NCBI GenBank assembly: GCA_025408445.1
Contig: JANYIZ010000201.1
Coordinates: 1 to 64,000, forward strand
Length of the DNA stretch: 64,000 nucleotides
From: Frigoribacterium sp.
GTDB taxonomy: Bacteria; Actinomycetota; Actinomycetes; Actinomycetales; Microbacteriaceae
Direction: 5' to 3'
In this document: positions 1-64,000 of the stretch, in pieces
How positions within the stretch are numbered: position 1 is the first letter of the stretch
Layout of the letters: every line of letters begins with the position of its first letter
Program-made: the position numbers and the translations under genes
Notes under the pieces: generated by a model
The model's database searches: none
What the model was told of the DNA's origin: nothing
Seen by the model: only the letters and a program-made list of their open reading frames with translations

Positions 1-1
1 G

Positions 2-121
2 CGCCTCGCGATAGTCATCTGGATCGAAAAGAAATACAACCGCCGCCGCCGGCAACGCGCTCTCGGGAAGCTCACCCCGGTCGAGTTTGAGACAATGTAT
101 TCAGCCGCACACGCGGCCTAG
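2..121 (+). CDS. IS3-family transposase (OrfB), C-terminal end only
   Basis: The frame open from the left edge ends at a TAG at 119-121. It carries the usual end of an IS3-family DDE transposase: a YNRRRR stretch followed by ALGKLTPVEFE. Only about 39 residues are inside the window. Just downstream, around 133-144, the run CCACCCCCAGTGTCA is a plausible IS right end, because IS3-type elements end in CA. A broken protease gene starts immediately after it, so the element seems to have inserted there. Family assignment is firm; the exact IS boundary is an estimate. Confidence 0.8.
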   Translation, partial: RLAIVIWIEKKYNRRRRQRALGKLTPVEFETMYSAAHAA

Positions 122-149
122 AAAACCACCCACCCCCAGTGTCAACCAA

Positions 150-480
150 AGTCTGGGCAGACCCAAATGAACGTTCGAGGCCGTTCCCATCGTGCCACTG
201 TAACGAATCGATTGCGTTGCGTCGTCGAAGTAACCCTGTAACCACGTTCTTCCGCTGGGGCCGCAGTGCCCGGCTGTTATTTCGCCCGCGGTGTACTCCC
301 CGGTCACGGTGCATTGAGTGACATGGGTTGTGGTGCCCACGGTATAGGTGCTGACAATCCGGTCCCCCCGTAATAGGGAGTGCTGTCGATAAACGGCGGC
401 TGGCCGCTAGGGGACAGTGTCTGAGGCCGGACACCTGATCTAATCGTGCCCTTAGGCGCCGCGGAAACTTTCAGGATCAA
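150..480 (-). pseudogene. Trypsin-like serine protease remnant, frameshifted and cut by the IS3 element
   Basis: On the minus strand the pieces read FIDSTPYYGG and, after a one-base shift near 350, DRIVSTYTVGTTTHVTQC, followed by EITAGHCGPSG. TAGHC is the catalytic-histidine motif of chymotrypsin-fold (S1) proteases of actinobacteria. The coding similarity stops at the IS3 end near 145-150, so the Asp and Ser parts of the triad are missing. The 5' part, above about 480, has no convincing signal peptide. This is a dead fragment created by an insertion plus a frameshift. The family call rests on one motif and its surroundings. Confidence 0.5.
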
Positions 481-639
481 TCCCGCCGACAACGACCGCG
501 TGAATGGGTTCGACGGGGCAGGGCGGACCGGGCAGGGAGCGCTGGTCGAAAGAGAGTCCGACTCACGCGCGGCACGATAAGCCGACCTGGCTTTCACATT
601 CCAAAAAGCCGACGCAGTGTATGTGCGATGGTCGATGAC

Positions 640-843
640 AGTCATAGCTGTCGCCGGCAGTTCCTGTTGACTGGGATCGCGCCTGTACTCACTCCTATTG
701 CAGCGAGCGCGCTTGCCCTGCTTCAGGTGTTGGCCTTCTTCTACCATGTCGCGCGGGAGAAGCCGACTCCTCGTGTTTTGATCAACGTGCTGCTCGTCGG
801 CTTGGCGCTGTTCGTCGCGATCGCCAGGTTTTCAGGCGTGTAA
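640..843 (+). pseudogene. DoxX-family membrane protein, C-terminal half
   Basis: The open frame starts at an ATG at 628, but the recognisable part begins with FLLTGIAPVLTPIAA and continues through two hydrophobic segments to the end. That order, LTP..A..ALALLQ then a charged turn then VLINVLLVGLALFVAIARF, resembles the last two helices of DoxX-family proteins, which are normally about 120 to 140 residues. The first half is absent, and the upstream sequence belongs to the oppositely oriented protease wreck. It is probably a truncated gene. A free-standing 71-residue membrane protein starting at 628 cannot be excluded. Confidence 0.4.
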
Positions 844-869
844 GCGCACAGGCTATGTTCTGGCCTGCC

Positions 870-1433
870 TCACCTGAACAAGGAACCACTCTGAAGCGCC
901 GCGAAGATGCGTTCGATTGACGCCTCCATCGAACGCAACCCCGGTTGCGCAGTCCACTCCTCGAGGGCAACCTGGAAAACGAGCACGCCGACTTCCGCCG
1001 CGAGCGTCGCGGCAAGCGCCGTCTCGCCGCGGTTGATGAGTGCGGTTCGGGTCGCGAGTATGAGGTCGGCCCGCTTGCGGGCGTCTCGGTCCCGCAGTTC
1101 GTTGTTCGAGTTGATGATTGCCCGCCATGCCGCCATCTGCTCTTTCTGTCCCTCGAAATGGCTCGCGGCAAGCGACGCCAGTACGTGCCTGATGACCTGA
1201 GCGGAATCGAGGTTGGCAGGGGCCTCGGCAATGAGAGTGCTCGCGGCGTCCTGGATGCTGGTCCCACCGAAAATGACCTCGCGTTTATCGGCGAAATAGC
1301 GGAAGAAGGTCCGAGTCGTCAGGCCCGCCCGAGAAGTGATCTGCGGAACCGTGGTGGCGGAGAACCCTTGCTCCGAAAATAGCTCGAGCGCCGCGCGCTC
1401 GAGCCGGCCACGCGCATCGGGAGCCCACCTCAT
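870..1433 (-). CDS. TetR-family transcriptional regulator
   Basis: A 187-residue TetR-type repressor. The N-terminal helix-turn-helix is clear: GRLERAALELFSEQGFSATTV, then ITSRAGLTTRTFFRYFADKREV. The rest is a helical ligand domain of normal size. The ATG at 1433 gives a start directly before the first helix. The frame stays open to 1508, but that would overlap the divergent gene and add a non-homologous leader. It is divergent from a quinone-reductase-like gene, with three ATGACA-type half-sites between them, so it probably represses that gene and itself. The ligand is unknown. Confidence 0.88.
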   Translation of the reverse strand: MRWAPDARGRLERAALELFSEQGFSATTVPQITSRAGLTTRTFFRYFADKREVIFGGTSIQDAASTLIAEAPANLDSAQVIRHVLASLAASHFEGQKEQMAAWRAIINSNNELRDRDARKRADLILATRTALINRGETALAATLAAEVGVLVFQVALEEWTAQPGLRSMEASIERIFAALQSGSLFR

Positions 1434-1448
1434 ATCCCAAGAGTAGTG

Positions 1449-1490
1449 ATGACATAGCGCGCCATGACATATGATGGCACTTCGTGTCAT
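1449..1490. promoter_or_regulatory. Putative TetR operator: direct and inverted ATGACAT half-sites
   Basis: ATGACAT occurs at 1449-1455 and 1464-1470, and its near-inverse GTGTCAT at 1484-1490. The second and third copies form an inverted pair with a 13-base spacer. They fill the divergent promoter region between the TetR gene and the reductase gene, the usual place for a local TetR operator. Confidence 0.5.
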
Positions 1491-1549
1491 TAACGGTCGG
1501 AGCATCATGGCAACGAGGACTGACTCTCAAGCGGCTTGGCTGCGGCTCA

Positions 1550-2620
1550 ATGGGTGATGTCAACAGAGCACTTTGGCTAGAGACCGCGCGGGGGCCTTTC
1601 TCGATCCGCGTGGCGCCGATGCCAGAACCTGGTCCGGGTGAGGTAGTAATTCGGGCGCAGGCCGTAGCGGTCAATCCGCTGGACGTGATTGGTGGTTCCG
1701 TGCGGCGGCTGGTGACACCATGGCTGCGCTATCCAACCGTCCTAGGAAGCGACGTTGCCGGCGTAGTTGTCGACGTCGGGTTGGGTGTCACGCACGTCAA
1801 ACGGGGTGACCGGGTGATGGGATATGCAGCAGGCCAGGAAAAGCAACGAAACAGCCCCGCGGAAGGAGCGTTCCAGCTCTTCGTGGTCGTTCTCGCGCGC
1901 GTCTGCACGCCTCTCCCGTCGACTGTCACGGTGGAGCAAGCGGCTGTTCTACCTTTGGCACTGTCGACCGCCGCGGCCGGCCTTTTCGAAGCAGACCAAC
2001 TAGGACTCTCGCTGCCCGGGGAGGCCGATCCACCGAGTCGCGGGGTTGTCCTCGTGTGGGGTGCGTCGACCAGCGTGGGCTGCAACGCTGTCCAACTTGC
2101 TCGCGCAAGTGGATACACCGTGCTCGCCACCGCAGGGCCACACAACCACGATCTCGTGCGCTCACTGGGCGCGGAGGAAGTGTTCGACTATCGATCTGCT
2201 GGGGTAGACGCATCGATCCTCGAAGCACTAGGAACTCGTGAACTAGTCGGAACGCTTGCCATCGGAAAAGGCTCCCTGACCCATGCCCTCCACATTGCCC
2301 GGGCCGTCCACGGGACGAAGAAGATCGCTTCTTCAATGCCCTCCCCCGTCACCCAAGCTCGCTCGTTGCTGGCCCGAGCCCGCGGGATCCGGGTAACAAG
2401 CATTTGGGGTGGCACGCCCGTGCAATCGAAGATCGGGCCCGCCGTCTTCCAGGCCTTTCTTCCCGACGCGCTCGAAGACGGCCGCTTCCGACCGGCCCCT
2501 GCTCCCACGGTCTACGGGACGGGGCTAGAGCAATTGCCGGGAGCGATGAAAGCCCTCAGTAACGGAGTGTCCGCGACCAAGCTCGTCGTCGCTCTCAACC
2601 CCAGTAAGGACCTGGCATGA
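1550..2620 (+). CDS. Zinc-independent MDR-type NADPH:quinone reductase-like oxidoreductase
   Basis: About 356 residues of the medium-chain dehydrogenase/reductase superfamily. The N-terminal GroES-like part has PGPGEVVIRAQAVAVNPLDV and VLGSDVAGVVVDVG. The Rossmann part has a nucleotide-binding turn near residues 166-180 (VWGASTSVGCNAVQLA). The zinc-ligand pattern of alcohol dehydrogenases is absent, so a quinone or enoyl reductase activity is more likely. The ATG at 1550 precedes the conserved region; an in-frame start at 1484 adds 22 unlike residues. The stop overlaps the next start (ATGA), so the two are probably co-translated under the divergent TetR regulator. The substrate is not predictable. 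Confidence 0.85.
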   Translation: MGDVNRALWLETARGPFSIRVAPMPEPGPGEVVIRAQAVAVNPLDVIGGSVRRLVTPWLRYPTVLGSDVAGVVVDVGLGVTHVKRGDRVMGYAAGQEKQRNSPAEGAFQLFVVVLARVCTPLPSTVTVEQAAVLPLALSTAAAGLFEADQLGLSLPGEADPPSRGVVLVWGASTSVGCNAVQLARASGYTVLATAGPHNHDLVRSLGAEEVFDYRSAGVDASILEALGTRELVGTLAIGKGSLTHALHIARAVHGTKKIASSMPSPVTQARSLLARARGIRVTSIWGGTPVQSKIGPAVFQAFLPDALEDGRFRPAPAPTVYGTGLEQLPGAMKALSNGVSATKLVVALNPSKDLA

Positions 2621-3258
2621 CATCACTAAAAACATTCCTCGTGTTCGGCGCAACCGGTCAAACAGGGAGGCATTTCACATCTCTCGCCCTCGCGGATGGA
2701 CACCGCGTCAGGGCTCTTGTGCGAACCCCCAGCAGGGTTGAGGAATCGAGTCCGAATCTCGAGGTCCACCAAGGCTCAATCACTGAACCGCTCGATCTGC
2801 ACAGCCTCCTCGACGAGGTCGATTACGTGGTCTGCCTTCTTGGAGACGCTCAACTGCAGGCCACACGGAAAGTAAACACGGTCTTCGTTCAGCAGCTCAT
2901 CCCTGCGATGAGGCGCCAGAACGTGACCAGGTTCCTGTATCAGGCTGGTGGACTTAGCGCGCCACCGAACCACAAGTTGCCGCTTGTTTTGAAAGTAGTA
3001 AGGAGCACCGTCGCACGAAAGTTCATCGGGCAGCATCGAGACAACGAAGCGGTAATGCAGTATCTCGTGGATACTGCCAGCGACATCGAATGGATGGTTC
3101 ACCGCGCCGCGATCGGCTCAGACGGACCCACTAGGGGTACACTCCGGCGGTCAGCGAAGAAGGTTAGCATCGCAACTTTTTCTGACGTCGCTGCCTATAA
3201 CTACAACCTTCTGTTAGACCCCTCAGCCATTCATACCAGCGACCTCAGCGCTTACTAA
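2617..3258 (+). CDS. Atypical SDR / NmrA-like NAD(P)-binding protein
   Basis: 213 residues with the GATGQTGRH nucleotide-binding turn at residues 11-19, typical of atypical short-chain dehydrogenases that handle NADPH. Family features that follow are an acidic stretch (LLDEVDYVVCLLG) and RFLYQAGGL. It is a little shorter at the C-terminus than many relatives but has no obvious break. The start overlaps the stop of the MDR oxidoreductase by four bases, so both form one operon. A redox or sensing role in a quinone or xenobiotic response is inference. Confidence 0.8.
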   Translation: MTSLKTFLVFGATGQTGRHFTSLALADGHRVRALVRTPSRVEESSPNLEVHQGSITEPLDLHSLLDEVDYVVCLLGDAQLQATRKVNTVFVQQLIPAMRRQNVTRFLYQAGGLSAPPNHKLPLVLKVVRSTVARKFIGQHRDNEAVMQYLVDTASDIEWMVHRAAIGSDGPTRGTLRRSAKKVSIATFSDVAAYNYNLLLDPSAIHTSDLSAY

Positions 3259-3757
3259 AAGATATAAAGACGTTTTCCGTGGGCGCGACACTGCGTTACA
3301 AACGCTGACGCTCGCCCGGTCCTAAGTTCCACAATGTTCTAGGCCGATTCCGCCGACACAGGAGCCCCATTGCGCTTCACACGGGTGAGACCCAACGCTC
3401 CCCGAGCGTTGAAGGCGTTCGGGGCATATCCTCACGGCGCTCCGATATTCCACGCTCCTTTGACACCTTGCTCCTGGCGTTGTTTTCGACAGGTCGTCGT
3501 CTGTACAGCAGTCAGGCGATGACCCTTGGGTTGGACTTGACGACGCGCAGGTGCTCGACAGTGTCAGTGCCCATGAGCCCCACGATCAGACCTGTGACGA
3601 GCGGGACCGCACGGACGGCCTCGGTCTTGTCGGCGAGGCCGGCGACCTTCCGTCAGAATTTTCTACGGCGTCATAGACCTGCACCCCACCCGCCGGCTTA
3701 CAGCCACGGTCCGGTTGGCGACCCGCACGAGCCACACCATTCGGTGCGCTCGTCGAG
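3259..3757. other. Non-coding, degraded stretch
   Basis: No intact gene is seen. On the minus strand around 3510-3640 a short run reads GLADKTEAVRAVPLVTGLIV and on to VVKSNPRVIA before a stop. It looks like a scrap of a former protein, but I do not recognise the family. The rest reads as random sequence next to a decayed recombinase gene. Confidence 0.4.
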
Positions 3758-4340
3758 CTATTTCTGCTGGTCGACCAATGCGAGCAGGTGCTCGCTGTCG
3801 ACCTTGGACAGTGCTCGGGCAACGGAGGACGCGCCGACTCCGAGCACGCGCGCGATCGCCGCGATGCTCTGGCGCTCTGAGCGCATCCGGACCGCCGCGG
3901 TCACGCGCGCCGGCGTCATGACAGAAGGCCGGCCACCCACACGGCCGTGAGCGCGCGCGTGCGCAAGGCCCCGTTGGGTGTTTTCACGAATCGTGTCTAC
4001 ACGCAGCTGTGCGAGCACGGCGACGAAGCCAAGCGCGGCCCATTGGCGTCGTCGTGTCGATGTCCGGCCCGGTGAGGCTCTTGATCTGCACCCCGCGATC
4101 GTGCAGCCACGCAATGGTCTGTCTGGCCATGACTTCGCTGCCGGGTATCCGGTCGAGCTAGCGTGTCGCCAGCGCGAAGGTCGAGCCACTGGGGCCGGTC
4201 TGCCACGCGGCTTAATTCGCCGCGATCGGTGAACACGCGAACGGCCCCATATGCGCTCAGCTCCGCATTTTAGGCCTCTGTGCTTTGCTCCCGCGTCGAC
4301 ACTCGCGCGAAGCCGATGATGTTGAGATTCGGGTCCCGCG
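3758..4340 (-). pseudogene. Serine recombinase (resolvase/invertase) with several frameshifts
   Basis: Read on the minus strand, pieces in different frames give IIGFARVSTREQSTEA (the catalytic-serine motif), then VFTDRGELSRVADRPQWLDL, then AWLHDRGVQIKSLTGPDIDT, then DTIRENTQRGLAHARAHGRV with GRPS and a C-terminal helix-turn-helix (SIAAIARVLGVGASSVARAL). In order these are the parts of a small serine recombinase. At least three frame changes and an in-frame stop right after the N-terminal motif make it non-functional. It lies directly downstream of an intact relative. Confidence 0.8.
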
Positions 4341-4419
4341 GGCGAGGACCGCGAGCGGGATCTGGTCTTCGACATGTAGTCGAATCACGTGCCACCGCTC
4401 GGTCGCATCCACGATTCAC

Positions 4420-5016
4420 CTACACGGTGGCGCTCTCGCGCGCCGCGAGGCCTTGCTGATGCCGATAGAGGGTTGCCCTGCTCCACCCAACGAGTTTCGC
4501 CGCGTCCGCCGCGGTCCTTCCCTTCGCCCTAGCCTCAGAAACGAGTTTGAGCTTGTCTGCGACGACGAGAGGATCTGACAGAGGGCGGCCGAACCTGGTG
4601 CCGCCTTGCCGGGCGGCCGTGATCCCCGCATTCACGCGCTCCGTGATCAGTTCGCGTTCGTACTCAGCCAGAGTAGCCAGCATGTTCAGCATCAGCCGGC
4701 CCGAAGTCGTTGACGGGTCGATGCCATCCGAGATGCTCTTGACCTGCACGTCCCGCTCCCGAAGCAGCTTCACGGTATTCAGAACATCAATCAGGGAGCG
4801 TCCGAGTCGATCGACCCGCCACACGACGACGGTGTCACCTGGCTCGGCATACTCCAGAAGCTTCCTCATCCCCAGGCGCGAGATCGCGGTACGGCTGCCC
4901 GAAGTGACGTCGGCAAAAATGTCCCGCTCCTGCACGCCCGATTTGATCAGAGCGTCGACCTGCAACTTCGCGTCCTGACTTCTGGTGCTAACCCGTGTGC
5001 ACCCGAGATGTCTCAC
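4420..5016 (-). CDS. Intact small serine recombinase (resolvase/invertase family)
   Basis: 198 residues, the normal size. The catalytic serine is Ser10 in TRVSTRSQD. The conserved arginine cluster is at 67-73 (RVDRLGRS), followed by the long E helix (LMLNMLATLAEYERELI, ERV), a GRPL linker and a C-terminal helix-turn-helix (AADAAKLVGWSRATLYRH). No disabling change is visible. Such enzymes resolve or invert DNA between two about 28-bp crossover sites. The sequence upstream of its start holds repeated half-sites of a GTCTCGGAAA type, and a matching site lies at 11656-11685, so both its probable targets are in this window. Confidence 0.9.
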   Translation of the reverse strand: MRHLGCTRVSTRSQDAKLQVDALIKSGVQERDIFADVTSGSRTAISRLGMRKLLEYAEPGDTVVVWRVDRLGRSLIDVLNTVKLLRERDVQVKSISDGIDPSTTSGRLMLNMLATLAEYERELITERVNAGITAARQGGTRFGRPLSDPLVVADKLKLVSEARAKGRTAADAAKLVGWSRATLYRHQQGLAARESATV

Positions 5017-5028
5017 CAGATCATTCTG

Positions 5029-5175
5029 CCTCAGAAACTGCTAGAACCGGCGAACCAAAGACAAAACTCAGTAAGACATATTTTCGAGACACTGTGGAGC
5101 CCCGAACTCCAGCTCTGAGGACCGCTGAATCGAATGGGCTCCAAGCGTCTCGGAAAGCTCTAGGTTTCCGAGACG
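5029..5175. promoter_or_regulatory. Putative res/crossover region of the serine recombinase
   Basis: Half-sites related to GTCTCGGAAA appear upstream of the recombinase: CCTCAGAAACTGCTAG near 5029-5044, TTTTCGAGAC near 5083-5092, and a 30-bp site at 5146-5175. That last site has perfect 11-bp arms (CGTCTCGGAAA and TTTCCGAGACG) around an 8-base core GCTCTAGG. Tn3-type resolvases bind several such subsites beside their own gene, one of them the crossover site. The layout fits, but binding is inferred. Confidence 0.5.
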
Positions 5176-5512
5176 CCAACCTGGAACAGTCTCTTCACGC
5201 GATGAATGACGCTCAGGCCTGTTGAGCGGCGAATTCGTCGCCCTCGGACGTGAACAGTTGGCGCGCTAGTTTGGGGCTGCTGGTGCCTAGACCTTGCGCA
5301 AGCGATTGCTCGTCTCTCGCCCCATGTCGTCGCCACCGTCATATCTCTTGTGCCACCGACCATCGCCGTCGTTTCCGGTCGGGTTGTCGAATGAATCGTT
5401 CGGCTTTGGGAGAGCCTTAAACTCTCCTATCGGCTGCTGACGAGATCTGTTCCAATTACTTCAAACGTCAGCAGGCGTCCAATGGTGTACGACCGAGCGG
5501 ATAGGGCCTGAC
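5176..5512. other. Intergenic stretch with a long inverted repeat
   Basis: No gene is recognised. Near its right end CTGCTGACG (5434-5442) and CGTCAGCAG (5466-5474) form a perfect 9-bp inverted repeat about 40 bases before the molybdoenzyme start. A smaller hairpin, GGAGAG/CTCTCC, lies near 5410-5427. The larger repeat could be an operator for the downstream operon; no cognate regulator is adjacent. Confidence 0.4.
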
Positions 5513-7276
5513 ATGAGCGAGACACCGCGCGATCCAGCCAATTCCGGCGACCGGTTCCCGAGTTTCCGCACCGAACTGGACGCCCAGCACTACCACGCTG
5601 TCGGGAAAGACTGGGCCGGCGGTGTACCGCCCCAATTCGGTGTCGCCCCGCGCATCCGGGTCGGCCGGACGAAGTGGTTCAACCTGCTCTGGCTGATCCC
5701 CATCTGTGTGGTTCTGTTCATCATCGCGATTGCCGTAGCAAAGGGTCTCCGGGAAACAGCCGGGGTGCAGGCATTTATCCGCCAGTACCCGGGCCTGTCT
5801 GAGCTCCCAGCGGGAACTCCCGTCGGGTTTCCGGTGTGGTTGGAGTGGCAGCACTTTTTGAACCTGTTCTTCATGCTGTTCATCATCGGATCCGGCATCA
5901 CGATCCTCGCCGACCACCCACGCCTGTACTGGACAAGGAACTCCACCCCAGGCAAGGACTGGTTCCGGATCCAGAAACCCGTCCCCACGTCGGCCCTCTA
6001 CACGGCCAAGGAGGACTCCATCACCCTCCCGAATGGGGTGGGGCTCCCTGGACGCCGACATTCGATCGGGCTGGCCCGCTGGTGGCACCTCGGCATCGAC
6101 ACGCTGTGGCTGGTCAACGGGATCGTGTTCTACATCCTCATCTTCACGACCGGGCAATGGTTGCGCCTCGTACCACGGCACTGGGATGTCATCCCGAACG
6201 CGATCTCCGTCGCCATCCAATACCTGTCCCTGGATTGGCCGCTGGAGTCCGGGTGGACGAACTACAACGGACTGCAACTCATCGCCTACTTCGTCACCGT
6301 GTTCATCGCCGCCCCACTCGCCGTCATCACCGGGCTTGGCATGTCGCCGGCCCTGTCCACCCGGTTCCCCAGGATCAGTTCCGTGTTCAGCATCCAATTC
6401 GCCCGCTCGGTGCATTTCGTCGTCCTGGGCTGGTTCATCCTCTTCATCGTCGTCCACGTCACTCTTGTGCTGACCACCGGGGCTCTGCAGAACCTGAACC
6501 ACATGTTCGCTACCCGCAACGACCAGTCCTGGTGGGGATTCGCCATCTTCACCGGGGCGCTCCTGGTCCTGATCGCGGCGTGGGTGGCGGCGACCCCGTT
6601 CACCTACCGGTACCCCCGCGTCGTGCAACGCGTCGGCTACGCCCTCATCGGCCCCGCGCAACGCCTCTTCGAACACATCGACGCCAAACCCGGTCAGTAC
6701 ACGGAGAAAGACATCTCCCCGTATTTCTGGCACAACGGCAAATACCCCGAAGGTGCCGCCTACCTGGCCCTGCAAAAAGACGGCTTCCGGGATTACACCC
6801 TCCGCGTCAACGGGCTCGTGAAGAATCCCGTCGAGCTGAACCTCACCCAGCTACGGGCATTGGACCATCACGAGCAGATCACCCAACACTTCTGCATCCA
6901 AGGATGGTCCGGGGTTGCGAAATGGGGCGGCGTGTCCATGCAAAGCCTGATGGACCTCGTGCAGCCCGCACCGGAAGCGAAATGGGTGATCTTCTACTCC
7001 CACGCCCTCGGCCCAGACGGTGGTCTTTACTACGATGCGCAACCCATCGAACAGATGAGCCACCACCTGACGATGCTCGCCTACGACATGAACGACGACA
7101 CCCTCGACTTCGGCCACGGCGCCCCCCTGCGGCTCCGCAACGAAATCGAACTCGGCTTCAAAATGGTGAAATGGCTGAAAGGGGTGGAGTTCGTGGAACA
7201 CTTTTCCGACGTCGGCGGGGGCCTTGGCGGATACAACAACGACCACGAGTTCTTCGGATACAGCCAATCCATCTGA
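5513..7276 (+). CDS. Membrane cytochrome b fused to a sulfite-oxidase-like molybdopterin domain
   Basis: 587 residues in two parts. Residues about 55-365 form a multi-span cytochrome b561-like membrane domain with histidines suited to haem (His114, His192, His301, His315). Residues about 400-587 form an oxidoreductase molybdopterin-binding domain of the sulfite oxidase/MsrP superfamily. Cys461 in HFCIQGWSGVAKWGGV is the expected molybdenum ligand, followed by APLRLRNEIELGFKMVKW. There is no Tat signal, consistent with insertion through the membrane domain. The natural substrate is unknown; sulfite or an S-oxide is plausible given the transporter next door. A TDT-family exporter gene follows within about 30 bases, suggesting an operon. 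Confidence 0.85.
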   Translation: MSETPRDPANSGDRFPSFRTELDAQHYHAVGKDWAGGVPPQFGVAPRIRVGRTKWFNLLWLIPICVVLFIIAIAVAKGLRETAGVQAFIRQYPGLSELPAGTPVGFPVWLEWQHFLNLFFMLFIIGSGITILADHPRLYWTRNSTPGKDWFRIQKPVPTSALYTAKEDSITLPNGVGLPGRRHSIGLARWWHLGIDTLWLVNGIVFYILIFTTGQWLRLVPRHWDVIPNAISVAIQYLSLDWPLESGWTNYNGLQLIAYFVTVFIAAPLAVITGLGMSPALSTRFPRISSVFSIQFARSVHFVVLGWFILFIVVHVTLVLTTGALQNLNHMFATRNDQSWWGFAIFTGALLVLIAAWVAATPFTYRYPRVVQRVGYALIGPAQRLFEHIDAKPGQYTEKDISPYFWHNGKYPEGAAYLALQKDGFRDYTLRVNGLVKNPVELNLTQLRALDHHEQITQHFCIQGWSGVAKWGGVSMQSLMDLVQPAPEAKWVIFYSHALGPDGGLYYDAQPIEQMSHHLTMLAYDMNDDTLDFGHGAPLRLRNEIELGFKMVKWLKGVEFVEHFSDVGGGLGGYNNDHEFFGYSQSI

Positions 7277-7305
7277 CCAGACGGTGGCGGGACGCAGCGC
7301 ACCGG

Positions 7306-8337
7306 GTGCCGCCCGCTGCGTTCTCGTTCGTGATGGCCACCGGGATCATCTCCACCGCCTTGAACCTCACCGGCTGGACCATCCTCTCCACCGTCTTTCT
7401 GGTCATTGCCCTGGCCGGGCTTACGATCCTGACCGGACTGAGTGTCACCCGCATCGCCCGTTCCCGCCAAGATGTCGTGGCGGATTTCACCGACCCTGGG
7501 CGGGCGTTTGGATTCTTCACCGTCATCGCGGGCCTTGATGTCGTCGCCGTCCGTCTCGCCGCCGGCGGGTACCCGTGGGGTGCCGCAGTCCTTAGCGCGA
7601 TCAGTGTTCCCGTCTGGCTGGCCCTGACATACAGCATCCCGACCGGGTTCTTCCTCAGGTCCGACGACGCGCCCGAGCGGGTGCGGGTGGATGGGTCCTG
7701 GCTGCTGTGGGTTGTCGGAACTCAAGCCCTCGCCATCGTCACCAGCCTCGTCACCACCGTTTGTCCCAGCGACTTCCTGGCCGGAGTCGCCGTGGGCTTG
7801 TGGGGCATCGGAGGGATTCTCTATCTGGTTCTCACGGCCCTGATCGTGCACCAGTTACTCACGGTCCGAAGCGACCCTGCGTCGTTCTCGCAGACGTATT
7901 GGATCTTGATGGGCGCCACCGCGATCTCCGTCCTCGCCGCGGCGCATCTCATCGAACTTCCTCACACCCTCCCGATCGTGAAGGCCACCGCGGCGACAGT
8001 GGTCGGTGCCGGTTACCTGCTGTGGGCGGTGGGGACCTGGTGGATTCCGTTCCTGGTCATCTTCGGCCTCTGGCGCCACCTCACCCACCGCGTCCCGCTC
8101 CGCTACACCACCGCGCTGTGGAGCACAGTGTTCCCGTTGGGGATGTACTCCACCGCCAGCATCACCTTCGGCACCATCCTCAAAGCGACCTTCATGGTCG
8201 ATGCCGGCCGCATCGGGACCGTTATCGCCGTTCTTGCCTGGCTTGCCGTCGTGGTACTCGCCTGTCGTGCTGTCCTGCATACCCTGCCGGCGGCTAAACA
8301 GCACAACGTAGCGCCCACCGGCGGCCCCTCAAGCTAG
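7306..8337 (+). CDS. TDT-family transporter (TehA/SSU1/SLAC1-like)
   Basis: About 343 residues with some ten hydrophobic segments. The first helix reads PPAAFSFVMATGIIST, the hallmark of the tellurite-resistance/dicarboxylate (TDT) family, which includes plant SLAC1 anion channels and the fungal sulfite pump SSU1. The start is uncertain. GTG at 7306 retains the whole first helix. A CTG at 7273, overlapping the previous stop, would add a conserved-looking LTRRWRDAAHR leader, and the ATG at 7333 would cut the helix. The pairing with a sulfite-oxidase-like enzyme favours sulfite export, but that is inference. The 3' end overlaps the convergent cupin gene by four bases. Confidence 0.8.
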   Translation: MPPAAFSFVMATGIISTALNLTGWTILSTVFLVIALAGLTILTGLSVTRIARSRQDVVADFTDPGRAFGFFTVIAGLDVVAVRLAAGGYPWGAAVLSAISVPVWLALTYSIPTGFFLRSDDAPERVRVDGSWLLWVVGTQALAIVTSLVTTVCPSDFLAGVAVGLWGIGGILYLVLTALIVHQLLTVRSDPASFSQTYWILMGATAISVLAAAHLIELPHTLPIVKATAATVVGAGYLLWAVGTWWIPFLVIFGLWRHLTHRVPLRYTTALWSTVFPLGMYSTASITFGTILKATFMVDAGRIGTVIAVLAWLAVVVLACRAVLHTLPAAKQHNVAPTGGPSS

Positions 8338-8681
8338 TCGGACGCAGGAGGCGCCGGGGTGGCGACAGTGAGCAGAATGACACTGTCTTCGACCGCGTCG
8401 AGGGCATGCCGACCGTCCGGCACGGTCAGGAGATCGCCTGGAGAACCGTTCCACTCCGCGGACCCGGCACGCAACAGCACCCGCCCGAGAAGGACCTGCA
8501 CCGTCGCTTCCCCCGGGTTCTCGTGCTCCGATAGCGATTCCCCGGACCGCAGAGCGATCAGGGTTTGCCGGAGGTGATGTTCGTGACCGCCGAACACGGT
8601 CTCCGCGCTTCGCCCGCTAGAGGCCCGCTTGGCTTGGTTCAAGTGATGCCGGCCCAACGCGATCAACGACACTTTCTGCAT
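8334..8681 (-). CDS. Small cupin-domain protein
   Basis: 115 residues forming one double-stranded beta-helix. The cupin pattern is partly visible as SEHENPGEATVQVLLGRVLLRAG, then SPGDLLTVPDGRHALDAVEDSVIL. The first motif keeps His and Glu but not the full metal site, so metal binding is uncertain. A strong GGGAGG site lies 8 bases before the ATG at 8681, which shares one base with the stop of the DUF488 gene (TAATG). It is the last gene of a three-gene minus-strand operon. Its function is unknown; such small cupins often act as sensors or in redox stress. Confidence 0.8.
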   Translation of the reverse strand: MQKVSLIALGRHHLNQAKRASSGRSAETVFGGHEHHLRQTLIALRSGESLSEHENPGEATVQVLLGRVLLRAGSAEWNGSPGDLLTVPDGRHALDAVEDSVILLTVATPAPPASD

Positions 8682-9121
8682 TACGACACCTCCCGGTCAT
8701 CAGCAGCCGCCCGCGCGGCGACAGGCGTGTGAAAGCGGTTGACAGCAAGCGGCACCTCGGCGACCAAGACCGCTACCAAGACGGCGGCCTCGCTGATCTC
8801 GAACGCTCTCGAGGCGGTGACCACGGTCAGGTTCCCATGCCGGGCAACCGCGAAAAGGTGCGACGTGATCCTCACCCGCACCGGATCCGCAAGCTCTGCC
8901 CGATACCGGGCCGAGAACTCATCAAACAGGTCCGGGTCATGCCCGTACCACTTCCGCAGATCGGTCGACGGGGCGACATCCTTCTGCCACTCATCAAAGT
9001 CAGCCCGCTGCTTGGTCAATCCCCGCGGCCACAACCGGTCCACCAGCACCCTCGTCCCGTCCCCCCGCATCCTCGGGTCGTAGGCACGTCCGACACGCAC
9101 TCGATGAGCACTGACACTCAT
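8681..9121 (-). CDS. DUF488 family protein (YeaO-like)
   Basis: 146 residues with the family signature GDGTRVLVDRLWPRGLTK near the N-terminus, followed by WQKDVAPSTDLRKWYGHDPDLFDEFSARYRAEL. The conserved DRLWPRG and the W-x-K-x-(A/L)-P-S segments are intact. The usual C-terminal VT..A..EISEAAVL continuation is present. The biochemical role of the family is not established. Its start is coupled by ATGA to a small upstream gene and its stop to the cupin gene, so the three are made together. The cassette position and stress-related neighbours suggest a stress role, which is inference. Confidence 0.85.
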   Translation of the reverse strand: MSVSAHRVRVGRAYDPRMRGDGTRVLVDRLWPRGLTKQRADFDEWQKDVAPSTDLRKWYGHDPDLFDEFSARYRAELADPVRVRITSHLFAVARHGNLTVVTASRAFEISEAAVLVAVLVAEVPLAVNRFHTPVAARAAADDREVS

Positions 9122-9324
9122 CGGAGCATCCCCGTCCGACTCGCGCTGCTGGCCCGCTGGCAGGAAGCACCCGGGGCCTTCTTCCCCCGCACGAGACCAG
9201 AGTCGAGGCCCGCGAGGGATACCTGCCCGGCGTCGTCAACGTCTTCCATCTGGATGGACACGCCAGGGCAGCAGGACCCGCGCAGGATCTCCCTTACAGA
9301 ATCTCTTCGCTCGAATTGGGACAT
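9118..9324 (-). CDS. Small uncharacterised protein with a Cys-Cys pair
   Basis: 68 residues from the ATG at 9324 (a GTG at 9345 would add seven). It contains a Cys-Cys pair in LRGSCCPGVSI, then a VEDVDDAGQ-like acidic stretch and a third cysteine in PGASCQRASS. I do not recognise the family. It is kept as a gene because its stop overlaps the DUF488 start as ATGA, the same coupling used by the two following genes. The three cysteines could bind metal or take part in redox chemistry. No membrane segment or signal peptide is visible. Confidence 0.5.
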   Translation of the reverse strand: MSQFERRDSVREILRGSCCPGVSIQMEDVDDAGQVSLAGLDSGLVRGKKAPGASCQRASSASRTGMLR

Positions 9325-9407
9325 AGCCCCAGTCTGACGACCCACACGTCGTCACACTATGACCAACGTCACATCTCACAACCGCGCATACGGGGGCTAT
9401 TTTAAGA

Positions 9408-9437
9408 ACGAACGTGTACGACACGAACACGTTCGTG
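9408..9437. promoter_or_regulatory. Palindromic operator upstream of the TetR/exporter operon
   Basis: ACGAACGTGT (9408-9417) and ACACGTTCGT (9427-9436) form a perfect 10-bp inverted repeat with a 9-base spacer. A tighter overlapping dyad, CACGAAC-AC-GTTCGTG, lies at 9422-9437. It ends 14 bases before the regulator start, which fits autorepression by the encoded TetR protein. Confidence 0.65.
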
Positions 9438-9450
9438 ATACGATTCGACC

Positions 9451-10149
9451 ATGATGTCTGAGATTCGACACACGAAACCGATCAGTCGACGCGAGCGCCC
9501 GGCGAAGCCCGCACTGACCCGCGCCGGGATAGTGGACGCTGCCCTGGCGATCCTCGCCGAAGAGGGCCTGGGGAAGGTGACTATGCGCCGGATTGCGGCG
9601 GCGTTGGACACGGGCGCGGCATCGCTCTACGTCTACGTCCGCAATACCGAAGATCTACACGCGCAGGTGCTTGACGCCCTCCTGGGGGCCGTGAATCTCG
9701 AAGTTGGCATGGGGGGTTGGCGTGAACGCTTGGCCGCTGTTCTCTCGAGCTACACCGAGGTGTTGTTCACGTACCCGGATCTTGCCCGGATGAGCATGTC
9801 CACACACCCGAGCGGACCGAACTATCTCGGCCTGCTCGACTGGTTGCTGGCGCTGCTTCGCGAGGGCGGAATCCCCGACGCCGACGCGGCCTGGGGTGTG
9901 GACCTTCTCCTCTCGTTCGCGACCGGCACCGCCGTCGAGCACGGGCACGAAAACCCGGGGAAGGACGGTGATGATTTTTCAGCCCTTGCGGAGCAAATCG
10001 CCACCGTCGATGCTTCCGTGTTCCCTCACATCGCCCGAGTCGGCGGAGAACTCCTCTCCGGCACCGGGGATACCCGATTCCGGTGGGGACTTGACGTCCT
10101 CATCGCCGGAATCCTCCACACTAACCGCACCCCATCAGACGGGATCTGA
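9451..10149 (+). CDS. TetR-family regulator with tetracycline-repressor-type C-terminal domain
   Basis: 232 residues. The DNA-binding part is TRAGIVDAALAILAEEGLGKV followed by TMRRIAAALDTGAASLYVYVRNTEDL. The G-A-A-S-L-Y-x-Y-V recognition helix is typical of TetR-class proteins that carry the TetR_C ligand domain. Two ATGs (9451 and 9454) are possible starts and differ by one residue. A palindromic operator lies just upstream and the drug-exporter gene starts two bases after its stop, so this is the standard regulator-exporter operon induced by the exporter's substrate. The ligand cannot be read from sequence. Confidence 0.9.
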   Translation: MMSEIRHTKPISRRERPAKPALTRAGIVDAALAILAEEGLGKVTMRRIAAALDTGAASLYVYVRNTEDLHAQVLDALLGAVNLEVGMGGWRERLAAVLSSYTEVLFTYPDLARMSMSTHPSGPNYLGLLDWLLALLREGGIPDADAAWGVDLLLSFATGTAVEHGHENPGKDGDDFSALAEQIATVDASVFPHIARVGGELLSGTGDTRFRWGLDVLIAGILHTNRTPSDGI

Positions 10150-10151
10150 CC

Positions 10152-11573
10152 ATGACCACCACAACCACCACGTCTCCAAGCGGGACCGGATTATCTAACC
10201 GCCAAACCGCGATCCTGATCGTCGTGCTCCTCGCCGACGTCCTCGACCTGATGGACTCCACGATCACAAACATCGCCGCCCCCACCATTGTCCGAGAAAT
10301 CGGAGGTGGTGAAACCCTCGTGAAATGGTTGGGTGCCAGCTACGCCCTCGCCATCGGAGTTCTGCTCGTCGTCGGAGGGCGACTCGGCGACCGGTACGGC
10401 AAACGCCGCATTTTCCTCGTCGGAATCGCCGGGTTCACCTTCGCATCGCTCGTCTGCGGAGTATCCCTGGACCCGACCATGCTGATCGGCGCGCGTCTGC
10501 TGCAAGGCGGGTTCGGCGCCCTGCTCATCCCACAGGGCATCAGCATCCTCATCGGAGCACTCCGCCGTGAGCAGCTCCCTTTCGTATTCAGCCTCTTCGG
10601 ACCCGTCATGGGTGCGTCCGCTGTCCTTGGACCCATCGCTGCTGGACTCATCATCGGGGCTGACATCGGCGGCTTGACCTGGCGCCCGATGTTTTTGATC
10701 AACATTGTCCTCGGCACAATCGGGTTCATCGTCGCCTACCGCGTCCTTCCCCAGGAAGCACCGGACGCGAAGCAGTCAATTGACGGCCTCGGCGCGGGCC
10801 TTCTCGGGCTCACCATGCTCGGACTCATCTACGGTCTGATCCAAGGCTCGACCGACGGATGGGACCTCGTTCCAATCCTCAGCCTCGTCGTGGGCGTCAT
10901 CGGATTCGTGTTCTTCTGCCTCCGCCAAAGAACCGCTGCCAACCCGCTCATCCTGCCTTCCCTTCTCCGCAACCGAGGCTTCACCTCCGGGCTGATCCTC
11001 GGGCTCGCCTACTTCGCAGCGGTCAACGGGTTCGCGTACGTCGTGTCGTTGTTCTTTCAACTCCAGCTCGGACTCACCTCCACCGAAGCCGCCCTCGGTC
11101 TCGCCCCCCTGATGGTCGGAATCATCGGATCTTCCCTCATCGCCCGGCCCTTGATCCCCGCCCTGGGGCGCCGACTCGTTATCGGCGGCCTCGCCGTCAG
11201 TCTCCTCGGCGCAGCGGCCCTGTTCGTGACACTTCTCCTGACGGGCGACTATGTCAACGCGCTCTGGACAGCGCCGTCGATCCTGATCCTCGGCGCCGGG
11301 ATGGGTGCGTGCTTCAGCAGCACCTACGACGTCGCCATCGGTGACGTCGTCCCCGCCGAGGCCGGCAGCGCAAGCGGCTCCCTCAGCGCCGTCCAGCAAC
11401 TCGCCGCCGCCATCGGTTCCGCGATCGTCACCACCGTGTACTTCACCCAAGCCGCAAACCACGGAGGCATCCATGCCCTCACCGTCAGCGTCGCCGTCGT
11501 CGGCGGAATCATCTGCCTCTGCCTCGGCCTCGTCTGGCTACTGCCCAAAACCGCCCCGGACGACCACCACTAA
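10152..11573 (+). CDS. DHA2-family (EmrB/QacA-like) drug exporter
   Basis: 473 residues with about 14 hydrophobic spans. Family motifs include DLMDSTITNIAAPTI in helix 1 (motif D1), GGRLGDRYGKRRIFLVG in the first cytoplasmic loop (motif A) and RLLQGGFGALLIPQ in helix 4. These place it among proton-coupled major-facilitator multidrug exporters of the DHA2 group. It starts two bases after the TetR gene and shares its promoter. The substrate is unknown. A recombination-type 30-bp site follows about 80 bases after the stop, at the probable end of the cassette. Confidence 0.9.
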   Translation: MTTTTTTSPSGTGLSNRQTAILIVVLLADVLDLMDSTITNIAAPTIVREIGGGETLVKWLGASYALAIGVLLVVGGRLGDRYGKRRIFLVGIAGFTFASLVCGVSLDPTMLIGARLLQGGFGALLIPQGISILIGALRREQLPFVFSLFGPVMGASAVLGPIAAGLIIGADIGGLTWRPMFLINIVLGTIGFIVAYRVLPQEAPDAKQSIDGLGAGLLGLTMLGLIYGLIQGSTDGWDLVPILSLVVGVIGFVFFCLRQRTAANPLILPSLLRNRGFTSGLILGLAYFAAVNGFAYVVSLFFQLQLGLTSTEAALGLAPLMVGIIGSSLIARPLIPALGRRLVIGGLAVSLLGAAALFVTLLLTGDYVNALWTAPSILILGAGMGACFSSTYDVAIGDVVPAEAGSASGSLSAVQQLAAAIGSAIVTTVYFTQAANHGGIHALTVSVAVVGGIICLCLGLVWLLPKTAPDDHH

Positions 11574-11655
11574 CCCCAACCAGCACCGCGTCGGATCACC
11601 AAATCGCCACCCGGGGATCTGCCACCCTCTGCCGTGGCAAGAGAGAGGCTTCGCG

Positions 11656-11685
11656 TGCCTCGGAAAGCTTTAGTCTTTCGAGACT
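11656..11685. repeat. Second copy of the recombinase crossover-like site
   Basis: This 30-base stretch matches the 5146-5175 site in the same orientation. Left arm and core share CTCGGAAAGCT(C/T)TAG, and the right arm differs (CTTTCGAGACT against TTTCCGAGACG). Because it lies between two convergent genes it could also be a weak bidirectional terminator, but there is no T-run and the left half matches the remote site base for base. Confidence 0.5.
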
Positions 11686-11725
11686 CCATCCTTGCTTGGG
11701 TTGGCACGAGTTCGTCGCGCAGGCA

Positions 11726-12700
11726 TCACAATCCGGGAGTGGCAGAGCTGCGGAGTCGGTGCACGTCGATGGCGTGTCGCCGGTAATGTTGTGGAGCTTC
11801 GCCAACGATTCGTTTGAAGGCGTTGCTGAATGCGCTGTCGGATCCGTAGCCGAGTTCCGTTGCCAGGGCGCCGATCCGCACGTCTGGATCTTCCAGGGCG
11901 TGCTGCGCTAGCACCATCCGCCACCGGGTCAAATATGTCAGTGGGGGCTCACCGGCGGCACGCCGGAAACGTTCGGAGAAAACGGTGCGGGACATACCGG
12001 CTGCGGTGGCGAGTTCCGCGAGCCCCCACGGCCGTCCCGGTTCAGCGTGCATTCTGCGAAGCGCTGGCGCAAGGTCCTCGTTGGCAAGAAGACGTAACCA
12101 GCCGATGGCAGGCTGGTCCTGACCAAGGTAGGCACGCAAGACCTCTAGGAGCAGCAGTTGGGCATTCTGCCGGATCGAAAACGCCGATCCGAGACGTGTC
12201 CCGGACGCTTCCTCAAAAAGTCGTTTCACAAGCTCACTGGATCGGGACGGCGTCGGCGATGTCGCCGCAATGTGGACCATCCCTGGCAGCGCGTTCCGAA
12301 GTAGCTCGGATCCCGCAGGGCCCACCCTGATCGCCCCACCGATAAGGACATCGTCGTGATCGAGATCTGCGGTCGCAAGACTCGTCGTGTCGAAGCTGAT
12401 TTCTGGGACCAGTGAGACTGGCACGGTCCCGCCCGCCCCGCCTTCGATACGCAGGTGAGTCCGGTAGCTCAAGAGCACCACATCCCCGGGCATCAGAGTG
12501 ATCGGGCCGTTCGGACCCTCAGGCCCATCTGCCCACACGCTCGCCGTGCCAGCAACCAGAGCGATGAGTTTGAAGGGCTGCGAGAGCTCACCCTGCGATA
12601 CCCACGGACCACGCACTGCGAACCCGCCAGTCATCACCGCTTCCACCTCAACCCGCTCGAAAACGTCCGACAGGGCATCCATCCGAAGACTGTGACTCAT
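11726..12700 (-). CDS. AraC-family transcriptional regulator
   Basis: About 324 residues. The N-terminal half is a cupin-like AraC-binding domain (MDALSDVFERVEVEAVMTGG onward). The C-terminal 100 residues hold two helix-turn-helices, with GLAELATAAGMSRTVFSERF and IGALATELGYGSDSAFSNAF as recognition parts, the second ending in the family's GYxSxSAFSxAFxR signature. ATG at 12700 gives MSHSLRMDALSDVF; starts at 12718 or 12682 are possible. It is divergent from an SDR gene with a very short gap, so it probably controls that gene. This AraC subgroup often activates a neighbouring oxidoreductase. Confidence 0.88.
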   Translation of the reverse strand: MSHSLRMDALSDVFERVEVEAVMTGGFAVRGPWVSQGELSQPFKLIALVAGTASVWADGPEGPNGPITLMPGDVVLLSYRTHLRIEGGAGGTVPVSLVPEISFDTTSLATADLDHDDVLIGGAIRVGPAGSELLRNALPGMVHIAATSPTPSRSSELVKRLFEEASGTRLGSAFSIRQNAQLLLLEVLRAYLGQDQPAIGWLRLLANEDLAPALRRMHAEPGRPWGLAELATAAGMSRTVFSERFRRAAGEPPLTYLTRWRMVLAQHALEDPDVRIGALATELGYGSDSAFSNAFKRIVGEAPQHYRRHAIDVHRLRSSATPGL

Positions 12701-12773
12701 ACCCGTATTCTGACGCATGAAAAGCGGACCCCCAATTATTCCCGGTACCGGCTTCATGACGGAGACTGAAGAC

Positions 12774-13751
12774 ATGATCGAACAACAAGTACCACTCAAC
12801 ACGCCCTTCACTGCCGCCTCCACCGCGACCGACGTCCTCGCGGGCATCGACCTGGCGGGTAAGAACATCATCGTCACCGGGGGCCATAGTCGGCTCGGCA
12901 GCGAAGTCACAAGGACACTGGCCGCGGCGGGGGCGTCGGTGACCGTCGCCGCACGCGACCCGAAACGCGCCGCTACCGCTCTGGCCGATGTCGACGGTGT
13001 GCTCATCGAGCAGCTCGATTTGACAGACCCCTCCTCCGTCGATGCGTTCGTGGCTCGGTGGATCGCGACCGGCAAGCCGCTGCACATTCTCGTCAACAGC
13101 GCCGCCGTTGTGCTCAGCCCGGAATACCAGCTCGACTCCCGGGGACACGAACTGTCGTTCTCCACCTCCCACCTCGGCCACTTCCAGCTCACCCGCGGAC
13201 TCCTTCCCGCCCTGCGTAAAGCGAACGGCGCACGGGTGGTGAACGTCACCTCAGGAGCTGCACGTTTCGGTGCGATCATGTGGGACGACCTCGACCTCTC
13301 CACCGGCTACAGCACTGCAGTTGCTTACGGCCAGGCCAAGCGCGCCAATGTGCTCTTCACAATCGAACTCGACCGCCGATACGCCGACGACGCCATTCGC
13401 TCATTCGCAGCACACCCCGGTGTCATCATCGGCCCCGGGCCGCACAGCCCCGAGCGCGCCGCGTACTACCGCGCGCAGGGCCTGGTCGATGACGACGGAA
13501 ACACCATCATCGATCCCGAGGGCGGCAAGAAGACCGTCGAACAGGGCGCCGCGAACCTCGTCTTCGGGGCGGCGAGCCCGCTGCTCGACGGCATCGGCGG
13601 CGTGTACCTCAAAGACAACGACGTATCCAAGATCGACGACACCGACTACCCGCTCAATGCCACAAGTATCCCGTCCATGGCAAACTCCGCCATGCTCAAC
13701 GACGACGACGCACGCCGACTGTGGGACCTCAGCGAGCAACTCACCGCCTAG
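12774..13751 (+). CDS. Short-chain dehydrogenase/reductase with an altered glycine motif
   Basis: About 325 residues, retinol-dehydrogenase-like SDR. The coenzyme turn reads IIVTGGHSRLGSEV. The usual TGxxxGxG has Arg in place of the middle glycine, which is unusual. Other parts are present: LHILVNSAA, and the active-site YGQAK with an upstream serine in VVNVTSGAARFG. The ATG at 12774 has GGAG ten bases upstream and is favoured; ATGs at 12756 and 12717 are in frame. It is divergent from the AraC regulator and is probably its target. The substrate is unknown. Confidence 0.85.
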   Translation: MIEQQVPLNTPFTAASTATDVLAGIDLAGKNIIVTGGHSRLGSEVTRTLAAAGASVTVAARDPKRAATALADVDGVLIEQLDLTDPSSVDAFVARWIATGKPLHILVNSAAVVLSPEYQLDSRGHELSFSTSHLGHFQLTRGLLPALRKANGARVVNVTSGAARFGAIMWDDLDLSTGYSTAVAYGQAKRANVLFTIELDRRYADDAIRSFAAHPGVIIGPGPHSPERAAYYRAQGLVDDDGNTIIDPEGGKKTVEQGAANLVFGAASPLLDGIGGVYLKDNDVSKIDDTDYPLNATSIPSMANSAMLNDDDARRLWDLSEQLTA

Positions 13752-14478
13752 TCCAATTTTCGTCCGATCCAACCGTCCGATAGGTGGTCTTACCGTGTTC
13801 TGCGCACCCGACATCGAGCGATCGCACAACACTGCTGCAAGGCGGTAACCTCACAAGCTTGTGAGGCGCGTTTCGGCCGAACATCTGTGACCCGACCGAA
13901 AATCAACTGGAACCGCCGGCCGCCGGAAAGCTGAATTAAGGGCGTCGACTCCGGGCCGCGAGCTCTGGCCGACCTCGGCTGGGCCGTGGCTCAAAGCGGG
14001 CCGACGTCGCCGGTGATAGTTGTTACGTCAGCGCCCCGGCGGTGGGGTTGCAAACGAAGTTGGGGCGACCTTGCTGCCAGACCCCAACGATCTCTCGAAA
14101 AGCACTACGGAATCGTTCGACCGAGGATGCGTCGAGGTCGGCGCGCGAACGCTTCCAGAGCGGCTGAGTACCTCTTCGCGTCCAACCGTCGCTCCTCGCT
14201 CAGCAGATGATGTTGCTCTCAAGTCGACCGTACCGATAACGGTCGACAGCGGGTTTCGACTTACTGAGGTTTCGGTGGAGAGTTTCGGTGGATGTTCGCG
14301 CGGCGTGTTGCGACCTGGTGACGAGATCACCGCGCCGCGCCGAAATCGGTCGTTTTCGGCGGCACGAACTGCGGAGTATTTGTTGTCGTCGTCGTGGACC
14401 GGCGCTGGCGCGAATTCCCATCGCGCCAGCTGCGGATGAGTAAGTCCTGTTAGGGCTTGGCCGTGTGGAGGCTGAGCA
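13752..14478. other. Long intergenic stretch without a recognised gene
   Basis: About 730 bases with no supported coding region on either strand. Notable items are a perfect 18-bp palindrome CCTCACAAGCTTGTGAGG at 13849-13866 and a short direct repeat of GTTTCGGTGGA near 14270-14292. The right end carries a strong GGAGG site for the next gene. It may be the remains of the original junction of an inserted restriction gene. Confidence 0.4.
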
Positions 14479-15344
14479 GTGAGCAAGGGTTCGGAAGTGC
14501 TGCCGCTACGGGCGACTCAAACAGTCGGTTGGGCCGACTCGGCTCCCGCGGGGGCGTCGCTTGACAAAGTCTTCATCGGTCCGGACCCGGACGGACTCGG
14601 AGGCATCCAGGTCGCCGTTGCGAGCGTGACGAGCCCGCCAACTATCCAACTCCGACAGAAGCTGCACGCCCTGAGGAAGGGTAATCGGGCGATCACGCTG
14701 ATAGTCGCCGCTACGGACGGCACGAGCATCTGGCTACATGACCCAGACGCGAGTGCAGCTTGGGAACCGATGCCGGTCGACCGCGCAAGGCGCCAGCTTC
14801 AGTCGGTCCTCGATGAACCAGACTCCACAGCTGCGTCCAACCACCTCGCGGCACTGCGTCGCCAGGTGGAGGCCGGCGGTGTTGGCTGGACCAACAACGG
14901 TCTCTTCGCGAAATACCACCTTGAGCACAACGTGCCAGGTCGTCTTGATTGGGCCACAAAGAGCGAACAGGCCAAGGTGCTCCGCGATCTCCGCGGCCAG
15001 CGACTCATCGAAGCACTCGGCTTCCGCGCGACAAGCGGCCCGGGCGGCTCGCTACTCCTCACGGCCGCCCAGAGTGACTCCGACGCACCTCAGGCCGTCG
15101 CCGTGCTGCTCGACGAATCCGAGCATTTCGACGCGAAGAGCCCGCGCTATCAGCTCACCCCAATCGCCTTCGCCCTCGCGGTGGCCCAACGCCGCGAGCT
15201 GCAGTGGGTGATCGGGCTCCGCAAGGATCACATCCGGCTGTATCCGGGCAAGGACGGCATTGGTGTCGGCCAGAAGGGCCAGGTCGAAACCTACTTCGAG
15301 ATCGACCTCACCGCTATCGACGACGCCCAGATTCCGAAGAGCAC
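14479..15344 (+). pseudogene. Truncated restriction/DNA-methyltransferase-type gene, N-terminal 290 codons
   Basis: Translation starts at GTG 14479 with GGAGG eight bases upstream. The protein resembles the N-terminal part of large single-polypeptide restriction-modification (Eco57I/type IIG-like) proteins: a nuclease-like start, then GLFAKYHLEHNVPGRLDWAT, VLRDLRGQRLIEALGFRA and WVIGLRKDHIRLYPGKDGIG. Homology-like reading stops near residue 288, where the DNA becomes antisense IS21 transposase. The open frame runs on to 15471 only by chance. The methylase motifs that would confirm the family are missing, so the family is a moderately supported guess; that the gene is broken is clear. Confidence 0.55.
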
Positions 15345-15977
15345 CTTCGTGACGGCGGAGGTCAGATTGTCGTACCGGATATGTGTGGTCGGGATGCCAC
15401 CGATCGTCTCGAACGCGTCGATGTGCCCTTCGAGGAACGCCTCTTGGCCTTGTGTCGAGTACACCCGGTGAACTGCTCTGCCCGACGACGAAAGTCGGAA
15501 CACGAACATGTGGCATTTCGTTTTCACCCCGGCCAGGATCACCCACACCTCCCCGAAATCGACCTCTGCCTCCGCGCCCGGAGCGTGCCCCTGCGGGACG
15601 AACGCGTCAACCCGGCGACCGGCAGCGACCTCGATTTCTGCCCGGCGCAGCCGCACATAATCCCGCACTGTGGAGTACGACAAATCGGTTGCTTCATGCT
15701 CCTCCGCGAGGCGGGCGAGGATCCGAGTGGCAGTATGCCGTTGCTTCCGAGGCGCGGTCAGGTCCTCGGTCAACATCGCGTCGACCGCGAGTTTGAATCG
15801 GTCCAACCGCGGCGAGGACCGAACCGATGCTTTCCGGGCCGGCGGCACCGCTGATATCAGCGCCGCTCGCACTGTCCGCCGATGCACACCATGGCGACGC
15901 GCCAACTCCCGAACCGACAGGCCCTCGACCCGGGCATCCCTCCGGATCTCCGCGAACACGTCCACCCTTGACCTCAT
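15345..15977 (-). mobile_element. IS21-family IstA transposase, C-terminally truncated
   Basis: From ATG 15977 the protein begins MRSRVDVFAEIRRDARVEG, with the IstA helix-turn-helix ELARRHGVHRRTVRAAL, then YSTVRDYVRLRRAEI, the DDE-domain start GAEAEVDFGEVWVILAG and YDNLTSAVTKVLFG. At that point, near residue 211, it runs into the restriction gene read backwards. A normal IstA is about 400 to 500 residues and is followed by istB. Both the rest of istA and istB are absent, so the element is a remnant left by an insertion plus a deletion and cannot move by itself. Confidence 0.88.
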
Positions 15978-16022
15978 CCTGGCCCTCTCATCAGAAAAAC
16001 ATCATCCAGACGAGACCACCAT

Positions 16023-16115
16023 CAGGCGGGGCCAAATCGAACCGTCACAACCACCCCGGCAAGTCGCAGGCGGGGCCAAAACTAACCGCCACCCTGGGGC
16101 CACTTCAGGCTGCCA
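16023..16115. repeat. IS21 left-end multiple repeats
   Basis: CAGGCGGGGCCAAA occurs at 16023-16036 and again at 16067-16080, with a related TGGGGCCACTT near 16095. IS21-type elements carry several transposase-binding repeats at each end. Their place just upstream of the istA start supports reading this as the surviving element end. Confidence 0.55.
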
Positions 16116-16140
16116 CAACCAGTTGAGTCTGCTGCAGCAG

Positions 16141-16549
16141 CTGGGGCATATCCCAGCACCTTAGTTCGGACCGGCGCCGCCCCCTGCCGGCTGATCGCGG
16201 CCGTCCACTATCGAGGTGGCGCAACAGGTTCGCGGGCAGCGACCGCAGGCAAGCCTCTAGCGTGAAAACGGGTCACGGTCTTCACCAGGAAAAGTGACAC
16301 TGTGGCGCGCGGACGGACGCTTTTGGGCAGTCCAGCACTCAACTTAAGGCTCACTGGACCCTCAGCGGGGGCTCCTCTCGCTACAACCTAGGGGCCATGG
16401 TCGGCCTCGCGCTCCTGGATCAAGACCTCGCCGCCGGCATCGCTGGTCTATGCAAATTTGAACGCGACTCGTACCCGGCCGTTGCGCCAGACATTGATAC
16501 GTATCCGCGGAGGCCGCGGCACAACATTTGTGGGCTGTATTGCTGCCTG
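16141..16549. other. Intergenic stretch without a recognised gene
   Basis: About 400 bases between the IS21 remnant and the end of the glycosyltransferase gene. I see no supported coding region. A 12-bp palindrome CTGCTGCAGCAG lies at its left edge (16129-16140). Confidence 0.4.
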
Positions 16550-17671
16550 CTATTCGCGGAGTTCGACTTGGAGGGCTTGAGTCTGGAGCAGGGTGGCTGC
16601 GGTCTGTGTCCCTGAGCCGGCACGGATTGCTGCACCCAGGCGGGTGGCTTCTCGCTGGTAGCTGCCGTCGGTGAGTATCCGCTCAACAGCGGCTCGGATC
16701 TGAGCGGGCGGGGACGAAGATGCCACGGTATGGCCCGCACCCTTGTCTTGGATTGTGCGTCCGATGATCGCTTGGTCGAACATGAGGTTTATCGGCAGAA
16801 TCAGGATGGGCAGGTTGTGGGCGAGGGCGAGCATTGTGGTTGAGTGCCCGCCGTGGCCGATCACCAGACAGACGGTGGGCATTACCTCGCGGTGTGGGAG
16901 GTAACGGTGCAGTTCGGTGTTCGCAGAGGCGCGCAGCTCCGTGGGTTCAACCGCGGGACCGGTGGTAACGATTGCTCTTACGGGTAAATCCGCGACGGCG
17001 TCGAGGACTCTCTGAAGCACCTGGGCCTGCCCGGCAATATAGGTTGTGCTCAGACTCACCAAAATTGTGGGCACGGACGACGTCACGACGCTCTCTGCGA
17101 TGTCGGGGAGTGTCGGTCCGGTGTAGTTGAGCAACAACGGCGAGCCGGGCCGCGGTGGGCGATCGAGCTCCTCCAGCGTGGCGACAAGGACGAGGTCCGC
17201 TGCGGCCCAAAGCTTGCGTGGGTTTAGGCCAGCGATGCGTGCGACGGCACCGGGCGCGCCGCTGGCCATCTTGGTGTCGATAGCGTCGTAGAGAGAATGC
17301 ACGAGCACGGCGTGGCGAAGCCCCGCTCGTGCTGCCGCGTCCAACGCCCCAAAAAGCAGGCAGTCGATAACAACCAGATCAGCCGGCGCCGTCTTCAGGG
17401 TTGCGATCAGGTCGCGCCCGAGGCTTCGACCGACGACCAGGCTGAGGAACCCCGCCGCATTCTTGAGGACGCCGCGTTTGCCGGTTGCGGTCCACGAGCC
17501 CGGTTTGCTGTATGCGGAGAAGTCGAATCCGGCCAGCTCGATAGGTTCACGCTGCTGCTTTTGACCGAGGAATCGCACGTCTTCGCCTCGGCGTTGCAGC
17601 TCTTTCCCAATTTCCACTGCCGGGCCAACGTTGCCGCCGCCATCCCAGGTGACGAATAGGAATCGAGTCAC
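16550..17671 (-). CDS. UGT-like glycosyltransferase (GT1 fold)
   Basis: 373 residues. The N-terminus RFLFVTWDGGGNVGPAVEIG is the first beta strand and glycine loop of macrolide/MGT-type GT-B enzymes. The donor-site region in the C-terminal half reads CLVIGHGGHSTTMLALAHNLPILILPINLMFDQ, the usual H-G-G pattern with a D-Q end. The GTG at 17671 is chosen because GGAG lies eight bases upstream. It follows a TetR gene by one base, so the pair is one operon. Substrates could be a macrolide-like drug, a lipid or a phenolic; the coupled regulator suggests a defence against a small molecule. Confidence 0.85.
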   Translation of the reverse strand: MTRFLFVTWDGGGNVGPAVEIGKELQRRGEDVRFLGQKQQREPIELAGFDFSAYSKPGSWTATGKRGVLKNAAGFLSLVVGRSLGRDLIATLKTAPADLVVIDCLLFGALDAAARAGLRHAVLVHSLYDAIDTKMASGAPGAVARIAGLNPRKLWAAADLVLVATLEELDRPPRPGSPLLLNYTGPTLPDIAESVVTSSVPTILVSLSTTYIAGQAQVLQRVLDAVADLPVRAIVTTGPAVEPTELRASANTELHRYLPHREVMPTVCLVIGHGGHSTTMLALAHNLPILILPINLMFDQAIIGRTIQDKGAGHTVASSSPPAQIRAAVERILTDGSYQREATRLGAAIRAGSGTQTAATLLQTQALQVELRE

Positions 17672-17672
17672 G

Positions 17673-18275
17673 TTAGTTCTCCTTTGCAGGTGACCCGAGG
17701 ATCGCATCGACCAGTAGTCGCATACGGCCTTCGGTCCGATCGCGGCTGAGGTCGCGGTCGCGGCGCAGCAGCTTCCAGGTGTACACATCCGTCGCAACAC
17801 TCAACAGGTCAGCAACAGCAGCTCTCTCGGATTCTGTGAGGTTCCCAAGTTGAGGCCCAAACACGGTTTCCACCCACTCGCGGTGAACCTGTTTCCCCAG
17901 CACCGTGACGCCACGAATGCGTTCGTTGGATGCTTCCTGACCCAGAAGAGCGATCACCCAATCACCGCGGGTTTCATAGTGATCGATGATCGCCCGCACC
18001 GCCTCGGCAACGTCGCCAACTGGAGCTGCCCGCTCGGTGACCACTTCAGCGCTTGCGAATGCCACGGCAGCATCGAAGAGGCGATCCCGGCTCCCGAAGT
18101 GGCGAAGAATGGTCTGCACTGTCACCCGGGCACGGGCTGCAACATCGGCGAGCACAATCTCGACCGTGAGCTTCTCGGTTGCCAGTTCGACCGTGGCTCG
18201 CAAGATGGCCTCCTTAGTCTGGGCAGCTGCCACCGATCTGGTTGCCATCGAATATGCCCGCTCAGAGCCCACCAT
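17673..18275 (-). CDS. TetR-family regulator of the glycosyltransferase operon
   Basis: 200 residues with an N-terminal helix-turn-helix: QTKEAILRATVELATEKLTV, then LADVAARARVTVQTILRHFGSRDRL. The ATG at 18275 is preceded by GGGGAGG at six-base spacing, better than the upstream frame opening at 18302. The stop TAA is one base before the glycosyltransferase GTG. By context it likely senses the small molecule that the transferase modifies. A palindrome of the right type lies at 19018-19035, beyond the neighbouring lipoprotein gene. Confidence 0.88.
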   Translation of the reverse strand: MVGSERAYSMATRSVAAAQTKEAILRATVELATEKLTVEIVLADVAARARVTVQTILRHFGSRDRLFDAAVAFASAEVVTERAAPVGDVAEAVRAIIDHYETRGDWVIALLGQEASNERIRGVTVLGKQVHREWVETVFGPQLGNLTESERAAVADLLSVATDVYTWKLLRRDRDLSRDRTEGRMRLLVDAILGSPAKEN

Positions 18276-18385
18276 CGCTAACCTCCCCGCGGCCAACTGC
18301 ACACCTGTGCCACGAGATGATGCAAACCAGGTGTGATTTCAACAGAGGTGCAACGGTCATGAGTCGAGTCGCTCCAGTACTCGGA

Positions 18386-18934
18386 TCAGAACTTTGTCAG
18401 CGCGGTAGTGGCGAGATTTACCATCACCGTCTTGGGGCCATCTGGGTCCGAGGGAGTCTTTGCACTGAGGCTCGTGGAGGTGATGGTGAATCCGCGGGTA
18501 CCAGTTCGGACAAACATCGTGCCGATAGTGCCGTTCCAGAATGCATCATCGCCGAGCCCGTCGACGTGCTCGCTGCTTGACTCGAGTTGTTGGATCAAGT
18601 TGTTCATGTTCGTCTGATCGAGGAACTCGTGGACGAGGAGCTGCTGGCTTGAGTCCGCATTGGCGGCGAAGATACAGTCTGAGGCGGTGCCGCCGGGCTG
18701 GGTCATCGGTTCGCCCATTGCGGTTGTGACGTCTGCGACGCTCGCGAGCCGACACGCGCCGGTCGCGCTCGTGCCACCGGACGGCGAAGCGGCCGATCTC
18801 GATCCGGTTGGAGATGGTGCGCCAGATTCAACCTTCGACCGGTCGATGTTCGCGCTGCCGCATCCGGCAAGGAAAAGGGCGCTAACGAGACCGGCAACCG
18901 AGACGACGACTATGCGCGTGCTGGGGTAGCTCAC
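18386..18934 (-). CDS. Secreted lipoprotein, DUF3558-like
   Basis: 182 residues. A signal peptide with hydrophobic core IVVVSVAGLVSALF ends in the lipobox LAGC, so Cys25 would be lipidated and the protein anchored outside the membrane. A Ser/Pro/Gly-rich linker follows, then a compact domain with two more cysteines (GACRLASVADV and SDCIFAANADS), a pattern seen in actinobacterial DUF3558-type lipoproteins. Its function is unknown. It is transcribed away from the mobilisation genes, and a TGTTAGT palindrome lies about 85 bases upstream. Confidence 0.8.
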   Translation of the reverse strand: MSYPSTRIVVVSVAGLVSALFLAGCGSANIDRSKVESGAPSPTGSRSAASPSGGTSATGACRLASVADVTTAMGEPMTQPGGTASDCIFAANADSSQQLLVHEFLDQTNMNNLIQQLESSSEHVDGLGDDAFWNGTIGTMFVRTGTRGFTITSTSLSAKTPSDPDGPKTVMVNLATTALTKF

Positions 18935-19017
18935 GATGATGCTCCTTTACTAGGTGACACGCGTCATGTGCCGATGATCAGCCGGAAAGGCAAGCCCCAG
19001 TCGACTTCATCAATTCA

Positions 19018-19035
19018 TGTTAGTCACAACTAACA
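19018..19035. promoter_or_regulatory. Perfect TGTTAGT palindrome
   Basis: TGTTAGT and ACTAACA flank a four-base CACA spacer, an 18-bp dyad typical of TetR-type operators. It lies between the lipoprotein gene and the mobilisation genes. The TetR gene at 17673-18275 is the closest candidate regulator. Confidence 0.5.
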
Positions 19036-19103
19036 CTAAAATGTGGGTGCTGTCAACGTCGCCAACGTCACGGCCATGGGTCTGATGCAGACCCAGACGC
19101 GGT

Positions 19104-19247
19104 TTAGTGGCGGTAGGCGTGCCGCCACAAATGCACGCCGGGCTCGTCCGGCACCTCTACGCGGACGAGCTCGCGGACGGGGATCGTGAGCGCCTACAGG
19201 AGGGCCGCCCACTCCCCCGCGGTCGGCGGACCGCCGGCAGACGTCAT
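19104..19247 (-). pseudogene. 47-codon coupled gene interrupted by an amber codon
   Basis: An ATG at 19247 overlaps the upstream stop as ATGA. The frame reads MTSAGGPPTAGEWAALL, then TAG (19194-19196), then ALTIPVRELVRVEVPDEPGV and HLWRHAYRH to a TAA at 19104-19106. The reading is protein-like on both sides of the TAG, so this is either a small mobilisation gene killed by one point mutation or a readthrough case. No family is recognised. Confidence 0.4.
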
Positions 19248-19969
19248 CGGCCGTCGCGGCCGATCTGGCGATCCGGCGTCGACGCAGGAACTCGATTACG
19301 CGACGACTTGCCCTTGCGGCCACCCTGCACGGCCTCCCGCGGGTGACGTGCCTGGTCGACGTCGGCCTGCTTCCATGCGGTCGCGGCGGCCGCCTGGTCG
19401 GGGCCGGCCTTGATGCCTTCGACGTGCAGCTCGCGCCGTTCGACCGAGTCCAACGACAACTCCGTGTCGTGCTCGACTGCAGCTTCGACACCGGCGGCGA
19501 GGTCGCGGAGATCCTGCGCTTCCTCAGCGTCCGCGAGATCCGCGGATACCTCGAGCACTTCCGGGCCGACCACCAGGCCGGCAGCGAAGTCCTGGTCGTT
19601 GCGAGCCTGCGCCTGACGCTCGTCGCGCTCGGCCCGCTCGGTGTCGCGGTCGACAATAGTGGCGCGCACCACGGCGGGATCCGCGCCCGTCTCCAACACC
19701 TCGACGTCGTACCGGTCGCGCAGTTCGTGGCGGATGCGACTCTCGGCGTCACGAGCGGCCTGGTCTTCGTCGCGGAACGTGACGGCCGTCTCGTAGGCGC
19801 GAGCGACATCGCGCACCTGCGCCTGCTCCCACAATGACGCATTGTGCACGGGTGCAAGCTCGGCCCGGGCGGCGACCCTCTGCGCGTCGAGTTGCGCCGC
19901 AGCCATGAGCTGCTGACGAATGTTGCCCTCAGCTTCTTCCAACACTCCATCGGCCTGTAGCTCTGCCAT
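19244..19969 (-). CDS. Acidic helical mobilisation-accessory protein
   Basis: 241 residues, rich in Glu, Asp, Arg, Ala and Gln, with long helix-forming stretches and few hydrophobic runs; no signal peptide or membrane span. It starts at an ATG with GGGGAG upstream, 25 bases after the relaxase stop, and its own stop overlaps a small coupled ORF. Proteins of this style commonly follow relaxase genes in actinobacterial mobilisable elements, but I cannot assign a family. A role in relaxosome assembly is inferred from position alone. Confidence 0.65.
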   Translation of the reverse strand: MAELQADGVLEEAEGNIRQQLMAAAQLDAQRVAARAELAPVHNASLWEQAQVRDVARAYETAVTFRDEDQAARDAESRIRHELRDRYDVEVLETGADPAVVRATIVDRDTERAERDERQAQARNDQDFAAGLVVGPEVLEVSADLADAEEAQDLRDLAAGVEAAVEHDTELSLDSVERRELHVEGIKAGPDQAAAATAWKQADVDQARHPREAVQGGRKGKSSRNRVPASTPDRQIGRDGR

Positions 19970-19994
19970 GGCTCTCCCCTATCCCTGTGTTTGT

Positions 19995-21575
19995 CTAACG
20001 CTGTGCGCCGCGCTCGGGCGGCGTTGTCGGTACCTGCCGCCTTGGCGTGAGCGGCGTCGGAAGTGGGCTGCCTGCCGGTCGTGCCGGCGCCTGCCCTCCG
20101 GTGGCCTGGCGCAGCGTCTCGGTCATCGGGCTCTCGGCCGCGATTGTGTCTGAACCGGCACCGACGAGTTCGGGCATCCGGGCTCGAACGGCATCCAGCC
20201 GCGCGCCGAGGGCGTTGCGGATCTCCGCGGCCCGTCGTGACTCGTCGACGGCCAGGTGCATCTGGTAGATCGCCTGCGCCGTCCGCATCACCTGACGAAA
20301 CAGCATCGCCTCCGCCTGCGTGCCCTGTCCATGCGTGGTCGCCATGGCCAGGAGGTTCGCCGCACCGGCGATCGAGCGAGGACCGGCCGTGTTCTTCGGC
20401 CGCACGTCGCGGGCTCTGATCTGAGCAGTGCGCGCGAGCGTCCGCGAAGCGTCCGCGAGCGGGCCCGGTGTCGCCTCGACCCGCTGCGACCATGCGGCGA
20501 ACGCGCCGCTGGTTTCCCGTGCCACCCGCGCCCACGTGGCCCGGTCGGTCGGGTCGACGGCAGTGAGCTGGTCGCGCAGCTGCGTCACCTGGTCGGTGTA
20601 CTCGCGCCACAACTCAGGTGACGGCTCGTGCTGCTCCCGGCCAGGAGCGACCGGTGTGTACCGCATCGGGTTTCGCCAGGTCGCTCGCCACTCGTCGACG
20701 CCGGCCTGCGCCGACTGTGGGGTGTCCGGCCAGCCGTCCCGAAGCCGCGGCAAGGTCAGGTCACGGGCGAGCCGCCCTCCCCCATGCCAGACGATCGTCT
20801 CGTCCCGGTTCCCGGGGCGAAGCGCGACGGAGTAGCCGGCCACAACATCGTCGCGGTCGGCGGCGAAGCGTGGCCGCACGAGCACGCCGGCCTGGTGCAG
20901 CCGGCGCACGAACTCGCCCTCGTCGAGTGACGCTGCAGCGGCAGCTCGCACGCTCCGCTCGAGGCGCACGGATGCCAACGTGTCGTCGCCGCGACGGGCA
21001 GCTGTCTCGCGCTCCCCCGGTCGCTCTCCGCGCATGGCCATGTCCGACCCGCGCGACTCGAGCAGCTGCAGTCCGTGCTCCTGCTCGAGCTCGCGGGCGA
21101 TCGACTGAGCCCGCGAGTAGTCGTGGTGGATCGACGCCTTGGTGCCGTCCTCGCGCACCAGGTTGACGGCGATGTGGATGTGGTCGTTGCCGGCTTTCGA
21201 CAGGCCGTGCCGAACGGCGACCCACCGGCAGCCGGCCTTGCCGGAGACTTGCGTGAATCCCATCCGGTCGACGAACTGCTGCGCGATTCTTCCCCAGTGC
21301 TCGTCGGTCAGCTGCCCCTCCTCAGCACGGAGGCTAAGGCTGGCGTGCCAGACGTGGCCGCCGTTGACCTCGACCCCGAACGCCGTCCGGGGCTCGTCGA
21401 GGTGCTTCGCGATCGCCAACGCCGTCGACGGTGCAAGCTCGCTGTCACCGAAGAGGGTAAACGTCGCAGAGTCGCCGTTCACCAAGTGCGGCTCGGTGTG
21501 CTCGTTCGAGCGCCCCTCCCCCGCGAGGTAGCTCAGCAGACCGCCCATACGGTCGCCCCGCGTCACGTTCGGCAT
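19995..21575 (-). CDS. Relaxase/mobilisation nuclease (MobA/VirD2-like)
   Basis: 526 residues. The N-terminal 200 form the nicking domain. HVWHASLSL (His74, His77) and AGNDHIHIAVNLV (His132, His134) give the metal-binding histidine motifs of MOBP-type relaxases. The long remainder is helical and charged, with a Pro-rich end. The ATG at 21575 overlaps the last stop of the mobC frame (TGATG), which decides the start. It would nick an oriT and lead strand transfer using another element's conjugation machinery. mobC is broken, so mobilisation may be impaired. A second relaxase of a different class is divergent from it. Confidence 0.88.
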   Translation of the reverse strand: MPNVTRGDRMGGLLSYLAGEGRSNEHTEPHLVNGDSATFTLFGDSELAPSTALAIAKHLDEPRTAFGVEVNGGHVWHASLSLRAEEGQLTDEHWGRIAQQFVDRMGFTQVSGKAGCRWVAVRHGLSKAGNDHIHIAVNLVREDGTKASIHHDYSRAQSIARELEQEHGLQLLESRGSDMAMRGERPGERETAARRGDDTLASVRLERSVRAAAAASLDEGEFVRRLHQAGVLVRPRFAADRDDVVAGYSVALRPGNRDETIVWHGGGRLARDLTLPRLRDGWPDTPQSAQAGVDEWRATWRNPMRYTPVAPGREQHEPSPELWREYTDQVTQLRDQLTAVDPTDRATWARVARETSGAFAAWSQRVEATPGPLADASRTLARTAQIRARDVRPKNTAGPRSIAGAANLLAMATTHGQGTQAEAMLFRQVMRTAQAIYQMHLAVDESRRAAEIRNALGARLDAVRARMPELVGAGSDTIAAESPMTETLRQATGGQAPARPAGSPLPTPLTPRRQVPTTPPERGAQR

Positions 21576-21921
21576 CACGAGTCGGCCAGCCGATCAACCG
21601 CCGCGGTGACCCTAGGGAACAACGCACTGAACTCGGTAGTGACCGCTTCGGCCTCGGCCGGGAAGGTCCCCTCCGTGTTCGTTCAGCGGGCCAGCTGGTT
21701 CAGGTTCGTGGCAATGCCGGCGACCTCGCGACGGATGCTGAACAACTCCGCGATCGCCGCCTTCCGCACACCGCTCGCCTGGACCTCTGAACGTGCGGAA
21801 TCGTGCAGTACAGCTCAACGGTCTCACCTATAGCCGCGGACCTCGATTCAAACTCGGCCACCTCGCCGGGTTGCACCCCTGGGACCGACGGTGCGGTTGC
21901 GCTGACCTTGACCCTGTGAGC
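21575..21921 (-). pseudogene. Degenerate mobC (relaxosome accessory) gene
   Basis: The last part of the minus-strand frame reads VRKAAIAELFSIRREVAGI, then ATNLNQLAR, then an in-frame TGA (21683-21685), then EGTFPAEAEAVTTEFSALFP and AAVDRLADS, ending on the stop that overlaps the relaxase ATG. GIATNLNQLAR is the hallmark of MobC proteins. Further upstream, LAHRVKVSATA resembles the family start, but the frame between is lost. One nonsense codon and at least one frameshift make it a pseudogene. Confidence 0.7.
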
Positions 21922-21927
21922 CAGCCC

Positions 21928-22012
21928 AAGAATTCTTCACAGCACTGAAACAAAGAATGTACATATGCTACCATAGATAGTTGCAAGAACATGAGATAGA
22001 CCGGAGGCGGCG
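21928..22012. other. Divergent mobilisation intergenic region, possible oriT
   Basis: This AT-richer gap separates the two divergent relaxase operons. It has a 10-bp palindrome AAGAATTCTT at 21928-21937 and a TATGCTACCATAGATAG stretch that could hold a -10 element. GGAGG lies six bases before the next start. An oriT is expected near relaxase genes; no nic site can be named from sequence alone. Confidence 0.35.
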
Positions 22013-24907
22013 ATGAAGGGCGGCGTGATCCTGTTCCGGGGCTCCGGCGCAGACGCGCGCCGCTACCTGGAGTCGGATCGTTCGCGCGCCGACGAGTACT
22101 ACCTGGAGGGCGGGACCTCCCTGGCGGAGTTCTCGGTGGTCGACGGCAAGGGTGCCGTGATCGGGGAAGGCGCGCTGACGCCGGGCCAGTACGCGCAATG
22201 GGTCGACTGGGTCGACCCGCTCACCGGGGAGTCGATGGGCGGGCCCCGGCAAGCGGGCGAGGGCCGGCAGGGTTCGCCGCGGTTCGCGGAGATGGTGATA
22301 AACGCTCCGAAGTCACTGTCGATCGCGGCCGCGCTGCACCCGGAAATATCGGAGGCGTTGGATGTGGCGCAGAAGGACGCGATGACCGAGATCCGTTCCT
22401 GGCTCGGCCAGCACTCCGTCACCCGCATCGGTCCGCGCGGGAAGCAGGAACTCGTGCCGGTCGAACAGCTGGAGACCGTCTCCGTCGTGCACAAGACCTC
22501 CAGGGCTGGTGACCCGCACCGGCACATCCACTTCCAGATCGGCACCCGCGTCTGGGCGGCAGGTGCGTGGCGCGGTCTGGACACGGCAGCGTTGTTCAAG
22601 CAGCAGGGTGCAATCCGCGCCCTCGGTACCGCGGTCATCGCCGCGCACCCGCAGCTCGCCGTGGTGCTTGATACGCATGGCCTTACCCTCGATCCGGTCA
22701 CCGGGGAGGTCGCGGAGTTGCTGCCCTACAACGCGGTCATGTCGAAGCGGGGTGAGCAGGTTGCGCGCAACCTCGCCCAGTTCGAGGCGGACTGGCGGGC
22801 GGCGCATCCAGGGCAGCAGCCCGGCCCGGTCGTCACGTCGGGGCTGACCGCGATGGCGTGGGATCACGAGCGCCCGCACAAGAAGCCGTCGAAGCTCGGC
22901 CACGAGGCCGCCTGGCGCGTCGAGCTGGAAGAGGCTGGCTACAACCCGAACCCGAAGCGGCTGCCGGTGCCCGCTCCGGTGATGCTGGACGACCTGAGCG
23001 TGCAACAGGTAGCAACCCGGGCGCTCGACCGTTGCGCGGCCGCCGCATCGACCTGGACGCGGCACACGGTACAGGAGCACGTCACCCGCATCATCACCGA
23101 AGCAGGCGTGCGCGCGGAGCCCGCAGCGTTGCGCGACCTGATTGCGATCACCACACGGCTTGCCGTGGAGGATTGCCTGTCGGTGCTGCCACCCGGTGCC
23201 ATGCAACCCGACCATGTTGCACACCTCACCAGCGTGCACGTCGTGGAGGTCGAGATGGAACTGCGCGACCTGTTGGCCGCTCGTGCCGCCGGCAGCGCCC
23301 GCCAAGCACCGGACGTGACACGCCTGGCGCGGCGGCGCGGGCTTGATGCGGAGCAGGCACAAGCAGCAGCAGCCGTCGCGTCGACCGATCCGCTCGTAGT
23401 GATCGAGGGTGCCGCGGGCGCGGGCAAGACCACCATGCTCGGGGCCGCGATCGAAGCGTCCGCCGCCCAGCGGCGCACCACGAGGATCGCGACGCCGACG
23501 AAGAAGGCCGCCGACGTCGCCGCCCAGGAACTCGGAGTCCCAACCGACAGCGTGGCGAAGCTGGTACATGAGCACGGGTGGCGATGGAACCGCGACGGCG
23601 TATGGACCCGCCTGCGTCCTGGTGACATCGACCCGGTGAACGGCAGCACGTATACCGGCCCCTCCCCGGGCACTCGCCTCAGCCGTGGCGAGCGGATCAT
23701 CGTGGACGAGGCCGGGATGCTGGACCAGGACACCGCCCTCGCGCTCCTGACCGTCGCGGACGAGCACGGGGCGACCCTCGCGCTCGTCGGGGACCGGGCG
23801 CAGCTCGCCGCCGTCGGCCGTGGTGGAGTGCTCGACATCGCGGCACAGATCTCGCCGTGCGTGTTCGACCTGATGACCGTGCATCGCTTCACTGACCCGG
23901 AGTACGCGGAACTCACCGTGCGGATGCGCGCCGGGGAGCACCCCGCGCTGCTGTTCGACCGGCTGCACTCCCTCGGCCTGGTGGTGCTGCACGAGAGCAC
24001 GGAGGGTGCGCAGGCGACGATCGCGCATAGTGCCCGTGACGGAGACACGATCACGGTGGCGACGAACGACGAGGCGCGGGCGCTGAACTCGGGCATTCGC
24101 GATGAGCGGGTGCGCGCTAGCGCCGTCGACGACGCTCGCACGACGACCGGCGGCGATGGCCTGCCGATCGGCCGGGGCGACGTGATCCAGACCAGGAAGA
24201 ACGATAGCGATGTGGGGGTGGCGAACCGGCAGAACTGGATCGTGCAGAGCGTCGGGGTCGATGGGACGGTGTGGGTGAAGGAGAACGGCACCGGCCGGAA
24301 GCGGCAGCGCACCGTCCGACTCCCCGGCGAGTACGTCACCGATCACACTCACTTGGCCTACGCCACCACCGCCTACGGCGTCCAAGGCGCGACCGTGTCC
24401 GAGTCGCACACCGTCCTCGGGGACGCGCTCGATGCCTCCGGCGTCTACGTCGGCATGACCCGTGGCCGGGAGGCAAACCACCTGCATGTGGTCGCCGACA
24501 ATCTGGACGAGGCGCGGGAGCAGCTCGTCCTCGCGCTCGAGCGCGACCGAGCCGACCGGGGTCTCACCCGCGCGACCGCCAGTGCGCAAGAAGCGGTGAC
24601 CGGGCTCACAGTCGATGGACCCGTGCGGCTCGTCAATGCCACGAAGGCGAGACTCCGGCAGCAGATCCAGGCCGCCGAGCACTTCGCTCGGACCAGCACC
24701 GGTGCGCAGACAGCGCTGCACGGAACGCAGGCAGCGGCCGCCCGCCGATCCCTCGCTGAGATCGAGCGTCTGCCAATCGACCGGGCCGCCCGACTCATCA
24801 AGGCCGCTGAGCGACGCCGCCAGCGCGCCGCGCGACTGCCGGATGTGACCAGATTCGGCCGCGACACCAGCGGTCGGAGTGGACCGGAGCACGGCTTGAG
24901 TCTGTGA
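22013..24907 (+). CDS. traA: TraA/TrwC-type relaxase-helicase (MOBF)
   Basis: 964 residues. The N-terminal relaxase domain has the three-histidine motif HRHIHFQ (His169, 171, 173) and a tyrosine pair at 29-30. The middle holds a superfamily-1 helicase: Walker A GAAGAGKTT near residue 470, Walker B IIVDEAGMLD near 561, LVGDRAQLAAVGRGG and the late motif TTAYGVQGATV near 785. A helical C-terminus follows. It would nick, unwind and pilot DNA in conjugal transfer. No type IV secretion or coupling-protein gene is in the window, so the element could only be mobilised or is a relic. The ATG has an excellent GGAGG site. Confidence 0.9.
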   Translation: MKGGVILFRGSGADARRYLESDRSRADEYYLEGGTSLAEFSVVDGKGAVIGEGALTPGQYAQWVDWVDPLTGESMGGPRQAGEGRQGSPRFAEMVINAPKSLSIAAALHPEISEALDVAQKDAMTEIRSWLGQHSVTRIGPRGKQELVPVEQLETVSVVHKTSRAGDPHRHIHFQIGTRVWAAGAWRGLDTAALFKQQGAIRALGTAVIAAHPQLAVVLDTHGLTLDPVTGEVAELLPYNAVMSKRGEQVARNLAQFEADWRAAHPGQQPGPVVTSGLTAMAWDHERPHKKPSKLGHEAAWRVELEEAGYNPNPKRLPVPAPVMLDDLSVQQVATRALDRCAAAASTWTRHTVQEHVTRIITEAGVRAEPAALRDLIAITTRLAVEDCLSVLPPGAMQPDHVAHLTSVHVVEVEMELRDLLAARAAGSARQAPDVTRLARRRGLDAEQAQAAAAVASTDPLVVIEGAAGAGKTTMLGAAIEASAAQRRTTRIATPTKKAADVAAQELGVPTDSVAKLVHEHGWRWNRDGVWTRLRPGDIDPVNGSTYTGPSPGTRLSRGERIIVDEAGMLDQDTALALLTVADEHGATLALVGDRAQLAAVGRGGVLDIAAQISPCVFDLMTVHRFTDPEYAELTVRMRAGEHPALLFDRLHSLGLVVLHESTEGAQATIAHSARDGDTITVATNDEARALNSGIRDERVRASAVDDARTTTGGDGLPIGRGDVIQTRKNDSDVGVANRQNWIVQSVGVDGTVWVKENGTGRKRQRTVRLPGEYVTDHTHLAYATTAYGVQGATVSESHTVLGDALDASGVYVGMTRGREANHLHVVADNLDEAREQLVLALERDRADRGLTRATASAQEAVTGLTVDGPVRLVNATKARLRQQIQAAEHFARTSTGAQTALHGTQAAAARRSLAEIERLPIDRAARLIKAAERRRQRAARLPDVTRFGRDTSGRSGPEHGLSL

Positions 24908-24978
24908 TGATGTTGGACGTTCGGGCAGTATAAGGGCATGGACCTCGCAGGAGGCCGTGAGGACTCGTGGTGTCAATA

Positions 24979-25009
24979 GATATCTTAGTTAATATCAACA
25001 TATATGATA
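24979..25009. promoter_or_regulatory. AT-rich promoter with inverted repeats before the abiE pair
   Basis: GATAT (24979-24983)/ATATC (24992-24996) and TATCA (24993-24997)/TGATA (25005-25009) form two overlapping dyads, and TATGAT at 25003-25008 could be the -10 element. AbiEi antitoxins are known to repress their own promoter by binding inverted repeats, which fits. The leader would be very short. Confidence 0.5.
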
Positions 25010-25019
25010 CACTACAAGC

Positions 25020-26312
25020 ATGAAAGCGAGGAATGCACTCCGCGAGCTGGCCGAGATGTCCGCCTCGCAGTGGGGCATGGTCACTTCGGCCCAGGCCGCC
25101 ATGCGCGGAGTGACCCGGCTCGACCTGTCACGCCTCGCCGAGTCCGGCGATCTTGTCCGGCTCGCGCATGGCGTCTACAAGGATGCCGGTGCACCGAGTG
25201 CCGCTTACCTCGATGTGCGCGCGGCGTGGCTCAGTAGCGATCCCGCGCGCCTTGCAAGTGACCGCCTCGGTGACGGCCACCGCGGTGTTGTGGTCTCCGG
25301 GCAGACTGCTGCGTGGCTGCATGACATTGGCGACCTCCGTTCGAACCGCACCGAACTGACTACCGCGGTCCGTCGACAAACGCAGCGCGCCGACCTCCAC
25401 TACCGACGACGCGACCTACCAGAGGAGCACGTCACGATCCGCGACGGGCTGCCCGTGACGACGCCAGAACGCACGATCGCTGACCTGGTCGAGGACCGAA
25501 CGGACCTGTCGATCGTCGCCGACGCACTGCGTGACGCGAGCCGAAAGTACGAGCTCGATCTCGAACTGCTCGCGGACAGCCTTGCCCCGCTGGCGGAACG
25601 TAACGGCCACCGCAAGGGTGACGGTGTAGCCCTGCTCGACCAGCTCCTTGTGATCGCCGGAATCGACCGCGAGGCGATCGCCAAGCAAATTGCGTCGCTG
25701 GATGGGATCGGTGTGCTTGTCGCGCGGAATTATCTGATGAATCTGCCGAAGATCGACCTCGCTGCGCTGATCGACACGACCGCGCTCCAGAGCGCGATGC
25801 GCGCGGCCCTCCCCCAGGACAAGCAGTTCGACGCGCTGCGCGCCGCACTGAGCGACACGGTCCGGACCCAGCTGCCGACCGCCAAGATGCTCGAGGGCCT
25901 TGCAACAAGCACGTGGGCGGAGAACATGAACGCAGCACTGTCTGCACAAATGAAGGCGATCGCCTGGACGCAGCTCGCGCGGTCTGCCGCAGCACTGGAT
26001 CGTACGAGGACCGTCCCGGAAGAAGCTGAGACATGTCAGAGCCGTACAAAAGCGCGGCCGCAGTCGAAGCCGCGATCCGCGACGCTGCCCGAAACGCCTT
26101 CGTCGCCGACAAATCCATGTCCACCCAGGACCGGATTCGCCAGGAGCACTTCCGCCGCTTCCTCAGTCGCATCTTCTCCGAGCGCGACGACTCGGACTGG
26201 CTTCTCAAGGGCGGCACCGGAGTCCTCGCCCGCGTCGCATCCGGCCGACGCACCACCGACGTCGACCTCTTCCGCGCCAACAACACGCTCGACGGTGCCC
26301 TCAAAGAACTGA
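25020..26312 (+). CDS. abiEi: AbiEi-type antitoxin (type IV toxin-antitoxin)
   Basis: 430 residues as an open frame. Residues about 1-60 form the winged helix-turn-helix (ASQWGMVTSAQAAMRGVTRL, then LARLAHGVYKDAG-like continuation), and VSGQTAAWLHDIGDL and VTTPERTIADLVEDR are family blocks of the AbiEi antitoxin C-terminal domain. It represses its own operon and counters the AbiEii nucleotidyltransferase. The frame continues 280 bases into the toxin gene, where the last 93 residues are low-complexity Ser/Thr/Pro/Arg and look like toxin DNA read out of frame. The normal stop near the toxin start may have been lost. Confidence 0.82.
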   Translation: MKARNALRELAEMSASQWGMVTSAQAAMRGVTRLDLSRLAESGDLVRLAHGVYKDAGAPSAAYLDVRAAWLSSDPARLASDRLGDGHRGVVVSGQTAAWLHDIGDLRSNRTELTTAVRRQTQRADLHYRRRDLPEEHVTIRDGLPVTTPERTIADLVEDRTDLSIVADALRDASRKYELDLELLADSLAPLAERNGHRKGDGVALLDQLLVIAGIDREAIAKQIASLDGIGVLVARNYLMNLPKIDLAALIDTTALQSAMRAALPQDKQFDALRAALSDTVRTQLPTAKMLEGLATSTWAENMNAALSAQMKAIAWTQLARSAAALDRTRTVPEEAETCQSRTKARPQSKPRSATLPETPSSPTNPCPPRTGFARSTSAASSVASSPSATTRTGFSRAAPESSPASHPADAPPTSTSSAPTTRSTVPSKN

Positions 26313-26938
26313 CCCGCCTCGCCAGTCTCGACCTCGGCGACTTCTTCCGATTCGTCTATACGAAACACCAATCCGCCGTCGCCGGCGACCAGCAGACCCA
26401 CACCGAGGGCTACGGCGTCGACTTCGACGTCTACATCGGCGCCGACAAGAAGGAGCCGCTGCACGTCGACCTCGTCGTCGGAGCCATCATCACCGACGAA
26501 GTCACGCTCACGCCACCAGCCAACCGCCTCGACCTGCCCCGGCTCCCCAGCAACGATTACCGCCTCTACCCGATCGTCGACCAGATTGCGGACAAGGTAT
26601 GCGCGACGATGGCCGACTACAGCGGTCGGCCGTCGAGCCGCGAGAAGGACCTCGTCGATCTCGTCATCATCGCCAAGACACAGACCGTGAGCGCCGACTC
26701 GCTGAAGCGCGCCATCGACGCAGAGGCCCGTGCTCGCTCGCTCATCCCATTCACCGAACTGACCATCCCACCAACCTGGGGACGTCGGTACGCGAAGGAG
26801 GCGAAGGATGTGCCGTACTGCTCCGACCACCGGACGGTCGACCTCGCGGGCGAACTAATAAGCACCTTCATCAACATAGTCTTGCACAACGAGGTCTCCG
26901 GCAAGAGCTGGACCCCGGGTTCGCTCGTCTGGAGCTGA
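26033..26938 (+). CDS. abiEii: AbiEii-type nucleotidyltransferase toxin
   Basis: 301 residues. The nucleotidyltransferase core is present: FLLKGGTG-type motif (WLLKGGTGVLARVASG), then RRTTDVDLF, whose two aspartates would bind metal, with later LHVDLVVG and the conserved helix PIVDQIADKVCA containing a lysine for catalysis. AbiEii toxins modify tRNA and stop growth, giving phage resistance by abortive infection. The ATG at 26033 is the first plausible start and lies inside the antitoxin frame. The pair sits beside the tRNA-Phe attachment scar, a usual place for element-maintenance genes. Confidence 0.88.
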   Translation: MSEPYKSAAAVEAAIRDAARNAFVADKSMSTQDRIRQEHFRRFLSRIFSERDDSDWLLKGGTGVLARVASGRRTTDVDLFRANNTLDGALKELTRLASLDLGDFFRFVYTKHQSAVAGDQQTHTEGYGVDFDVYIGADKKEPLHVDLVVGAIITDEVTLTPPANRLDLPRLPSNDYRLYPIVDQIADKVCATMADYSGRPSSREKDLVDLVIIAKTQTVSADSLKRAIDAEARARSLIPFTELTIPPTWGRRYAKEAKDVPYCSDHRTVDLAGELISTFINIVLHNEVSGKSWTPGSLVWS

Positions 26939-26960
26939 CCGCTGGCGCTCTGCCCGATCC

Positions 26961-27028
26961 TGGGCCATTTCTGGGCCATTTCCGGGCCATTTCCGGCCCG
27001 GAAACCAACTGCGACCAACTGCGACCAA
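26961..27028. repeat. Short tandem repeats next to the attachment scar
   Basis: An 11-base unit (T/C)GGGCCATTTC occurs three times at 26961-26993. A 10-base unit CCAACTGCGA occurs twice at 27005-27024, followed by CCAATC. They lie between abiEii and the tRNA fragment and could be integrase or excisionase arm-type sites. Confidence 0.6.
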
Positions 27029-27093
27029 TCAGAGAAATACCTGATCAGAAGGATGTCGGCCATATATATACTGTGTGAAATCCCCCTCTGGAT

Positions 27094-27138
27094 CACTGAA
27101 AATCGAAAGGTCACGGGATCGACGCCCGTCGGAGCCAC
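27094..27138 (+). pseudogene. tRNA-Phe(GAA) 3' half, integration scar (att site)
   Basis: From the anticodon loop onward the sequence matches an actinobacterial tRNA-Phe: ACTGAAAATC (GAA anticodon), a variable AAAGGTC, a T-arm CACGGGATCGACGCCCGT and the acceptor end CGGAGCCAC. The 5' half is missing: the upstream GGATC does not pair with TCGAA. A Rho-independent terminator follows at once. Integrases commonly use the 3' half of a tRNA gene and leave such a copy at the far end of the element, so this should be the island's right boundary. Confidence 0.7.
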
Positions 27139-27141
27139 TGT

Positions 27142-27177
27142 CCGATCTTCCGGCTTCTACGGGAGGTCGGTTTTGTT
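27142..27177 (+). terminator. Rho-independent terminator of the tRNA-Phe fragment
   Basis: CCGATCTTCC (27142-27151) pairs over ten positions, two as G-U, with GGGAGGTCGG (27161-27170), and TTTTGTTT follows. It starts three bases after the tRNA 3' end. Confidence 0.7.
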
Positions 27178-27840
27178 TCCTCGAATTCCCTCGCCGGGCG
27201 TGAACAAGTGTTGCTCACATCGCACCGCCGGGAGCTGGCGAACTCGCGGCTAGTGAGAACTCGATCTGGGCCGCATGGCGAGTTCACCAAGGAACAGTCC
27301 ACCCCAATGTTCCGGGGACTACCCGCCATTGGATCGGTAGGTCCCGCGGACGGATAGGACCGCGCCATCCGTTCCTCGGGCGCCACGGCGCGTACCTGGT
27401 CCCGCACCCCCGCCCGATAAAGCCATCAGCAGAGCACGCGAACATCGCGACAGCCGGAGTCGCCTCCCCCGGCTGTCTCGCCGGGAGAATCGCGAAGTCC
27501 GTATCGAATTCTGATTCCACGGCATTTACTGGGTCGGTCACGGTTTTTAGTTAGCCGGGTGCCGTGCGGCCGATCGCCACCACAGGGAGCCACCCGACAA
27601 CCCGATGGAGACAATCGGTCGTGTGCCGACACTGTGTCGGTTACTTTCCGGCGTGGAATTTCTTGGCAAGCGACCGCGACCGACTGAATTCCTGGGTCAG
27701 GGGATTGACACCCGTCGGCGGCACGTTGGCTATCTGCATGATTCTGCCGCGGATAGTTGGGGACTGCGCGATCGGATCTTCTTACCTGATCCGTACACAA
27801 CGCTCACTCTTCGGTAACACTCGCCTGCTTAACTCGTCGC
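27178..27840. other. Non-coding stretch between two tRNA-Phe remnants and the hydrolase gene
   Basis: No supported gene is seen over about 660 bases. It contains a second, weaker tRNA-Phe 3' remnant at 27683-27724. The rest may be the remains of an earlier inserted element whose genes were lost. Confidence 0.45.
27683..27724 (+). pseudogene. Second, decayed tRNA-Phe 3' half
   Basis: ACTGAATTCCTGGGTCAGG, then GGATTGACACCCGTCGGCGG and CAC aligns along its full length with the fragment at 27094-27138 and differs at scattered positions, including the anticodon loop. The T-arm stem is partly kept. It reads as an older duplicate of the same attachment sequence. Confidence 0.5.
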
Positions 27841-28620
27841 ATGACCGAAAGTGCCCTTCCCCACTTCTTCGCAGGTAGCGGAGTGCCGCTCGTCGTCGTA
27901 CCCGGGCTCTCGGGCCGAACAGGCGCCCCTTCGCGACTCAAGGTGTGGATGGACCGAAAGGCGATCGCCGACTTCATCGTTGATCGCAAGGTATTCAGCA
28001 TCGATCGACCGTATGACCTCGACCCGGGCGCAACGATCGCCGATCTGGCCGCGAAATATGCGAGGACTCTCACGTCCCTGTTCGACGAACCGGTCGACAT
28101 CCTTGGCATCTCCTCCGGAGGAACGATCGCCCTGCAACTCGCTGCCGACTTTCCCGAACTGGTGAGGAGGCTCGTGCTCGTGTCATCCGCCCACCGGCTC
28201 AGCGATCGGGGACGCAAAACTCAGCGCACGGTCGCAGCGCTGCTGCGGGCGGGACGCGATCGACGGGCCGCTGCGGTCTTCTTCGGCAACACCGGCGCCA
28301 CCTCGTTCGAAAATATCCTCCGGTCGATCGCCGGCCTGATCGCTCCCCGCGCCATCATCGGACGTCGCGACCTCGACCTGCTCGTCATCCTCGACGCCGA
28401 GGATGACTTCGATCTCGACGAGCGCCTCGAGTCCATCGAGGTACGCACGCTGATCGCTGGCGGCGAGTTCGACAGGTTCTATTCGTCGGCCCTGTTCGAG
28501 CACACGTCAGAGCGCATGCCGAACGCGCAATTGAGCGTGCACGCGGGAGGCGGCCACCTGGGCACGCACGGCAATCCACGACTCGTGCGTGAGATCCTGA
28601 CATTTCTCGAGGCGGCATAG
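27841..28620 (+). CDS. Alpha/beta-hydrolase
   Basis: 259 residues with the hydrolase fold order: oxyanion strand PLVVVPGLSG, the nucleophile elbow GISSGG with Ser91, a late acidic residue in LIAGGEFDRF and the catalytic His in HAGGGHLGTHG. Between them lies a helical cap (residues about 120-185). The substrate cannot be read; small esters, lactones or haloalkanes are all possible. It is the first intact gene after the tRNA-Phe scars and has its own promoter region. The ATG follows a poor ribosome site, but the family's start pattern (HFFAGSGVPLVVVPG) begins just after it. Confidence 0.85.
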   Translation: MTESALPHFFAGSGVPLVVVPGLSGRTGAPSRLKVWMDRKAIADFIVDRKVFSIDRPYDLDPGATIADLAAKYARTLTSLFDEPVDILGISSGGTIALQLAADFPELVRRLVLVSSAHRLSDRGRKTQRTVAALLRAGRDRRAAAVFFGNTGATSFENILRSIAGLIAPRAIIGRRDLDLLVILDAEDDFDLDERLESIEVRTLIAGGEFDRFYSSALFEHTSERMPNAQLSVHAGGGHLGTHGNPRLVREILTFLEAA

Positions 28621-28633
28621 AGCAGCTCAGAAT

Positions 28634-28865
28634 TCACCGTCGGCCGGCCGGTTGCTTCTGCAGCGGGCGGCCCTCCTCGTGTGGCCGCAGCGACGTCGCC
28701 GCTTCGTCGCGCACCGCCGTCGACACTGCCTCAAGCAGCGGCGATGCCAGGTTCCACCGCTGCCAGTACAGCGGCACAACGACCGGATGCCTGCTCCATC
28801 GCCTTCACCCGCTGGGACACAGCCGAGGGCGTTACGTGCAGTTGCGATGCGGCCGCTTCGAATGC
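28634..28865 (-). pseudogene. argP: argP (LysR-type regulator of lysE), internal deletion and lost start
   Basis: On the minus strand AFEAAASQLHVTPSAVSQRV and KAMEQASGR give the helix-turn-helix of an ArgP/IciA regulator. After a frame change comes VVVPLYWQRWNLASPLLEAV, then STAVRDEAATSLRP, the usual ArgP C-terminus, to a TGA at 28634. About 200 middle codons are missing. The N-terminal start codon is also gone: the reading begins at the join with lysE at 28861-28865. It cannot encode a working protein. Confidence 0.75.
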
Positions 28866-29408
28866 GTTCGTGCTTCGGCTCGGCATGGAAGGGACGCACC
28901 CGGATCATCGCCCCGGTGGTCGCGATCTGCGCGCTCCGATGCCGCTCTCATCCTCGCCGGAGTGCTTGGTCTCGGAGCGCTCATCACCGCTGCGCCAGTC
29001 GCGCTCGTCGTCAGCCGCGTGCTTGGGGCCGGGTTCCTCATTGTCTACGGGGTTCTCGCCGCGCGCCTGGCCATCCGCCCCGGCGCACTGGGATCCCAGG
29101 CGCCTTCAGAAAGCACCGACCTGAGGGTCGCGGTGACCACGGTTCTCGCCCTCACCTGGCTCGACCCCCACGTCTCTCTCGACACAGTGCTCTTCCTGGG
29201 TTCGGTCGGCTCGCAGCAGGGGACATCCGAGCGCTGGTGGTGGGTCGGTGGTGCCGCCACCGCCAGCATCCTCTGGTTCGGAGGGCTCGGATTCAGGGCG
29301 CGGCTGTTGCGCCCGCTGTTCGCCCGTCCCGTGGCCAGGCGGGTGCTCGACGCGATGATCGCTATCGTGATGATCACCCTCGGGCTCCGGCCCGCGCTCG
29401 GCCAGTGA
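28861..29408 (+). pseudogene. lysE: lysE (basic amino-acid exporter), 5' deleted and frameshifted
   Basis: The plus strand reads NAFVLRLGMEGTH, shifts to RIIAPVVAICAL, shifts again to DAALILAGVLGLGALITAAP and then continues in one frame to the end. This is the LysE/ArgO exporter from about residue 22 on. The first helix and start codon are missing and two frameshifts follow in the next 60 bases. The divergent argP relic abuts it exactly, so one deletion removed both promoters and both starts. Function is lost. Confidence 0.75.
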
Positions 29409-29454
29409 CGGATGCTGGGTGGCCAGTGTCGCCCGTACGCGCCAGAATGGGCGC

Positions 29455-30153
29455 ATGTGCGGACGCTTTGCGATGGACAAGAGCACCGACGACCTGATCG
29501 AAGAATTCGTCGCGGTCGGCGGCGACTTCCGCGACTGGCGGCCGGGATGGAACATTCGCCCGACCGATCCCGTGGCCGTCGTGCTCGAGTCGATGAAAGA
29601 CGGCCACGAGCCCACGCGCCGACTTGAGCTCGCCCGCTGGTCACTCACGCCCGCCTGGTCGAAGTCGTTGAAGATGAAGGTGCCCACCTTCAACGCGCGC
29701 AGCGAAGGAATCACCGAGAAGGCCTCCTACAGGGCATCCATCCGATCGAAGCGCGCCCTGATCCCCGCAGCCGGCTACTACGAATGGCAGACCGACCCGG
29801 CCACGAAGAAAAAGACGCCGTTCTACCTGCGAGCTCCCGAGGGCGAAATGATGGCCTTCGCTGGCATTTATTCGTGGTGGAAGGATCACTCCCTGCCCGA
29901 CGACGACCCGCGAGTGTGGACACTCACGACCACCATCCTCACCGCGGACTCCGTGCACACCCTCGATCACATTCACGACCGCAATCCAGTTCCGCTCCCC
30001 CGCGCGTTCTGGAACGACTGGCTCGACCCGCGCATCGAGGGCACCCAGGACTTCGTGGATGCCGCAGTCGCCGCCGCCGTTCCCGTGGCAGAGTCCCTCG
30101 AGATCATGGAGCTCAATGCGGTGACAGATGACGAGCCGACGCCGAAGGCCTGA
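29455..30153 (+). CDS. SRAP-domain protein (YedK/HMCES family)
   Basis: 232 residues beginning MCGRF, so the conserved Cys2 that forms the cross-link with abasic sites becomes N-terminal after Met removal; this fixes the start at 29455. Other hallmarks are WNIRPTDPVAVV, ARWSLTPAW, the NARSEGI segment, RALIPAAGYYEWQ and the histidine in DHIHDRNPVPLP. The family shields abasic sites in single-stranded DNA. The protein is complete and of normal length. It looks like a stand-alone housekeeping gene and stands outside an SOS-type operon. Confidence 0.93.
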   Translation: MCGRFAMDKSTDDLIEEFVAVGGDFRDWRPGWNIRPTDPVAVVLESMKDGHEPTRRLELARWSLTPAWSKSLKMKVPTFNARSEGITEKASYRASIRSKRALIPAAGYYEWQTDPATKKKTPFYLRAPEGEMMAFAGIYSWWKDHSLPDDDPRVWTLTTTILTADSVHTLDHIHDRNPVPLPRAFWNDWLDPRIEGTQDFVDAAVAAAVPVAESLEIMELNAVTDDEPTPKA

Positions 30154-30269
30154 CCCGGCATCTCTTCGCCGTTGGACTACTCGCTGTGGTTAATCTGTTC
30201 AGGCCCGAGCGGGCTACTCGCGAGACTGCGTGCATGATCAGGGGCACCCGCGGGTAACGCTCTGCGCAT

Positions 30270-30325
30270 CGTCTCGTCTCGTCTCGCGCGAATAGTCACG
30301 TCTCGCGCATCGTCACGTCTCGCGC
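30270..30325. repeat. Clustered CGTCTCGCGC repeats
   Basis: CGTCTCGCGC occurs at 30280-30289, 30299-30308 and 30316-30325, and CGTCTCGT(CTCG) units precede it. The last copy overlaps the end of the small membrane gene. It may be replication slippage; no function is apparent. Confidence 0.6.
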
Positions 30326-30543
30326 CGGAATGCCCGGATCAGCGCAACGGTGACGAAAACCGCCCCCGCCAGGCCGAGCAGCAGCGCCGTCGGGTCAGGC
30401 CCCTGCGTACAGCTGCTCGCGGCAGCATCCGCTGAATCTTGGCACGAACCGGTCCGGAACCCGAAAATGAGCGCCGCACTCAGCGGTGCGGCGATCACCG
30501 CTGCGATGAGCCAGCCAACGTGTACCCGCGCTCGTGATCCCAC
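30313..30543 (-). CDS. Small two-helix membrane protein
   Basis: 76 residues: an N-terminal helix (HVGWLIAAVIAAPLSAALIFGF), an outside loop with two cysteines (SCQDSADAAASSCTQG) and a second helix (ALLLGLAGAVFVTVALI) ending in RAFRRET. The two cysteines could form a disulfide in the loop. Short hypothetical proteins of this type are common in the group. No family is recognised, and it is flanked by non-coding DNA on both sides. Confidence 0.6.
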   Translation of the reverse strand: MGSRARVHVGWLIAAVIAAPLSAALIFGFRTGSCQDSADAAASSCTQGPDPTALLLGLAGAVFVTVALIRAFRRET

Positions 30544-30662
30544 CCACGCAGCATTGCACCGTCACTGTGTACCGTCAACGTGAGAGATCGAGAATCTTCC
30601 TCAGGACTCTTACTCAGTAACGAGGAGATTTTCGATGAAGGCCGTTCACCTCTGGGGCGCGA

Positions 30663-32753
30663 CTACCGCTTCCCGGTGAGCGACTTCTTTGTCAGCGACT
30701 TCTCTGGCACCGGCTCGATACCAGCCGCGCGGCGAACGCGGAAGTACTCCGCCGCCTCGTCCTGCCGCGCACGCTCAGCTCCCGACGCGATCGCGGCGCG
30801 CACATGCTCCGGCTCAAAGCCGAAGGCATTCACGAGATCGAGCGCGTGCGGACGCAGCCGCGGAAGCAAGCGATCGTCGATGTAGTCGGTAATCGCCGCG
30901 GCACGCTGGGCAGAGAGGCGGCCGTTGATGAGGTACCAGGCGAGGTTCTTTTCGATCAGCGTGAATCCGAACAGGTCGCGTAGCCAGGTAAGCACCTCGA
31001 CCGTCCTGGCATCGGTGACGCCCTCGAGCGCCTCGGTGAAGGCCTCCCACTGCAGCAGTTCTGCGTGAGCAAAAGCCGCTTCGATGAGCTCGTTCTGGTT
31101 GGCGTTGAAGAGCGCGGCCGCTTCGGTCGGGGAGGCCTTCTGCGCAGCGCGCAGGCGCCCCGCGAGAGAAGCGACCATCGTCTGCACTCGATCCGTAAGC
31201 AGTTGGCGCTGGGATGCCGCGTCCCGCACGAACCCGACCGACCGGGCCGTCGAGCCGAAGTCAGCCACCGTCTGCACGAATTTGCGAAGGCCGGAGCGAT
31301 TGACGGCCGCGTCGCCCACCTGCCCGGCGACGTAGCCGGCCAGAGCGCCCGCATCCGCATTCCTGAATTTACGGGAGTAGTCACTCAGCAGGCGCTTGGC
31401 GACGAGCTGAAGAAGCACGTTGTTGTCTCCCTCGAAGGTCACGTAAATATCGAGGTCGGCGCGCAGTTGGGTGAGGCGGTTCTCGGCAAGGAATCCGGCG
31501 CCCCCGCACGCTTCCCTCGCCTCCTGGATGATCTCGAGCGCGCTCCAGGTACTCAGCGGCTTCAGGGCCGCGGCGAGGGTCTCGAGATCTTCGCGGTCGG
31601 CATCGGTTGCCCGCGCTCCGGAGAAGACACCATCGAAAGCGGTGAGCAGCTTCTCGTGCGCAAAGGACATCGCGTAGGTCGTGGCCAGCTTCGGCAGCAG
31701 ACGACGTTGGTGACGCTGGTAGTCGAGGATCACCTCTTCCTTCGTGGGGTCGGCGGCGGTGAACTGGCGGCGTTGCGATCCGTAGGTGATGGCGATGAAG
31801 AGGGCGAGCTTGGAGGCGACGACGGATGCTCCGTCGAGCGAGACGCGACCCTGCACGAGCGTGCCGATCATGGTGAAGAAACGACGTCCGGGGCTTGCGA
31901 TAGCCGAACTGTAGGTGCCATCTGCGGCGACGTCACCGTATCGGTTGAGCAGGTTCTCTCTTGGCACCCGCACGCCGTCAAAGTGCAGCCGACCATTGTC
32001 GATTCCATTGAGGCCACCTTTGAGCCCGTCATCCTCGCCGCCGATGTTGGGCAGGAAACCGTGGGCGTCACGGATCGGCACGTAGAAGGCGTGCACTCCG
32101 TGGGTGACGCCCTTCGTCACCAGCTGCGCGAAGACGACGGCGGCGGTGCCGTGCAGGGCGGCGTTACCGAGGTAGTCCTTCCAGGCGGCGCGGAACGGGG
32201 TATCGATCACGAACTCCTCAGTGGCCTCGTCGTAGGTCGCGGTGGTGCCGATGGCTGCGACATCCGATCCGTGACCGGTCTCGGTCATCGCGAAGGCGCC
32301 GGGTACCTCGAGGCTCATGATGCCGGGCAGAAACCTCTCGTGGTGGCGCTGAGTGCCGAGGTGCAGCACCGCTGCGCCGAAGAGGCCCCACTGCACGCCA
32401 GACTTGATCTGGAGAGATGGATCGGCGGTGACAATCTCCTCGAAGGCGGCGATGTTGGCCCCGTGGTTGTCTTCACCGCCGAGGGCGGTCGGGAAGGCTT
32501 TGAGCACAGAACCGGCGTCGGCGAGGAGCCTCAGCTGACCGAGCACGCGCTCGCGCTGGTCGTCGAGGTTGAGGCTGTCATCGCGATGAAACGCGGCGTC
32601 TTTCATGAGCCTGCGGGACTCGCGACGCGCATCCGCCCAGGTGCCAAGGAGGTACTCCCCCAGCAAGGCGGTATCGATGCTGCCTGGCGTCGTGGGGGTT
32701 GATGCGACGGTGAGCAGGGTTGGCACGGTGACTCGGTCAACGAGGTTGGTCAT
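30663..32753 (-). CDS. Acyl-CoA oxidase / dehydrogenase, full length
   Basis: 696 residues, the size of peroxisomal-type acyl-CoA oxidases (PF01756 type) rather than 380-residue dehydrogenases. The FAD region has FAMTETGHGSDVAAIGTTATYD. The catalytic-glutamate region is EIIQEAREACGGAGFLAENRL, with Glu in the REACGG motif, and VTFEGDNNVLLQLVAKRLL is conserved. It oxidises acyl-CoA to enoyl-CoA with oxygen as acceptor. The C-terminal KKSLTGKR repeat is unusual but harmless. It is transcribed alone, divergent from thioredoxin. Confidence 0.92.
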   Translation of the reverse strand: MTNLVDRVTVPTLLTVASTPTTPGSIDTALLGEYLLGTWADARRESRRLMKDAAFHRDDSLNLDDQRERVLGQLRLLADAGSVLKAFPTALGGEDNHGANIAAFEEIVTADPSLQIKSGVQWGLFGAAVLHLGTQRHHERFLPGIMSLEVPGAFAMTETGHGSDVAAIGTTATYDEATEEFVIDTPFRAAWKDYLGNAALHGTAAVVFAQLVTKGVTHGVHAFYVPIRDAHGFLPNIGGEDDGLKGGLNGIDNGRLHFDGVRVPRENLLNRYGDVAADGTYSSAIASPGRRFFTMIGTLVQGRVSLDGASVVASKLALFIAITYGSQRRQFTAADPTKEEVILDYQRHQRRLLPKLATTYAMSFAHEKLLTAFDGVFSGARATDADREDLETLAAALKPLSTWSALEIIQEAREACGGAGFLAENRLTQLRADLDIYVTFEGDNNVLLQLVAKRLLSDYSRKFRNADAGALAGYVAGQVGDAAVNRSGLRKFVQTVADFGSTARSVGFVRDAASQRQLLTDRVQTMVASLAGRLRAAQKASPTEAAALFNANQNELIEAAFAHAELLQWEAFTEALEGVTDARTVEVLTWLRDLFGFTLIEKNLAWYLINGRLSAQRAAAITDYIDDRLLPRLRPHALDLVNAFGFEPEHVRAAIASGAERARQDEAAEYFRVRRAAGIEPVPEKSLTKKSLTGKR

Positions 32754-32929
32754 GGTGAATCGTCTTTTCCGTAGGAGGTCTCTCTCGACGTTACGAGCGG
32801 GTGCGAAGTCCGCAAAAGAGGTGGTGCAGCCCGCACGAAAGGCTCGGCTGCTGAAAGGTATCCGTTGTAGACATCCACAGTAAGCAGTGCCCAGGGAATG
32901 CGAACACCTACTACGCGGTTCTGGATATT

Positions 32930-33322
32930 ATGCCTACCATCACACTGACCACGGATGCCTTCGAAGACACTGTCTCCTCCTCCGGAATCACCCTTGTCGA
33001 CTTCTGGGCCGAGTGGTGCGGTCCGTGCAAAATGTTCGCGCCAATCTACGAGGCCGCGAGCGAGAAGAACCCCGATATCATCTTTGGCAAGGTCGATACT
33101 GAGGCCGAGCGGGCCCTCGCCAGCGCCGCGGGTATCACTTCGATCCCGACGCTGATGGCGTTCCGCGACGGCATCCTGGTCTTCTCGCAGCCCGGCGCAC
33201 TGCCCGCCCCCGCACTCGACCAGATCATCACTGCGGTGAAGAGCCTCGACATGGTCGAGGTGCAGAAGAAGGTCACCGAGCAGGAAGCTGCCGCGGCGGC
33301 CTCGCAGCGCGCTTCGGAGTAG
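32930..33322 (+). CDS. trxA: Thioredoxin
   Basis: 130 residues with the active site WAEWCGPCKMF and the cis-proline segment SIPTLMAF. The fold is complete to about residue 108. A 20-residue charged, Ala/Gln-rich tail (KKVTEQEAAAAASQRASE) follows that most thioredoxins lack. It reduces protein disulfides with thioredoxin reductase, which is not in the window. The ATG at 32930 fits the family start (TITLTTDAFEDTV). The gene stands alone. Confidence 0.95.
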   Translation: MPTITLTTDAFEDTVSSSGITLVDFWAEWCGPCKMFAPIYEAASEKNPDIIFGKVDTEAERALASAAGITSIPTLMAFRDGILVFSQPGALPAPALDQIITAVKSLDMVEVQKKVTEQEAAAAASQRASE

Positions 33323-33395
33323 GGGCGGCGGCTTCTGGCTTGCTGCGCATCGTCCTCGGTGCGCGGCCGTTCACGTTCCGGCGCTCGTTTCTGTG

Positions 33396-33474
33396 CGAAA
33401 TGCAGGAACCAGCGTGACCAGTGTGACGGATGAGCCACTCCCACCCCACCAGTAACGCTGGCTCCTGCATTTCG
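33396..33474. repeat. 79-bp palindromic repeat, copy 1
   Basis: Long outer arms CGAAATGCAGGA/TCCTGCATTTCG extend inward as CCAGCG/CGCTGG, around a spacer with GTGACGGATGAGCCACTC. The ends, length and middle match copy 2, so it is a small dispersed palindromic element of REP or MITE type. Confidence 0.7.
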
Positions 33475-33565
33475 AACGGGGTCCGCGCGCGGGCGGCGGT
33501 GCGCCGGGACCGTGCGCGCTTATGGCAACGTCATCGCCGCGGCCAATCCCCCCACGAGTTCTGTG

Positions 33566-33644
33566 CGAAATGCAGGATCCAGTGTGACGGATGTGACGGA
33601 TGGGCCACTCACACCCCACCAGTAACGCCGGTTCCTGCATTTCG
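33566..33644. repeat. 79-bp palindromic repeat, copy 2
   Basis: It has the same outer arms and the same length as copy 1. The inner arms carry CCAGTG/CGCCGG variants and the middle reads GTGACGGATGGGCCACTC. The repeat is in direct orientation, 170 bases from copy 1. A single arm CGAAATGCAGGA recurs at 44062-44073. Confidence 0.7.
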
Positions 33645-33692
33645 AACCAGGGACCGTGCGCGGGCGGGCGGGATTGGCGGGACGCGAAAGGA

Positions 33693-33802
33693 CGCTCAGC
33701 GGAGGTGCGGGCAGCAGCGCTCCAGACGCCCAGCGGAGGTGCGGGCAGCAGCGCTCCAGACGCTCAGCGGAGGTGCGGGCAGCGGCGCTCCGGACGCTCA
33801 GC
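33693..33802. repeat. 34-bp tandem repeat, three copies
   Basis: Units start at 33693, 33727 and 33761 with CGC(T/C)CAGCGGAGGTGCGG, and a partial fourth at 33795. The units differ at only a few positions. They lie at the 3' end of the gap before the MarR gene. Confidence 0.75.
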
Positions 33803-33820
33803 AGGATGCCGCACTGCGCA

Positions 33821-34255
33821 CTAATCAGTGTCCCAGCGGCCAACCGCGGTGGCGTGAATGATCGCGAGGAGTTCAGCTCGCAACCTGACGTTGTCGGCGA
33901 TGCTGGGAAACAGGTCGGCCTCGAGCGTGCGGGCCGAAACCCATGCCGCCTCGCCGGTCGGCGTGCGTGTGACCACGTGGCGACGACCGTCGTGGGGATG
34001 CTTCTGACGAGCGATATAGCCCTGGCGTTCGAGCCCTTCGAGGGTGCGTGACATCGTCTGCGCCTCAACCCTCGCCACTTTCGCCAACTCGGTCTGGCTG
34101 AGGGCCCCCGCGCCGAGTACGTGCAACACGATCAGACCGGCGTGGGAGAGCCCGAGCTGTTCCAGCGCCTCGACCCAGGAGTGCTCGACCAGGCGCGCCG
34201 CGGTTGACAGCAGCCGACCCGTTGGCCAGCCGTGCATTCCGACCGGCTCCGTCAT
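33821..34255 (-). CDS. MarR-family transcriptional regulator
   Basis: 144 residues with a winged helix: ALSQTELAKVARVEAQTMSR, then TLEGLERQGYIARQKHPHDG with the basic wing RRHVVTRTPTG. It starts at 34255, facing a TspO-like gene and a DHA2 exporter in one operon. An AGCTAGCT core inside a near-palindromic TGAATTACTAAGC... stretch lies between them. MarR proteins usually repress such an efflux operon until a phenolic or oxidant ligand binds. Its stop lies just after the 34-bp tandem repeat. Confidence 0.88.
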   Translation of the reverse strand: MTEPVGMHGWPTGRLLSTAARLVEHSWVEALEQLGLSHAGLIVLHVLGAGALSQTELAKVARVEAQTMSRTLEGLERQGYIARQKHPHDGRRHVVTRTPTGEAAWVSARTLEADLFPSIADNVRLRAELLAIIHATAVGRWDTD

Positions 34256-34303
34256 CGCGTCACCGCTTCCATAATTCCCCGATCGGGCTATCGTGAATTA
34301 CTA

Positions 34304-34311
34304 AGCTAGCT
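34304..34311. promoter_or_regulatory. Candidate MarR operator core
   Basis: AGCTAGCT, an 8-bp palindrome, lies midway between the divergent MarR and TspO-like genes and is flanked by GAATTACTA and GATGAATTAG, a loose dyad. Confidence 0.4.
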
Positions 34312-34331
34312 GATGAATTAGGGAGTACCCC

Positions 34332-35129
34332 GTGGATGAGACCCGTGACACCCTGCGACAGGCCGTCGTGCTGGTCAGCGCCATCATCGCTGTGGTCGGT
34401 GCCTTCATCGGATCCGGGGCTGCGGGCGGAACGCCGATCCAGAATGCGGCCGGCGGCGCTCTCGCGGCGGATGCCACCCCCATCGCCCCCGGCGGGCCCG
34501 CCTTCGCAATTTGGACTCCCATCTATGTCGGTCTCCTGGCCTACGCGGTCTGGCAGTCCCTGCCGAAGCAGCGCACCGACGAACGTCAACGGCGACTCGG
34601 CTACCCGATCGCGGCATCCCTGATTCTGAACGCAACCTGGATCCTCAGCATCCAGTTCGGCTTCCTCGCCGCGAGCGTGCCGATCATCGCCGCCCTTCTC
34701 GTCGTGCTGATCTGGGCCTTCCGCATTACGCTCGACACCCGCCCGAAGAATGTCGTCGAAACGATCGTCGCTGACGGCACCGTCGGGCTCTATCTCGGCT
34801 GGGTCTGTGTGGCGACGGCCGCCAATGTAACCGCTTTACTCGTGGCTGCCGGCTTCCGTGGCTTCGGACTGGGAGCGGATGCCTGGGCTGTGCTGATTGT
34901 GTCGGTCGCCGGTCTCGTCGGGGTGCTTGTCGCCATTCGCGGAAACGGTCGACTCGCACCGGCCGTCTCTCTCTCCTGGGGGCTCGCCTGGGTCGCCATC
35001 GCGCGGCTCACAGGCGATCTGCTTTCGGCGCCCGCTGCGATCGCCGCCATGGTCGCGGTCGCCGCAGTGATCGCGGTCACGATCACTCTGCGCATCCGCA
35101 ACCGATCCCCGAGGGCGGTCGTCGCGTGA
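34332..35129 (+). CDS. TspO/MBR-like tryptophan-rich membrane protein
   Basis: 265 residues with about seven hydrophobic spans, longer than the classical 160-residue five-helix TspO. GGPAFAIWTPIYVGLLAYAVWQ is the family's signature entry, followed by NATWILSIQFGFL. The GTG start at 34332 has AGGGAG nine bases upstream. It is the first gene of an operon with a DHA2 exporter, coupled by GTGA. The role of this long actinobacterial form is unclear; porphyrin or small-molecule transport is often proposed. MarR control suggests induction by a stress ligand. Confidence 0.75.
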   Translation: MDETRDTLRQAVVLVSAIIAVVGAFIGSGAAGGTPIQNAAGGALAADATPIAPGGPAFAIWTPIYVGLLAYAVWQSLPKQRTDERQRRLGYPIAASLILNATWILSIQFGFLAASVPIIAALLVVLIWAFRITLDTRPKNVVETIVADGTVGLYLGWVCVATAANVTALLVAAGFRGFGLGADAWAVLIVSVAGLVGVLVAIRGNGRLAPAVSLSWGLAWVAIARLTGDLLSAPAAIAAMVAVAAVIAVTITLRIRNRSPRAVVA

Positions 35130-36769
35130 GCGAAGTCGCCGCGGGATCCTCCCGCCGGCGGTGGGCGGGGCTCGTCTTCATCAGTATCGCGGTCGCGCTG
35201 ATCATCGTCGACTCGACGATCGTGAATGTGTCGATTCCGTCGATCATCAAGGATCTCGCCATCAACTCCACCCAGGTGCAATGGGTGCAGGAGAGTTACA
35301 CGCTTGTCTTCGCCGCGTTGCTTTTGGTGTTCGGCACGCTTGCTGACCGTATCGGACGACGCAAGATGCTCATCATCGGCGTCACGATCTTCGCGCTGGC
35401 CTCCATCCTGGCCGCGTTCGCGCAGACCGGCGAGCTGCTCATCGGTGCTCGCGTCATCCAGGGCATCGGTGGCGCGATGGTGCTGCCGACCACGCTATCG
35501 ATCATCAACGCGACCTTCCGTGGCCGGGACCGCGGCATCGCATTCGCGGTCTGGGGCTCCACAATAGGCGGGATGGTAGCCGTCGGCCCACTGCTCGGCG
35601 GCTGGCTCACCACCTACTTCTCCTGGCGCTGGGCATTCGGTATCAACATCCCCCTTGGCATCCTGATCATCGTCGGCACTCTGCTCTTCGTGATCGAATC
35701 GCGGGATGCCACGGATGCGCGCCGCATCGACGTCGTGGGCGCCGTCCTCTCGATTGTGACCAGTGCGTCGCTCGTTTTCGGACTCATCGAGGGGCGGACG
35801 TATGGCTGGTGGCTGGTGAACAAACCCCTGAATCTCGGCGACTGGACCTGGCCTTTCGACCTGTCCATCATCCCTCTCACGTTCACCGTCACGATCGTGG
35901 CCGGGGCGGCATTCGTGATGTGGGGCGTCTATCGCCAGCGCAACGGCAAGACCACCCTGCTGGCAGTCAGCCTCTTTCGTATCGCCTCATTCCGCAACGG
36001 CAACATCGCGGCCCTGATCGTGTCGCTCGGTGAGTTCGGCATCATCCTCTCCCTGCCGCTGTGGCTCCAAAACGTGCTGGGCTACGACGCACTGCAAACC
36101 GGATTCGTGCTGCTCGCCCTCGCTATCGGCTCCTTCGTCGCCAGCGGGTTCGCTGGTGCCTTCGGCAACCGGGTCTCGCCCGTCACGATCGTACGGGTCG
36201 GGATCGTCGCAGAGATCATCGGCGTCACTGGCCTGGGTTTCGTCATCTCGGCGAGCGCCACCTGGCTCGTGATCGTGCCGTTCCTCTTTGTCTACGGGTT
36301 CGGCGTCGGCCTCGCCACAGCCCAGCTCACCGGTGTGGTGCTCAAGGACGTTCCGGTCGCAGCGAGCGGCCAGGGCTCAGGCACCTCGAGCACGGCCCGC
36401 CAGATCGGGTCGGCACTGGGTATCGCTATTCTCGGAACGATCCTGTTCACCTCGGCGGGCACCGCCCTCGACGCCCGACTCAGTAACCTGCCGGATGCCG
36501 TGCGTACGCAGGTGGTCAACGCCGTGGTCGATAGTGCCGGGGCCGCAATCCCGGGCCTCGAGAAGCAGGATGCGGCGATCGCGGCGGATGCCCGCATCGC
36601 TTTCAGTGATGCCACGCGATTCGCTGCCTTCTCTGCTGCGGGCTTTTTAGTGCTGGGATTCCTCGCGACTCTGCGCCTCAGCGGGGTGTCCCGCAATCGC
36701 GAGGAGGAACTCGCGGCCGCGACCCCGACGAATCCCCGGAAGGAAGGGTCTGGCCGAGAAATCACCTGA
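35126..36769 (+). CDS. DHA2-family drug exporter
   Basis: 547 residues with about 14 hydrophobic spans. Motifs are LIIVDSTIVNVSIPSI in helix 1, FGTLADRIGRRKMLIIG in the first loop and RVIQGIGGAMVLPTTLSI in helix 4, marking the EmrB/QacA group. A periplasm-side loop near residue 470 is long (VRTQVVNAVVDSAGAAIPGL), as in related exporters. GTG at 35126 overlaps the TspO-like stop (GTGA). With the divergent MarR gene it makes a standard inducible efflux unit. The substrate is unknown. Confidence 0.9.
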   Translation: MSEVAAGSSRRRWAGLVFISIAVALIIVDSTIVNVSIPSIIKDLAINSTQVQWVQESYTLVFAALLLVFGTLADRIGRRKMLIIGVTIFALASILAAFAQTGELLIGARVIQGIGGAMVLPTTLSIINATFRGRDRGIAFAVWGSTIGGMVAVGPLLGGWLTTYFSWRWAFGINIPLGILIIVGTLLFVIESRDATDARRIDVVGAVLSIVTSASLVFGLIEGRTYGWWLVNKPLNLGDWTWPFDLSIIPLTFTVTIVAGAAFVMWGVYRQRNGKTTLLAVSLFRIASFRNGNIAALIVSLGEFGIILSLPLWLQNVLGYDALQTGFVLLALAIGSFVASGFAGAFGNRVSPVTIVRVGIVAEIIGVTGLGFVISASATWLVIVPFLFVYGFGVGLATAQLTGVVLKDVPVAASGQGSGTSSTARQIGSALGIAILGTILFTSAGTALDARLSNLPDAVRTQVVNAVVDSAGAAIPGLEKQDAAIAADARIAFSDATRFAAFSAAGFLVLGFLATLRLSGVSRNREEELAAATPTNPRKEGSGREIT

Positions 36770-36831
36770 CATGACCTGTCACGGTGGCTTACGACAGAGC
36801 TCCGGTTGCAAGAGCTTCCGCAGGGAGAATG

Positions 36832-36881
36832 TTGAAGTGACTCGCAATATGTAACCATAATGGGGGTCAACCCGAACCCCC
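36832..36881 (+). promoter_or_regulatory. Sigma70-type promoter with a leader hairpin before the exopolysaccharide transferase
   Basis: TTGAAG (36832-36837) and CATAAT (36856-36861) are 18 bases apart. GGGGGT at 36862-36867 and ACCCCC at 36876-36881 form a hairpin right at the likely transcript start. The gene starts about 190 bases downstream, so the leader is long. Similar ATNGGGGGTNAC strings occur at 43245 and 53727. Confidence 0.5.
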
Positions 36882-37069
36882 GTTTAGCGGTAAGTTTTCG
36901 GTACGACCTCACGTAAGTGGGGCATACCCGCATTGAGAGACACTCCCGACTGTCTTTCCCACGCGTCGACTACCCGGTCCTCTCGTCTGTTGTTTGTTGT
37001 GTCGCCCGCTACCCGGCGGATCTCATACGCGGTCCCTGTATAACCCGAAGCACTACAGGAAAATACCCG

Positions 37070-38605
37070 ATGAATGGCATAACTGTCCCCCGAGCCGAAA
37101 AGCAGTACTCAACCCGCCGTACGCCCCGTCCACGCTCCCTCCCCGCGCCCGAACGGATGCTCCCGCGCACGCTCTCCGGAGTTGCTTGGGCACGCGGCTA
37201 CCGAACGCGCCTTCGCGTGACTGACACGATCGTCGTTGTTGTCGCCGTCGCCGTCGGCTACATCGAGCGACTCGTGTTCGAGCCGAAGCTGTTCACCGAG
37301 AGTGGTTCGCTCCTGCGGTTCGGACTCGGCTCCATGCTCGTCATCGCGCTCTGGGCCATCAGCCTAGACGTGTTCCGTTCGCGCGACCTCAGGGTCGTAG
37401 GGATCGGCCAGGACGAGTACAGGCGGATCGTGGCGGCCTGTTTTACCTTCTTCGGCATCCTCGCCATCGTGTTTGTCGTCTGCGGGATCATGAGCGCGCA
37501 ATGGTTCTTCATCGCCGCCGCACCGCTCGGCACGATCGGCCTTCTCGTGAGCCGCTGGTATTGGCGCAAGTGGCTCACCTATCAGCGCGCGTTTGGACAC
37601 TTCCTGTCACGCGTGGTTGTCGTCGGCAAGCGCAAGGATGTGATCAAGGTCATCCGCCAGATCAATCGCAACTCTGGCGCGACCTATTCGGTGGTCGGCG
37701 CGGTTATCGCCAAGACCGACACGGACTCGGACTCGGACGACGAAGTCCTGCGGGACATCCACGTCCACCGGGGACTCGATCAGGTGGCTGACTTTGCCAG
37801 CACGATTGAATGCGACGGAATAGTCGTCGCCGGGCAGCCGACGCGCAGGGGCGACTACATCCAGGACCTCGCCTGGGAGCTCGAGGGCAAGTCACTCGAG
37901 CTGATCCTCGCGACGAGCCTGGCGAACGTGGCCGGCCCACGGATCCACTTTCGCCCGGTTGACGGCCTGCCACTGCTGCACGTCGAAATTCCGCAGTTCG
38001 ACGGAGGAAAGCACGTGGCCAAGCGGGTCATGGACATCGTGCTCGCGGGAATCGCGCTGGCGGTACTCTTCCCCGTCCTAGTGGTCATTGGCATACTTGT
38101 GCACCTGGAAAGCGATGGCCCCGCGCTCTTCACGCAGCAACGGGTCGGGCGAAATGGCCAGCCTTTCCAGATCTACAAGTTCCGTTCGATGACCGCTGAT
38201 GCCCCCGAGCGCCTCGCCGAGCTGCGCGACGCCAACGAGGGCAGCGGTGTTCTGTTCAAGCTCAAGAATGATCCTCGTGTGACGAAGCTCGGGCGCGTGC
38301 TGCGCAAGTACTCGCTCGACGAACTGCCGCAGATCTGGAACGTGCTGATCGGCGATATGAGCCTTGTCGGCCCCCGCCCACCGCTTCCCGTCGAAGTTGA
38401 GGAGTATGAGGATCGCGTGCGCCGTCGCCTTTACATTAGGCCCGGACTGACCGGAATGTGGCAGATCAACGGCCGCTCAACCCTCAGCTGGGAAGACAGC
38501 GTGCGACTCGACCTCTACTACGTGGAGAACTGGTCTGTTGTCGGCGACCTGATGATCATGTGGCGCACCGTTCGAGTCCTCATTGCACCGGTCGGAGCAT
38601 ACTGA
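37070..38605 (+). CDS. Exopolysaccharide polyprenyl glycosylphosphotransferase (initiating)
   Basis: 511 residues. The N-terminal half has four hydrophobic spans and a Rossmann-like CoA-binding part (RVVVVGKRKDVIKVIRQI). The C-terminal half is the bacterial sugar-transferase domain: a membrane hairpin (VMDIVLAGIALAVLFPVLVV), then QQRVGRNGQPFQIYKFRSM, RKYSLDELPQIWNVL, GDMSLVGPRPPLPVE and RPGLTGMWQINGRS. It transfers a sugar phosphate to undecaprenyl phosphate and starts polymer synthesis. ATG at 37070 has AGGA upstream and avoids a long leader with unlike residues. It is the first gene of the polysaccharide locus. Confidence 0.92.
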   Translation: MNGITVPRAEKQYSTRRTPRPRSLPAPERMLPRTLSGVAWARGYRTRLRVTDTIVVVVAVAVGYIERLVFEPKLFTESGSLLRFGLGSMLVIALWAISLDVFRSRDLRVVGIGQDEYRRIVAACFTFFGILAIVFVVCGIMSAQWFFIAAAPLGTIGLLVSRWYWRKWLTYQRAFGHFLSRVVVVGKRKDVIKVIRQINRNSGATYSVVGAVIAKTDTDSDSDDEVLRDIHVHRGLDQVADFASTIECDGIVVAGQPTRRGDYIQDLAWELEGKSLELILATSLANVAGPRIHFRPVDGLPLLHVEIPQFDGGKHVAKRVMDIVLAGIALAVLFPVLVVIGILVHLESDGPALFTQQRVGRNGQPFQIYKFRSMTADAPERLAELRDANEGSGVLFKLKNDPRVTKLGRVLRKYSLDELPQIWNVLIGDMSLVGPRPPLPVEVEEYEDRVRRRLYIRPGLTGMWQINGRSTLSWEDSVRLDLYYVENWSVVGDLMIMWRTVRVLIAPVGAY

Positions 38606-38634
38606 ATCCCGGCACGGCTGGCAGGGAAACTACT

Positions 38635-39813
38635 GTGGCTGTTGTGCGCACAATACTGATCGCAAATCCATCAGCCGACGTTTACGGTTCCGACCTCCAG
38701 ATGCTGGAAAGCGTCTCGGCGATGGTGGGGCAGGGATGGCGCGTGGTTGTAGCTCTGCCAGGCGGAGGCCGACTCGTTCCCCTGCTTGAAGCCCGTGGCG
38801 GTGAGGTTCATATCGTCGACTTCCCGGTCCTTCGGCGTGCAAACGCTTCCGTTCGCGGAGTGCTCGCGCTTGCGCGCGATGGCATGAGGGCTCTGGGAAG
38901 AATGCGCGCGGAGATGAAGGCGACCGGCGCGGACGTCGTGTACGTCAACACGGTTACACTGCCATGGTGGATTCTGGCGGGAAGACTTGGTCGCCAAAAA
39001 GTAATCGTGCACGTTCATGAGGCGGAAACGGAAGATAGGCGCGCGGTGCGCTTCGCCCTTAACTTTCCCCTACTGTTCGCAAACGCACTCATTGTTATCA
39101 GTCGGTCAACCCGGGACGCGACCACGGGATCGGTCCCCGGGCTCCGCGGTCGCTCAAACCTCATCTACAACGGCGTTGACAGGCCCCCGGCGCCAACCAT
39201 TCGTCGCGAGATATCCCCGGGCGGTACGGTTCACTTAGCTATTGTTTGCCGTCTCTCGCCTCGAAAGGCTCCCGATATCGCCATTGAGGCCGTCGCGATC
39301 CTCAGGGACAGGGGAATCGATACTCGCCTCGACATTTGTGGAACTCCTTTCGAAGGCTACGAGTGGTTCGAGACCTCACTTCGCGATCGGGCCGCGCGTG
39401 CCGACGTTGCGGGGAGCATCACATTTTCTGGCTATGTCTCACCGATCTGGACCGCACTGGATGCAGCCGACATCGTGGTGGCTCCCTCTCTGAGGGAGCC
39501 GTTCGGAAACACGGTCATCGAGGCTCAGCTCTCGGGTCGACCCGTGATCGCGTCGGAGGCCCTCGGCCACACTGAATCGATCGCCGACGGCATCTCTGGA
39601 CTGCTAGTGACGCCTGGTGACCCTACGGCGCTTGCCGACGCGGTTGAGAAGGTCATTTCTACTCCGCAACTTGCGGCAAAGCTGGCAAAGGGTGGACGGG
39701 ATAGCGCCGTCACCAACTTCTCCAGCGAGCGCTACGCGAGCGCTATCGTCTCCCTCATCAATTCGATCGCATCCCACAAGGCTGTGCCCACAACGAAGCT
39801 GAAGACCCGCTGA
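38635..39813 (+). CDS. GT4-family glycosyltransferase
   Basis: 392 residues, GT-B fold. The acceptor half begins RTILIANPSADVYGSDLQML. The donor half has GVDRPPAPT, VCRLSPRKAPDIAIEA, the E-x7-E pattern in REPFGNTVIEAQLSGRPVIA and GLLVTPGDPTALA, all typical of GT4 retaining transferases. GTG at 38635 is chosen because AGGGA lies eight bases upstream; it starts 30 bases after the initiating transferase. It likely adds the next sugar to the lipid-linked repeat unit. The donor sugar cannot be read. Confidence 0.9.
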   Translation: MAVVRTILIANPSADVYGSDLQMLESVSAMVGQGWRVVVALPGGGRLVPLLEARGGEVHIVDFPVLRRANASVRGVLALARDGMRALGRMRAEMKATGADVVYVNTVTLPWWILAGRLGRQKVIVHVHEAETEDRRAVRFALNFPLLFANALIVISRSTRDATTGSVPGLRGRSNLIYNGVDRPPAPTIRREISPGGTVHLAIVCRLSPRKAPDIAIEAVAILRDRGIDTRLDICGTPFEGYEWFETSLRDRAARADVAGSITFSGYVSPIWTALDAADIVVAPSLREPFGNTVIEAQLSGRPVIASEALGHTESIADGISGLLVTPGDPTALADAVEKVISTPQLAAKLAKGGRDSAVTNFSSERYASAIVSLINSIASHKAVPTTKLKTR

Positions 39814-39954
39814 CGACAATGCCCTCAACACGGTCGACCTCCCTCGAGGCGCTCGCACGAGTGATGGGTCAGAAGGTTCTCAGGCCCGGTCGCAGGATCC
39901 CGCCCACCCGAGTGCCCGACGAGGAACATCTCTCACGCACCGGACGTGTATCAA

Positions 39955-39973
39955 AGAAACACTGTGGGTTTCT
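39955..39973. terminator. Candidate convergent terminator hairpin
   Basis: AGAAAC (39955-39960) and GTTTCT (39968-39973) form a six-bp stem between the two convergent genes. The T-run is weak, so it is only a candidate. Confidence 0.3.
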
Positions 39974-40866
39974 CACTGTCGGGGATCAAATTCATCCATC
40001 AGCTGCTTGGTGCTAACGATGTTCGCCTTGCTTGAGGCGCCGAATACTATCGCCTCGATGTTGGGCTGCTCGCTGATCCACTCGATCGCCTCGCGCGCAG
40101 GGATGGCGCCTGAGGCGAAGACCGACATCGCGACGGCCCGAAACCGGTGGCTCTCCAGAACCTCGCGGTAGCCCTCGATACCGCCGGACATCCTGAACCC
40201 GATTTTATTGATGTTCGAGCAGATAATGGGGTTCTCGATGCCGAGCCTGTCAAGCGTTCCAAGAAGCATCGGCAAGTTCATGGTGATATAGCCAGGCTCT
40301 GCGTTGTATCGCTTCTTGACGTGGTTGGCGAATATCGTGAAGGCATCGTCAAAGCCGAGGCCCAGCAGCAGATCAACCACTACGTTCTGGAGCCAGATGA
40401 CCGGGGTTTTGAGGTCACGGAACATGGTCATCTCGGCATCCACGAGCAGTGTGATCAGGCCCTCGATGTCCTTACGGGCGAGGGAGGCACCGCCGCGGAG
40501 CATTGCGTTCATGATGCCCTCTTCCGGAAGGAACTTGCGTACCGCCCCGAGCATGCCGCTCTCGGTCACTGCGTCGGCATACTTGTGCGCGTATGGCATA
40601 CCAGGGAAGAACGTGAAGTCTGCGTAGCGTTCCGGGTTGCTGCGCACCCGGTCCGCGACCTTCTCGATGCGCTCGTGCGTGGTGCACATGAAGGTGGTGA
40701 TACCCGCGTCGTAGGCGTTGTCGAGCACGGCCATCACAGCATCGAGGTCTTGGAAGCGCATCGCCTGGGCACGGGCCTTCTCCTCAGACATGTGATTCAC
40801 GCCGAAGAACTGGTTGTCTCCGAAGAGCAGGCGATCCATAGTTCTCGTTTCCGTTGCGTCGGTCAT
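39973..40866 (-). CDS. TIM-barrel, aldo-keto-reductase-like protein
   Basis: 297 residues with the start RLLFGDNQFFGVNHMSEEKA and late strands NPIICSNINKIGFRMSGG and AVAMSVFASGAIPAREAIEW, IEAIVFGASSKANI. The alternating strand-helix pattern and the closing GASS-type phosphate loop resemble aldo-keto reductases, but the usual D-Y-K-H catalytic set is not evident. I therefore do not assign an enzyme activity. Its start overlaps the stop of a Gfo/Idh oxidoreductase by four bases, and it ends a three-gene minus-strand operon in the polysaccharide locus. It may act on a nucleotide sugar or an activated sugar. Confidence 0.65.
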   Translation of the reverse strand: MTDATETRTMDRLLFGDNQFFGVNHMSEEKARAQAMRFQDLDAVMAVLDNAYDAGITTFMCTTHERIEKVADRVRSNPERYADFTFFPGMPYAHKYADAVTESGMLGAVRKFLPEEGIMNAMLRGGASLARKDIEGLITLLVDAEMTMFRDLKTPVIWLQNVVVDLLLGLGFDDAFTIFANHVKKRYNAEPGYITMNLPMLLGTLDRLGIENPIICSNINKIGFRMSGGIEGYREVLESHRFRAVAMSVFASGAIPAREAIEWISEQPNIEAIVFGASSKANIVSTKQLMDEFDPRQ

Positions 40867-41957
40867 GAACGGCGTCCGAACAGTCCGCGCTTCGCTGTCG
40901 GCCTCTCCGCAACAACACTCTCATCATCCCTCGTCGCCGGGCCGGACTCGGCGTCGATGGTGAGAAGTTCAAGAACCCGGTCGGTGGTTGATGCGCTCGC
41001 GAAACTGTTGATGTCGTCGAGCTCGTGGTTTTCGACACGCTTGACGAAGTGGTCGAGTTGGGCGCTGTACTCCTCGCCGCGCAGGTAGAACCAAACGTTC
41101 TCGGTCAACTCGGTCGTGTATTTCACGTTCCAGCCCTTCTCGTAGCCCTCGACCTTCGGCGCGCTGTCGCGCAGGAATACCTGCACCTCCTGGCGGTCCG
41201 CGCGGATCCTGCCCGCTGTACCGCTGATTGTGATCTGGGTGGTCATCTTGCGATAGGACTCGTCCGACCAGTTGACTGAGAGTTGCGCGCTCACGTTGTC
41301 GGGGTAGTAGAGGGTGCTGAACACCTCGTCCTCCGTGTTCTCAGAGAACACGCTGCCAAGGATCGTGCCACCAACTCCGACGGGCGCGCCAACGTACCAG
41401 CTGAGCAGGTCGACCGGATGGGCGGCATAGTCATACAAGCAACCGCCGCCCTCCGTTCGCTGGCTCCGCCACGTGGAGCCCTTGGACTTCAGCACGACCG
41501 GGCCATATGCCTCTGCGAGTATATGTGTGACGCGCCCGATCGCCCCTGTCTCGAGCAGGGCCTTCACCTCGCGGAAAGCTCCCACGAAACGGTTGTGATA
41601 CCCCACCTGGGTGACGAGTCCCTTCGACTCGGCGAGTGCCGCGAGTTCCTTCGACTCCTTCGAGGTGAGCGTCAGCGGCTTCTCGCAAAACACGTTGAGG
41701 CCCTTGTCCAGCGCGGCCTTCACCATCGGTCCGTGGAATCGGGTGGGGGTAGCGATGAGCAGCGCATCCAGCTCGACCTTCTCGAGCATGGTCTCGTAAT
41801 CAGTGAACGTTCGGAGCCCTGTGTATTTGGAGAGCACGTCGAGGATGTACCCGGTCGAGTCGACCACGGCATCCACTTTCACATCAGGGTGCGCATTGAT
41901 CATCGCCAAATGGGAGAGCCCCATCTTGCCAAGTCCTACAACTCCGACGTGTATCAC
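40863..41957 (-). CDS. Gfo/Idh/MocA-family sugar oxidoreductase
   Basis: 364 residues. The Rossmann start is HVGVVGLGKMGLSHLAMINA, the EKP motif is FCEKPLTLTSKESKELA (Lys conserved), and GGGCLYDYAAHPVDLLSW carries the D-x3-H active-site pattern of the family. The C-terminal sheet domain follows, then a short charged tail. It oxidises or reduces a nucleotide-linked or free sugar with NAD(P). The start overlaps the glycosyltransferase stop and its stop overlaps the aldo-keto-like gene, so all three are translated together. Synthesis of an unusual sugar for the polymer is the likely role. Confidence 0.88.
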   Translation of the reverse strand: MIHVGVVGLGKMGLSHLAMINAHPDVKVDAVVDSTGYILDVLSKYTGLRTFTDYETMLEKVELDALLIATPTRFHGPMVKAALDKGLNVFCEKPLTLTSKESKELAALAESKGLVTQVGYHNRFVGAFREVKALLETGAIGRVTHILAEAYGPVVLKSKGSTWRSQRTEGGGCLYDYAAHPVDLLSWYVGAPVGVGGTILGSVFSENTEDEVFSTLYYPDNVSAQLSVNWSDESYRKMTTQITISGTAGRIRADRQEVQVFLRDSAPKVEGYEKGWNVKYTTELTENVWFYLRGEEYSAQLDHFVKRVENHELDDINSFASASTTDRVLELLTIDAESGPATRDDESVVAERPTAKRGLFGRRS

Positions 41958-43132
41958 TTGCTTCCCTTCGAGAGGTCTGTGTCTGTCGGCGCCAGCAGGC
42001 GCGCATCGACGTGGCGGTTGAGAAGGTCCTGGTACTGGCCGCCAATGTGCTCCCAGCTGAACTCCTCAGCGTGGCGGGCTTGGCTCGCTTCTCCCAGTCG
42101 CGCCCGGAGGGCGGGCTCACCGAGCAGGCGGGTCACTGCGGCCGCCGCATCCTCTGCCGTCGTGAAGTAGAGCGCTCCGCGGTTGACGACCCAACGGTTG
42201 TAGGCATTGTCATGGGCGATCACGGCATTGCCCGCCGCCATCGCCTCCACGAGTGACGGGTTCGTGCCGCCAACCGTGTGGCCGTGCAGGTAGGCCAAGG
42301 CGTGAAAGCGGATCGCGGCAACCTCTGCGGGGTCGTAGATGCCGCCAGGAAAGACCACCTCATCACTGGCGGCATCCATCACCGCGCGGTGGTATTCATC
42401 CGTGTCCGGCGTGTACGTGCCGAGGACGACCAGCGTGTGGTCGCGGTGCTCTACCGAGAACCCCTGCACGAGTTCGAGGATCGAGTTCTCGGGAATCGGC
42501 CGACAGATCAACGTGAGGTATTCACCGGGCACCAGACCGCGAGCGGTGACCGGAGCGGTCGGGGCCGCGTAGACAGCGTTCGCGCCGTAGGTGATGGTGG
42601 TGAGTTTGGAGCGGCGCGCGCGGGTGGCGAGATACTCCTCGATCACGGGGTGGTCGGCGATGAGGTCGTTGCCCACCCAGCAGGCGATGCGCTCGTTGGT
42701 CCAGAGGATGCCCTGCTTGACCTTGCCCCAACGAGCACGCGACCATTCGATTCCGTCCATGTTGATCACGTTCGGTATGCGCTTGATGCGCTGGATCAGG
42801 TTAAACACCGCGGTGTTGTAGCCAAAGGTCAGGCATACATCACGAAACTTTGCGGCGTGCCAAATGGACTTGAGGTCGAACAGTGAGGTCCCGAGCCAGC
42901 CCTCGCGGGCGACCGGGATATTGATCCGCTCGAGCCCGTTCCAGGTGTCTTCCCACGCGTTACCGGAGCGCGGGACCTGGCAATAGATGATCACGCGCCA
43001 GCCCTGATCGCGCAGAAAGAGCCCCACGTTCTCGGCCGCAGTTTCGAAGCCGCCGTAGTTGGCAGGCACGCCGTGTGTACCGAGGATGCGCACGGTACGA
43101 ACGTCGGTGACGTCGACTTTTCGGGAACTCAT
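41954..43132 (-). CDS. GT4-type glycosyltransferase with DUF1972 (rhamnosyltransferase-like)
   Basis: 392 residues from ATG 43132 (an ATG at 43195 would add 21 unlike residues). The N-terminus VRILGTHGVPANYGGFETAA is the DUF1972 signature of rhamnosyltransferase-like enzymes. The donor half holds ICRPIPENSILELVQGFS and the E-x7-E pattern GGTNPSLVEAMAAGNAVIAH. It is the first gene of a minus-strand operon with a sugar oxidoreductase, suggesting transfer of the sugar that partner makes. It faces a membrane-anchored protein gene across a promoter region. Confidence 0.88.
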   Translation of the reverse strand: MSSRKVDVTDVRTVRILGTHGVPANYGGFETAAENVGLFLRDQGWRVIIYCQVPRSGNAWEDTWNGLERINIPVAREGWLGTSLFDLKSIWHAAKFRDVCLTFGYNTAVFNLIQRIKRIPNVINMDGIEWSRARWGKVKQGILWTNERIACWVGNDLIADHPVIEEYLATRARRSKLTTITYGANAVYAAPTAPVTARGLVPGEYLTLICRPIPENSILELVQGFSVEHRDHTLVVLGTYTPDTDEYHRAVMDAASDEVVFPGGIYDPAEVAAIRFHALAYLHGHTVGGTNPSLVEAMAAGNAVIAHDNAYNRWVVNRGALYFTTAEDAAAAVTRLLGEPALRARLGEASQARHAEEFSWEHIGGQYQDLLNRHVDARLLAPTDTDLSKGSK

Positions 43133-43244
43133 GTGGGTCTGCGACTCCAGTCTGTCTCGGAAGCTGTCGGGTACAGCGGCCGGTGTCGTCAACATTGACG
43201 GGAGAAATGCAGTCTACGCGAGCGATCTATTCTGCGAAGCTCCC

Positions 43245-43275
43245 CATAATGAGGGGGTGACTCGGGGTCCCCTGT
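43245..43275 (+). promoter_or_regulatory. CATAAT box with GGGGGT motif
   Basis: CATAAT (43245-43250) is followed by GAGGGGGTGACTC and then GGGGTCCCC, giving the same -10 plus G-run/C-run hairpin arrangement as at 36856-36881, about 50-75 bases before the next gene. Confidence 0.4.
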
Positions 43276-43322
43276 AGTGTTTGCTGTTGATTTATCCACA
43301 CTCGAAATACCAGGAGCACCCG

Positions 43323-44000
43323 ATGGCCAACGACAAGCCCGGAACTCCGTCAAAGGACCCGGCCAAGGTCGACGGTGTGAGCCCCTGGACGACGCGTCGA
43401 AAAACGGTCATCGGCATCATCGCCGGAATCATCGTTATCGCGATCATCATCGCGGTCGTGATCGTCTCGACAGCCCGCCACACGACCTCGACCATACCTT
43501 CGGGATCGAGCATGCCGTCGGTATCGAGCACCGGTAGCTCCAGCCCTGCGCCGAACGCCAGTGGAACGTCGTCCGCGACTCCCTCAGCCGTCCCATCGGC
43601 TTCGCCCACATCCGCTCCGATCGCTGGGCCCGGCACCATCAAGCCTGGGCTCACCGCGCAGATCACCAAGTTTGAAGCGGTGAATGGCGTGGCCAAGACC
43701 CCGGGCGAGACCTCCGGGCCGTCGGTGCGTTTCACCGTGAGTATCACTAACACCGGGTCATCGGCCGAGTCGCTCGCCACCACGGTCGTGACCGTCGACT
43801 ACGGGGCCGATAGGACGCCGGCACTCCAGCTCAGCGAGCCGGGCGGAATGGACATGCCCGCGAGTGTCGCGGGTAACGGAACGGCGACGGGCGTCTACAT
43901 CTTCACGATCCCGGTCGACCAGCGGAACAATGTGCGACTCGAAGTCGACTATTCGGTCAAGGTGCCGCCTCTGGTGTTCCACGGGGCGCTCCCGCTGTAG
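43323..44000 (+). CDS. Membrane-anchored surface protein with an immunoglobulin-like domain
   Basis: 225 residues. A short cytoplasmic N-terminus (SPWTTRRKT) is followed by one membrane span (VIGIIAGIIVIAIIIAVVIV), a Ser/Thr/Pro linker of about 60 residues, then a beta-sandwich (VRFTVSITNTGSSAESLATT to VDYSVKVPPL) of the DUF4352/telokin-like kind. Only one span and no lipobox are seen, so it is probably a type II anchored exterior protein. ATG 43323 fits; an upstream start at 43281 adds 14 unlike residues. The function is unknown. It lies between glycosyltransferase and adhesin genes, so it is likely part of the envelope locus. Confidence 0.7.
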   Translation: MANDKPGTPSKDPAKVDGVSPWTTRRKTVIGIIAGIIVIAIIIAVVIVSTARHTTSTIPSGSSMPSVSSTGSSSPAPNASGTSSATPSAVPSASPTSAPIAGPGTIKPGLTAQITKFEAVNGVAKTPGETSGPSVRFTVSITNTGSSAESLATTVVTVDYGADRTPALQLSEPGGMDMPASVAGNGTATGVYIFTIPVDQRNNVRLEVDYSVKVPPLVFHGALPL

Positions 44001-44871
44001 GCCCTGCCTCCGTCGCCGGATTGGCGGAGCCCGGCGCCTTGCTTTCTCTGACACGTCGCCGCGAAATGCAGGACGGCTAACTCAGTCGTGCGAAACACCA
44101 GCGCGAAGACGTCCATCCACGGGCTGTAGTCGGACGCGGACAGCGAATAAGCATCGGCACCCTCGGGCCGGAGGGGACGCGGCTCCCCGTAAACGGGGAT
44201 TTGGTCGCACCGGGCAACACCGAGTGCACCAGCGGCGTCTGGGACTCCTAGAAGATCAGCGGGGCTACGGTGCCGTCTCTAAACCAGATCTTGACGGGAA
44301 CGCTGGGTGGAGTAGGCACCTACTGCAGTACCTCGCGCCCGCGAAGATCACGCCGCATTACTCGCTGCGCTCCGGCGAAGTTGTACACGTTCCCCACGGC
44401 GTTATTCACCGCAATGACGAGCGCGGTGAAGGCCGCGTCGACCCCGCCTGGCGTGCTCCTGTAGGACAACCTCACGCGGGTGGTCGCAGGCGGCCGGGGA
44501 TCTGCTCTCGACCAGCGCCAGAACCTATGTTGCGGGCGCTGCAGAGCCGGCCGTGTGCACCCTGACGGCATCCGACTCGACGGCAGGTCTGCAAACCGCG
44601 GGGTGCGTTGGTGTCGAGACTTACATCCCACGCTCGGCCACGAACGCCCGGGTAGCAGTCGGTTACGACACCCTCTTGGCGGGCACTGCGAACCGGTGCG
44701 CGACGCCGAAGAGCCCCACTGGGGGCTCGAATACCGACGAAACGGTCGTTTTACTCTCGATCCCCCCCCTTCGGGGGTGGAATATGGGCTTTTCTGGAGA
44801 CATGGTTCTCGGCTACGATCTGCTATGTCGGCAGTCTCCCGAAAGCTGCCACATACCCGATAGAGGACACA
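44001..44871. other. Decayed stretch between two envelope genes
   Basis: No intact gene. It contains a single CGAAATGCAGGA arm of the dispersed palindrome (44062-44073), a relic of a lectin-like module (44490-44700), and hairpins GAGCCCC/GGGGCTC (44711-44728) and a C-run/G-run hairpin at 44762-44778 that could terminate transcripts before the giant gene. A TACGAT box near 44813 may serve its promoter. Confidence 0.5.
44490..44700 (+). pseudogene. Fragment of a paralogue of the giant protein's C-terminal module
   Basis: Read in frame, SARTYVAGAAEPAV, then CTLTASDSTAGLQTAGCVGV, then ETYIPRSATNARVAVGYD, aligns with the last module of the giant gene, WQLTATDSTAALQVASPVGV, then ESYISTASTNAPITVRYD. 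The frame is not continuous with a start and has gained cysteines. It is a duplicated and decayed remnant of the downstream gene's 3' end. Confidence 0.6.
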
Positions 44872-47800
44872 ATGGGTCAACCCAACCCTGTGTCGACGCG
44901 CGGCCGCATTCTCGCCGTAGCGACGACCTTCGCCGTAATCGCTGCTCTTCTCACATCCGTGTCGCCCGCGGTAGCCGATACGGCTCCACCAGTGGCATCC
45001 GACCCGTCGACGGTCTCGTCGGACGCTTTGGCCACGCCCCAGATTAACGGGGTCGTCTGGAGCCAAGCGATCGTCGGCAATGTCGCCTACGTGGCGGGCA
45101 ACTTCACCTCCGCCAGGCCCTACGGCTCGGCCGCTGGCACGAACGAGACGCCGCGCTCCTACTTTCTCGCATACGACGTGACGACCGGCGTGCTGCTGTC
45201 GTGGTCGCCGACGCTGAATGGCCAGGTGCGACAGATCGCCGTCTCTCCCGACAAGACGCGTCTTTACGCGGTCGGCGACTTCACCGTGGTCAACGGCGCA
45301 ACGCGCAACCGCGTCGTCGCCTTCGACCTGCCGAGCGGTGCGATGAGCACGACTTTCCACCCGTCGTCGAACGCCACGACCTACGCGGTGGCCGCCACCA
45401 ACTCCACCGTCTACCTCGGCGGCAACTTCTCAGCGATGGCAGGGGCCTCGCGGGTGGGGACCGCGTCCGTATCGGCATCCGCCGGCGTAGCCACCGCGTG
45501 GAACCCGATCCTCACCACCGGTCGCGCATTCGCCATGCAGGTCTCCCTTGACGGCGCCAAGGTCGTCATCGGCGGTGCATTCGTGGCGATAAACGGGTCG
45601 GACAACCCCGGATACGGCCTCGGCATGGTCGATTCGACGACGGGCTCCAACCTCCCGTTCGGAACCAACAGTCTTGTGCGCGACGGCGGCGCTCACGCGG
45701 CTATCTTCAGCCTCGCGAGCGATGCCGACAGCATCTATGGCACCGGCTACGTCTTCGGCGCCGGCGGCAACCTCGAAGGCACCTTCCGCTCTGACTGGAA
45801 CGGCAACCTGCAATGGGTCCAGGACTGCCACGGTGATGAGTACTCGGTCGCAGTCCAAGACCAGACGGTCTACATCGCCGGACACCCGCACTATTGCGGC
45901 AACGTCGGCAGCTTCCCGCAGACCACTCCCGACTGGACCTTTCACCGTGCACTGGCCTTCTCCAAGCAGGCCACCGGCACGATCACTCATGACCCGAACG
46001 GCTACTACGACTTCGCCGGCACCCCGTCGCCAACCCCACTGAACTGGTTTCCCGACATCAACCTCGGCACTTTCACCGGCCAGTTCCAAGGACCGTGGAG
46101 CATCGCTGCCAGTTCGACCTACGTGATTTACGGCGGAGAGTTCACTGTCGTCAACGGCAAAGCACAACAGGGACTCGTGCGCTTCGCTACCAAGGCAGTC
46201 GCCCCGAACCTCGACGGGCCGCGCCTCTCGGGCGCCAACCTCATGCCCTCCGTGCAGTCCGCGGGCTCGACGAGCATGACGGTCAGCTGGCCTGCCGACT
46301 GGGATCGTGATAACGAGTCGCTCACTTACCAGGTCTACCGCGATGGCAAAACCGCGACCGCGGCCTACACGACCACCGTCAACTCCAGGTTCTGGAACCT
46401 ACCGACGATTTCATGGATCGATACCGGCCTCACGCCCGGCTCAACCCACACCTACCGAGTGCGCGCCACCGACGCGTTCGGGAACAGTGCATGGGGCACC
46501 ACGGTCTCGGGCACGGTCGCGACCGCGACCACACTCAGCCCGTACGCCGCACAGGTGATCAACGAGCAGCCCACAGACTTCTGGCGGCTTGGTGACGCCG
46601 CAGGCGCGACCTCCGCCACTGATAGCGTCGGCCGTTACACCGGCACATCCGGCACGGGCGTGACCTACGGCGCGCCGGGCTCCATCATCGGAGACTCCAC
46701 CTCTGCAGCCACGTTCGACGGCACCAGCAACGGCCTCGTCGCATCCAGCGGCCTGGTCTGGGGCAGCAACACGTTCTCTGTCGAATCCTGGATCAACACC
46801 ACCAGTTCCACCGGCGGCAAAATCGTGGGCTTCGGTAACACCAACACCGGTACCTCGAACAGCTACGACCGCCACGTGTACATGAACCCTCAGGGCAACC
46901 TGCTCTTCGGCGTCTACCCGAACAGCGCGCAGGTCGTGCAGTCGGCGAAGACCTACAACGACGGCAACTGGCACCATGTTGTCGCCACCCTCAGCGCGTC
47001 GGGCATGCAGCTCTATGTCGATGGGGCTCGCGTGGGCTACAACGCCAGCGTCACCACAGCGCAGGGTTACTGGGGATATTGGAGGATCGGCGGTGACAGC
47101 TCCTGGTCCGGGGACAACTTCATTAAGGGTTCGATCGACAACACCGCCATCTACCCGGTCGCACTGACCAAGGCGCAGATCCAGAATCACTACACGCTTT
47201 CCGGACGAACGGTCAATGTTCCCGTCGCGCCGGCGGATGCGTACGGCGCAGCGGTCTATAACCTCGACCCCACCCTCTACTTCCGCCTCGGCGAGAGTTC
47301 AGGATCGGTCGCCAAGGACTCCGGCCAGCAAGGCAACCCCGGCATCTACGACGGCAACGTCACCCTCGGTACCCCCGGCGCCGTGAAGGGAACCACTGAC
47401 ACCAGTGCTCTCTTCATCGACGGCGGGGTCGCGAGCGGCGCAGCCAGCTCGGGCACGACCACGTACTCGACGCAGGTCTGGTTCAACACGACCACCACGA
47501 ACGGTGGAAAGCTCACCGGCTTCGGATCGTCGCAGACCGGAAACTCGGGCAACTACGATCGCCATGTCTACATGCAAAACGACGGCACGCTTGTCTTCGG
47601 CACGTACACCGGTCAGCTGAACACGGTGACCTCACCGCTGTCGTACAACGACGGCAAGTGGCACATGGTGACCGCGACCCAGTCGTCCGCAGGCATGATG
47701 CTCTACGTGGACGGCGTGTTGGTCGGCACCAACCCGCAGACTGGTGCGCAGGACTACGTGGGCTACTGGCGTGCAGGCAACGACGTGACGTGGGGGTCGA

Positions 47801-50475
47801 ACAGCAACAACTTCAACGGACAGTTGGATGAGTTCGCGGTCTACCCGGCGGCGCTCGACGCTTCGACAATCTCTGACCTCTACTCACTGGGCAAGCCGCT
47901 CGCGGCGAACATTCCGCCGACCGCCGCCTTCACTGCGACGTCGACAGGCATGTCCGTCGCACTGGATGCCAGCGCATCCACCGACATCGACGGCACGATT
48001 GCGACTTACGCATGGGACTTCGGAGACGGTAGCGCGCAGGCACCCTCGGCGACCGCAACCGCAAGCCATGTCTACGCAACGCCGGGTACGTACACAGTGA
48101 CATTGACGGTGGTCGACAACAGCGGTGGCACTGGCACGACAACGCACCTCGCAACCCCGGTGCACGTCAACCAGCCGCCGGTGGCGATCTTCACTGCGAC
48201 ATCGAACAACCTCGCGGCGACGTTCGACGCGACGGGCTCGAGCGACCCCGACGGCACGATCGCGACCTACGCGTGGGACTTCGGTGACGGCTCGACCGGT
48301 GCTGGCGCGACCGTGAATCACTCCTACGCAACGGCGAACACCTACACGGTGACGCTCACGTTGACGGACAACTCCGGCGGTACCACAGTGCTCACCCACT
48401 CGATCACGGTGCAGGCGGCGAACCAGCTGCCGATTGCGAGCCTCAGCACCACCAACACCGCGGGGTCACTCACGGTGGGTGTCGACGCGAGCGCATCGAG
48501 CGATCCGGATGGCACGATCGCCAGTTATGACATCGACTACGGCGACAGCACGACCCACGGTGCAACCGCGACGAGCACGCACAGCTACGCGGCGGCAGGC
48601 ACCTACACGATCGGACTGGTGGTCATAGACAACCGCGGTGGAACAGCAACGACTACCAAGGCGATCACGATCACCAAGACCAACGTCCTCCCGGTCGCGT
48701 CCTTCACCAACTCAGCCTCGAACCTCGCTCTGGCTGTGGATGCTTCGGCATCGACTGATCCGGACGGTACCATCGCCAGCTACGCCTGGGACTTCGGTGA
48801 TACCGGAACGGCCACAGGGGTGACGGCATCACACACCTATGCTGCGGCCGGCACTTATACGGTCACTCTGACGGTCACCGACAATCAGTCAGGTGTCACA
48901 TCGACGACCCGGTCGGTCACGGTCGCTGCGGCACCCGCCAACACGACAATCGCCGAAGATCACTTCGACCGTACCGCGATCTCCAGCTGGGGCAACGCCC
49001 TGACCGGCGGCACGTGGACTGTCAACTCAACAGCGAGCTCGAGCGTGGGATCGGGCGTCGGAGTCCAGTCGCACACGGCAGGCGCGACCCGCAAGGCGAC
49101 TCTCAACTCCACTTCGGTGACTGACGCGGACATCCGCACGGACCTCTCCTTCGACAAGGCGATGACCGGTGGTGGGGCGTTCGCGGGAATCGTGGCCAGG
49201 AACGTAGCTACGGACTACTACCAGTCCCGCGTGCGGTTCCTCGCTGACGGAACCATGGCCATCCAGATTCTCCAGGGCGGTTCGACGACACTGGCAAATG
49301 CGGTGGTCCCGGGAACGTATACACCGGGAACGATGCTGACCCTTCGCACGCAAATCTTCGGCAACTCACCGACGACGATCAAGGCGAAGGTCTGGGTTGC
49401 CGGAACGACCGAGCCGACAACGTGGGCAGTGACTGCCACCTCTAGTGCGGCCGGCCTCCAACTCGCAGGCTCGGTGGGTCTCGTGAGCTATACGGCGTCT
49501 ACCATCACGAACGCACCCCTGTTCGCGAAGTACGACAACTTTGTGGCCAGCTCCGGCACGGTCGTGACGCCTCCCCCGGCAAACGTTGCCCCGACGGCCG
49601 CATTCACCTTCTCGGTGAACGGCTTGGTTGCAAGCCTGGACGCCAGCACCTCGGTGGATCCGGACGGAACGATCGCCACCTACGCGTGGAATTTCGGAGA
49701 CAACACAACCGGAACGGGAGTGACGGCAACACACTCTTATACGACGGCCGGCACGTACACGGTGACACTGACGGTGGCGGACAACGGCGGGCTCACGGGA
49801 ACAAAGTCGGACACGGTCGTCGCGACCGCGGTTGTCACTCCTCCGGCCAACCCGAACATCCTTGCCTCTGACGATTTCAATCGGACCGTCACGTCCGGCT
49901 GGGGCACCGCGGTGATGGGTGGCGTGTGGACGTCGACGCTGAACGGCAACTACGTGGTCAACAACGGGTCGGGCGCCTTGGTGCTTACCGCCGGTTCGAC
50001 CCGACGTGCGCTTCTCAACTCGGTGTCGGTGAGGGATGTCGAACTGCAATCGCAGATCTCGGCAGACAAGCCGCCGCTGGCCGGTATGGTCGTGGCCGGC
50101 CTCGTCGGGCGCCAGGTCGGAACAGACTTCTACCTCGGACGAGTCCGGCTTCAGCCCAACGGGGTCGTCGGCCTCCAGATACTGCACGGTTCCACGCTGT
50201 TGGCCGACACGACGATCGCCGGGCTGAGTTATACACCCGGTGATCTGCTCAACCTTAAGGTGCGCTTTACCGGAGCGACACCAACGACGATCCAGGCGAA
50301 GCTCTGGGCCGCGAATGCGACGGAGCCCGCCACGTGGCAGCTCACCGCGACCGACTCGACCGCAGCCCTCCAGGTCGCCAGCCCGGTCGGCGTGGAGAGC
50401 TACATTTCGACTGCGTCGACCAACGCACCGATCACGGTTCGCTACGACAACTTCACTGCGAGCGTTCCCCAGTAA
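44872..50475 (+). CDS. Giant secreted propeller/FnIII/LamG/PKD adhesin-like protein
   Basis: 1867 residues. A signal peptide (ILAVATTFAVIAALLTSVSPAVA) ends near residue 35. Residues about 40-445 form a beta-propeller-like repeat region (VYLGGNFSAMAG, VVIGGAFVAINGS, VIYGGEFTVVNGK). About 450-553 is a fibronectin type III domain. Two LamG/concanavalin-like domains lie at about 557-777 and 783-1006, four PKD repeats at about 1013-1355 (each with a W-D-F-G-D core), then a lectin-like module (about 1360-1563), a fifth PKD (about 1570-1656) and a second lectin-like module to the end. No sortase motif or membrane anchor is seen. It probably binds or organises polysaccharide outside the cell. Confidence 0.85.
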   Translation: MGQPNPVSTRGRILAVATTFAVIAALLTSVSPAVADTAPPVASDPSTVSSDALATPQINGVVWSQAIVGNVAYVAGNFTSARPYGSAAGTNETPRSYFLAYDVTTGVLLSWSPTLNGQVRQIAVSPDKTRLYAVGDFTVVNGATRNRVVAFDLPSGAMSTTFHPSSNATTYAVAATNSTVYLGGNFSAMAGASRVGTASVSASAGVATAWNPILTTGRAFAMQVSLDGAKVVIGGAFVAINGSDNPGYGLGMVDSTTGSNLPFGTNSLVRDGGAHAAIFSLASDADSIYGTGYVFGAGGNLEGTFRSDWNGNLQWVQDCHGDEYSVAVQDQTVYIAGHPHYCGNVGSFPQTTPDWTFHRALAFSKQATGTITHDPNGYYDFAGTPSPTPLNWFPDINLGTFTGQFQGPWSIAASSTYVIYGGEFTVVNGKAQQGLVRFATKAVAPNLDGPRLSGANLMPSVQSAGSTSMTVSWPADWDRDNESLTYQVYRDGKTATAAYTTTVNSRFWNLPTISWIDTGLTPGSTHTYRVRATDAFGNSAWGTTVSGTVATATTLSPYAAQVINEQPTDFWRLGDAAGATSATDSVGRYTGTSGTGVTYGAPGSIIGDSTSAATFDGTSNGLVASSGLVWGSNTFSVESWINTTSSTGGKIVGFGNTNTGTSNSYDRHVYMNPQGNLLFGVYPNSAQVVQSAKTYNDGNWHHVVATLSASGMQLYVDGARVGYNASVTTAQGYWGYWRIGGDSSWSGDNFIKGSIDNTAIYPVALTKAQIQNHYTLSGRTVNVPVAPADAYGAAVYNLDPTLYFRLGESSGSVAKDSGQQGNPGIYDGNVTLGTPGAVKGTTDTSALFIDGGVASGAASSGTTTYSTQVWFNTTTTNGGKLTGFGSSQTGNSGNYDRHVYMQNDGTLVFGTYTGQLNTVTSPLSYNDGKWHMVTATQSSAGMMLYVDGVLVGTNPQTGAQDYVGYWRAGNDVTWGSNSNNFNGQLDEFAVYPAALDASTISDLYSLGKPLAANIPPTAAFTATSTGMSVALDASASTDIDGTIATYAWDFGDGSAQAPSATATASHVYATPGTYTVTLTVVDNSGGTGTTTHLATPVHVNQPPVAIFTATSNNLAATFDATGSSDPDGTIATYAWDFGDGSTGAGATVNHSYATANTYTVTLTLTDNSGGTTVLTHSITVQAANQLPIASLSTTNTAGSLTVGVDASASSDPDGTIASYDIDYGDSTTHGATATSTHSYAAAGTYTIGLVVIDNRGGTATTTKAITITKTNVLPVASFTNSASNLALAVDASASTDPDGTIASYAWDFGDTGTATGVTASHTYAAAGTYTVTLTVTDNQSGVTSTTRSVTVAAAPANTTIAEDHFDRTAISSWGNALTGGTWTVNSTASSSVGSGVGVQSHTAGATRKATLNSTSVTDADIRTDLSFDKAMTGGGAFAGIVARNVATDYYQSRVRFLADGTMAIQILQGGSTTLANAVVPGTYTPGTMLTLRTQIFGNSPTTIKAKVWVAGTTEPTTWAVTATSSAAGLQLAGSVGLVSYTASTITNAPLFAKYDNFVASSGTVVTPPPANVAPTAAFTFSVNGLVASLDASTSVDPDGTIATYAWNFGDNTTGTGVTATHSYTTAGTYTVTLTVADNGGLTGTKSDTVVATAVVTPPANPNILASDDFNRTVTSGWGTAVMGGVWTSTLNGNYVVNNGSGALVLTAGSTRRALLNSVSVRDVELQSQISADKPPLAGMVVAGLVGRQVGTDFYLGRVRLQPNGVVGLQILHGSTLLADTTIAGLSYTPGDLLNLKVRFTGATPTTIQAKLWAANATEPATWQLTATDSTAALQVASPVGVESYISTASTNAPITVRYDNFTASVPQ

Positions 50476-50487
50476 CCTAGGGTGATC

Positions 50488-50531
50488 GAGTCCGGGTCGG
50501 ATTCCCAATCAGACCCGGACTCTTCTGGTTT
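50488..50531 (+). terminator. Strong Rho-independent terminator
   Basis: GAGTCCGGGTC (50488-50498) and GACCCGGACTC (50512-50522) form a perfect 11-bp stem, followed by TTCTGGTTTT. It ends the giant gene's transcript. Confidence 0.85.
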
Positions 50532-50560
50532 TCAGCGCACGTCGTCGCAGGGAAGTGCGA

Positions 50561-51760
50561 GTGAAACGAAACGCCGTCGGGGCTGTCGGCGCGCAGGGCG
50601 CGCAGGCTTTTGGCAGCTTTTTTCTCCAGATCCTGGTCGTGCGGTCGCTTGGGCTCGACGGGCTCGGCACCTTCTCCATTCTGTATGGCGTGATGGTCCT
50701 CGTGGCGGGAATCCTGACCGGGTTCGTGGGAGACTCCCTGGTCGTGCTCGAGCGGCGCGAGAGAACCGTGCGCTCAGCGCTTCAGCACTACGCCATCGGA
50801 CTCTCGCTCATCGCGGGCATCGTCTCGGCGATTGTCATGATCCCGACGGGACTGATCACCCCACACCAGGCTCTGTGGTTCGGCATCGCGGTCGGCCTCT
50901 TCGGCCTCGAAGAGCTCATGCGGCGCCTTCTCATGGCGAACGTGTTGTTCTGGCGGGTCGCAGCAATCGACCTTTCCGCATTTCTGGGCTCCCTTGCGGT
51001 CGTCGGTATCGGTGTCCTGCGGCATCGGATCGACCTCGATCTGTTCCTCATGGCCATCGCAGTCGGACAGGTCGTCGCGATCCTCCTCGGAATCGTGCTG
51101 CTCCCGCGCGCCGAGCGTTTCGTGGTCGGCTTCGTTCGCGGCGATTATCGTCTGGTCGCTGCCTACGGCGTATGGCGATCGGCGCAACAATTTCTCCGAC
51201 CCGGACTCCTGACTGTCGTGCGTGCGCTCGTCACCGTCTTCGTGGGACTCGCGGCAACAGGCCTGCTTGAAACGGCTCGGGTCTACGTTGCTCCGGCGAT
51301 GCTCGTCATCTCCGGGCTGACCTCCTTTCTTTTCGTCAGCTATGCGCGCAACAAAGCTGCGGGGGTCACTTCCCAATTACGCCGCGCCGATCGGTCAGTC
51401 GGTATCCTGCTCGGGACCACAACCCTCATGAGTGTCGTATTCCTCGTCGCACTGCCGTTCGTCGGACCACTGCTCTTCGGCACCACACCCCAGCTTCTTG
51501 CGGTCATCGGCTGGCTCGCATATGCGGCGTCGGTCTCAGCGGTGACACCGTACGGCGCCTTGGCGGCGGTGGGCGGTCGCCAGGCCCTCGTCTTCGCGAT
51601 CAGGGTGAGCGACACGCTCCTGTCTGCGATCGCTGTGCTTGTGATCCTGGCCCTCGGGGTGCAGCCATCATTCGCACCGGTTGCGCTCTCTGTCGGCTCG
51701 ATCGCCGGGGGCCTCGCGATCCGCGCGTTCATCCTCAGGCCGGAAGCGCGACGCGAGTAG
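50561..51760 (+). CDS. Wzx-type polysaccharide flippase
   Basis: 399 residues with about 12 to 13 hydrophobic spans and the opening GAVGAQGAQAFGSFFLQILV typical of the MATE-like polysaccharide exporters. The early NxxG and later GVWRSAQQFLRPG segments fit lipid-linked repeat-unit flippases. GTG at 50561 has GGAAG just upstream; GTG at 50555 is also in frame. It would move undecaprenyl-linked units across the membrane for polymerisation. It stands after the giant gene's terminator, so it has its own promoter. Confidence 0.82.
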   Translation: MKRNAVGAVGAQGAQAFGSFFLQILVVRSLGLDGLGTFSILYGVMVLVAGILTGFVGDSLVVLERRERTVRSALQHYAIGLSLIAGIVSAIVMIPTGLITPHQALWFGIAVGLFGLEELMRRLLMANVLFWRVAAIDLSAFLGSLAVVGIGVLRHRIDLDLFLMAIAVGQVVAILLGIVLLPRAERFVVGFVRGDYRLVAAYGVWRSAQQFLRPGLLTVVRALVTVFVGLAATGLLETARVYVAPAMLVISGLTSFLFVSYARNKAAGVTSQLRRADRSVGILLGTTTLMSVVFLVALPFVGPLLFGTTPQLLAVIGWLAYAASVSAVTPYGALAAVGGRQALVFAIRVSDTLLSAIAVLVILALGVQPSFAPVALSVGSIAGGLAIRAFILRPEARRE

Positions 51761-51768
51761 GCGATCCG

Positions 51769-53631
51769 CTAGTCGGCGCCGACTCTGTGGTCGGAGGCGT
51801 CCCACCCGAGTAACGCCATTATCGACCCGGGCATGGCTGGCCTGGAGTCCGTGGTCGCGGCGCTCGTGGACGCAGCGGTCAGCCAAGTGCGCTTGCCTGC
51901 CGGTGCGTTCGCCAGTTGCGCACCCTGCTTTTCCTGGCCGGTCTCGAGACGGAAGGTCGATAAGGGCGTGTACTGCTTTGCGGTGTTGTGGCCCTGCTCC
52001 CAGAGCAATTGGGACTCGGGTTCGGATGCCGACGCCCGTTGGTACGCATTGCCGTTCAGAGTTACCCCCAGCTGCTGCGCCGTGAAGTGACCCGAGTAGT
52101 CCTGCACGGACACCAGCGCCGAAATGCTCGAGCCGGAGAACACATTGTTAGAGACGACGATGTTGCCCAGGACCCAGGTCATCGCGGGATCGGAAGGATA
52201 CCGAGGGTTCTGCCCCGGTACCGTCGGGTCGGTTGCTCGGCGAAGGTCCTGCGCAACCCGAAGGTCAATCGCATTGTTCGCCACGGTGTTGTTCCAGATC
52301 TGCACATTGTCGGTATCGTTCAACTTGATGCCGTTTCCTCCGTTGTTGACGACGGTGTTGCCTGCGACGACGAATAAGGACGAGATCTCCATGCTCAGGC
52401 CATGCCAGAAGTTGCCATCCATGGTGTTTGAGATGATCTTCCCGTCGTAGACGGACTGGTCGAACCACAGGCCGGGACCGTGGTTATGGCTGAAGGAGCT
52501 GTATTCGATCGTCAGGTCCCTGCTGCGCGTGATCTTCATCCCTCCTGCCACGGGCGCCGTGTTGAAGCGCTGCACGTTGTTGCCGGTCACCGACAGTCCC
52601 GCGATTGTGAGATTGTCGGCATAATTGGCGTTCACCCCGATCATTCCGTTGTCCCTTGAGGTGATGTTGCGCAGCACGGCGTCCGCAGCCCCGAGAAAGA
52701 GTCCCGTGGTCGCGTTCTGCTCGATGTCGAGATCCTGCAGAGACGCTTTCGCGGCCTCAACAGTAACGGCACCGAAACCGGGCAATGGGGTCGCGTAACG
52801 ACGCACTCCGAATCCGCGCAGCACCGTTCCTTCCGCCTGAACGGCGAGCGCCTTCGTCTTATCGCTGGCGCGGACCTCGTGGCCGGTCGGATCGGATCCG
52901 AGGTAGAGCCGGTGCTGCGCGTAATCGACCGCGAACGTGTCCGCCTTAACCGCGTTCGCATCTTTCACCTGGACCAATGGCTTGTCGTCGATCCAGACCT
53001 GGTCGGGATGCGCCGCAAGGGGGTACTTCGGATTCAAGAAGTTGAAGGAAGGGAGGGTGCTTTCCGGCGCACCAGTGGTGTACGTCGGACTCGAATCGAA
53101 TTGCGCCATCCACCCTTCGGAGACCCAGATCGATCCGTTCGCGACCCAGGACGACACGAGAGTGCTGCCGTCGAACCACACGGCTTCGTTCGGGTAGGAC
53201 TCGATCGTCACCGGCGTGCCCTCGGGGACGGTGACATTCTGGTGGTACGTCCCCGCCCGGAGCACGATGGTCTGGCCCGGGTGTGACTGGGATATCGCGT
53301 ACTGGACAGTCTGGTACGGCGACGCTTCACTGCCCTTCCTCGAATTGCTCCCGCTCGGCGACACAAAGAGCGAGTCGGCGGGCACCGGGTAGCTGGTCGA
53401 CCCGACGGTCGGCGCCCCTGGAGCCGGACCGGTCGTGTCGGAGACCGGAACGGCCACGTCCCGGTGGCCGGGCGTGACGGGGATCCGCGACTGGAGGCCC
53501 GGAAGCGCGACGAGAGCGACGAGAGCGACGAGAGCGATCGCGACCACGGCGACCACCAGCGCCCGGCGAAGCAACCGCCGAGGCCGTGCGTGGCGACCAC
53601 TCGGCTGGTGTGGCTCACCTATGTGGGTCAT
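51769..53631 (-). CDS. Secreted/anchored right-handed beta-helix protein
   Basis: 620 residues. A basic N-terminus precedes a single hydrophobic span (LVVAVVAIALVALVALVALPG) with a 9-base DNA repeat coding VAL. The start of the beta-helix is SLFVSPSGSNSRKGSEASPY, followed by IVLRAGTYHQNVTV, and many NxTxxNxxxG-type turns run from about residue 290 to 480. It is either an anchored or a secreted polysaccharide lyase or glycan-modifying enzyme of the pectate-lyase fold. No catalytic residues can be fixed. It is convergent with the flippase gene. Confidence 0.8.
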   Translation of the reverse strand: MTHIGEPHQPSGRHARPRRLLRRALVVAVVAIALVALVALVALPGLQSRIPVTPGHRDVAVPVSDTTGPAPGAPTVGSTSYPVPADSLFVSPSGSNSRKGSEASPYQTVQYAISQSHPGQTIVLRAGTYHQNVTVPEGTPVTIESYPNEAVWFDGSTLVSSWVANGSIWVSEGWMAQFDSSPTYTTGAPESTLPSFNFLNPKYPLAAHPDQVWIDDKPLVQVKDANAVKADTFAVDYAQHRLYLGSDPTGHEVRASDKTKALAVQAEGTVLRGFGVRRYATPLPGFGAVTVEAAKASLQDLDIEQNATTGLFLGAADAVLRNITSRDNGMIGVNANYADNLTIAGLSVTGNNVQRFNTAPVAGGMKITRSRDLTIEYSSFSHNHGPGLWFDQSVYDGKIISNTMDGNFWHGLSMEISSLFVVAGNTVVNNGGNGIKLNDTDNVQIWNNTVANNAIDLRVAQDLRRATDPTVPGQNPRYPSDPAMTWVLGNIVVSNNVFSGSSISALVSVQDYSGHFTAQQLGVTLNGNAYQRASASEPESQLLWEQGHNTAKQYTPLSTFRLETGQEKQGAQLANAPAGKRTWLTAASTSAATTDSRPAMPGSIMALLGWDASDHRVGAD

Positions 53632-53726
53632 CGGTGCACTTCCGGGTATGCGAATGCGGCAGCGATTCGACTCGCGTGTGCCGGGAGCTGTCGGGTCAGC
53701 TCCGTCCCTATCTTCCCAGAATCCCC

Positions 53727-53740
53727 GGTATGGGGGTAAC
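53727..53740 (+). promoter_or_regulatory. GGTATGGGGGTAACC motif before the Wzz-like gene
   Basis: It shares GGGGGTNAC with the strings at 36862 and 43253. It lies about 85 bases before the gene. The upstream -10-like box is weak here, so it may be an operator and not a promoter. Confidence 0.35.
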
Positions 53741-53820
53741 CAGTCCAGAATTCGTCACGTTCTGAATGGTAGCTTCGATGTTTCAGGTTGCTTTGCTCTA
53801 CCCGACGAGAATAGGACTTG

Positions 53821-55488
53821 ATGGAACAACAGCCTTACCTGCAGATCTTCCTCGAACGCTGGGGTGCCCTCGTCGTTGGTGTCCTCGTGGGTCTCAGTCT
53901 CGCGCTCGGTATCAGCGCCTCGATCCCTCCGACCTACGAGGCCACGTCGACCTCGTTCCTCACCGTGCGCTCCACCACCGGGACGCTGCTAGAGCGTTCG
54001 CAGTTCGCCCTTGCCCGTATCAGTTCGTATCCTGAGCTAGCTCTCAGTTCCGACGTGCTGTCGAAGACGATCTTCGATCTCGGCCTCAGCCAATCGGTGA
54101 AGCAACTCGCGAATTCGGTGAGCGCGACCAACCCGCCGACCACCGTCCTCCTTCAGATCGCGTCGAGCGCAACCGACCCGGAAACGGCCGCCGCGATATC
54201 GAATTCGATCGCAGCGAACCTCTCGAACACGGTCTCTGAGTTGGAGAACTCGTCAACGGATAACCGCTACGTCGTCTCCCTCGAACTCCGAGACAGGGCG
54301 CAGCCGCCGACATCGTCCTCCGCGCCCCAGCGTGGCATCATCCTGGGCCTGGGAGGCCTCGGCGGACTGGCCCTTGGTCTGATCGCGGCAATCGTCTGGG
54401 CTCGTTTCGACACGACGGTCCGAACCGCAAAAGCCGCCCGGAGAATCTCCGGGCTCCCCGTAATCGGCGAACTGACAAAGCCATCGCTGCCCTTCGCGAG
54501 ATTCCGGACGAGAAACAACGATCGTACGGAGGCCGCCCTCCGCGAGACCCAGTTGACCATTCGGCAGGCGAACGGTAACGAGCTCCCGCGCCTGCTTGCG
54601 CTCGTTCCCGCAAGCCGCGCGGCGGCACGAATCCAGACCCGTATTGGACTCGCTCGTTCCCTCGCTATAACGGGTCGCTCGGTGGTTCTGGTCGAAGCAG
54701 ACTTCGATGGTGGCATCAGTGCTACCAACCCGGAGGCACTTTCAGCGGAAGGGCTCGCCGAGGTGCTCTCTGGCACCCGATCAGTGCGCCGAGTCGTGCT
54801 CAAATCCGATGTCGGATCGTTCGACCTGCTCGCTCCTGGACTCCCGGCGAACGCCCCGAAGGAGAATGTTGCCGAGCACAATGTTCTGGGCACCGTCCGG
54901 CAGCTCCTCGCGGAGTTCGACCTCACCGTGACACAGCTCACCTCGACAACGCGGCCAGCGACGCTTGAACTCATCGCGCCGTATGCGGACGGCGTCGTCG
55001 TACTCGTTTGTCTGGGTCGCACCCGCGCTGCAGATCTCGCCCACATTCTCGCTCGTCTTCGACTTCTGGAGATCCGCCCGCTCGGAATCATCATGACGGG
55101 GGTGCCTGTCTTCCGACGCAGCGACCTCGTCTCCGAGTGGCTGCCCGGAGACTTCAACGAGGTGCCGCGCACACCGGCGCGCAAATGGGATGATCTTGCC
55201 CTGCCTGCAACCGCCAGCGCTCTGGCGCAGCCGGAACGGTCCGCTGCACCCATTCCGGTCGGACCAGCGGCCAAGATACCTGCGGACGAAACAGTGATCG
55301 CGGACTCCGTGCGAGTATCACCAGCGCCACCGAAACCACTTCGTCCCTCGACTACACGCAAGCCGCGTACCTCCGCCACAACCCGCTCCGCACCCTCAGC
55401 CACATCGAGAACCCGGAATGCAAAGCAAGCGGTGACGGCCGCCACCACGTCAGCTGTGGCGGCTCCTGAAGCCGCACCGGAGACGTGA
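53821..55488 (+). CDS. Wzz-type chain-length protein fused to a kinase-like domain lacking the P-loop
   Basis: 555 residues. An N-terminal Wzz domain has membrane helices at about 17-37 and 170-195. The cytoplasmic domain follows the order of bacterial tyrosine kinases (LLALVPASRAAARIQTRIGL, then SVVLVEADFDGG), but the Walker A GxxGKS/T is replaced by SRAAARIQTR, and the Walker A' aspartate is glutamate. There is no tyrosine cluster in the long Pro/Ala/Thr tail. It is therefore probably catalytically dead and may regulate chain length by scaffold action. ATG 53821 has AGGA six bases upstream (TTG 53818 is adjacent). Confidence 0.85.
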   Translation: MEQQPYLQIFLERWGALVVGVLVGLSLALGISASIPPTYEATSTSFLTVRSTTGTLLERSQFALARISSYPELALSSDVLSKTIFDLGLSQSVKQLANSVSATNPPTTVLLQIASSATDPETAAAISNSIAANLSNTVSELENSSTDNRYVVSLELRDRAQPPTSSSAPQRGIILGLGGLGGLALGLIAAIVWARFDTTVRTAKAARRISGLPVIGELTKPSLPFARFRTRNNDRTEAALRETQLTIRQANGNELPRLLALVPASRAAARIQTRIGLARSLAITGRSVVLVEADFDGGISATNPEALSAEGLAEVLSGTRSVRRVVLKSDVGSFDLLAPGLPANAPKENVAEHNVLGTVRQLLAEFDLTVTQLTSTTRPATLELIAPYADGVVVLVCLGRTRAADLAHILARLRLLEIRPLGIIMTGVPVFRRSDLVSEWLPGDFNEVPRTPARKWDDLALPATASALAQPERSAAPIPVGPAAKIPADETVIADSVRVSPAPPKPLRPSTTRKPRTSATTRSAPSATSRTRNAKQAVTAATTSAVAAPEAAPET

Positions 55489-56750
55489 CGGCCTCGACGG
55501 AGACGGTGAATTCCGTCCGGAGAGTGTGGGTGGCGGTATTTGCTGTCCTGACGCTCACGGTCGTGAGCGTGGTCCCATGGCGGGTCGGTGACATCTACGC
55601 CGGTGGCATCGATCCCGTCGTAATCGGCAAAGCTGTCTTGGGGGTCATCTCCTTCGGCGCCGGACTGCTGCTCATGATCCGCGCACCGGCGCGAGGGTCG
55701 ATCGGAGTGCGCAGTCTCTGTCTACTCGCGGGAATCGTGCTCGTCTCGCTCGACGGCGCATTCGCGGCCGGTGCCGCGTCGACCGCCGTGGTTCTCACCG
55801 TGCGGATCGTGCTCGTTGCCGCGACGATCGCGGTCGTGGTGAGTTCAGCACCGGCGACGACTGTGCTGACCGCCCTGCTTGCGGCGATGTCGGCGGTCGC
55901 CATCGTCGCCGCCGTCACCGGCCTCCAGCACGGGCTGAGTGGTGGTCGACTTGCGGGTGGAACCCCGCAGATGGACCCGAACGTTCTCGCCGGCCTCGCT
56001 GCCCCGCCTGTGATCGGTCTTGCCGCGGACATCGTGCGGCGGGGCCTGCGTCCATGGAACGTGGGGCTGCTGGTCATCCACATCGCCATAATATTCGCGA
56101 CCGGCTCGCGAACCGCTCTGATCGTCGTTGTCGTGGGAATCGCCCTCGCCTTCGTATGCGGCGGCCGCCTTGCAGCCTCCACCGCCATCGCCACAATCGC
56201 GGCCGCCCCGTTGGCCTATGCACTGGCCGCCTTCACGAACACCATCTCCGTCCTACTGTCGCGCGGCCAGACAATCGAACAGATTTCCACACTGAGCTCC
56301 CGCACGGTCGCCTGGGAGGCGGTGCTAGCCACCCCGTGGAACTCGTGGGACAAATGGATCGGTGTCGGTCTCGCGGCCAAGACCGTCGAGGTGCACCAGC
56401 GGTGGCGTGACGTGCAGGTGCTCGACAGCAGCTGGGTGTCGGTGATCGCACAAGCGGGGATTATCGGAACGACTCTGCTGTTGGTCTGGATGGTCTGGAC
56501 CACCGTGGAGGCGGTCCGAACTCCTGGGCTGAGCGCTCTCACGGTTCCGCTGATGGTCATGCTCATCATCCGCAGTTTCACCGAAAACGGAGTAATCGAA
56601 TCGAGCACGACGTTCATTCTTTTTCTTGCGATATCGCTGATACTGGAGCGCGATACCCGGTTCCCGAGGCGGCGAAGGGAATACGCCCGGTACCAGCTGG
56701 TCGACCCACTGCCGGTCGCCAGGCGCGAACCCGTGACGGCCGCTCCCTAG
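55485..56750 (+). CDS. O-antigen-polymerase/ligase-like membrane protein
   Basis: 421 residues with about ten hydrophobic spans and a large outside loop around residues 255-300 (TIEQISTLSSRTVAWEAVLA, then WIGVGLAAKTVEVHQRW) that matches the polymerase/ligase (Wzy/WaaL) family layout, including a conserved arginine in SSRTVAWE. The last span is followed by a basic tail. GTG at 55485 overlaps the Wzz-like stop (GTGA), so the two are made together. It likely joins repeat units into polymer under the chain-length protein. Confidence 0.82.
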   Translation: MTASTETVNSVRRVWVAVFAVLTLTVVSVVPWRVGDIYAGGIDPVVIGKAVLGVISFGAGLLLMIRAPARGSIGVRSLCLLAGIVLVSLDGAFAAGAASTAVVLTVRIVLVAATIAVVVSSAPATTVLTALLAAMSAVAIVAAVTGLQHGLSGGRLAGGTPQMDPNVLAGLAAPPVIGLAADIVRRGLRPWNVGLLVIHIAIIFATGSRTALIVVVVGIALAFVCGGRLAASTAIATIAAAPLAYALAAFTNTISVLLSRGQTIEQISTLSSRTVAWEAVLATPWNSWDKWIGVGLAAKTVEVHQRWRDVQVLDSSWVSVIAQAGIIGTTLLLVWMVWTTVEAVRTPGLSALTVPLMVMLIIRSFTENGVIESSTTFILFLAISLILERDTRFPRRRREYARYQLVDPLPVARREPVTAAP

Positions 56751-57670
56751 AGCTGCGCCGGAAGATCGCGAACGATCTGGAGCATGCGATTGTTCAGCGA
56801 GTCGGGTGCCTCGTCAGGCGCAAGTCTTTTTTCCACGACGGACTCGATCCAACCCGCTGCTGCGCCATCAGCTTTGTTCGGAAGCGGTGTGCCGAATGTG
56901 AGATGAGCCGTGACAGCACCGTAGAGCGAGTCAACACCTGCGGGAGCGAACGCCGCGTCCTCCCAGTCGATCACTCGCACGCGCCCGGTGAGTTCCGTGC
57001 GAAGGTTCCACGGGGAGAGATCGCCATGGCTGCCCCGCCATGCCGACGGTATCGCATCCGATCGCGTGAGAGCCGTGTCAAGAATGTCTGCGATCTCTGC
57101 CGCGACCCGCTCGCGAACTGCGGGCTTTCGCACCGCCCCGAGCGGATAGTTGGGCACGGACTCGCTGCCGACCCAGGAAAGGCCCGAACTGTGCCCTACC
57201 CCGACAGGGCGGGCGATGGCGAATGACGCCGGACGCGCTGCCCAGACACTCGACATGACGGTGAACTCCCGCTCCGCCCTCTGCGCGTCCGTGGTGATGC
57301 GCACAAAGCCGACGCCTCGGCCGTCACGGAGCAACAGTAGCGAGCATCCGGAGCGTGACGCCTGCGGCCGCCTGTACAGGGCGGCGCTGTCCCACCGGCC
57401 GAACGCCTCGATCCACTCGGCGGTAAAGTGCTCCCAGGTGGAGTGGGCGACCGGCTCGTCCCACGACTCCCTCACCCCGGGCAGTACCCATGGGCCGAAT
57501 ATGCGCACGGCTGACCACAGCACTCGCTGAGCGAACACCGCCGGAATAGTGCACGGCGAGTGCATCGAAACACCCGCTGCCGCCCCCCGTCGCCCGCTCG
57601 CCGGAACCCAGATGTGACCAGAGGTGGGAAAGCGCACACTCGCCGGCGAGAACTCCGGCTCTAGTGCCAT
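56747..57670 (-). CDS. Kinase-fold protein (APH/choline-kinase-like)
   Basis: 307 residues. The catalytic loop is WRGSHGDLSPWNLR (HGDxxxxN) and the metal loop is VIDWEDAAFAP (DWEDA), as in aminoglycoside/choline phosphotransferases. The N-terminal lobe is divergent and has no obvious glycine-rich loop. It overlaps the sulfotransferase stop by ten bases, and its own stop overlaps the polymerase stop by four. By context it may phosphorylate a sugar or an APS-like substrate, but neither is shown. No membrane span is seen. Confidence 0.75.
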   Translation of the reverse strand: MALEPEFSPASVRFPTSGHIWVPASGRRGAAAGVSMHSPCTIPAVFAQRVLWSAVRIFGPWVLPGVRESWDEPVAHSTWEHFTAEWIEAFGRWDSAALYRRPQASRSGCSLLLLRDGRGVGFVRITTDAQRAEREFTVMSSVWAARPASFAIARPVGVGHSSGLSWVGSESVPNYPLGAVRKPAVRERVAAEIADILDTALTRSDAIPSAWRGSHGDLSPWNLRTELTGRVRVIDWEDAAFAPAGVDSLYGAVTAHLTFGTPLPNKADGAAAGWIESVVEKRLAPDEAPDSLNNRMLQIVRDLPAQL

Positions 57671-58563
57671 GGAAGCTTTCGGCCGATCAATGCCTCGAGC
57701 TCGGCAGTATCGTCCGCTAGCGCGCTCGTCAGGCGCTCGCGCGTCTCGGGTGAGATGCCCTCACCCCCCGCCGCATTCATATGCTCGCCCTTCGGCAGCG
57801 TCGCGTGGTCGATCCCGAGGAACTCGGCGACCTGACGCATGACCTCGTCCGGCTCCCCGTAGTAGTCCTCGCTCGCGACCACCAGAATGCGGTCCGCACC
57901 ATAGAGCTCGTACCACTTGCGGAGGTGCCGGACGTATCGACTTTGCGTGAGATACGACTGCTGCTCGTGAGCGTAACTGTAGTAGGTCGGGTCGTTTCGC
58001 AGTTTTTGTTCCTCACCGGCAAGCCGCGAATCCTCTGCCGCGAGTGCTGCCTCGAATTCGAGCGGCTCCGCCGAACTCCTGCGACGTTCCTTCCAGTGCG
58101 AATAAGTGCGCATGACGGGATCGCGTAAAAGCACCAGTATCTTGGCATCCGGGACCATCGCCGCCGCCCGTTCGGCGGCCAGCGGATGGAACATGTAGTA
58201 CGGCGAGGCCTCGCCCACCACCACCGGCTTACCGACGATCTTCTCGGCGCGGCGACGGGATGCCCGGGTGGGCATGAATGACCGGTACCAGCGCTCCCCT
58301 TTCCCAAAATTCGAATCGAAGAAGTGCACGCCCTTCGTCTCGTTGGACTTCGGAAGATACTTCGCAGACGGGAACAGGGTAATTACCTGCGGTTCTTTGA
58401 GGATGTCGTAGTAGAACGACGTCGTTCCTCCCCGCTTCGTGCCGATGAGCATGAAGTCAGGCATTGGCCTGCGGGACGCCGTGGCGGTCCCGAGTACGCG
58501 GAATGCTCCGCTCCCGGCCCGCTTGAGGGAAGCCTTGAGACCCCTGTCAGTGCTGTCTACCAC
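57661..58563 (-). CDS. PAPS-dependent sulfotransferase
   Basis: 300 residues. The PAPS 5'-phosphosulfate loop is FMLIGTKRGGTTSFYYDIL (Lys conserved in IGTKRGGTTS), and the 3'-phosphate-binding strand is ILVLLRDPVMRTYSHW. A later LxRY-type segment (RYVRHLRKWYELYG) fits the family. It would transfer sulfate to a hydroxyl group, most likely on a polysaccharide or lipid sugar in this locus. It follows cysN by seven bases and has a ten-base overlap with the kinase-fold gene, so all are one operon. Confidence 0.87.
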   Translation of the reverse strand: MVDSTDRGLKASLKRAGSGAFRVLGTATASRRPMPDFMLIGTKRGGTTSFYYDILKEPQVITLFPSAKYLPKSNETKGVHFFDSNFGKGERWYRSFMPTRASRRRAEKIVGKPVVVGEASPYYMFHPLAAERAAAMVPDAKILVLLRDPVMRTYSHWKERRRSSAEPLEFEAALAAEDSRLAGEEQKLRNDPTYYSYAHEQQSYLTQSRYVRHLRKWYELYGADRILVVASEDYYGEPDEVMRQVAEFLGIDHATLPKGEHMNAAGGEGISPETRERLTSALADDTAELEALIGRKLPWH

Positions 58564-58569
58564 CGCTGC

Positions 58570-59814
58570 TCACGTTTCGTTGATGACGCCGGCGCCGACG
58601 GTGCGATTGGTGACCTCATCGATCAGGATGAACGCGCCCGTCATCCGGTTCCGACGATACGGGTCGACGAGGATTGGTTGCGTCGTGCGAAAACGAACAC
58701 GCCCGATCGCATTGATTCCCAACGAATCGACACCCTGGTTTCGGTGAAGGGAGTTCACGTCGAGCTCGTACTGGACCTCTTTGACGAGTGCCCGCGTGGT
58801 GCGCGTGGTGTGCTTGATCGCGTACTTCTGACCGGGTCGAAGCGGCATGTCATCCATCCAGCAGATCATCGCATCGATGTCCTGCGTGACGGTGGGCTGA
58901 TTGTGTGGCCGGCAGATCATGTCGCCGCGGGAGACATCCACCTCGTCCTCGAGTCGCACGGTCACCGACATTGGCGGGTAGGCCTCTGCTACCTCACCGT
59001 CCGCTGTGTCGATGGTCCGGATCCGCGTGGGAAGCCCGCTCGGGAGCACCATCACCTCGTCGCCCGGCTTCATGACACCGCCCACCACCTGTCCCGCGAA
59101 CGCACGGTAGTCGCCGCGGCCGTTCTGTGGCCGGATGACGTACTGGACGGGAAAACGCACATCGGTGAGGTTGCGGTCGCTCGCGATGTATACGTGCTCG
59201 AGGTGGTGCAGAAGCGAGGCACCCTCGTACCACGGCATGTTCTCGGAGCGGCTGACCACGTTGTCGCCTGCGAGTGCCGACATCGGGATCACCGTGACAT
59301 CACTGAAATCAAGACGCGCGGCGAACTCCAAGAATTCACTGCGAATCGCTTCATAGACGTCTTCGGACCAGTCCACGAGGTCCATCTTGTTGACGGCGAG
59401 CACGATGTGCGGCACGCGGAGGAGCGAGACGATGGTGGCATGACGGCGACTCTGCTCCAGCAGGCCCTTGCGTGCGTCGACGAGCACGATCGCCAGGTCC
59501 GCGGTCGACGCGCCAGTCACCATATTGCGGGTGTACTGGGTGTGGCCCGGCGTGTCGGCGATGATGAACTTGCGTCGCGGCGTGGCGAAATAGCGGTAGG
59601 CGACATCGATCGTGATGCCCTGTTCGCGTTCCGCACGAAGCCCGTCGGTCAGCAGCGCGAGATCGGTGTACAGGTCGCCGCGCTGGCGGCTAGTGCGCTC
59701 GACGGCTTCCAGCTGGTCCTCAAACACCGACTTGGAGTCGTAGAGCAGTCGGCCGATGAGTGTGCTCTTGCCGTCGTCCACCGATCCGGCTGTGGCGAAT
59801 CGCAGGATGTCCAT
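58570..59814 (-). CDS. cysN: Sulfate adenylyltransferase large subunit (CysN GTPase)
   Basis: 414 residues. The G-protein motifs are all there: G1 AGSVDDGKSTLIGRL near residue 8, G3 IADTPGHTQYTRNM, G4 AVNKMDLVD and the elongation-factor-type domains beyond about residue 220. With CysD it forms ATP sulfurylase, using GTP hydrolysis to drive APS formation. It is not fused to an APS kinase (CysC), as it is in some bacteria, and no cysC is seen in the window. The start ATG shares one base with the cysD stop (TAATG). Confidence 0.95.
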   Translation of the reverse strand: MDILRFATAGSVDDGKSTLIGRLLYDSKSVFEDQLEAVERTSRQRGDLYTDLALLTDGLRAEREQGITIDVAYRYFATPRRKFIIADTPGHTQYTRNMVTGASTADLAIVLVDARKGLLEQSRRHATIVSLLRVPHIVLAVNKMDLVDWSEDVYEAIRSEFLEFAARLDFSDVTVIPMSALAGDNVVSRSENMPWYEGASLLHHLEHVYIASDRNLTDVRFPVQYVIRPQNGRGDYRAFAGQVVGGVMKPGDEVMVLPSGLPTRIRTIDTADGEVAEAYPPMSVTVRLEDEVDVSRGDMICRPHNQPTVTQDIDAMICWMDDMPLRPGQKYAIKHTTRTTRALVKEVQYELDVNSLHRNQGVDSLGINAIGRVRFRTTQPILVDPYRRNRMTGAFILIDEVTNRTVGAGVINET

Positions 59815-60734
59815 TAGAAGTAGCCCTCTTTTTTGCGGTCTTCCATCGCCGCCTCGCTGACCTTGTCGTCTCCGCGCGTCGCTCCACGTTCGGTGATCCG
59901 CGAGGCAGCGACCTCGATGGCCACTTTCTCCGGAGTGTCGGCCTCGGATTCGACCGCCGCGGTGAGTGTTGCGTCGCCGACCGTGCGGTAGCGCACGCGG
60001 GCTGTGAAAACCTTTTCACCCTCGCGCGGCTGGAGGTGCTTGTCCACCGCGAAAAGCATTGAGTTGCGGAGGAAAACTTCTCGTTCGTGCGCGTAATAGA
60101 TGGAGGGGACTTCGATGCGCTCGCGAGCGATGTACTCCCAGATATCTAGCTCTGTCCAGTTCGAAATGGGGAACACCCGGATGCTCTCGCCCTGATTGAT
60201 CCGAGTGTTGTAAAGCGACCACAGCTCGGGGCGCTGATCTTTGGGGTCCCACTGGCCGAACTCATCCCGGAACGAGAAGACCCGCTCCTTCGCTCGCGCC
60301 TTCTCCTCATCGCGACGCGCGCCTCCCATCAAAGCGGTGAACCCGTTCGCTTCGGCGGTCTGTAGCAGAACGGGGGTCTGGATGCGGTTGCGGGACCCAC
60401 CAGGGGCCTCGCGAACCTGTCCGGAGTCGATCGCATCCTGTACCGACCCCACGACAAGCCCTATGCCGAGCTCTGCCACCTTTCGATCACGAAACTCCAG
60501 CACCTCAGCGAAGTTGTGCCCGGTGTCTACGTGCATCAGAGGAAACGGCACTGGACCGGGAGCGAAGGCTTTCACGGCCAGGTGAAGCATGACGATCGAG
60601 TCCTTGCCCCCGGAGAACAGCATCGCGGGATGCTCGTTCTCCGCCGCCACCTCGCGGATGATGAAGATCGCCTCGGATTCGAGGTAGTCGAGTTGGCTGA
60701 GGCCGTAGCGCGGACTGTCGCTGAATTCAGTCAC
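59814..60734 (-). CDS. cysD: Sulfate adenylyltransferase small subunit (CysD)
   Basis: 306 residues from GTG 60734, which has AAGGAAGG just upstream. The PP-loop is MLFSGGKDSIVMLHL, with the typical MHVDTGHNFAEVLEFRD after it, and GGARRDEEKARAKERVFSFRD carries the conserved basic stretch. The ATP alpha-beta bond is split here to form APS with CysN. It overlaps the cysQ stop by eight bases and the cysN start by one. All key residues look intact. Confidence 0.95.
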   Translation of the reverse strand: MTEFSDSPRYGLSQLDYLESEAIFIIREVAAENEHPAMLFSGGKDSIVMLHLAVKAFAPGPVPFPLMHVDTGHNFAEVLEFRDRKVAELGIGLVVGSVQDAIDSGQVREAPGGSRNRIQTPVLLQTAEANGFTALMGGARRDEEKARAKERVFSFRDEFGQWDPKDQRPELWSLYNTRINQGESIRVFPISNWTELDIWEYIARERIEVPSIYYAHEREVFLRNSMLFAVDKHLQPREGEKVFTARVRYRTVGDATLTAAVESEADTPEKVAIEVAASRITERGATRGDDKVSEAAMEDRKKEGYF

Positions 60735-61503
60735 GGGCACCTTCCTTGGGGTAAGTGCTGATCGCAGAAAGTAGGATGTCCGCAATTTCGGGAATGCAAA
60801 CGACAACGTCCGGCAGATAGGGGTCTGGCTGATTGTATCGAAGAGCCGACCCGTCGATTCTGCTCGTGAACATCCCGGCCGCTCGAGCCATGACGACCGG
60901 CGCTGCCGAGTCCCACTCGTACTGGCCACCGGCGTGCACGTATGCATCCACCTCGCCGCGCACGACTGCGCTGGTCTTATAGCCTGCTGATCCCATGGGG
61001 ACGACCTCGGCATCCAGCTGTGCGATCAGGTACTCGACAAGTGCCGGCGGTCTGGTGCGAGAGACCGCGAGGCGGATTCGACCGTTCCACGTTCTGGTCG
61101 CCGCGACGTCTGCACTGGACAGCACGGTACGCAGTCCCGGGAGCGCGACGGCGCCGTCAGTGAGCTCACCGCCGTGCCAGAGCGCGACGTGCACAGCCCA
61201 GTCGTGCCTCCCTTCGGAGAACTCGCGAGTTCCGTCCAGCGGATCGATGATCCACACCCGGTCGGCCAGGAGGCGCGCTGAGCTGTCCTTCGCCTCCTCG
61301 GAGAGTATGGCGTCGCAGGGCCGCTCGGACCGAAGGCGGGAGTCGAGGTAGGCCTGTGCCGCAGCATCGCCTCGGGCTTTTAAGATGGGCGTACCGATCT
61401 CGTCAGGCCGTGCTTCGGACTGAATCGAGAGAAGCACCTCCCCAGCTTTGCGAGCCAGGTCTGTGGCGAGTTCGACGTCGGAGGACCCTACTGAAATCGA
61501 CAA
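60727..61503 (-). CDS. cysQ: 3'(2'),5'-bisphosphate nucleotidase (CysQ)
   Basis: 258 residues of the inositol-monophosphatase superfamily. The metal site is WIIDPLDGTREFSEG and the later WDSAAPVVMARAAGMF is conserved. It turns PAP, the by-product of sulfotransferases and PAPS reductase, into AMP. The start TTG at 61503 has GAGAGG seven bases upstream; a GTG at 61536 is an alternative. It lies upstream of cysD and the sulfotransferase in one operon, which fits removal of inhibitory PAP during sulfation. Confidence 0.9.
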   Translation of the reverse strand: MSISVGSSDVELATDLARKAGEVLLSIQSEARPDEIGTPILKARGDAAAQAYLDSRLRSERPCDAILSEEAKDSSARLLADRVWIIDPLDGTREFSEGRHDWAVHVALWHGGELTDGAVALPGLRTVLSSADVAATRTWNGRIRLAVSRTRPPALVEYLIAQLDAEVVPMGSAGYKTSAVVRGEVDAYVHAGGQYEWDSAAPVVMARAAGMFTSRIDGSALRYNQPDPYLPDVVVCIPEIADILLSAISTYPKEGARD

Positions 61504-61589
61504 ATCATCCTCTCGTCGGGAGCGAGTTTCCTCCACTGTGCCACGGATGAGCAGTGGGCGACTACCCCAGTGTGGGCGACGCGAGGTCG

Positions 61590-62045
61590 TCAGCGACGCG
61601 TCCACGCCCCCGGCTGGCGGAGCAGTTCGTTCGCCACGGGGGGCAGCACACCCGTGACGAGCGCATCGATCGTCGTGTCTTCCAGAATGCTTCGCATGCT
61701 CGCCCGCAACGCAACCCAGATGGCCTGAACCTGTTTGGAGGACTCCGGGTAGTCGAGCTGCTCGGGAGGAGCCCCCCGAACCCCGGCAAGAGGTCCGTCG
61801 ATTGCCCGCACGACATCCGCGACAGTGATCGATGTCGCCGCATGCGCGAGCGAGTACCCACCTTGCGACCCGCGGGTGACCGCGAGCACGTTGGAGCGCA
61901 CCAGCTGCAACAGGATGTTCTCCAGAAACCGCCCCGGGATGTCTTGCAGTTCGGAGAGCTCCCGCTTGGTCGTGACCGAATCCGGGCGCTGTGCAATTTG
62001 CACGACGGCACGCATCGCGTAATCCACCCTGGCGCTCACCTGCAC
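61590..62045 (-). CDS. Rrf2-family regulator without Fe-S cysteines (CymR-like)
   Basis: 151 residues. Rrf2 helix-turn-helix: VSARVDYAMRAVVQIAQRPD, then LSELQDIPGRFLENILLQL with RSNVLAVTRGSQGGYSLAHA. The cysteine cluster of IscR/NsrR is missing, as in CymR, which senses cysteine status with CysK. GTG at 62045 fits the family start. It lies between the sulfonate transporter genes and the cys genes on the same strand, so it is a good candidate regulator of both. The ligand is not established. Confidence 0.85.
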   Translation of the reverse strand: MQVSARVDYAMRAVVQIAQRPDSVTTKRELSELQDIPGRFLENILLQLVRSNVLAVTRGSQGGYSLAHAATSITVADVVRAIDGPLAGVRGAPPEQLDYPESSKQVQAIWVALRASMRSILEDTTIDALVTGVLPPVANELLRQPGAWTRR

Positions 62046-62088
62046 GGCTGCCTCTCCCCGTCTGCAGGGGACGCCTGCGGACACGAGT

Positions 62089-62946
62089 TTATAGGCGCAC
62101 CACTCCCATACCGCGACGGGTTCTGACGCCGTTCGCGATCCGCGTGAATACGGAATCGACCATCACGCCGATGACCAAGATCACGATCATGATCGCGAGC
62201 AGGCCGGGCGCGTTCGCGAATTCGCGGTTGAACTGCAGGTTGGCGCCGAGTGACGGGCGCGCCGCGATGATGACCAGGAGTTCGCCGGCCATCAGGCTGC
62301 GCCAGGCGAAGGCCCAGCCCTGCTTGAGACCAGCAAGATACGACGGCAGGGCGGCAGGGATCATCACATATCTGTACATGCGCATCCCGCGTGCACCGAG
62401 AACATGCGCGACCCGCTGCAGCTGAGGCGACACATCATCGATCCCTGACACGACGCCGTTGGCGATCGACGGCGCGGCACCGAGCACGATGACGAAGGTG
62501 ATCGCCTGCTCGGTAAGACCGAACAGCAGGATGGCGAACGGGAACCAGGCGATCGACGGCATGGTCTGGAGGCCGGTGATCAGGGACCCGATTGCTGATC
62601 GAAGGATGCGTGAACGAGACACCGCCAGACCGATGATCGAACCGATCAGCACCGAAATACCGAAGCCGATGAAGGCCCGCGCGAGGGTCGTGCCCAGAGC
62701 GCTCCAGAACTTCGGATCGACCAGCATTTCGCTGAGGGCGCCACCGACAGCGGCCGGGGCGGGAAGCACGTAGATGGGTCGCCAGCCTACCGTGACCACA
62801 ACCTGCCAGAGCGCGAGCACGATCACGACGGCCATCAGCGGTGGCCATACCCGACGCCAGAGTCGCGCGCCCGCGCCGACTTCGACCCGTGCACCACGCT
62901 CCGTGAGAGGCGCGCTCACGCGCGGCTTCACCAGTTCGTCAGTCAT
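62089..62946 (-). CDS. ssuC: ABC transporter permease, sulfonate/taurine type
   Basis: 285 residues with six hydrophobic spans and the conserved loop GVVSGIDDVSPQLQRVAHVL, then GARGMRMYRYVMIPAALPSY, the EAA-type motif of permeases. It belongs to the nitrate/sulfonate/taurine (NrtB/SsuC) group. With SsuB it overlaps by eight bases, and the partial substrate-binding gene lies just beyond. The sulfur-gene neighbourhood favours sulfonates over nitrate or thiamine precursors, but that is inference. Confidence 0.85.
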   Translation of the reverse strand: MTDELVKPRVSAPLTERGARVEVGAGARLWRRVWPPLMAVVIVLALWQVVVTVGWRPIYVLPAPAAVGGALSEMLVDPKFWSALGTTLARAFIGFGISVLIGSIIGLAVSRSRILRSAIGSLITGLQTMPSIAWFPFAILLFGLTEQAITFVIVLGAAPSIANGVVSGIDDVSPQLQRVAHVLGARGMRMYRYVMIPAALPSYLAGLKQGWAFAWRSLMAGELLVIIAARPSLGANLQFNREFANAPGLLAIMIVILVIGVMVDSVFTRIANGVRTRRGMGVVRL

Positions 62947-63724
62947 CGGGCATCTCCTGGGTGTGCAGCATGTCGTGCAGCAGCGCTGCGGCTTCGGCGA
63001 CGCGCGGATCCTCCATCGTCCTTGGTCGAGGAATGGTGATGAGACTCTCAGAGCCGACGCGCCCCGGGTTCGGCTTCATCACAACGACACGGTCGGCCAG
63101 TCGGGCCGCTTCCCGCACGTTGTGGGTCACGAACACGACAGTGAGTGCACGTTCGCCCCAGATCCGCTCCGTCTGTTCGTGCATCGCGTCGCGCGTGATC
63201 GCGTCGAGCGCCGCGAACGGCTCGTCCATCAGAAGAATCTCGCAGTCCTGCGCCAAAGTGCGGGCGAGCGCGACGCGTTGCCGCATGCCGCCCGAGAGCT
63301 CGTGCGGCCGCTTTGTGGCGACGTGAGCCAGCTGCACCGTTTCGAGCAGTTCCTGGATGCGGTCCTTCCGCAACTCAGCGGCGACACCGGAAAGCTTTAG
63401 GGCCAGGTCGATGTTGCCTTCGACAGTCAGCCACGGGAACAGGTTGGCGTCCTGGAACATCATTCCGACCTTGCGGCCGCCGACGTCAACGCTGCCCCCC
63501 GTTGGCGTCTCCAAATCGGCGATGATATTCAACATCGTGCTCTTTCCGCACCCGGATCGGCCAACGATGCACAGGAACTCCTGCTCTTTCACGCTAATCG
63601 ACACCTCGCTCAGCGCCGTCGTCTCCTGGCCGCGACGCCCGAAGACTTTCGTGAGACCGGTGATCCGGATGGTGGGACCTGGCTGCGCAACCAGGGACGG
63701 CTCGCTGAGCTTCAGGATGCTCAT
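62939..63724 (-). CDS. ssuB: ABC transporter ATPase, sulfonate/taurine type
   Basis: 261 residues. Walker A is GRSGCGKST, the signature is LSGGMRQRVALARTL, Walker B is ILLMDEPFAALD and the switch His is in VFVTHNVREAARLADRV. It is a full-size single ABC subunit of the SsuB/NrtD/TauB group. The start ATG overlaps the substrate-binding gene's stop (ATGA), and its 3' end overlaps the permease. It energises uptake of a sulfonate-like compound, a supply of sulfur for the cys genes downstream. Confidence 0.9.
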   Translation of the reverse strand: MSILKLSEPSLVAQPGPTIRITGLTKVFGRRGQETTALSEVSISVKEQEFLCIVGRSGCGKSTMLNIIADLETPTGGSVDVGGRKVGMMFQDANLFPWLTVEGNIDLALKLSGVAAELRKDRIQELLETVQLAHVATKRPHELSGGMRQRVALARTLAQDCEILLMDEPFAALDAITRDAMHEQTERIWGERALTVVFVTHNVREAARLADRVVVMKPNPGRVGSESLITIPRPRTMEDPRVAEAAALLHDMLHTQEMPDD

Positions 63725-64000
63725 GGCGCGGTTATCATCGCCTTGCCGCGACTCACCAGTGCGGCATTCAGCGCCTTCAAGTCATACAGGCCCTTGAGCT
63801 TGACGCTGTCGAGGAGGCCGACCGAGTGCGCATGGGCGGCGGACTCGAGAAGCGTGGACGGGAGCGGGTCGATCGTGAAATCGACCTGGCCCCACGCGCT
63901 GTCAAGGTACTTCGGGTCCAGCGATTTTCCCGCAATCGACTTGATGTGCGCGTTGACAAGCGCCTTCGCCTCGGCCGGATGCGCCGTGATGAACGCGGTT
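63721..64000 (-). CDS. ssuA: ABC transporter substrate-binding protein, C-terminal part
   Basis: The last 93 codons of a gene whose start is beyond the right edge. It reads TAFITAHPAEAKALVNAHIK, then SLDPKYLDSAWGQVDFTIDP and HAHSVGLLDSVKLKGLYDLK, the end of an SsuA/TauA/NMT1-like periplasmic-type domain (HPAEAKALV, and D-F-T-x-D-P). The stop overlaps the ATPase start. With the two following genes it makes a complete ABC operon. Confidence 0.8.
   Translation of the reverse strand, partial: TAFITAHPAEAKALVNAHIKSIAGKSLDPKYLDSAWGQVDFTIDPLPSTLLESAAHAHSVGLLDSVKLKGLYDLKALNAALVSRGKAMITAP

Follow-up and report, generated by a model that had tools for sequence, protein, structure and literature searches.

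Two 3' halves of a tRNA-Phe(GAA) gene lie one behind the other at the right-hand edge of a genomic island in Frigoribacterium sp., and we read them as the outcome of two successive site-specific integrations into one tRNA-Phe 3' end (tandem accretion), a reading to which we assign a probability of roughly 0.84. Five observations in the window, by which we mean the whole stretch of 64,000 nucleotides that was analysed, and in related genomes carry this reading: an empty site in a congeneric sister genome (G003), the recognition of both copies as tRNA-Phe ends, the presence of the outer copy in G003 without the island, a difference between the terminators behind the two copies, and a conserved attachment arm at attR. 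An initial annotation had proposed repeated integration at one tRNA gene by at least two elements, and the empty site of G003, together with the reality of the second copy, supports that proposal. The features around the junction are the following (a strand is given where the feature has one):

26962-26999: three direct repeats with an 11-bp period (GGGCCATTTCY) found by repeat search, proposed arm-type integrase sites of attR
27003-27027: two 10-bp repeats ACCAACTGCG, kept in most rows of the arm alignment, a proposed second arm-site cluster
27095-27138, plus strand: attR core, the 3' half of tRNA-Phe(GAA)
27139-27178, plus strand: terminator of the displaced tRNA-Phe 3' end ("type B")
27179-27678: remnant between the two scars, with no recognizable relatives except 27302-27379 in G003
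27679-27724, plus strand: older, decayed tRNA-Phe 3' half (outer scar)
27725-27762, plus strand: decayed terminator ("type A"), most similar to the terminators that follow the intact tRNA-Phe of G005 and G011
27841-28620, plus strand: alpha/beta hydrolase gene (Pfam), the first chromosomal gene on the right, collinear in G003 and G008

The displaced tRNA-Phe end and its empty site

All 44 positions of the first copy (27095-27138) are identical to the intact tRNA-Phe(GAA) gene in G003, and the match continues through the terminator to 27178 (84 nt, 96% identity) and breaks off leftward at 27095. The earlier description of this copy as a tRNA-Phe(GAA) 3' half with its own terminator thus stands, and only its start changes, from 27094 to 27095. 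Everything rightwards of 27095, the terminator behind the first copy included, is chromosome side, so that the island ends at 27094; as judged from this alignment, the edge is at 27094/27095, with the crossover somewhere within the 44-bp core, and the right edge previously put near 27.2 kb moves there. As expected for a 3' half, ARAGORN found no complete tRNA in the window. Rfam over the window gave no family match at gathering score, and a permissive Rfam scan of 26500-28300 returned three weak matches, none of them a tRNA. Searching the own genome with the Phe 3' pattern (up to three mismatches) yielded one match, and thus no further close copy.

In G003, the genes for tRNA-Glu, tRNA-Asp and tRNA-Phe run into DNA collinear with window positions 27302-27379 (83%) and 27674-28651 (90%), and the collinearity extends with gaps, at 90%, to about 36.7 kb. 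By this collinearity the G003 locus is the empty site, in which an intact Glu-Asp-Phe cluster leads straight into the window's right flank; it provides the comparison with an island-free relative that the initial annotation had called for. The same right flank follows tRNA-Phe or its 3' half, at a variable distance, in G005, G007, G004, G011 and G008. In G008, whose chromosomal flank is 73-78% identical to that of the window, the hydrolase flank follows the terminator after only about 75 nt; G005 is the next nearest genome by flank identity (79-86% in six of the seven flank matches and 68% in the remaining one).

The left chromosomal flank lies on another contig of the own genome, C25, which breaks off within tRNA-Asp of the Glu-Asp-Phe cluster, with 141 of 141 nt identical to the beginning of the G003 contig. 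The contig that holds the window, C201 (71,999 long), begins at window position 1, inside the island; its positions 1-165 resemble a multi-copy sequence of G005 (about 72-77%), a possible reason for the contig ending at this point. ARAGORN detected neither tRNA-Phe nor tRNA-Asp in 30 loci of the own genome (of 38 tRNA hits), and the eight hits without a locus are not of the Phe type because they are 82-89 nt long. The intact tRNA-Phe and the integrase of the own genome likely fall in the assembly gap between C25 and C201.

The outer scar and the order of insertion

The second copy aligns with the first in a best block of 27695-27724 against 27109-27138, at a start-to-start distance of 586. Since only 25 of the 30 positions in this block are identical, one could imagine that the match, noted at 27683 in the initial annotation, arose by chance and that a single integration took place, an explanation that we find scarcely credible. 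The outer scar scores 20 against the Phe 3' half, a value above those of all 2000 dinucleotide-shuffled versions of the 1-kb stretch, which average 11.0 and peak at 19; it is the best Phe match on both window strands bar the first copy (runner-up 16). In a comparison with 30 tRNAs, 28 of them from the own genome and two being tRNA-Phe from relatives, Phe came out best: scar and flanks align with tRNA-Phe over 51 columns at a score of 25 (G005) or 23 (G003), and the best non-Phe score among the 28 own-genome tRNAs is 13. Moreover, the flank is terminator-like and G003 conserves the scar at the same position (L065 499-543), its version scoring 16 against Phe and 12 against the next tRNA. A chance match, which the annotation had itself named as grounds for giving up its reading, thus fails against both the shuffles and the tRNA comparison, and the second copy is a decayed Phe 3' half. 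The scar alignment starts in the anticodon stem, a few bases upstream of the start of the inner core, and we tentatively suggest that the older element may have used a slightly longer core.

Because G003 carries the scar without an island at that site, either the scar is the older of the two or the island was lost in G003. A scar-like copy, the tRNA ends themselves aside, was found only in G000 and G003 among 20 relative loci and the window contig. We therefore turn to the terminators, as the terminator behind a displaced tRNA end tags its insertion and allows the order of insertions at one site to be read from sequence alone. We scored the 50 bases that follow each scar against 23 stretches located behind tRNA-Phe genes or halves, with mononucleotide shuffles that keep single-base content only and with the 46 comparisons left uncorrected. 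The best match of both scars was the terminator of G005 (score 15 for the window scar and 18 for the G003 scar; 0/1000 shuffles each), followed by those of G011 (13 and 17; 9/1000 and 0/1000) and G015 (11 and 10; 35/1000 and 22/1000). The terminator behind the first copy scores 6 against the window scar and 15 against the G003 scar, and that of the intact G003 tRNA-Phe 6 and 13; the G003 scar flank thus matches terminator B too (0/1000 shuffles for the 15 and 4/1000 for the 13), and terminators A and B have their loop in common. On these scores the window scar parts A from B clearly, the G003 scar by a few points only. The presence of the scar in the island-free G003, and a flank nearest to the G005 and G011 terminators and not to that of the first copy, agree with the earlier proposal that the outer scar is probably older than the island. 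The loop GCTTCTAC is common to 14 of the 23 stretches behind tRNA-Phe ends (27153-27160 in the window), with differing stems, and a similar terminator is also found elsewhere in G003 (L065 1466-1495).

In the course of events that we favour, an early element, presumably inserted by an integrase, would have brought a tRNA 3' end with a type-B terminator and moved the native 3' end outward together with its type-A terminator. This element would then have been almost wholly deleted, leaving about 0.5 kb (about 0.2 kb in G003) and the decaying 3' half at 27679-27724. A later mobilizable element, equipped with a MobF relaxase and an attachment arm of the tyrosine-recombinase type, would have inserted into the rebuilt tRNA-Phe and displaced the type-B 3' end to 27095-27178, where it now forms attR. 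The state of G003 could also be obtained if both elements had arrived together as a composite and G003 had then lost the inner one by precise excision, as the excised state would resemble G003, and transfer of tandem composites is described for other hosts in those sections of a 2017 review of integrative and mobilizable elements (IMEs) that we draw on (PMC5704250). Such a joint arrival needs a loss in G003, however, and it sits poorly with a scar flank that is native-like and decayed when the inner core is still identical at every position; we regard it as quite improbable.

What lies between the two copies is relevant to a further alternative. The remnant at 27179-27678 contains no attachment-arm repeats and no recognizable integrase or other element genes; it has no DNA match at E 0.05 in the loci compared (six window or G003 copies set aside), and the first 20 matches of a translated search were short and scattered and were judged to be noise. 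With no element genes recognized between them, and with copies only 586 bp apart (about 220 nt in G003), the outer copy might have arisen when the tRNA 3' end and its terminator were duplicated locally in tandem, by slippage or recombination, the island ending at 27094 being the only integration. The restriction of the scar to G000 and G003 among the loci examined, and the short gap between terminator and hydrolase gene in G008, would fit this as well. A duplication is nevertheless expected to place the same terminator behind both copies, whereas the outer one is closest to those of G005 and G011, and strongly reduced relics of the same form do exist: in G161 (L152) an intact tRNA-Phe is separated by about 1 kb from a 3' half that has an attachment arm. 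We thus consider a duplication unlikely.

Two successive integrations, which remain our preferred reading, have a counterpart in the tandem accretion of ICEs, IMEs and CIMEs. The cited sections of the review name integration, decay and then a second integration as the source of such structures, with reference to the ICESt1-related elements of Streptococcus thermophilus (PMC5704250). As far as these sections go, the likeness extends to site-specific integration, a remnant that keeps its att site, a second integration and stacked 3' ends (PMC5704250). The present case differs from what is described there in that the older remnant is down to about 0.5 kb, with a decayed att site, and in that the order is read from the difference in terminator type (PMC5704250).

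The island and its attachment arm

The part of the island contained in the window comprises the following features:

1-27094: right-hand portion of the tRNA-Phe island, which G003 lacks at this site; the left end lies off this contig
19995-21578, minus strand: ORF of a MobA/VirD2-like (MobP-type) relaxase (Pfam PF03432, E 7.1e-17)
22013-24907, plus strand: MobF (TrwC) relaxase-helicase (PF08751, E 1.3e-40; PF13604, E 1e-41; NCBIfam MobF above cut-off)
25020-26312, plus strand: AbiEi antitoxin ORF (PADLOC AbiEi, E 1.5e-86, residues 1-280 of 430; PF13338)
26033-26938, plus strand: AbiEii toxin, of a type IV toxin-antitoxin / abortive-infection pair (PF08843, E 3.6e-20; PADLOC AbiEii, E 3.2e-114)

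The two relaxases, which belong to different families, stand back to back in divergent orientation (19995-24907). The AbiEi ORF (430 aa) and AbiEii overlap by 280 bases, and since the best AbiEi match ends at residue 280, the 3' part of the ORF may be a read-through caused by a frame change. Left of the relaxases lie metabolic and regulatory genes, an IS21-type remnant and a serine recombinase (resolvase) ORF (4420-5016). No mating-pore or coupling genes were found among 22 scanned window ORFs left of 27.1 kb, in an island whose left end is missing. Presumably the island arrived as one element. At E 1e-10, the proteins encoded within 1-21.9 kb match nothing in the Phe-site elements described below, and among all island proteins only the relaxase and AbiEi (which matches L101) do. 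This suggests that the island may be composite, or else it may come from a sister group that uses the same att core.

There is no tyrosine integrase on C201, and a search of the own genome gave six integrase matches of at most 35% identity to the Agromyces integrase, from which it follows that the left end of the island is not seen. Two contigs were considered as the missing end and rejected. C102 (L162, 5625 bp) carries a second MobF element, with part of a relaxase gene (75% DNA identity) and an integrase that reaches the contig end. It was judged to be a different element, since these two genes share a strand, unlike in the Agromyces elements, where they lie on opposite strands, and its integrase is 28% identical to that of Agromyces. 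On C148, another ORF directly follows the integrase.

The 133 bp left of the core constitute a conserved attachment arm, in common with elements of 11-19 kb in Agromyces and Leifsonia. Altogether 20 arms, that of the window included, can be aligned, with the repeats in register in most rows; the arm of G008 is partial, as the contig ends there. The other aligned arms hold two repeats of the GGGCCATTTCY type, and A. luteolus and Agromyces sp. Root81 have similar repeats immediately inward of tRNA-Phe. The initial annotation had suggested a search for other elements with this att core, and such elements were found: among 299 family genomes, 12 others have the arm together with the Phe 3' half (11 at E of 8.2e-12 or below, G191 at 1.6e-5). 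At E 0.01, 147 of the 299 genomes match the query of arm and Phe end, most of those listed through the tRNA part only. Over 95 nt the G008 arm is 97% identical to that of the window, well above the identity of the chromosomal flanks, which suggests lateral transfer.

MobF elements at tRNA-Phe in the family

With the MobF relaxase as query, 38 named loci were obtained, mostly from genera of Microbacteriaceae. At 12 of them there is a tRNA-Phe match, comprising the full gene in ten and a part of it in Leifsonia poae (L115) and A. lapidis (L122), and at all 12 an integrase at least 73% identical to that of Agromyces sp. Root81 or A. luteolus adjoins this match (in two pieces in L117). By analogy, the integrase of the window island would be a tyrosine recombinase like that of Agromyces. 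In nine of the 38 loci, eight from Agromyces and that of L. poae, another 3' half lies beyond the relaxase; these doubly flanked elements measure 11.4-19.1 kb, and a BLAST search found the arm in seven of them but not in L104 and L128. The relaxase appears to be broken in L115 and L128. The element of A. luteolus has GGGCCATT repeats at both ends and different terminators after its two tRNA ends, which is the kind of swap that we invoke for terminators A and B of the window.

In a relaxase tree of 35 rows (the window, two further sequences and 32 of the 38 relaxase loci), a clade with 100/100 support holds ten of the 11 Phe-site relaxases, the window and G191 falling outside. Short or broken sequences had been left out (L099, L115, L120, L126, L127, L128), and one stop in L098, like any in L149 and L150, was read as X. 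On this tree the window relaxase is not part of the main Phe-site clade, its own position being left open.

We examined five elements by Pfam (L101, L102, L104, L118 and L121; 30 ORFs). The ORFs were drawn from non-overlapping ORF lists, and cover the listed ORFs of at least 400 aa but not every small ORF; relaxases and integrases among the listed ORFs of at least 400 aa were recognized by BLAST. No coupling-protein, VirB4 or FtsK domain and no RepSA was found among the ORFs scanned, and for want of such coupling-protein, VirB4 or FtsK domains the Phe-site relatives look like mobilizable elements. Two of the five hold clear defence-type cargo, judging by domain content: in L118 there is a type I restriction system along with a reverse transcriptase and an AIPR protein, and in L101 a SIR2-type protein resembling Dsr1, as well as AbiEi. 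The cargo of L121 (DUF6791-ThiF) and L104 (AAA_21/DUF4435 and a weak NACHT match) is only suggestive of defence, and L102 gave a weak STAND match only, with no PADLOC match in the two ORFs tried. A 229-aa ORF adjoins the integrase in four elements (L102 6500-7189, L104 4818-5507, L115 5513-6202, L118 3369-4058). It has no Pfam match in the two examples scanned; the L102 protein has a 76% relative in G011, only one of 13 genomes of the genus, and is missing from the own genome.

The Agromyces and Leifsonia relatives resemble canonical IMEs, which have an integrase and their own relaxase and no mating-pore genes, in their tyrosine integrase at a tRNA, their own relaxase (the window island has two, as listed above) and their size of 11-19 kb, but differ in that the relaxase is MobF. 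According to the portion of the 2017 review cited here, MobF and MobH relaxases are absent from all known canonical IMEs, only one of which was from Actinobacteria (PMC5704250). With AICEs of the pSAM2 type the relatives share the actinobacterial host, the tRNA 3' end and the tyrosine integrase, as far as these are laid out in the cited part of a survey of actinobacterial ICEs, which itself sought T4SS-type ICEs by TrwC (PMC3218068). They differ from AICEs in that neither an FtsK-type transfer protein nor RepSA is present in the ORFs scanned of five Phe-site relatives. A literature search, judged by the titles and abstract openings of the papers listed, found nothing on tRNA-Phe integrative elements in Microbacteriaceae. 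Tandem accretion at a tRNA is thus already known; mobilizable elements of the MobF type are less expected and less well described, and the present site points to such elements in Microbacteriaceae, some of them with defence genes.

As for how common stacked ends are, the Phe 3' pattern (up to three mismatches) occurs in 264 of the 299 family genomes, and at least two copies of the Phe end are found in 44, not always on one contig; this count, made by hand, misses decayed copies such as that at 27683 and would include two full tRNA-Phe genes. Stacks of three, an intact gene with two halves, are seen in G171, G077 and G083. One could speculate, at what we would put slightly below even odds, that Microbacteriaceae hold a widespread family of MobF IMEs docking at the tRNA-Phe 3' end and shuttling anti-phage genes that flank the relaxase (AbiE, SIR2-type and type I restriction, perhaps also reverse transcriptase and ThiF/DUF6791); these elements would stack and decay, making the locus a readable record of defence-island turnover of which the window holds two layers.

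The same end of tRNA-Phe is also found in other kinds of sequence. G009 has a different element of 4.6 kb at tRNA-Phe (L076 10474-15142), with a RepSA-type protein and an integrase. The Phe core is present in 18 contigs of a viral collection (L165-L185), twice in three of them, and phages or prophages may use the same tRNA-Phe site too. Among 50,697 phage records there was one match (86%), and three plasmid records matched, all from Arthrobacter.
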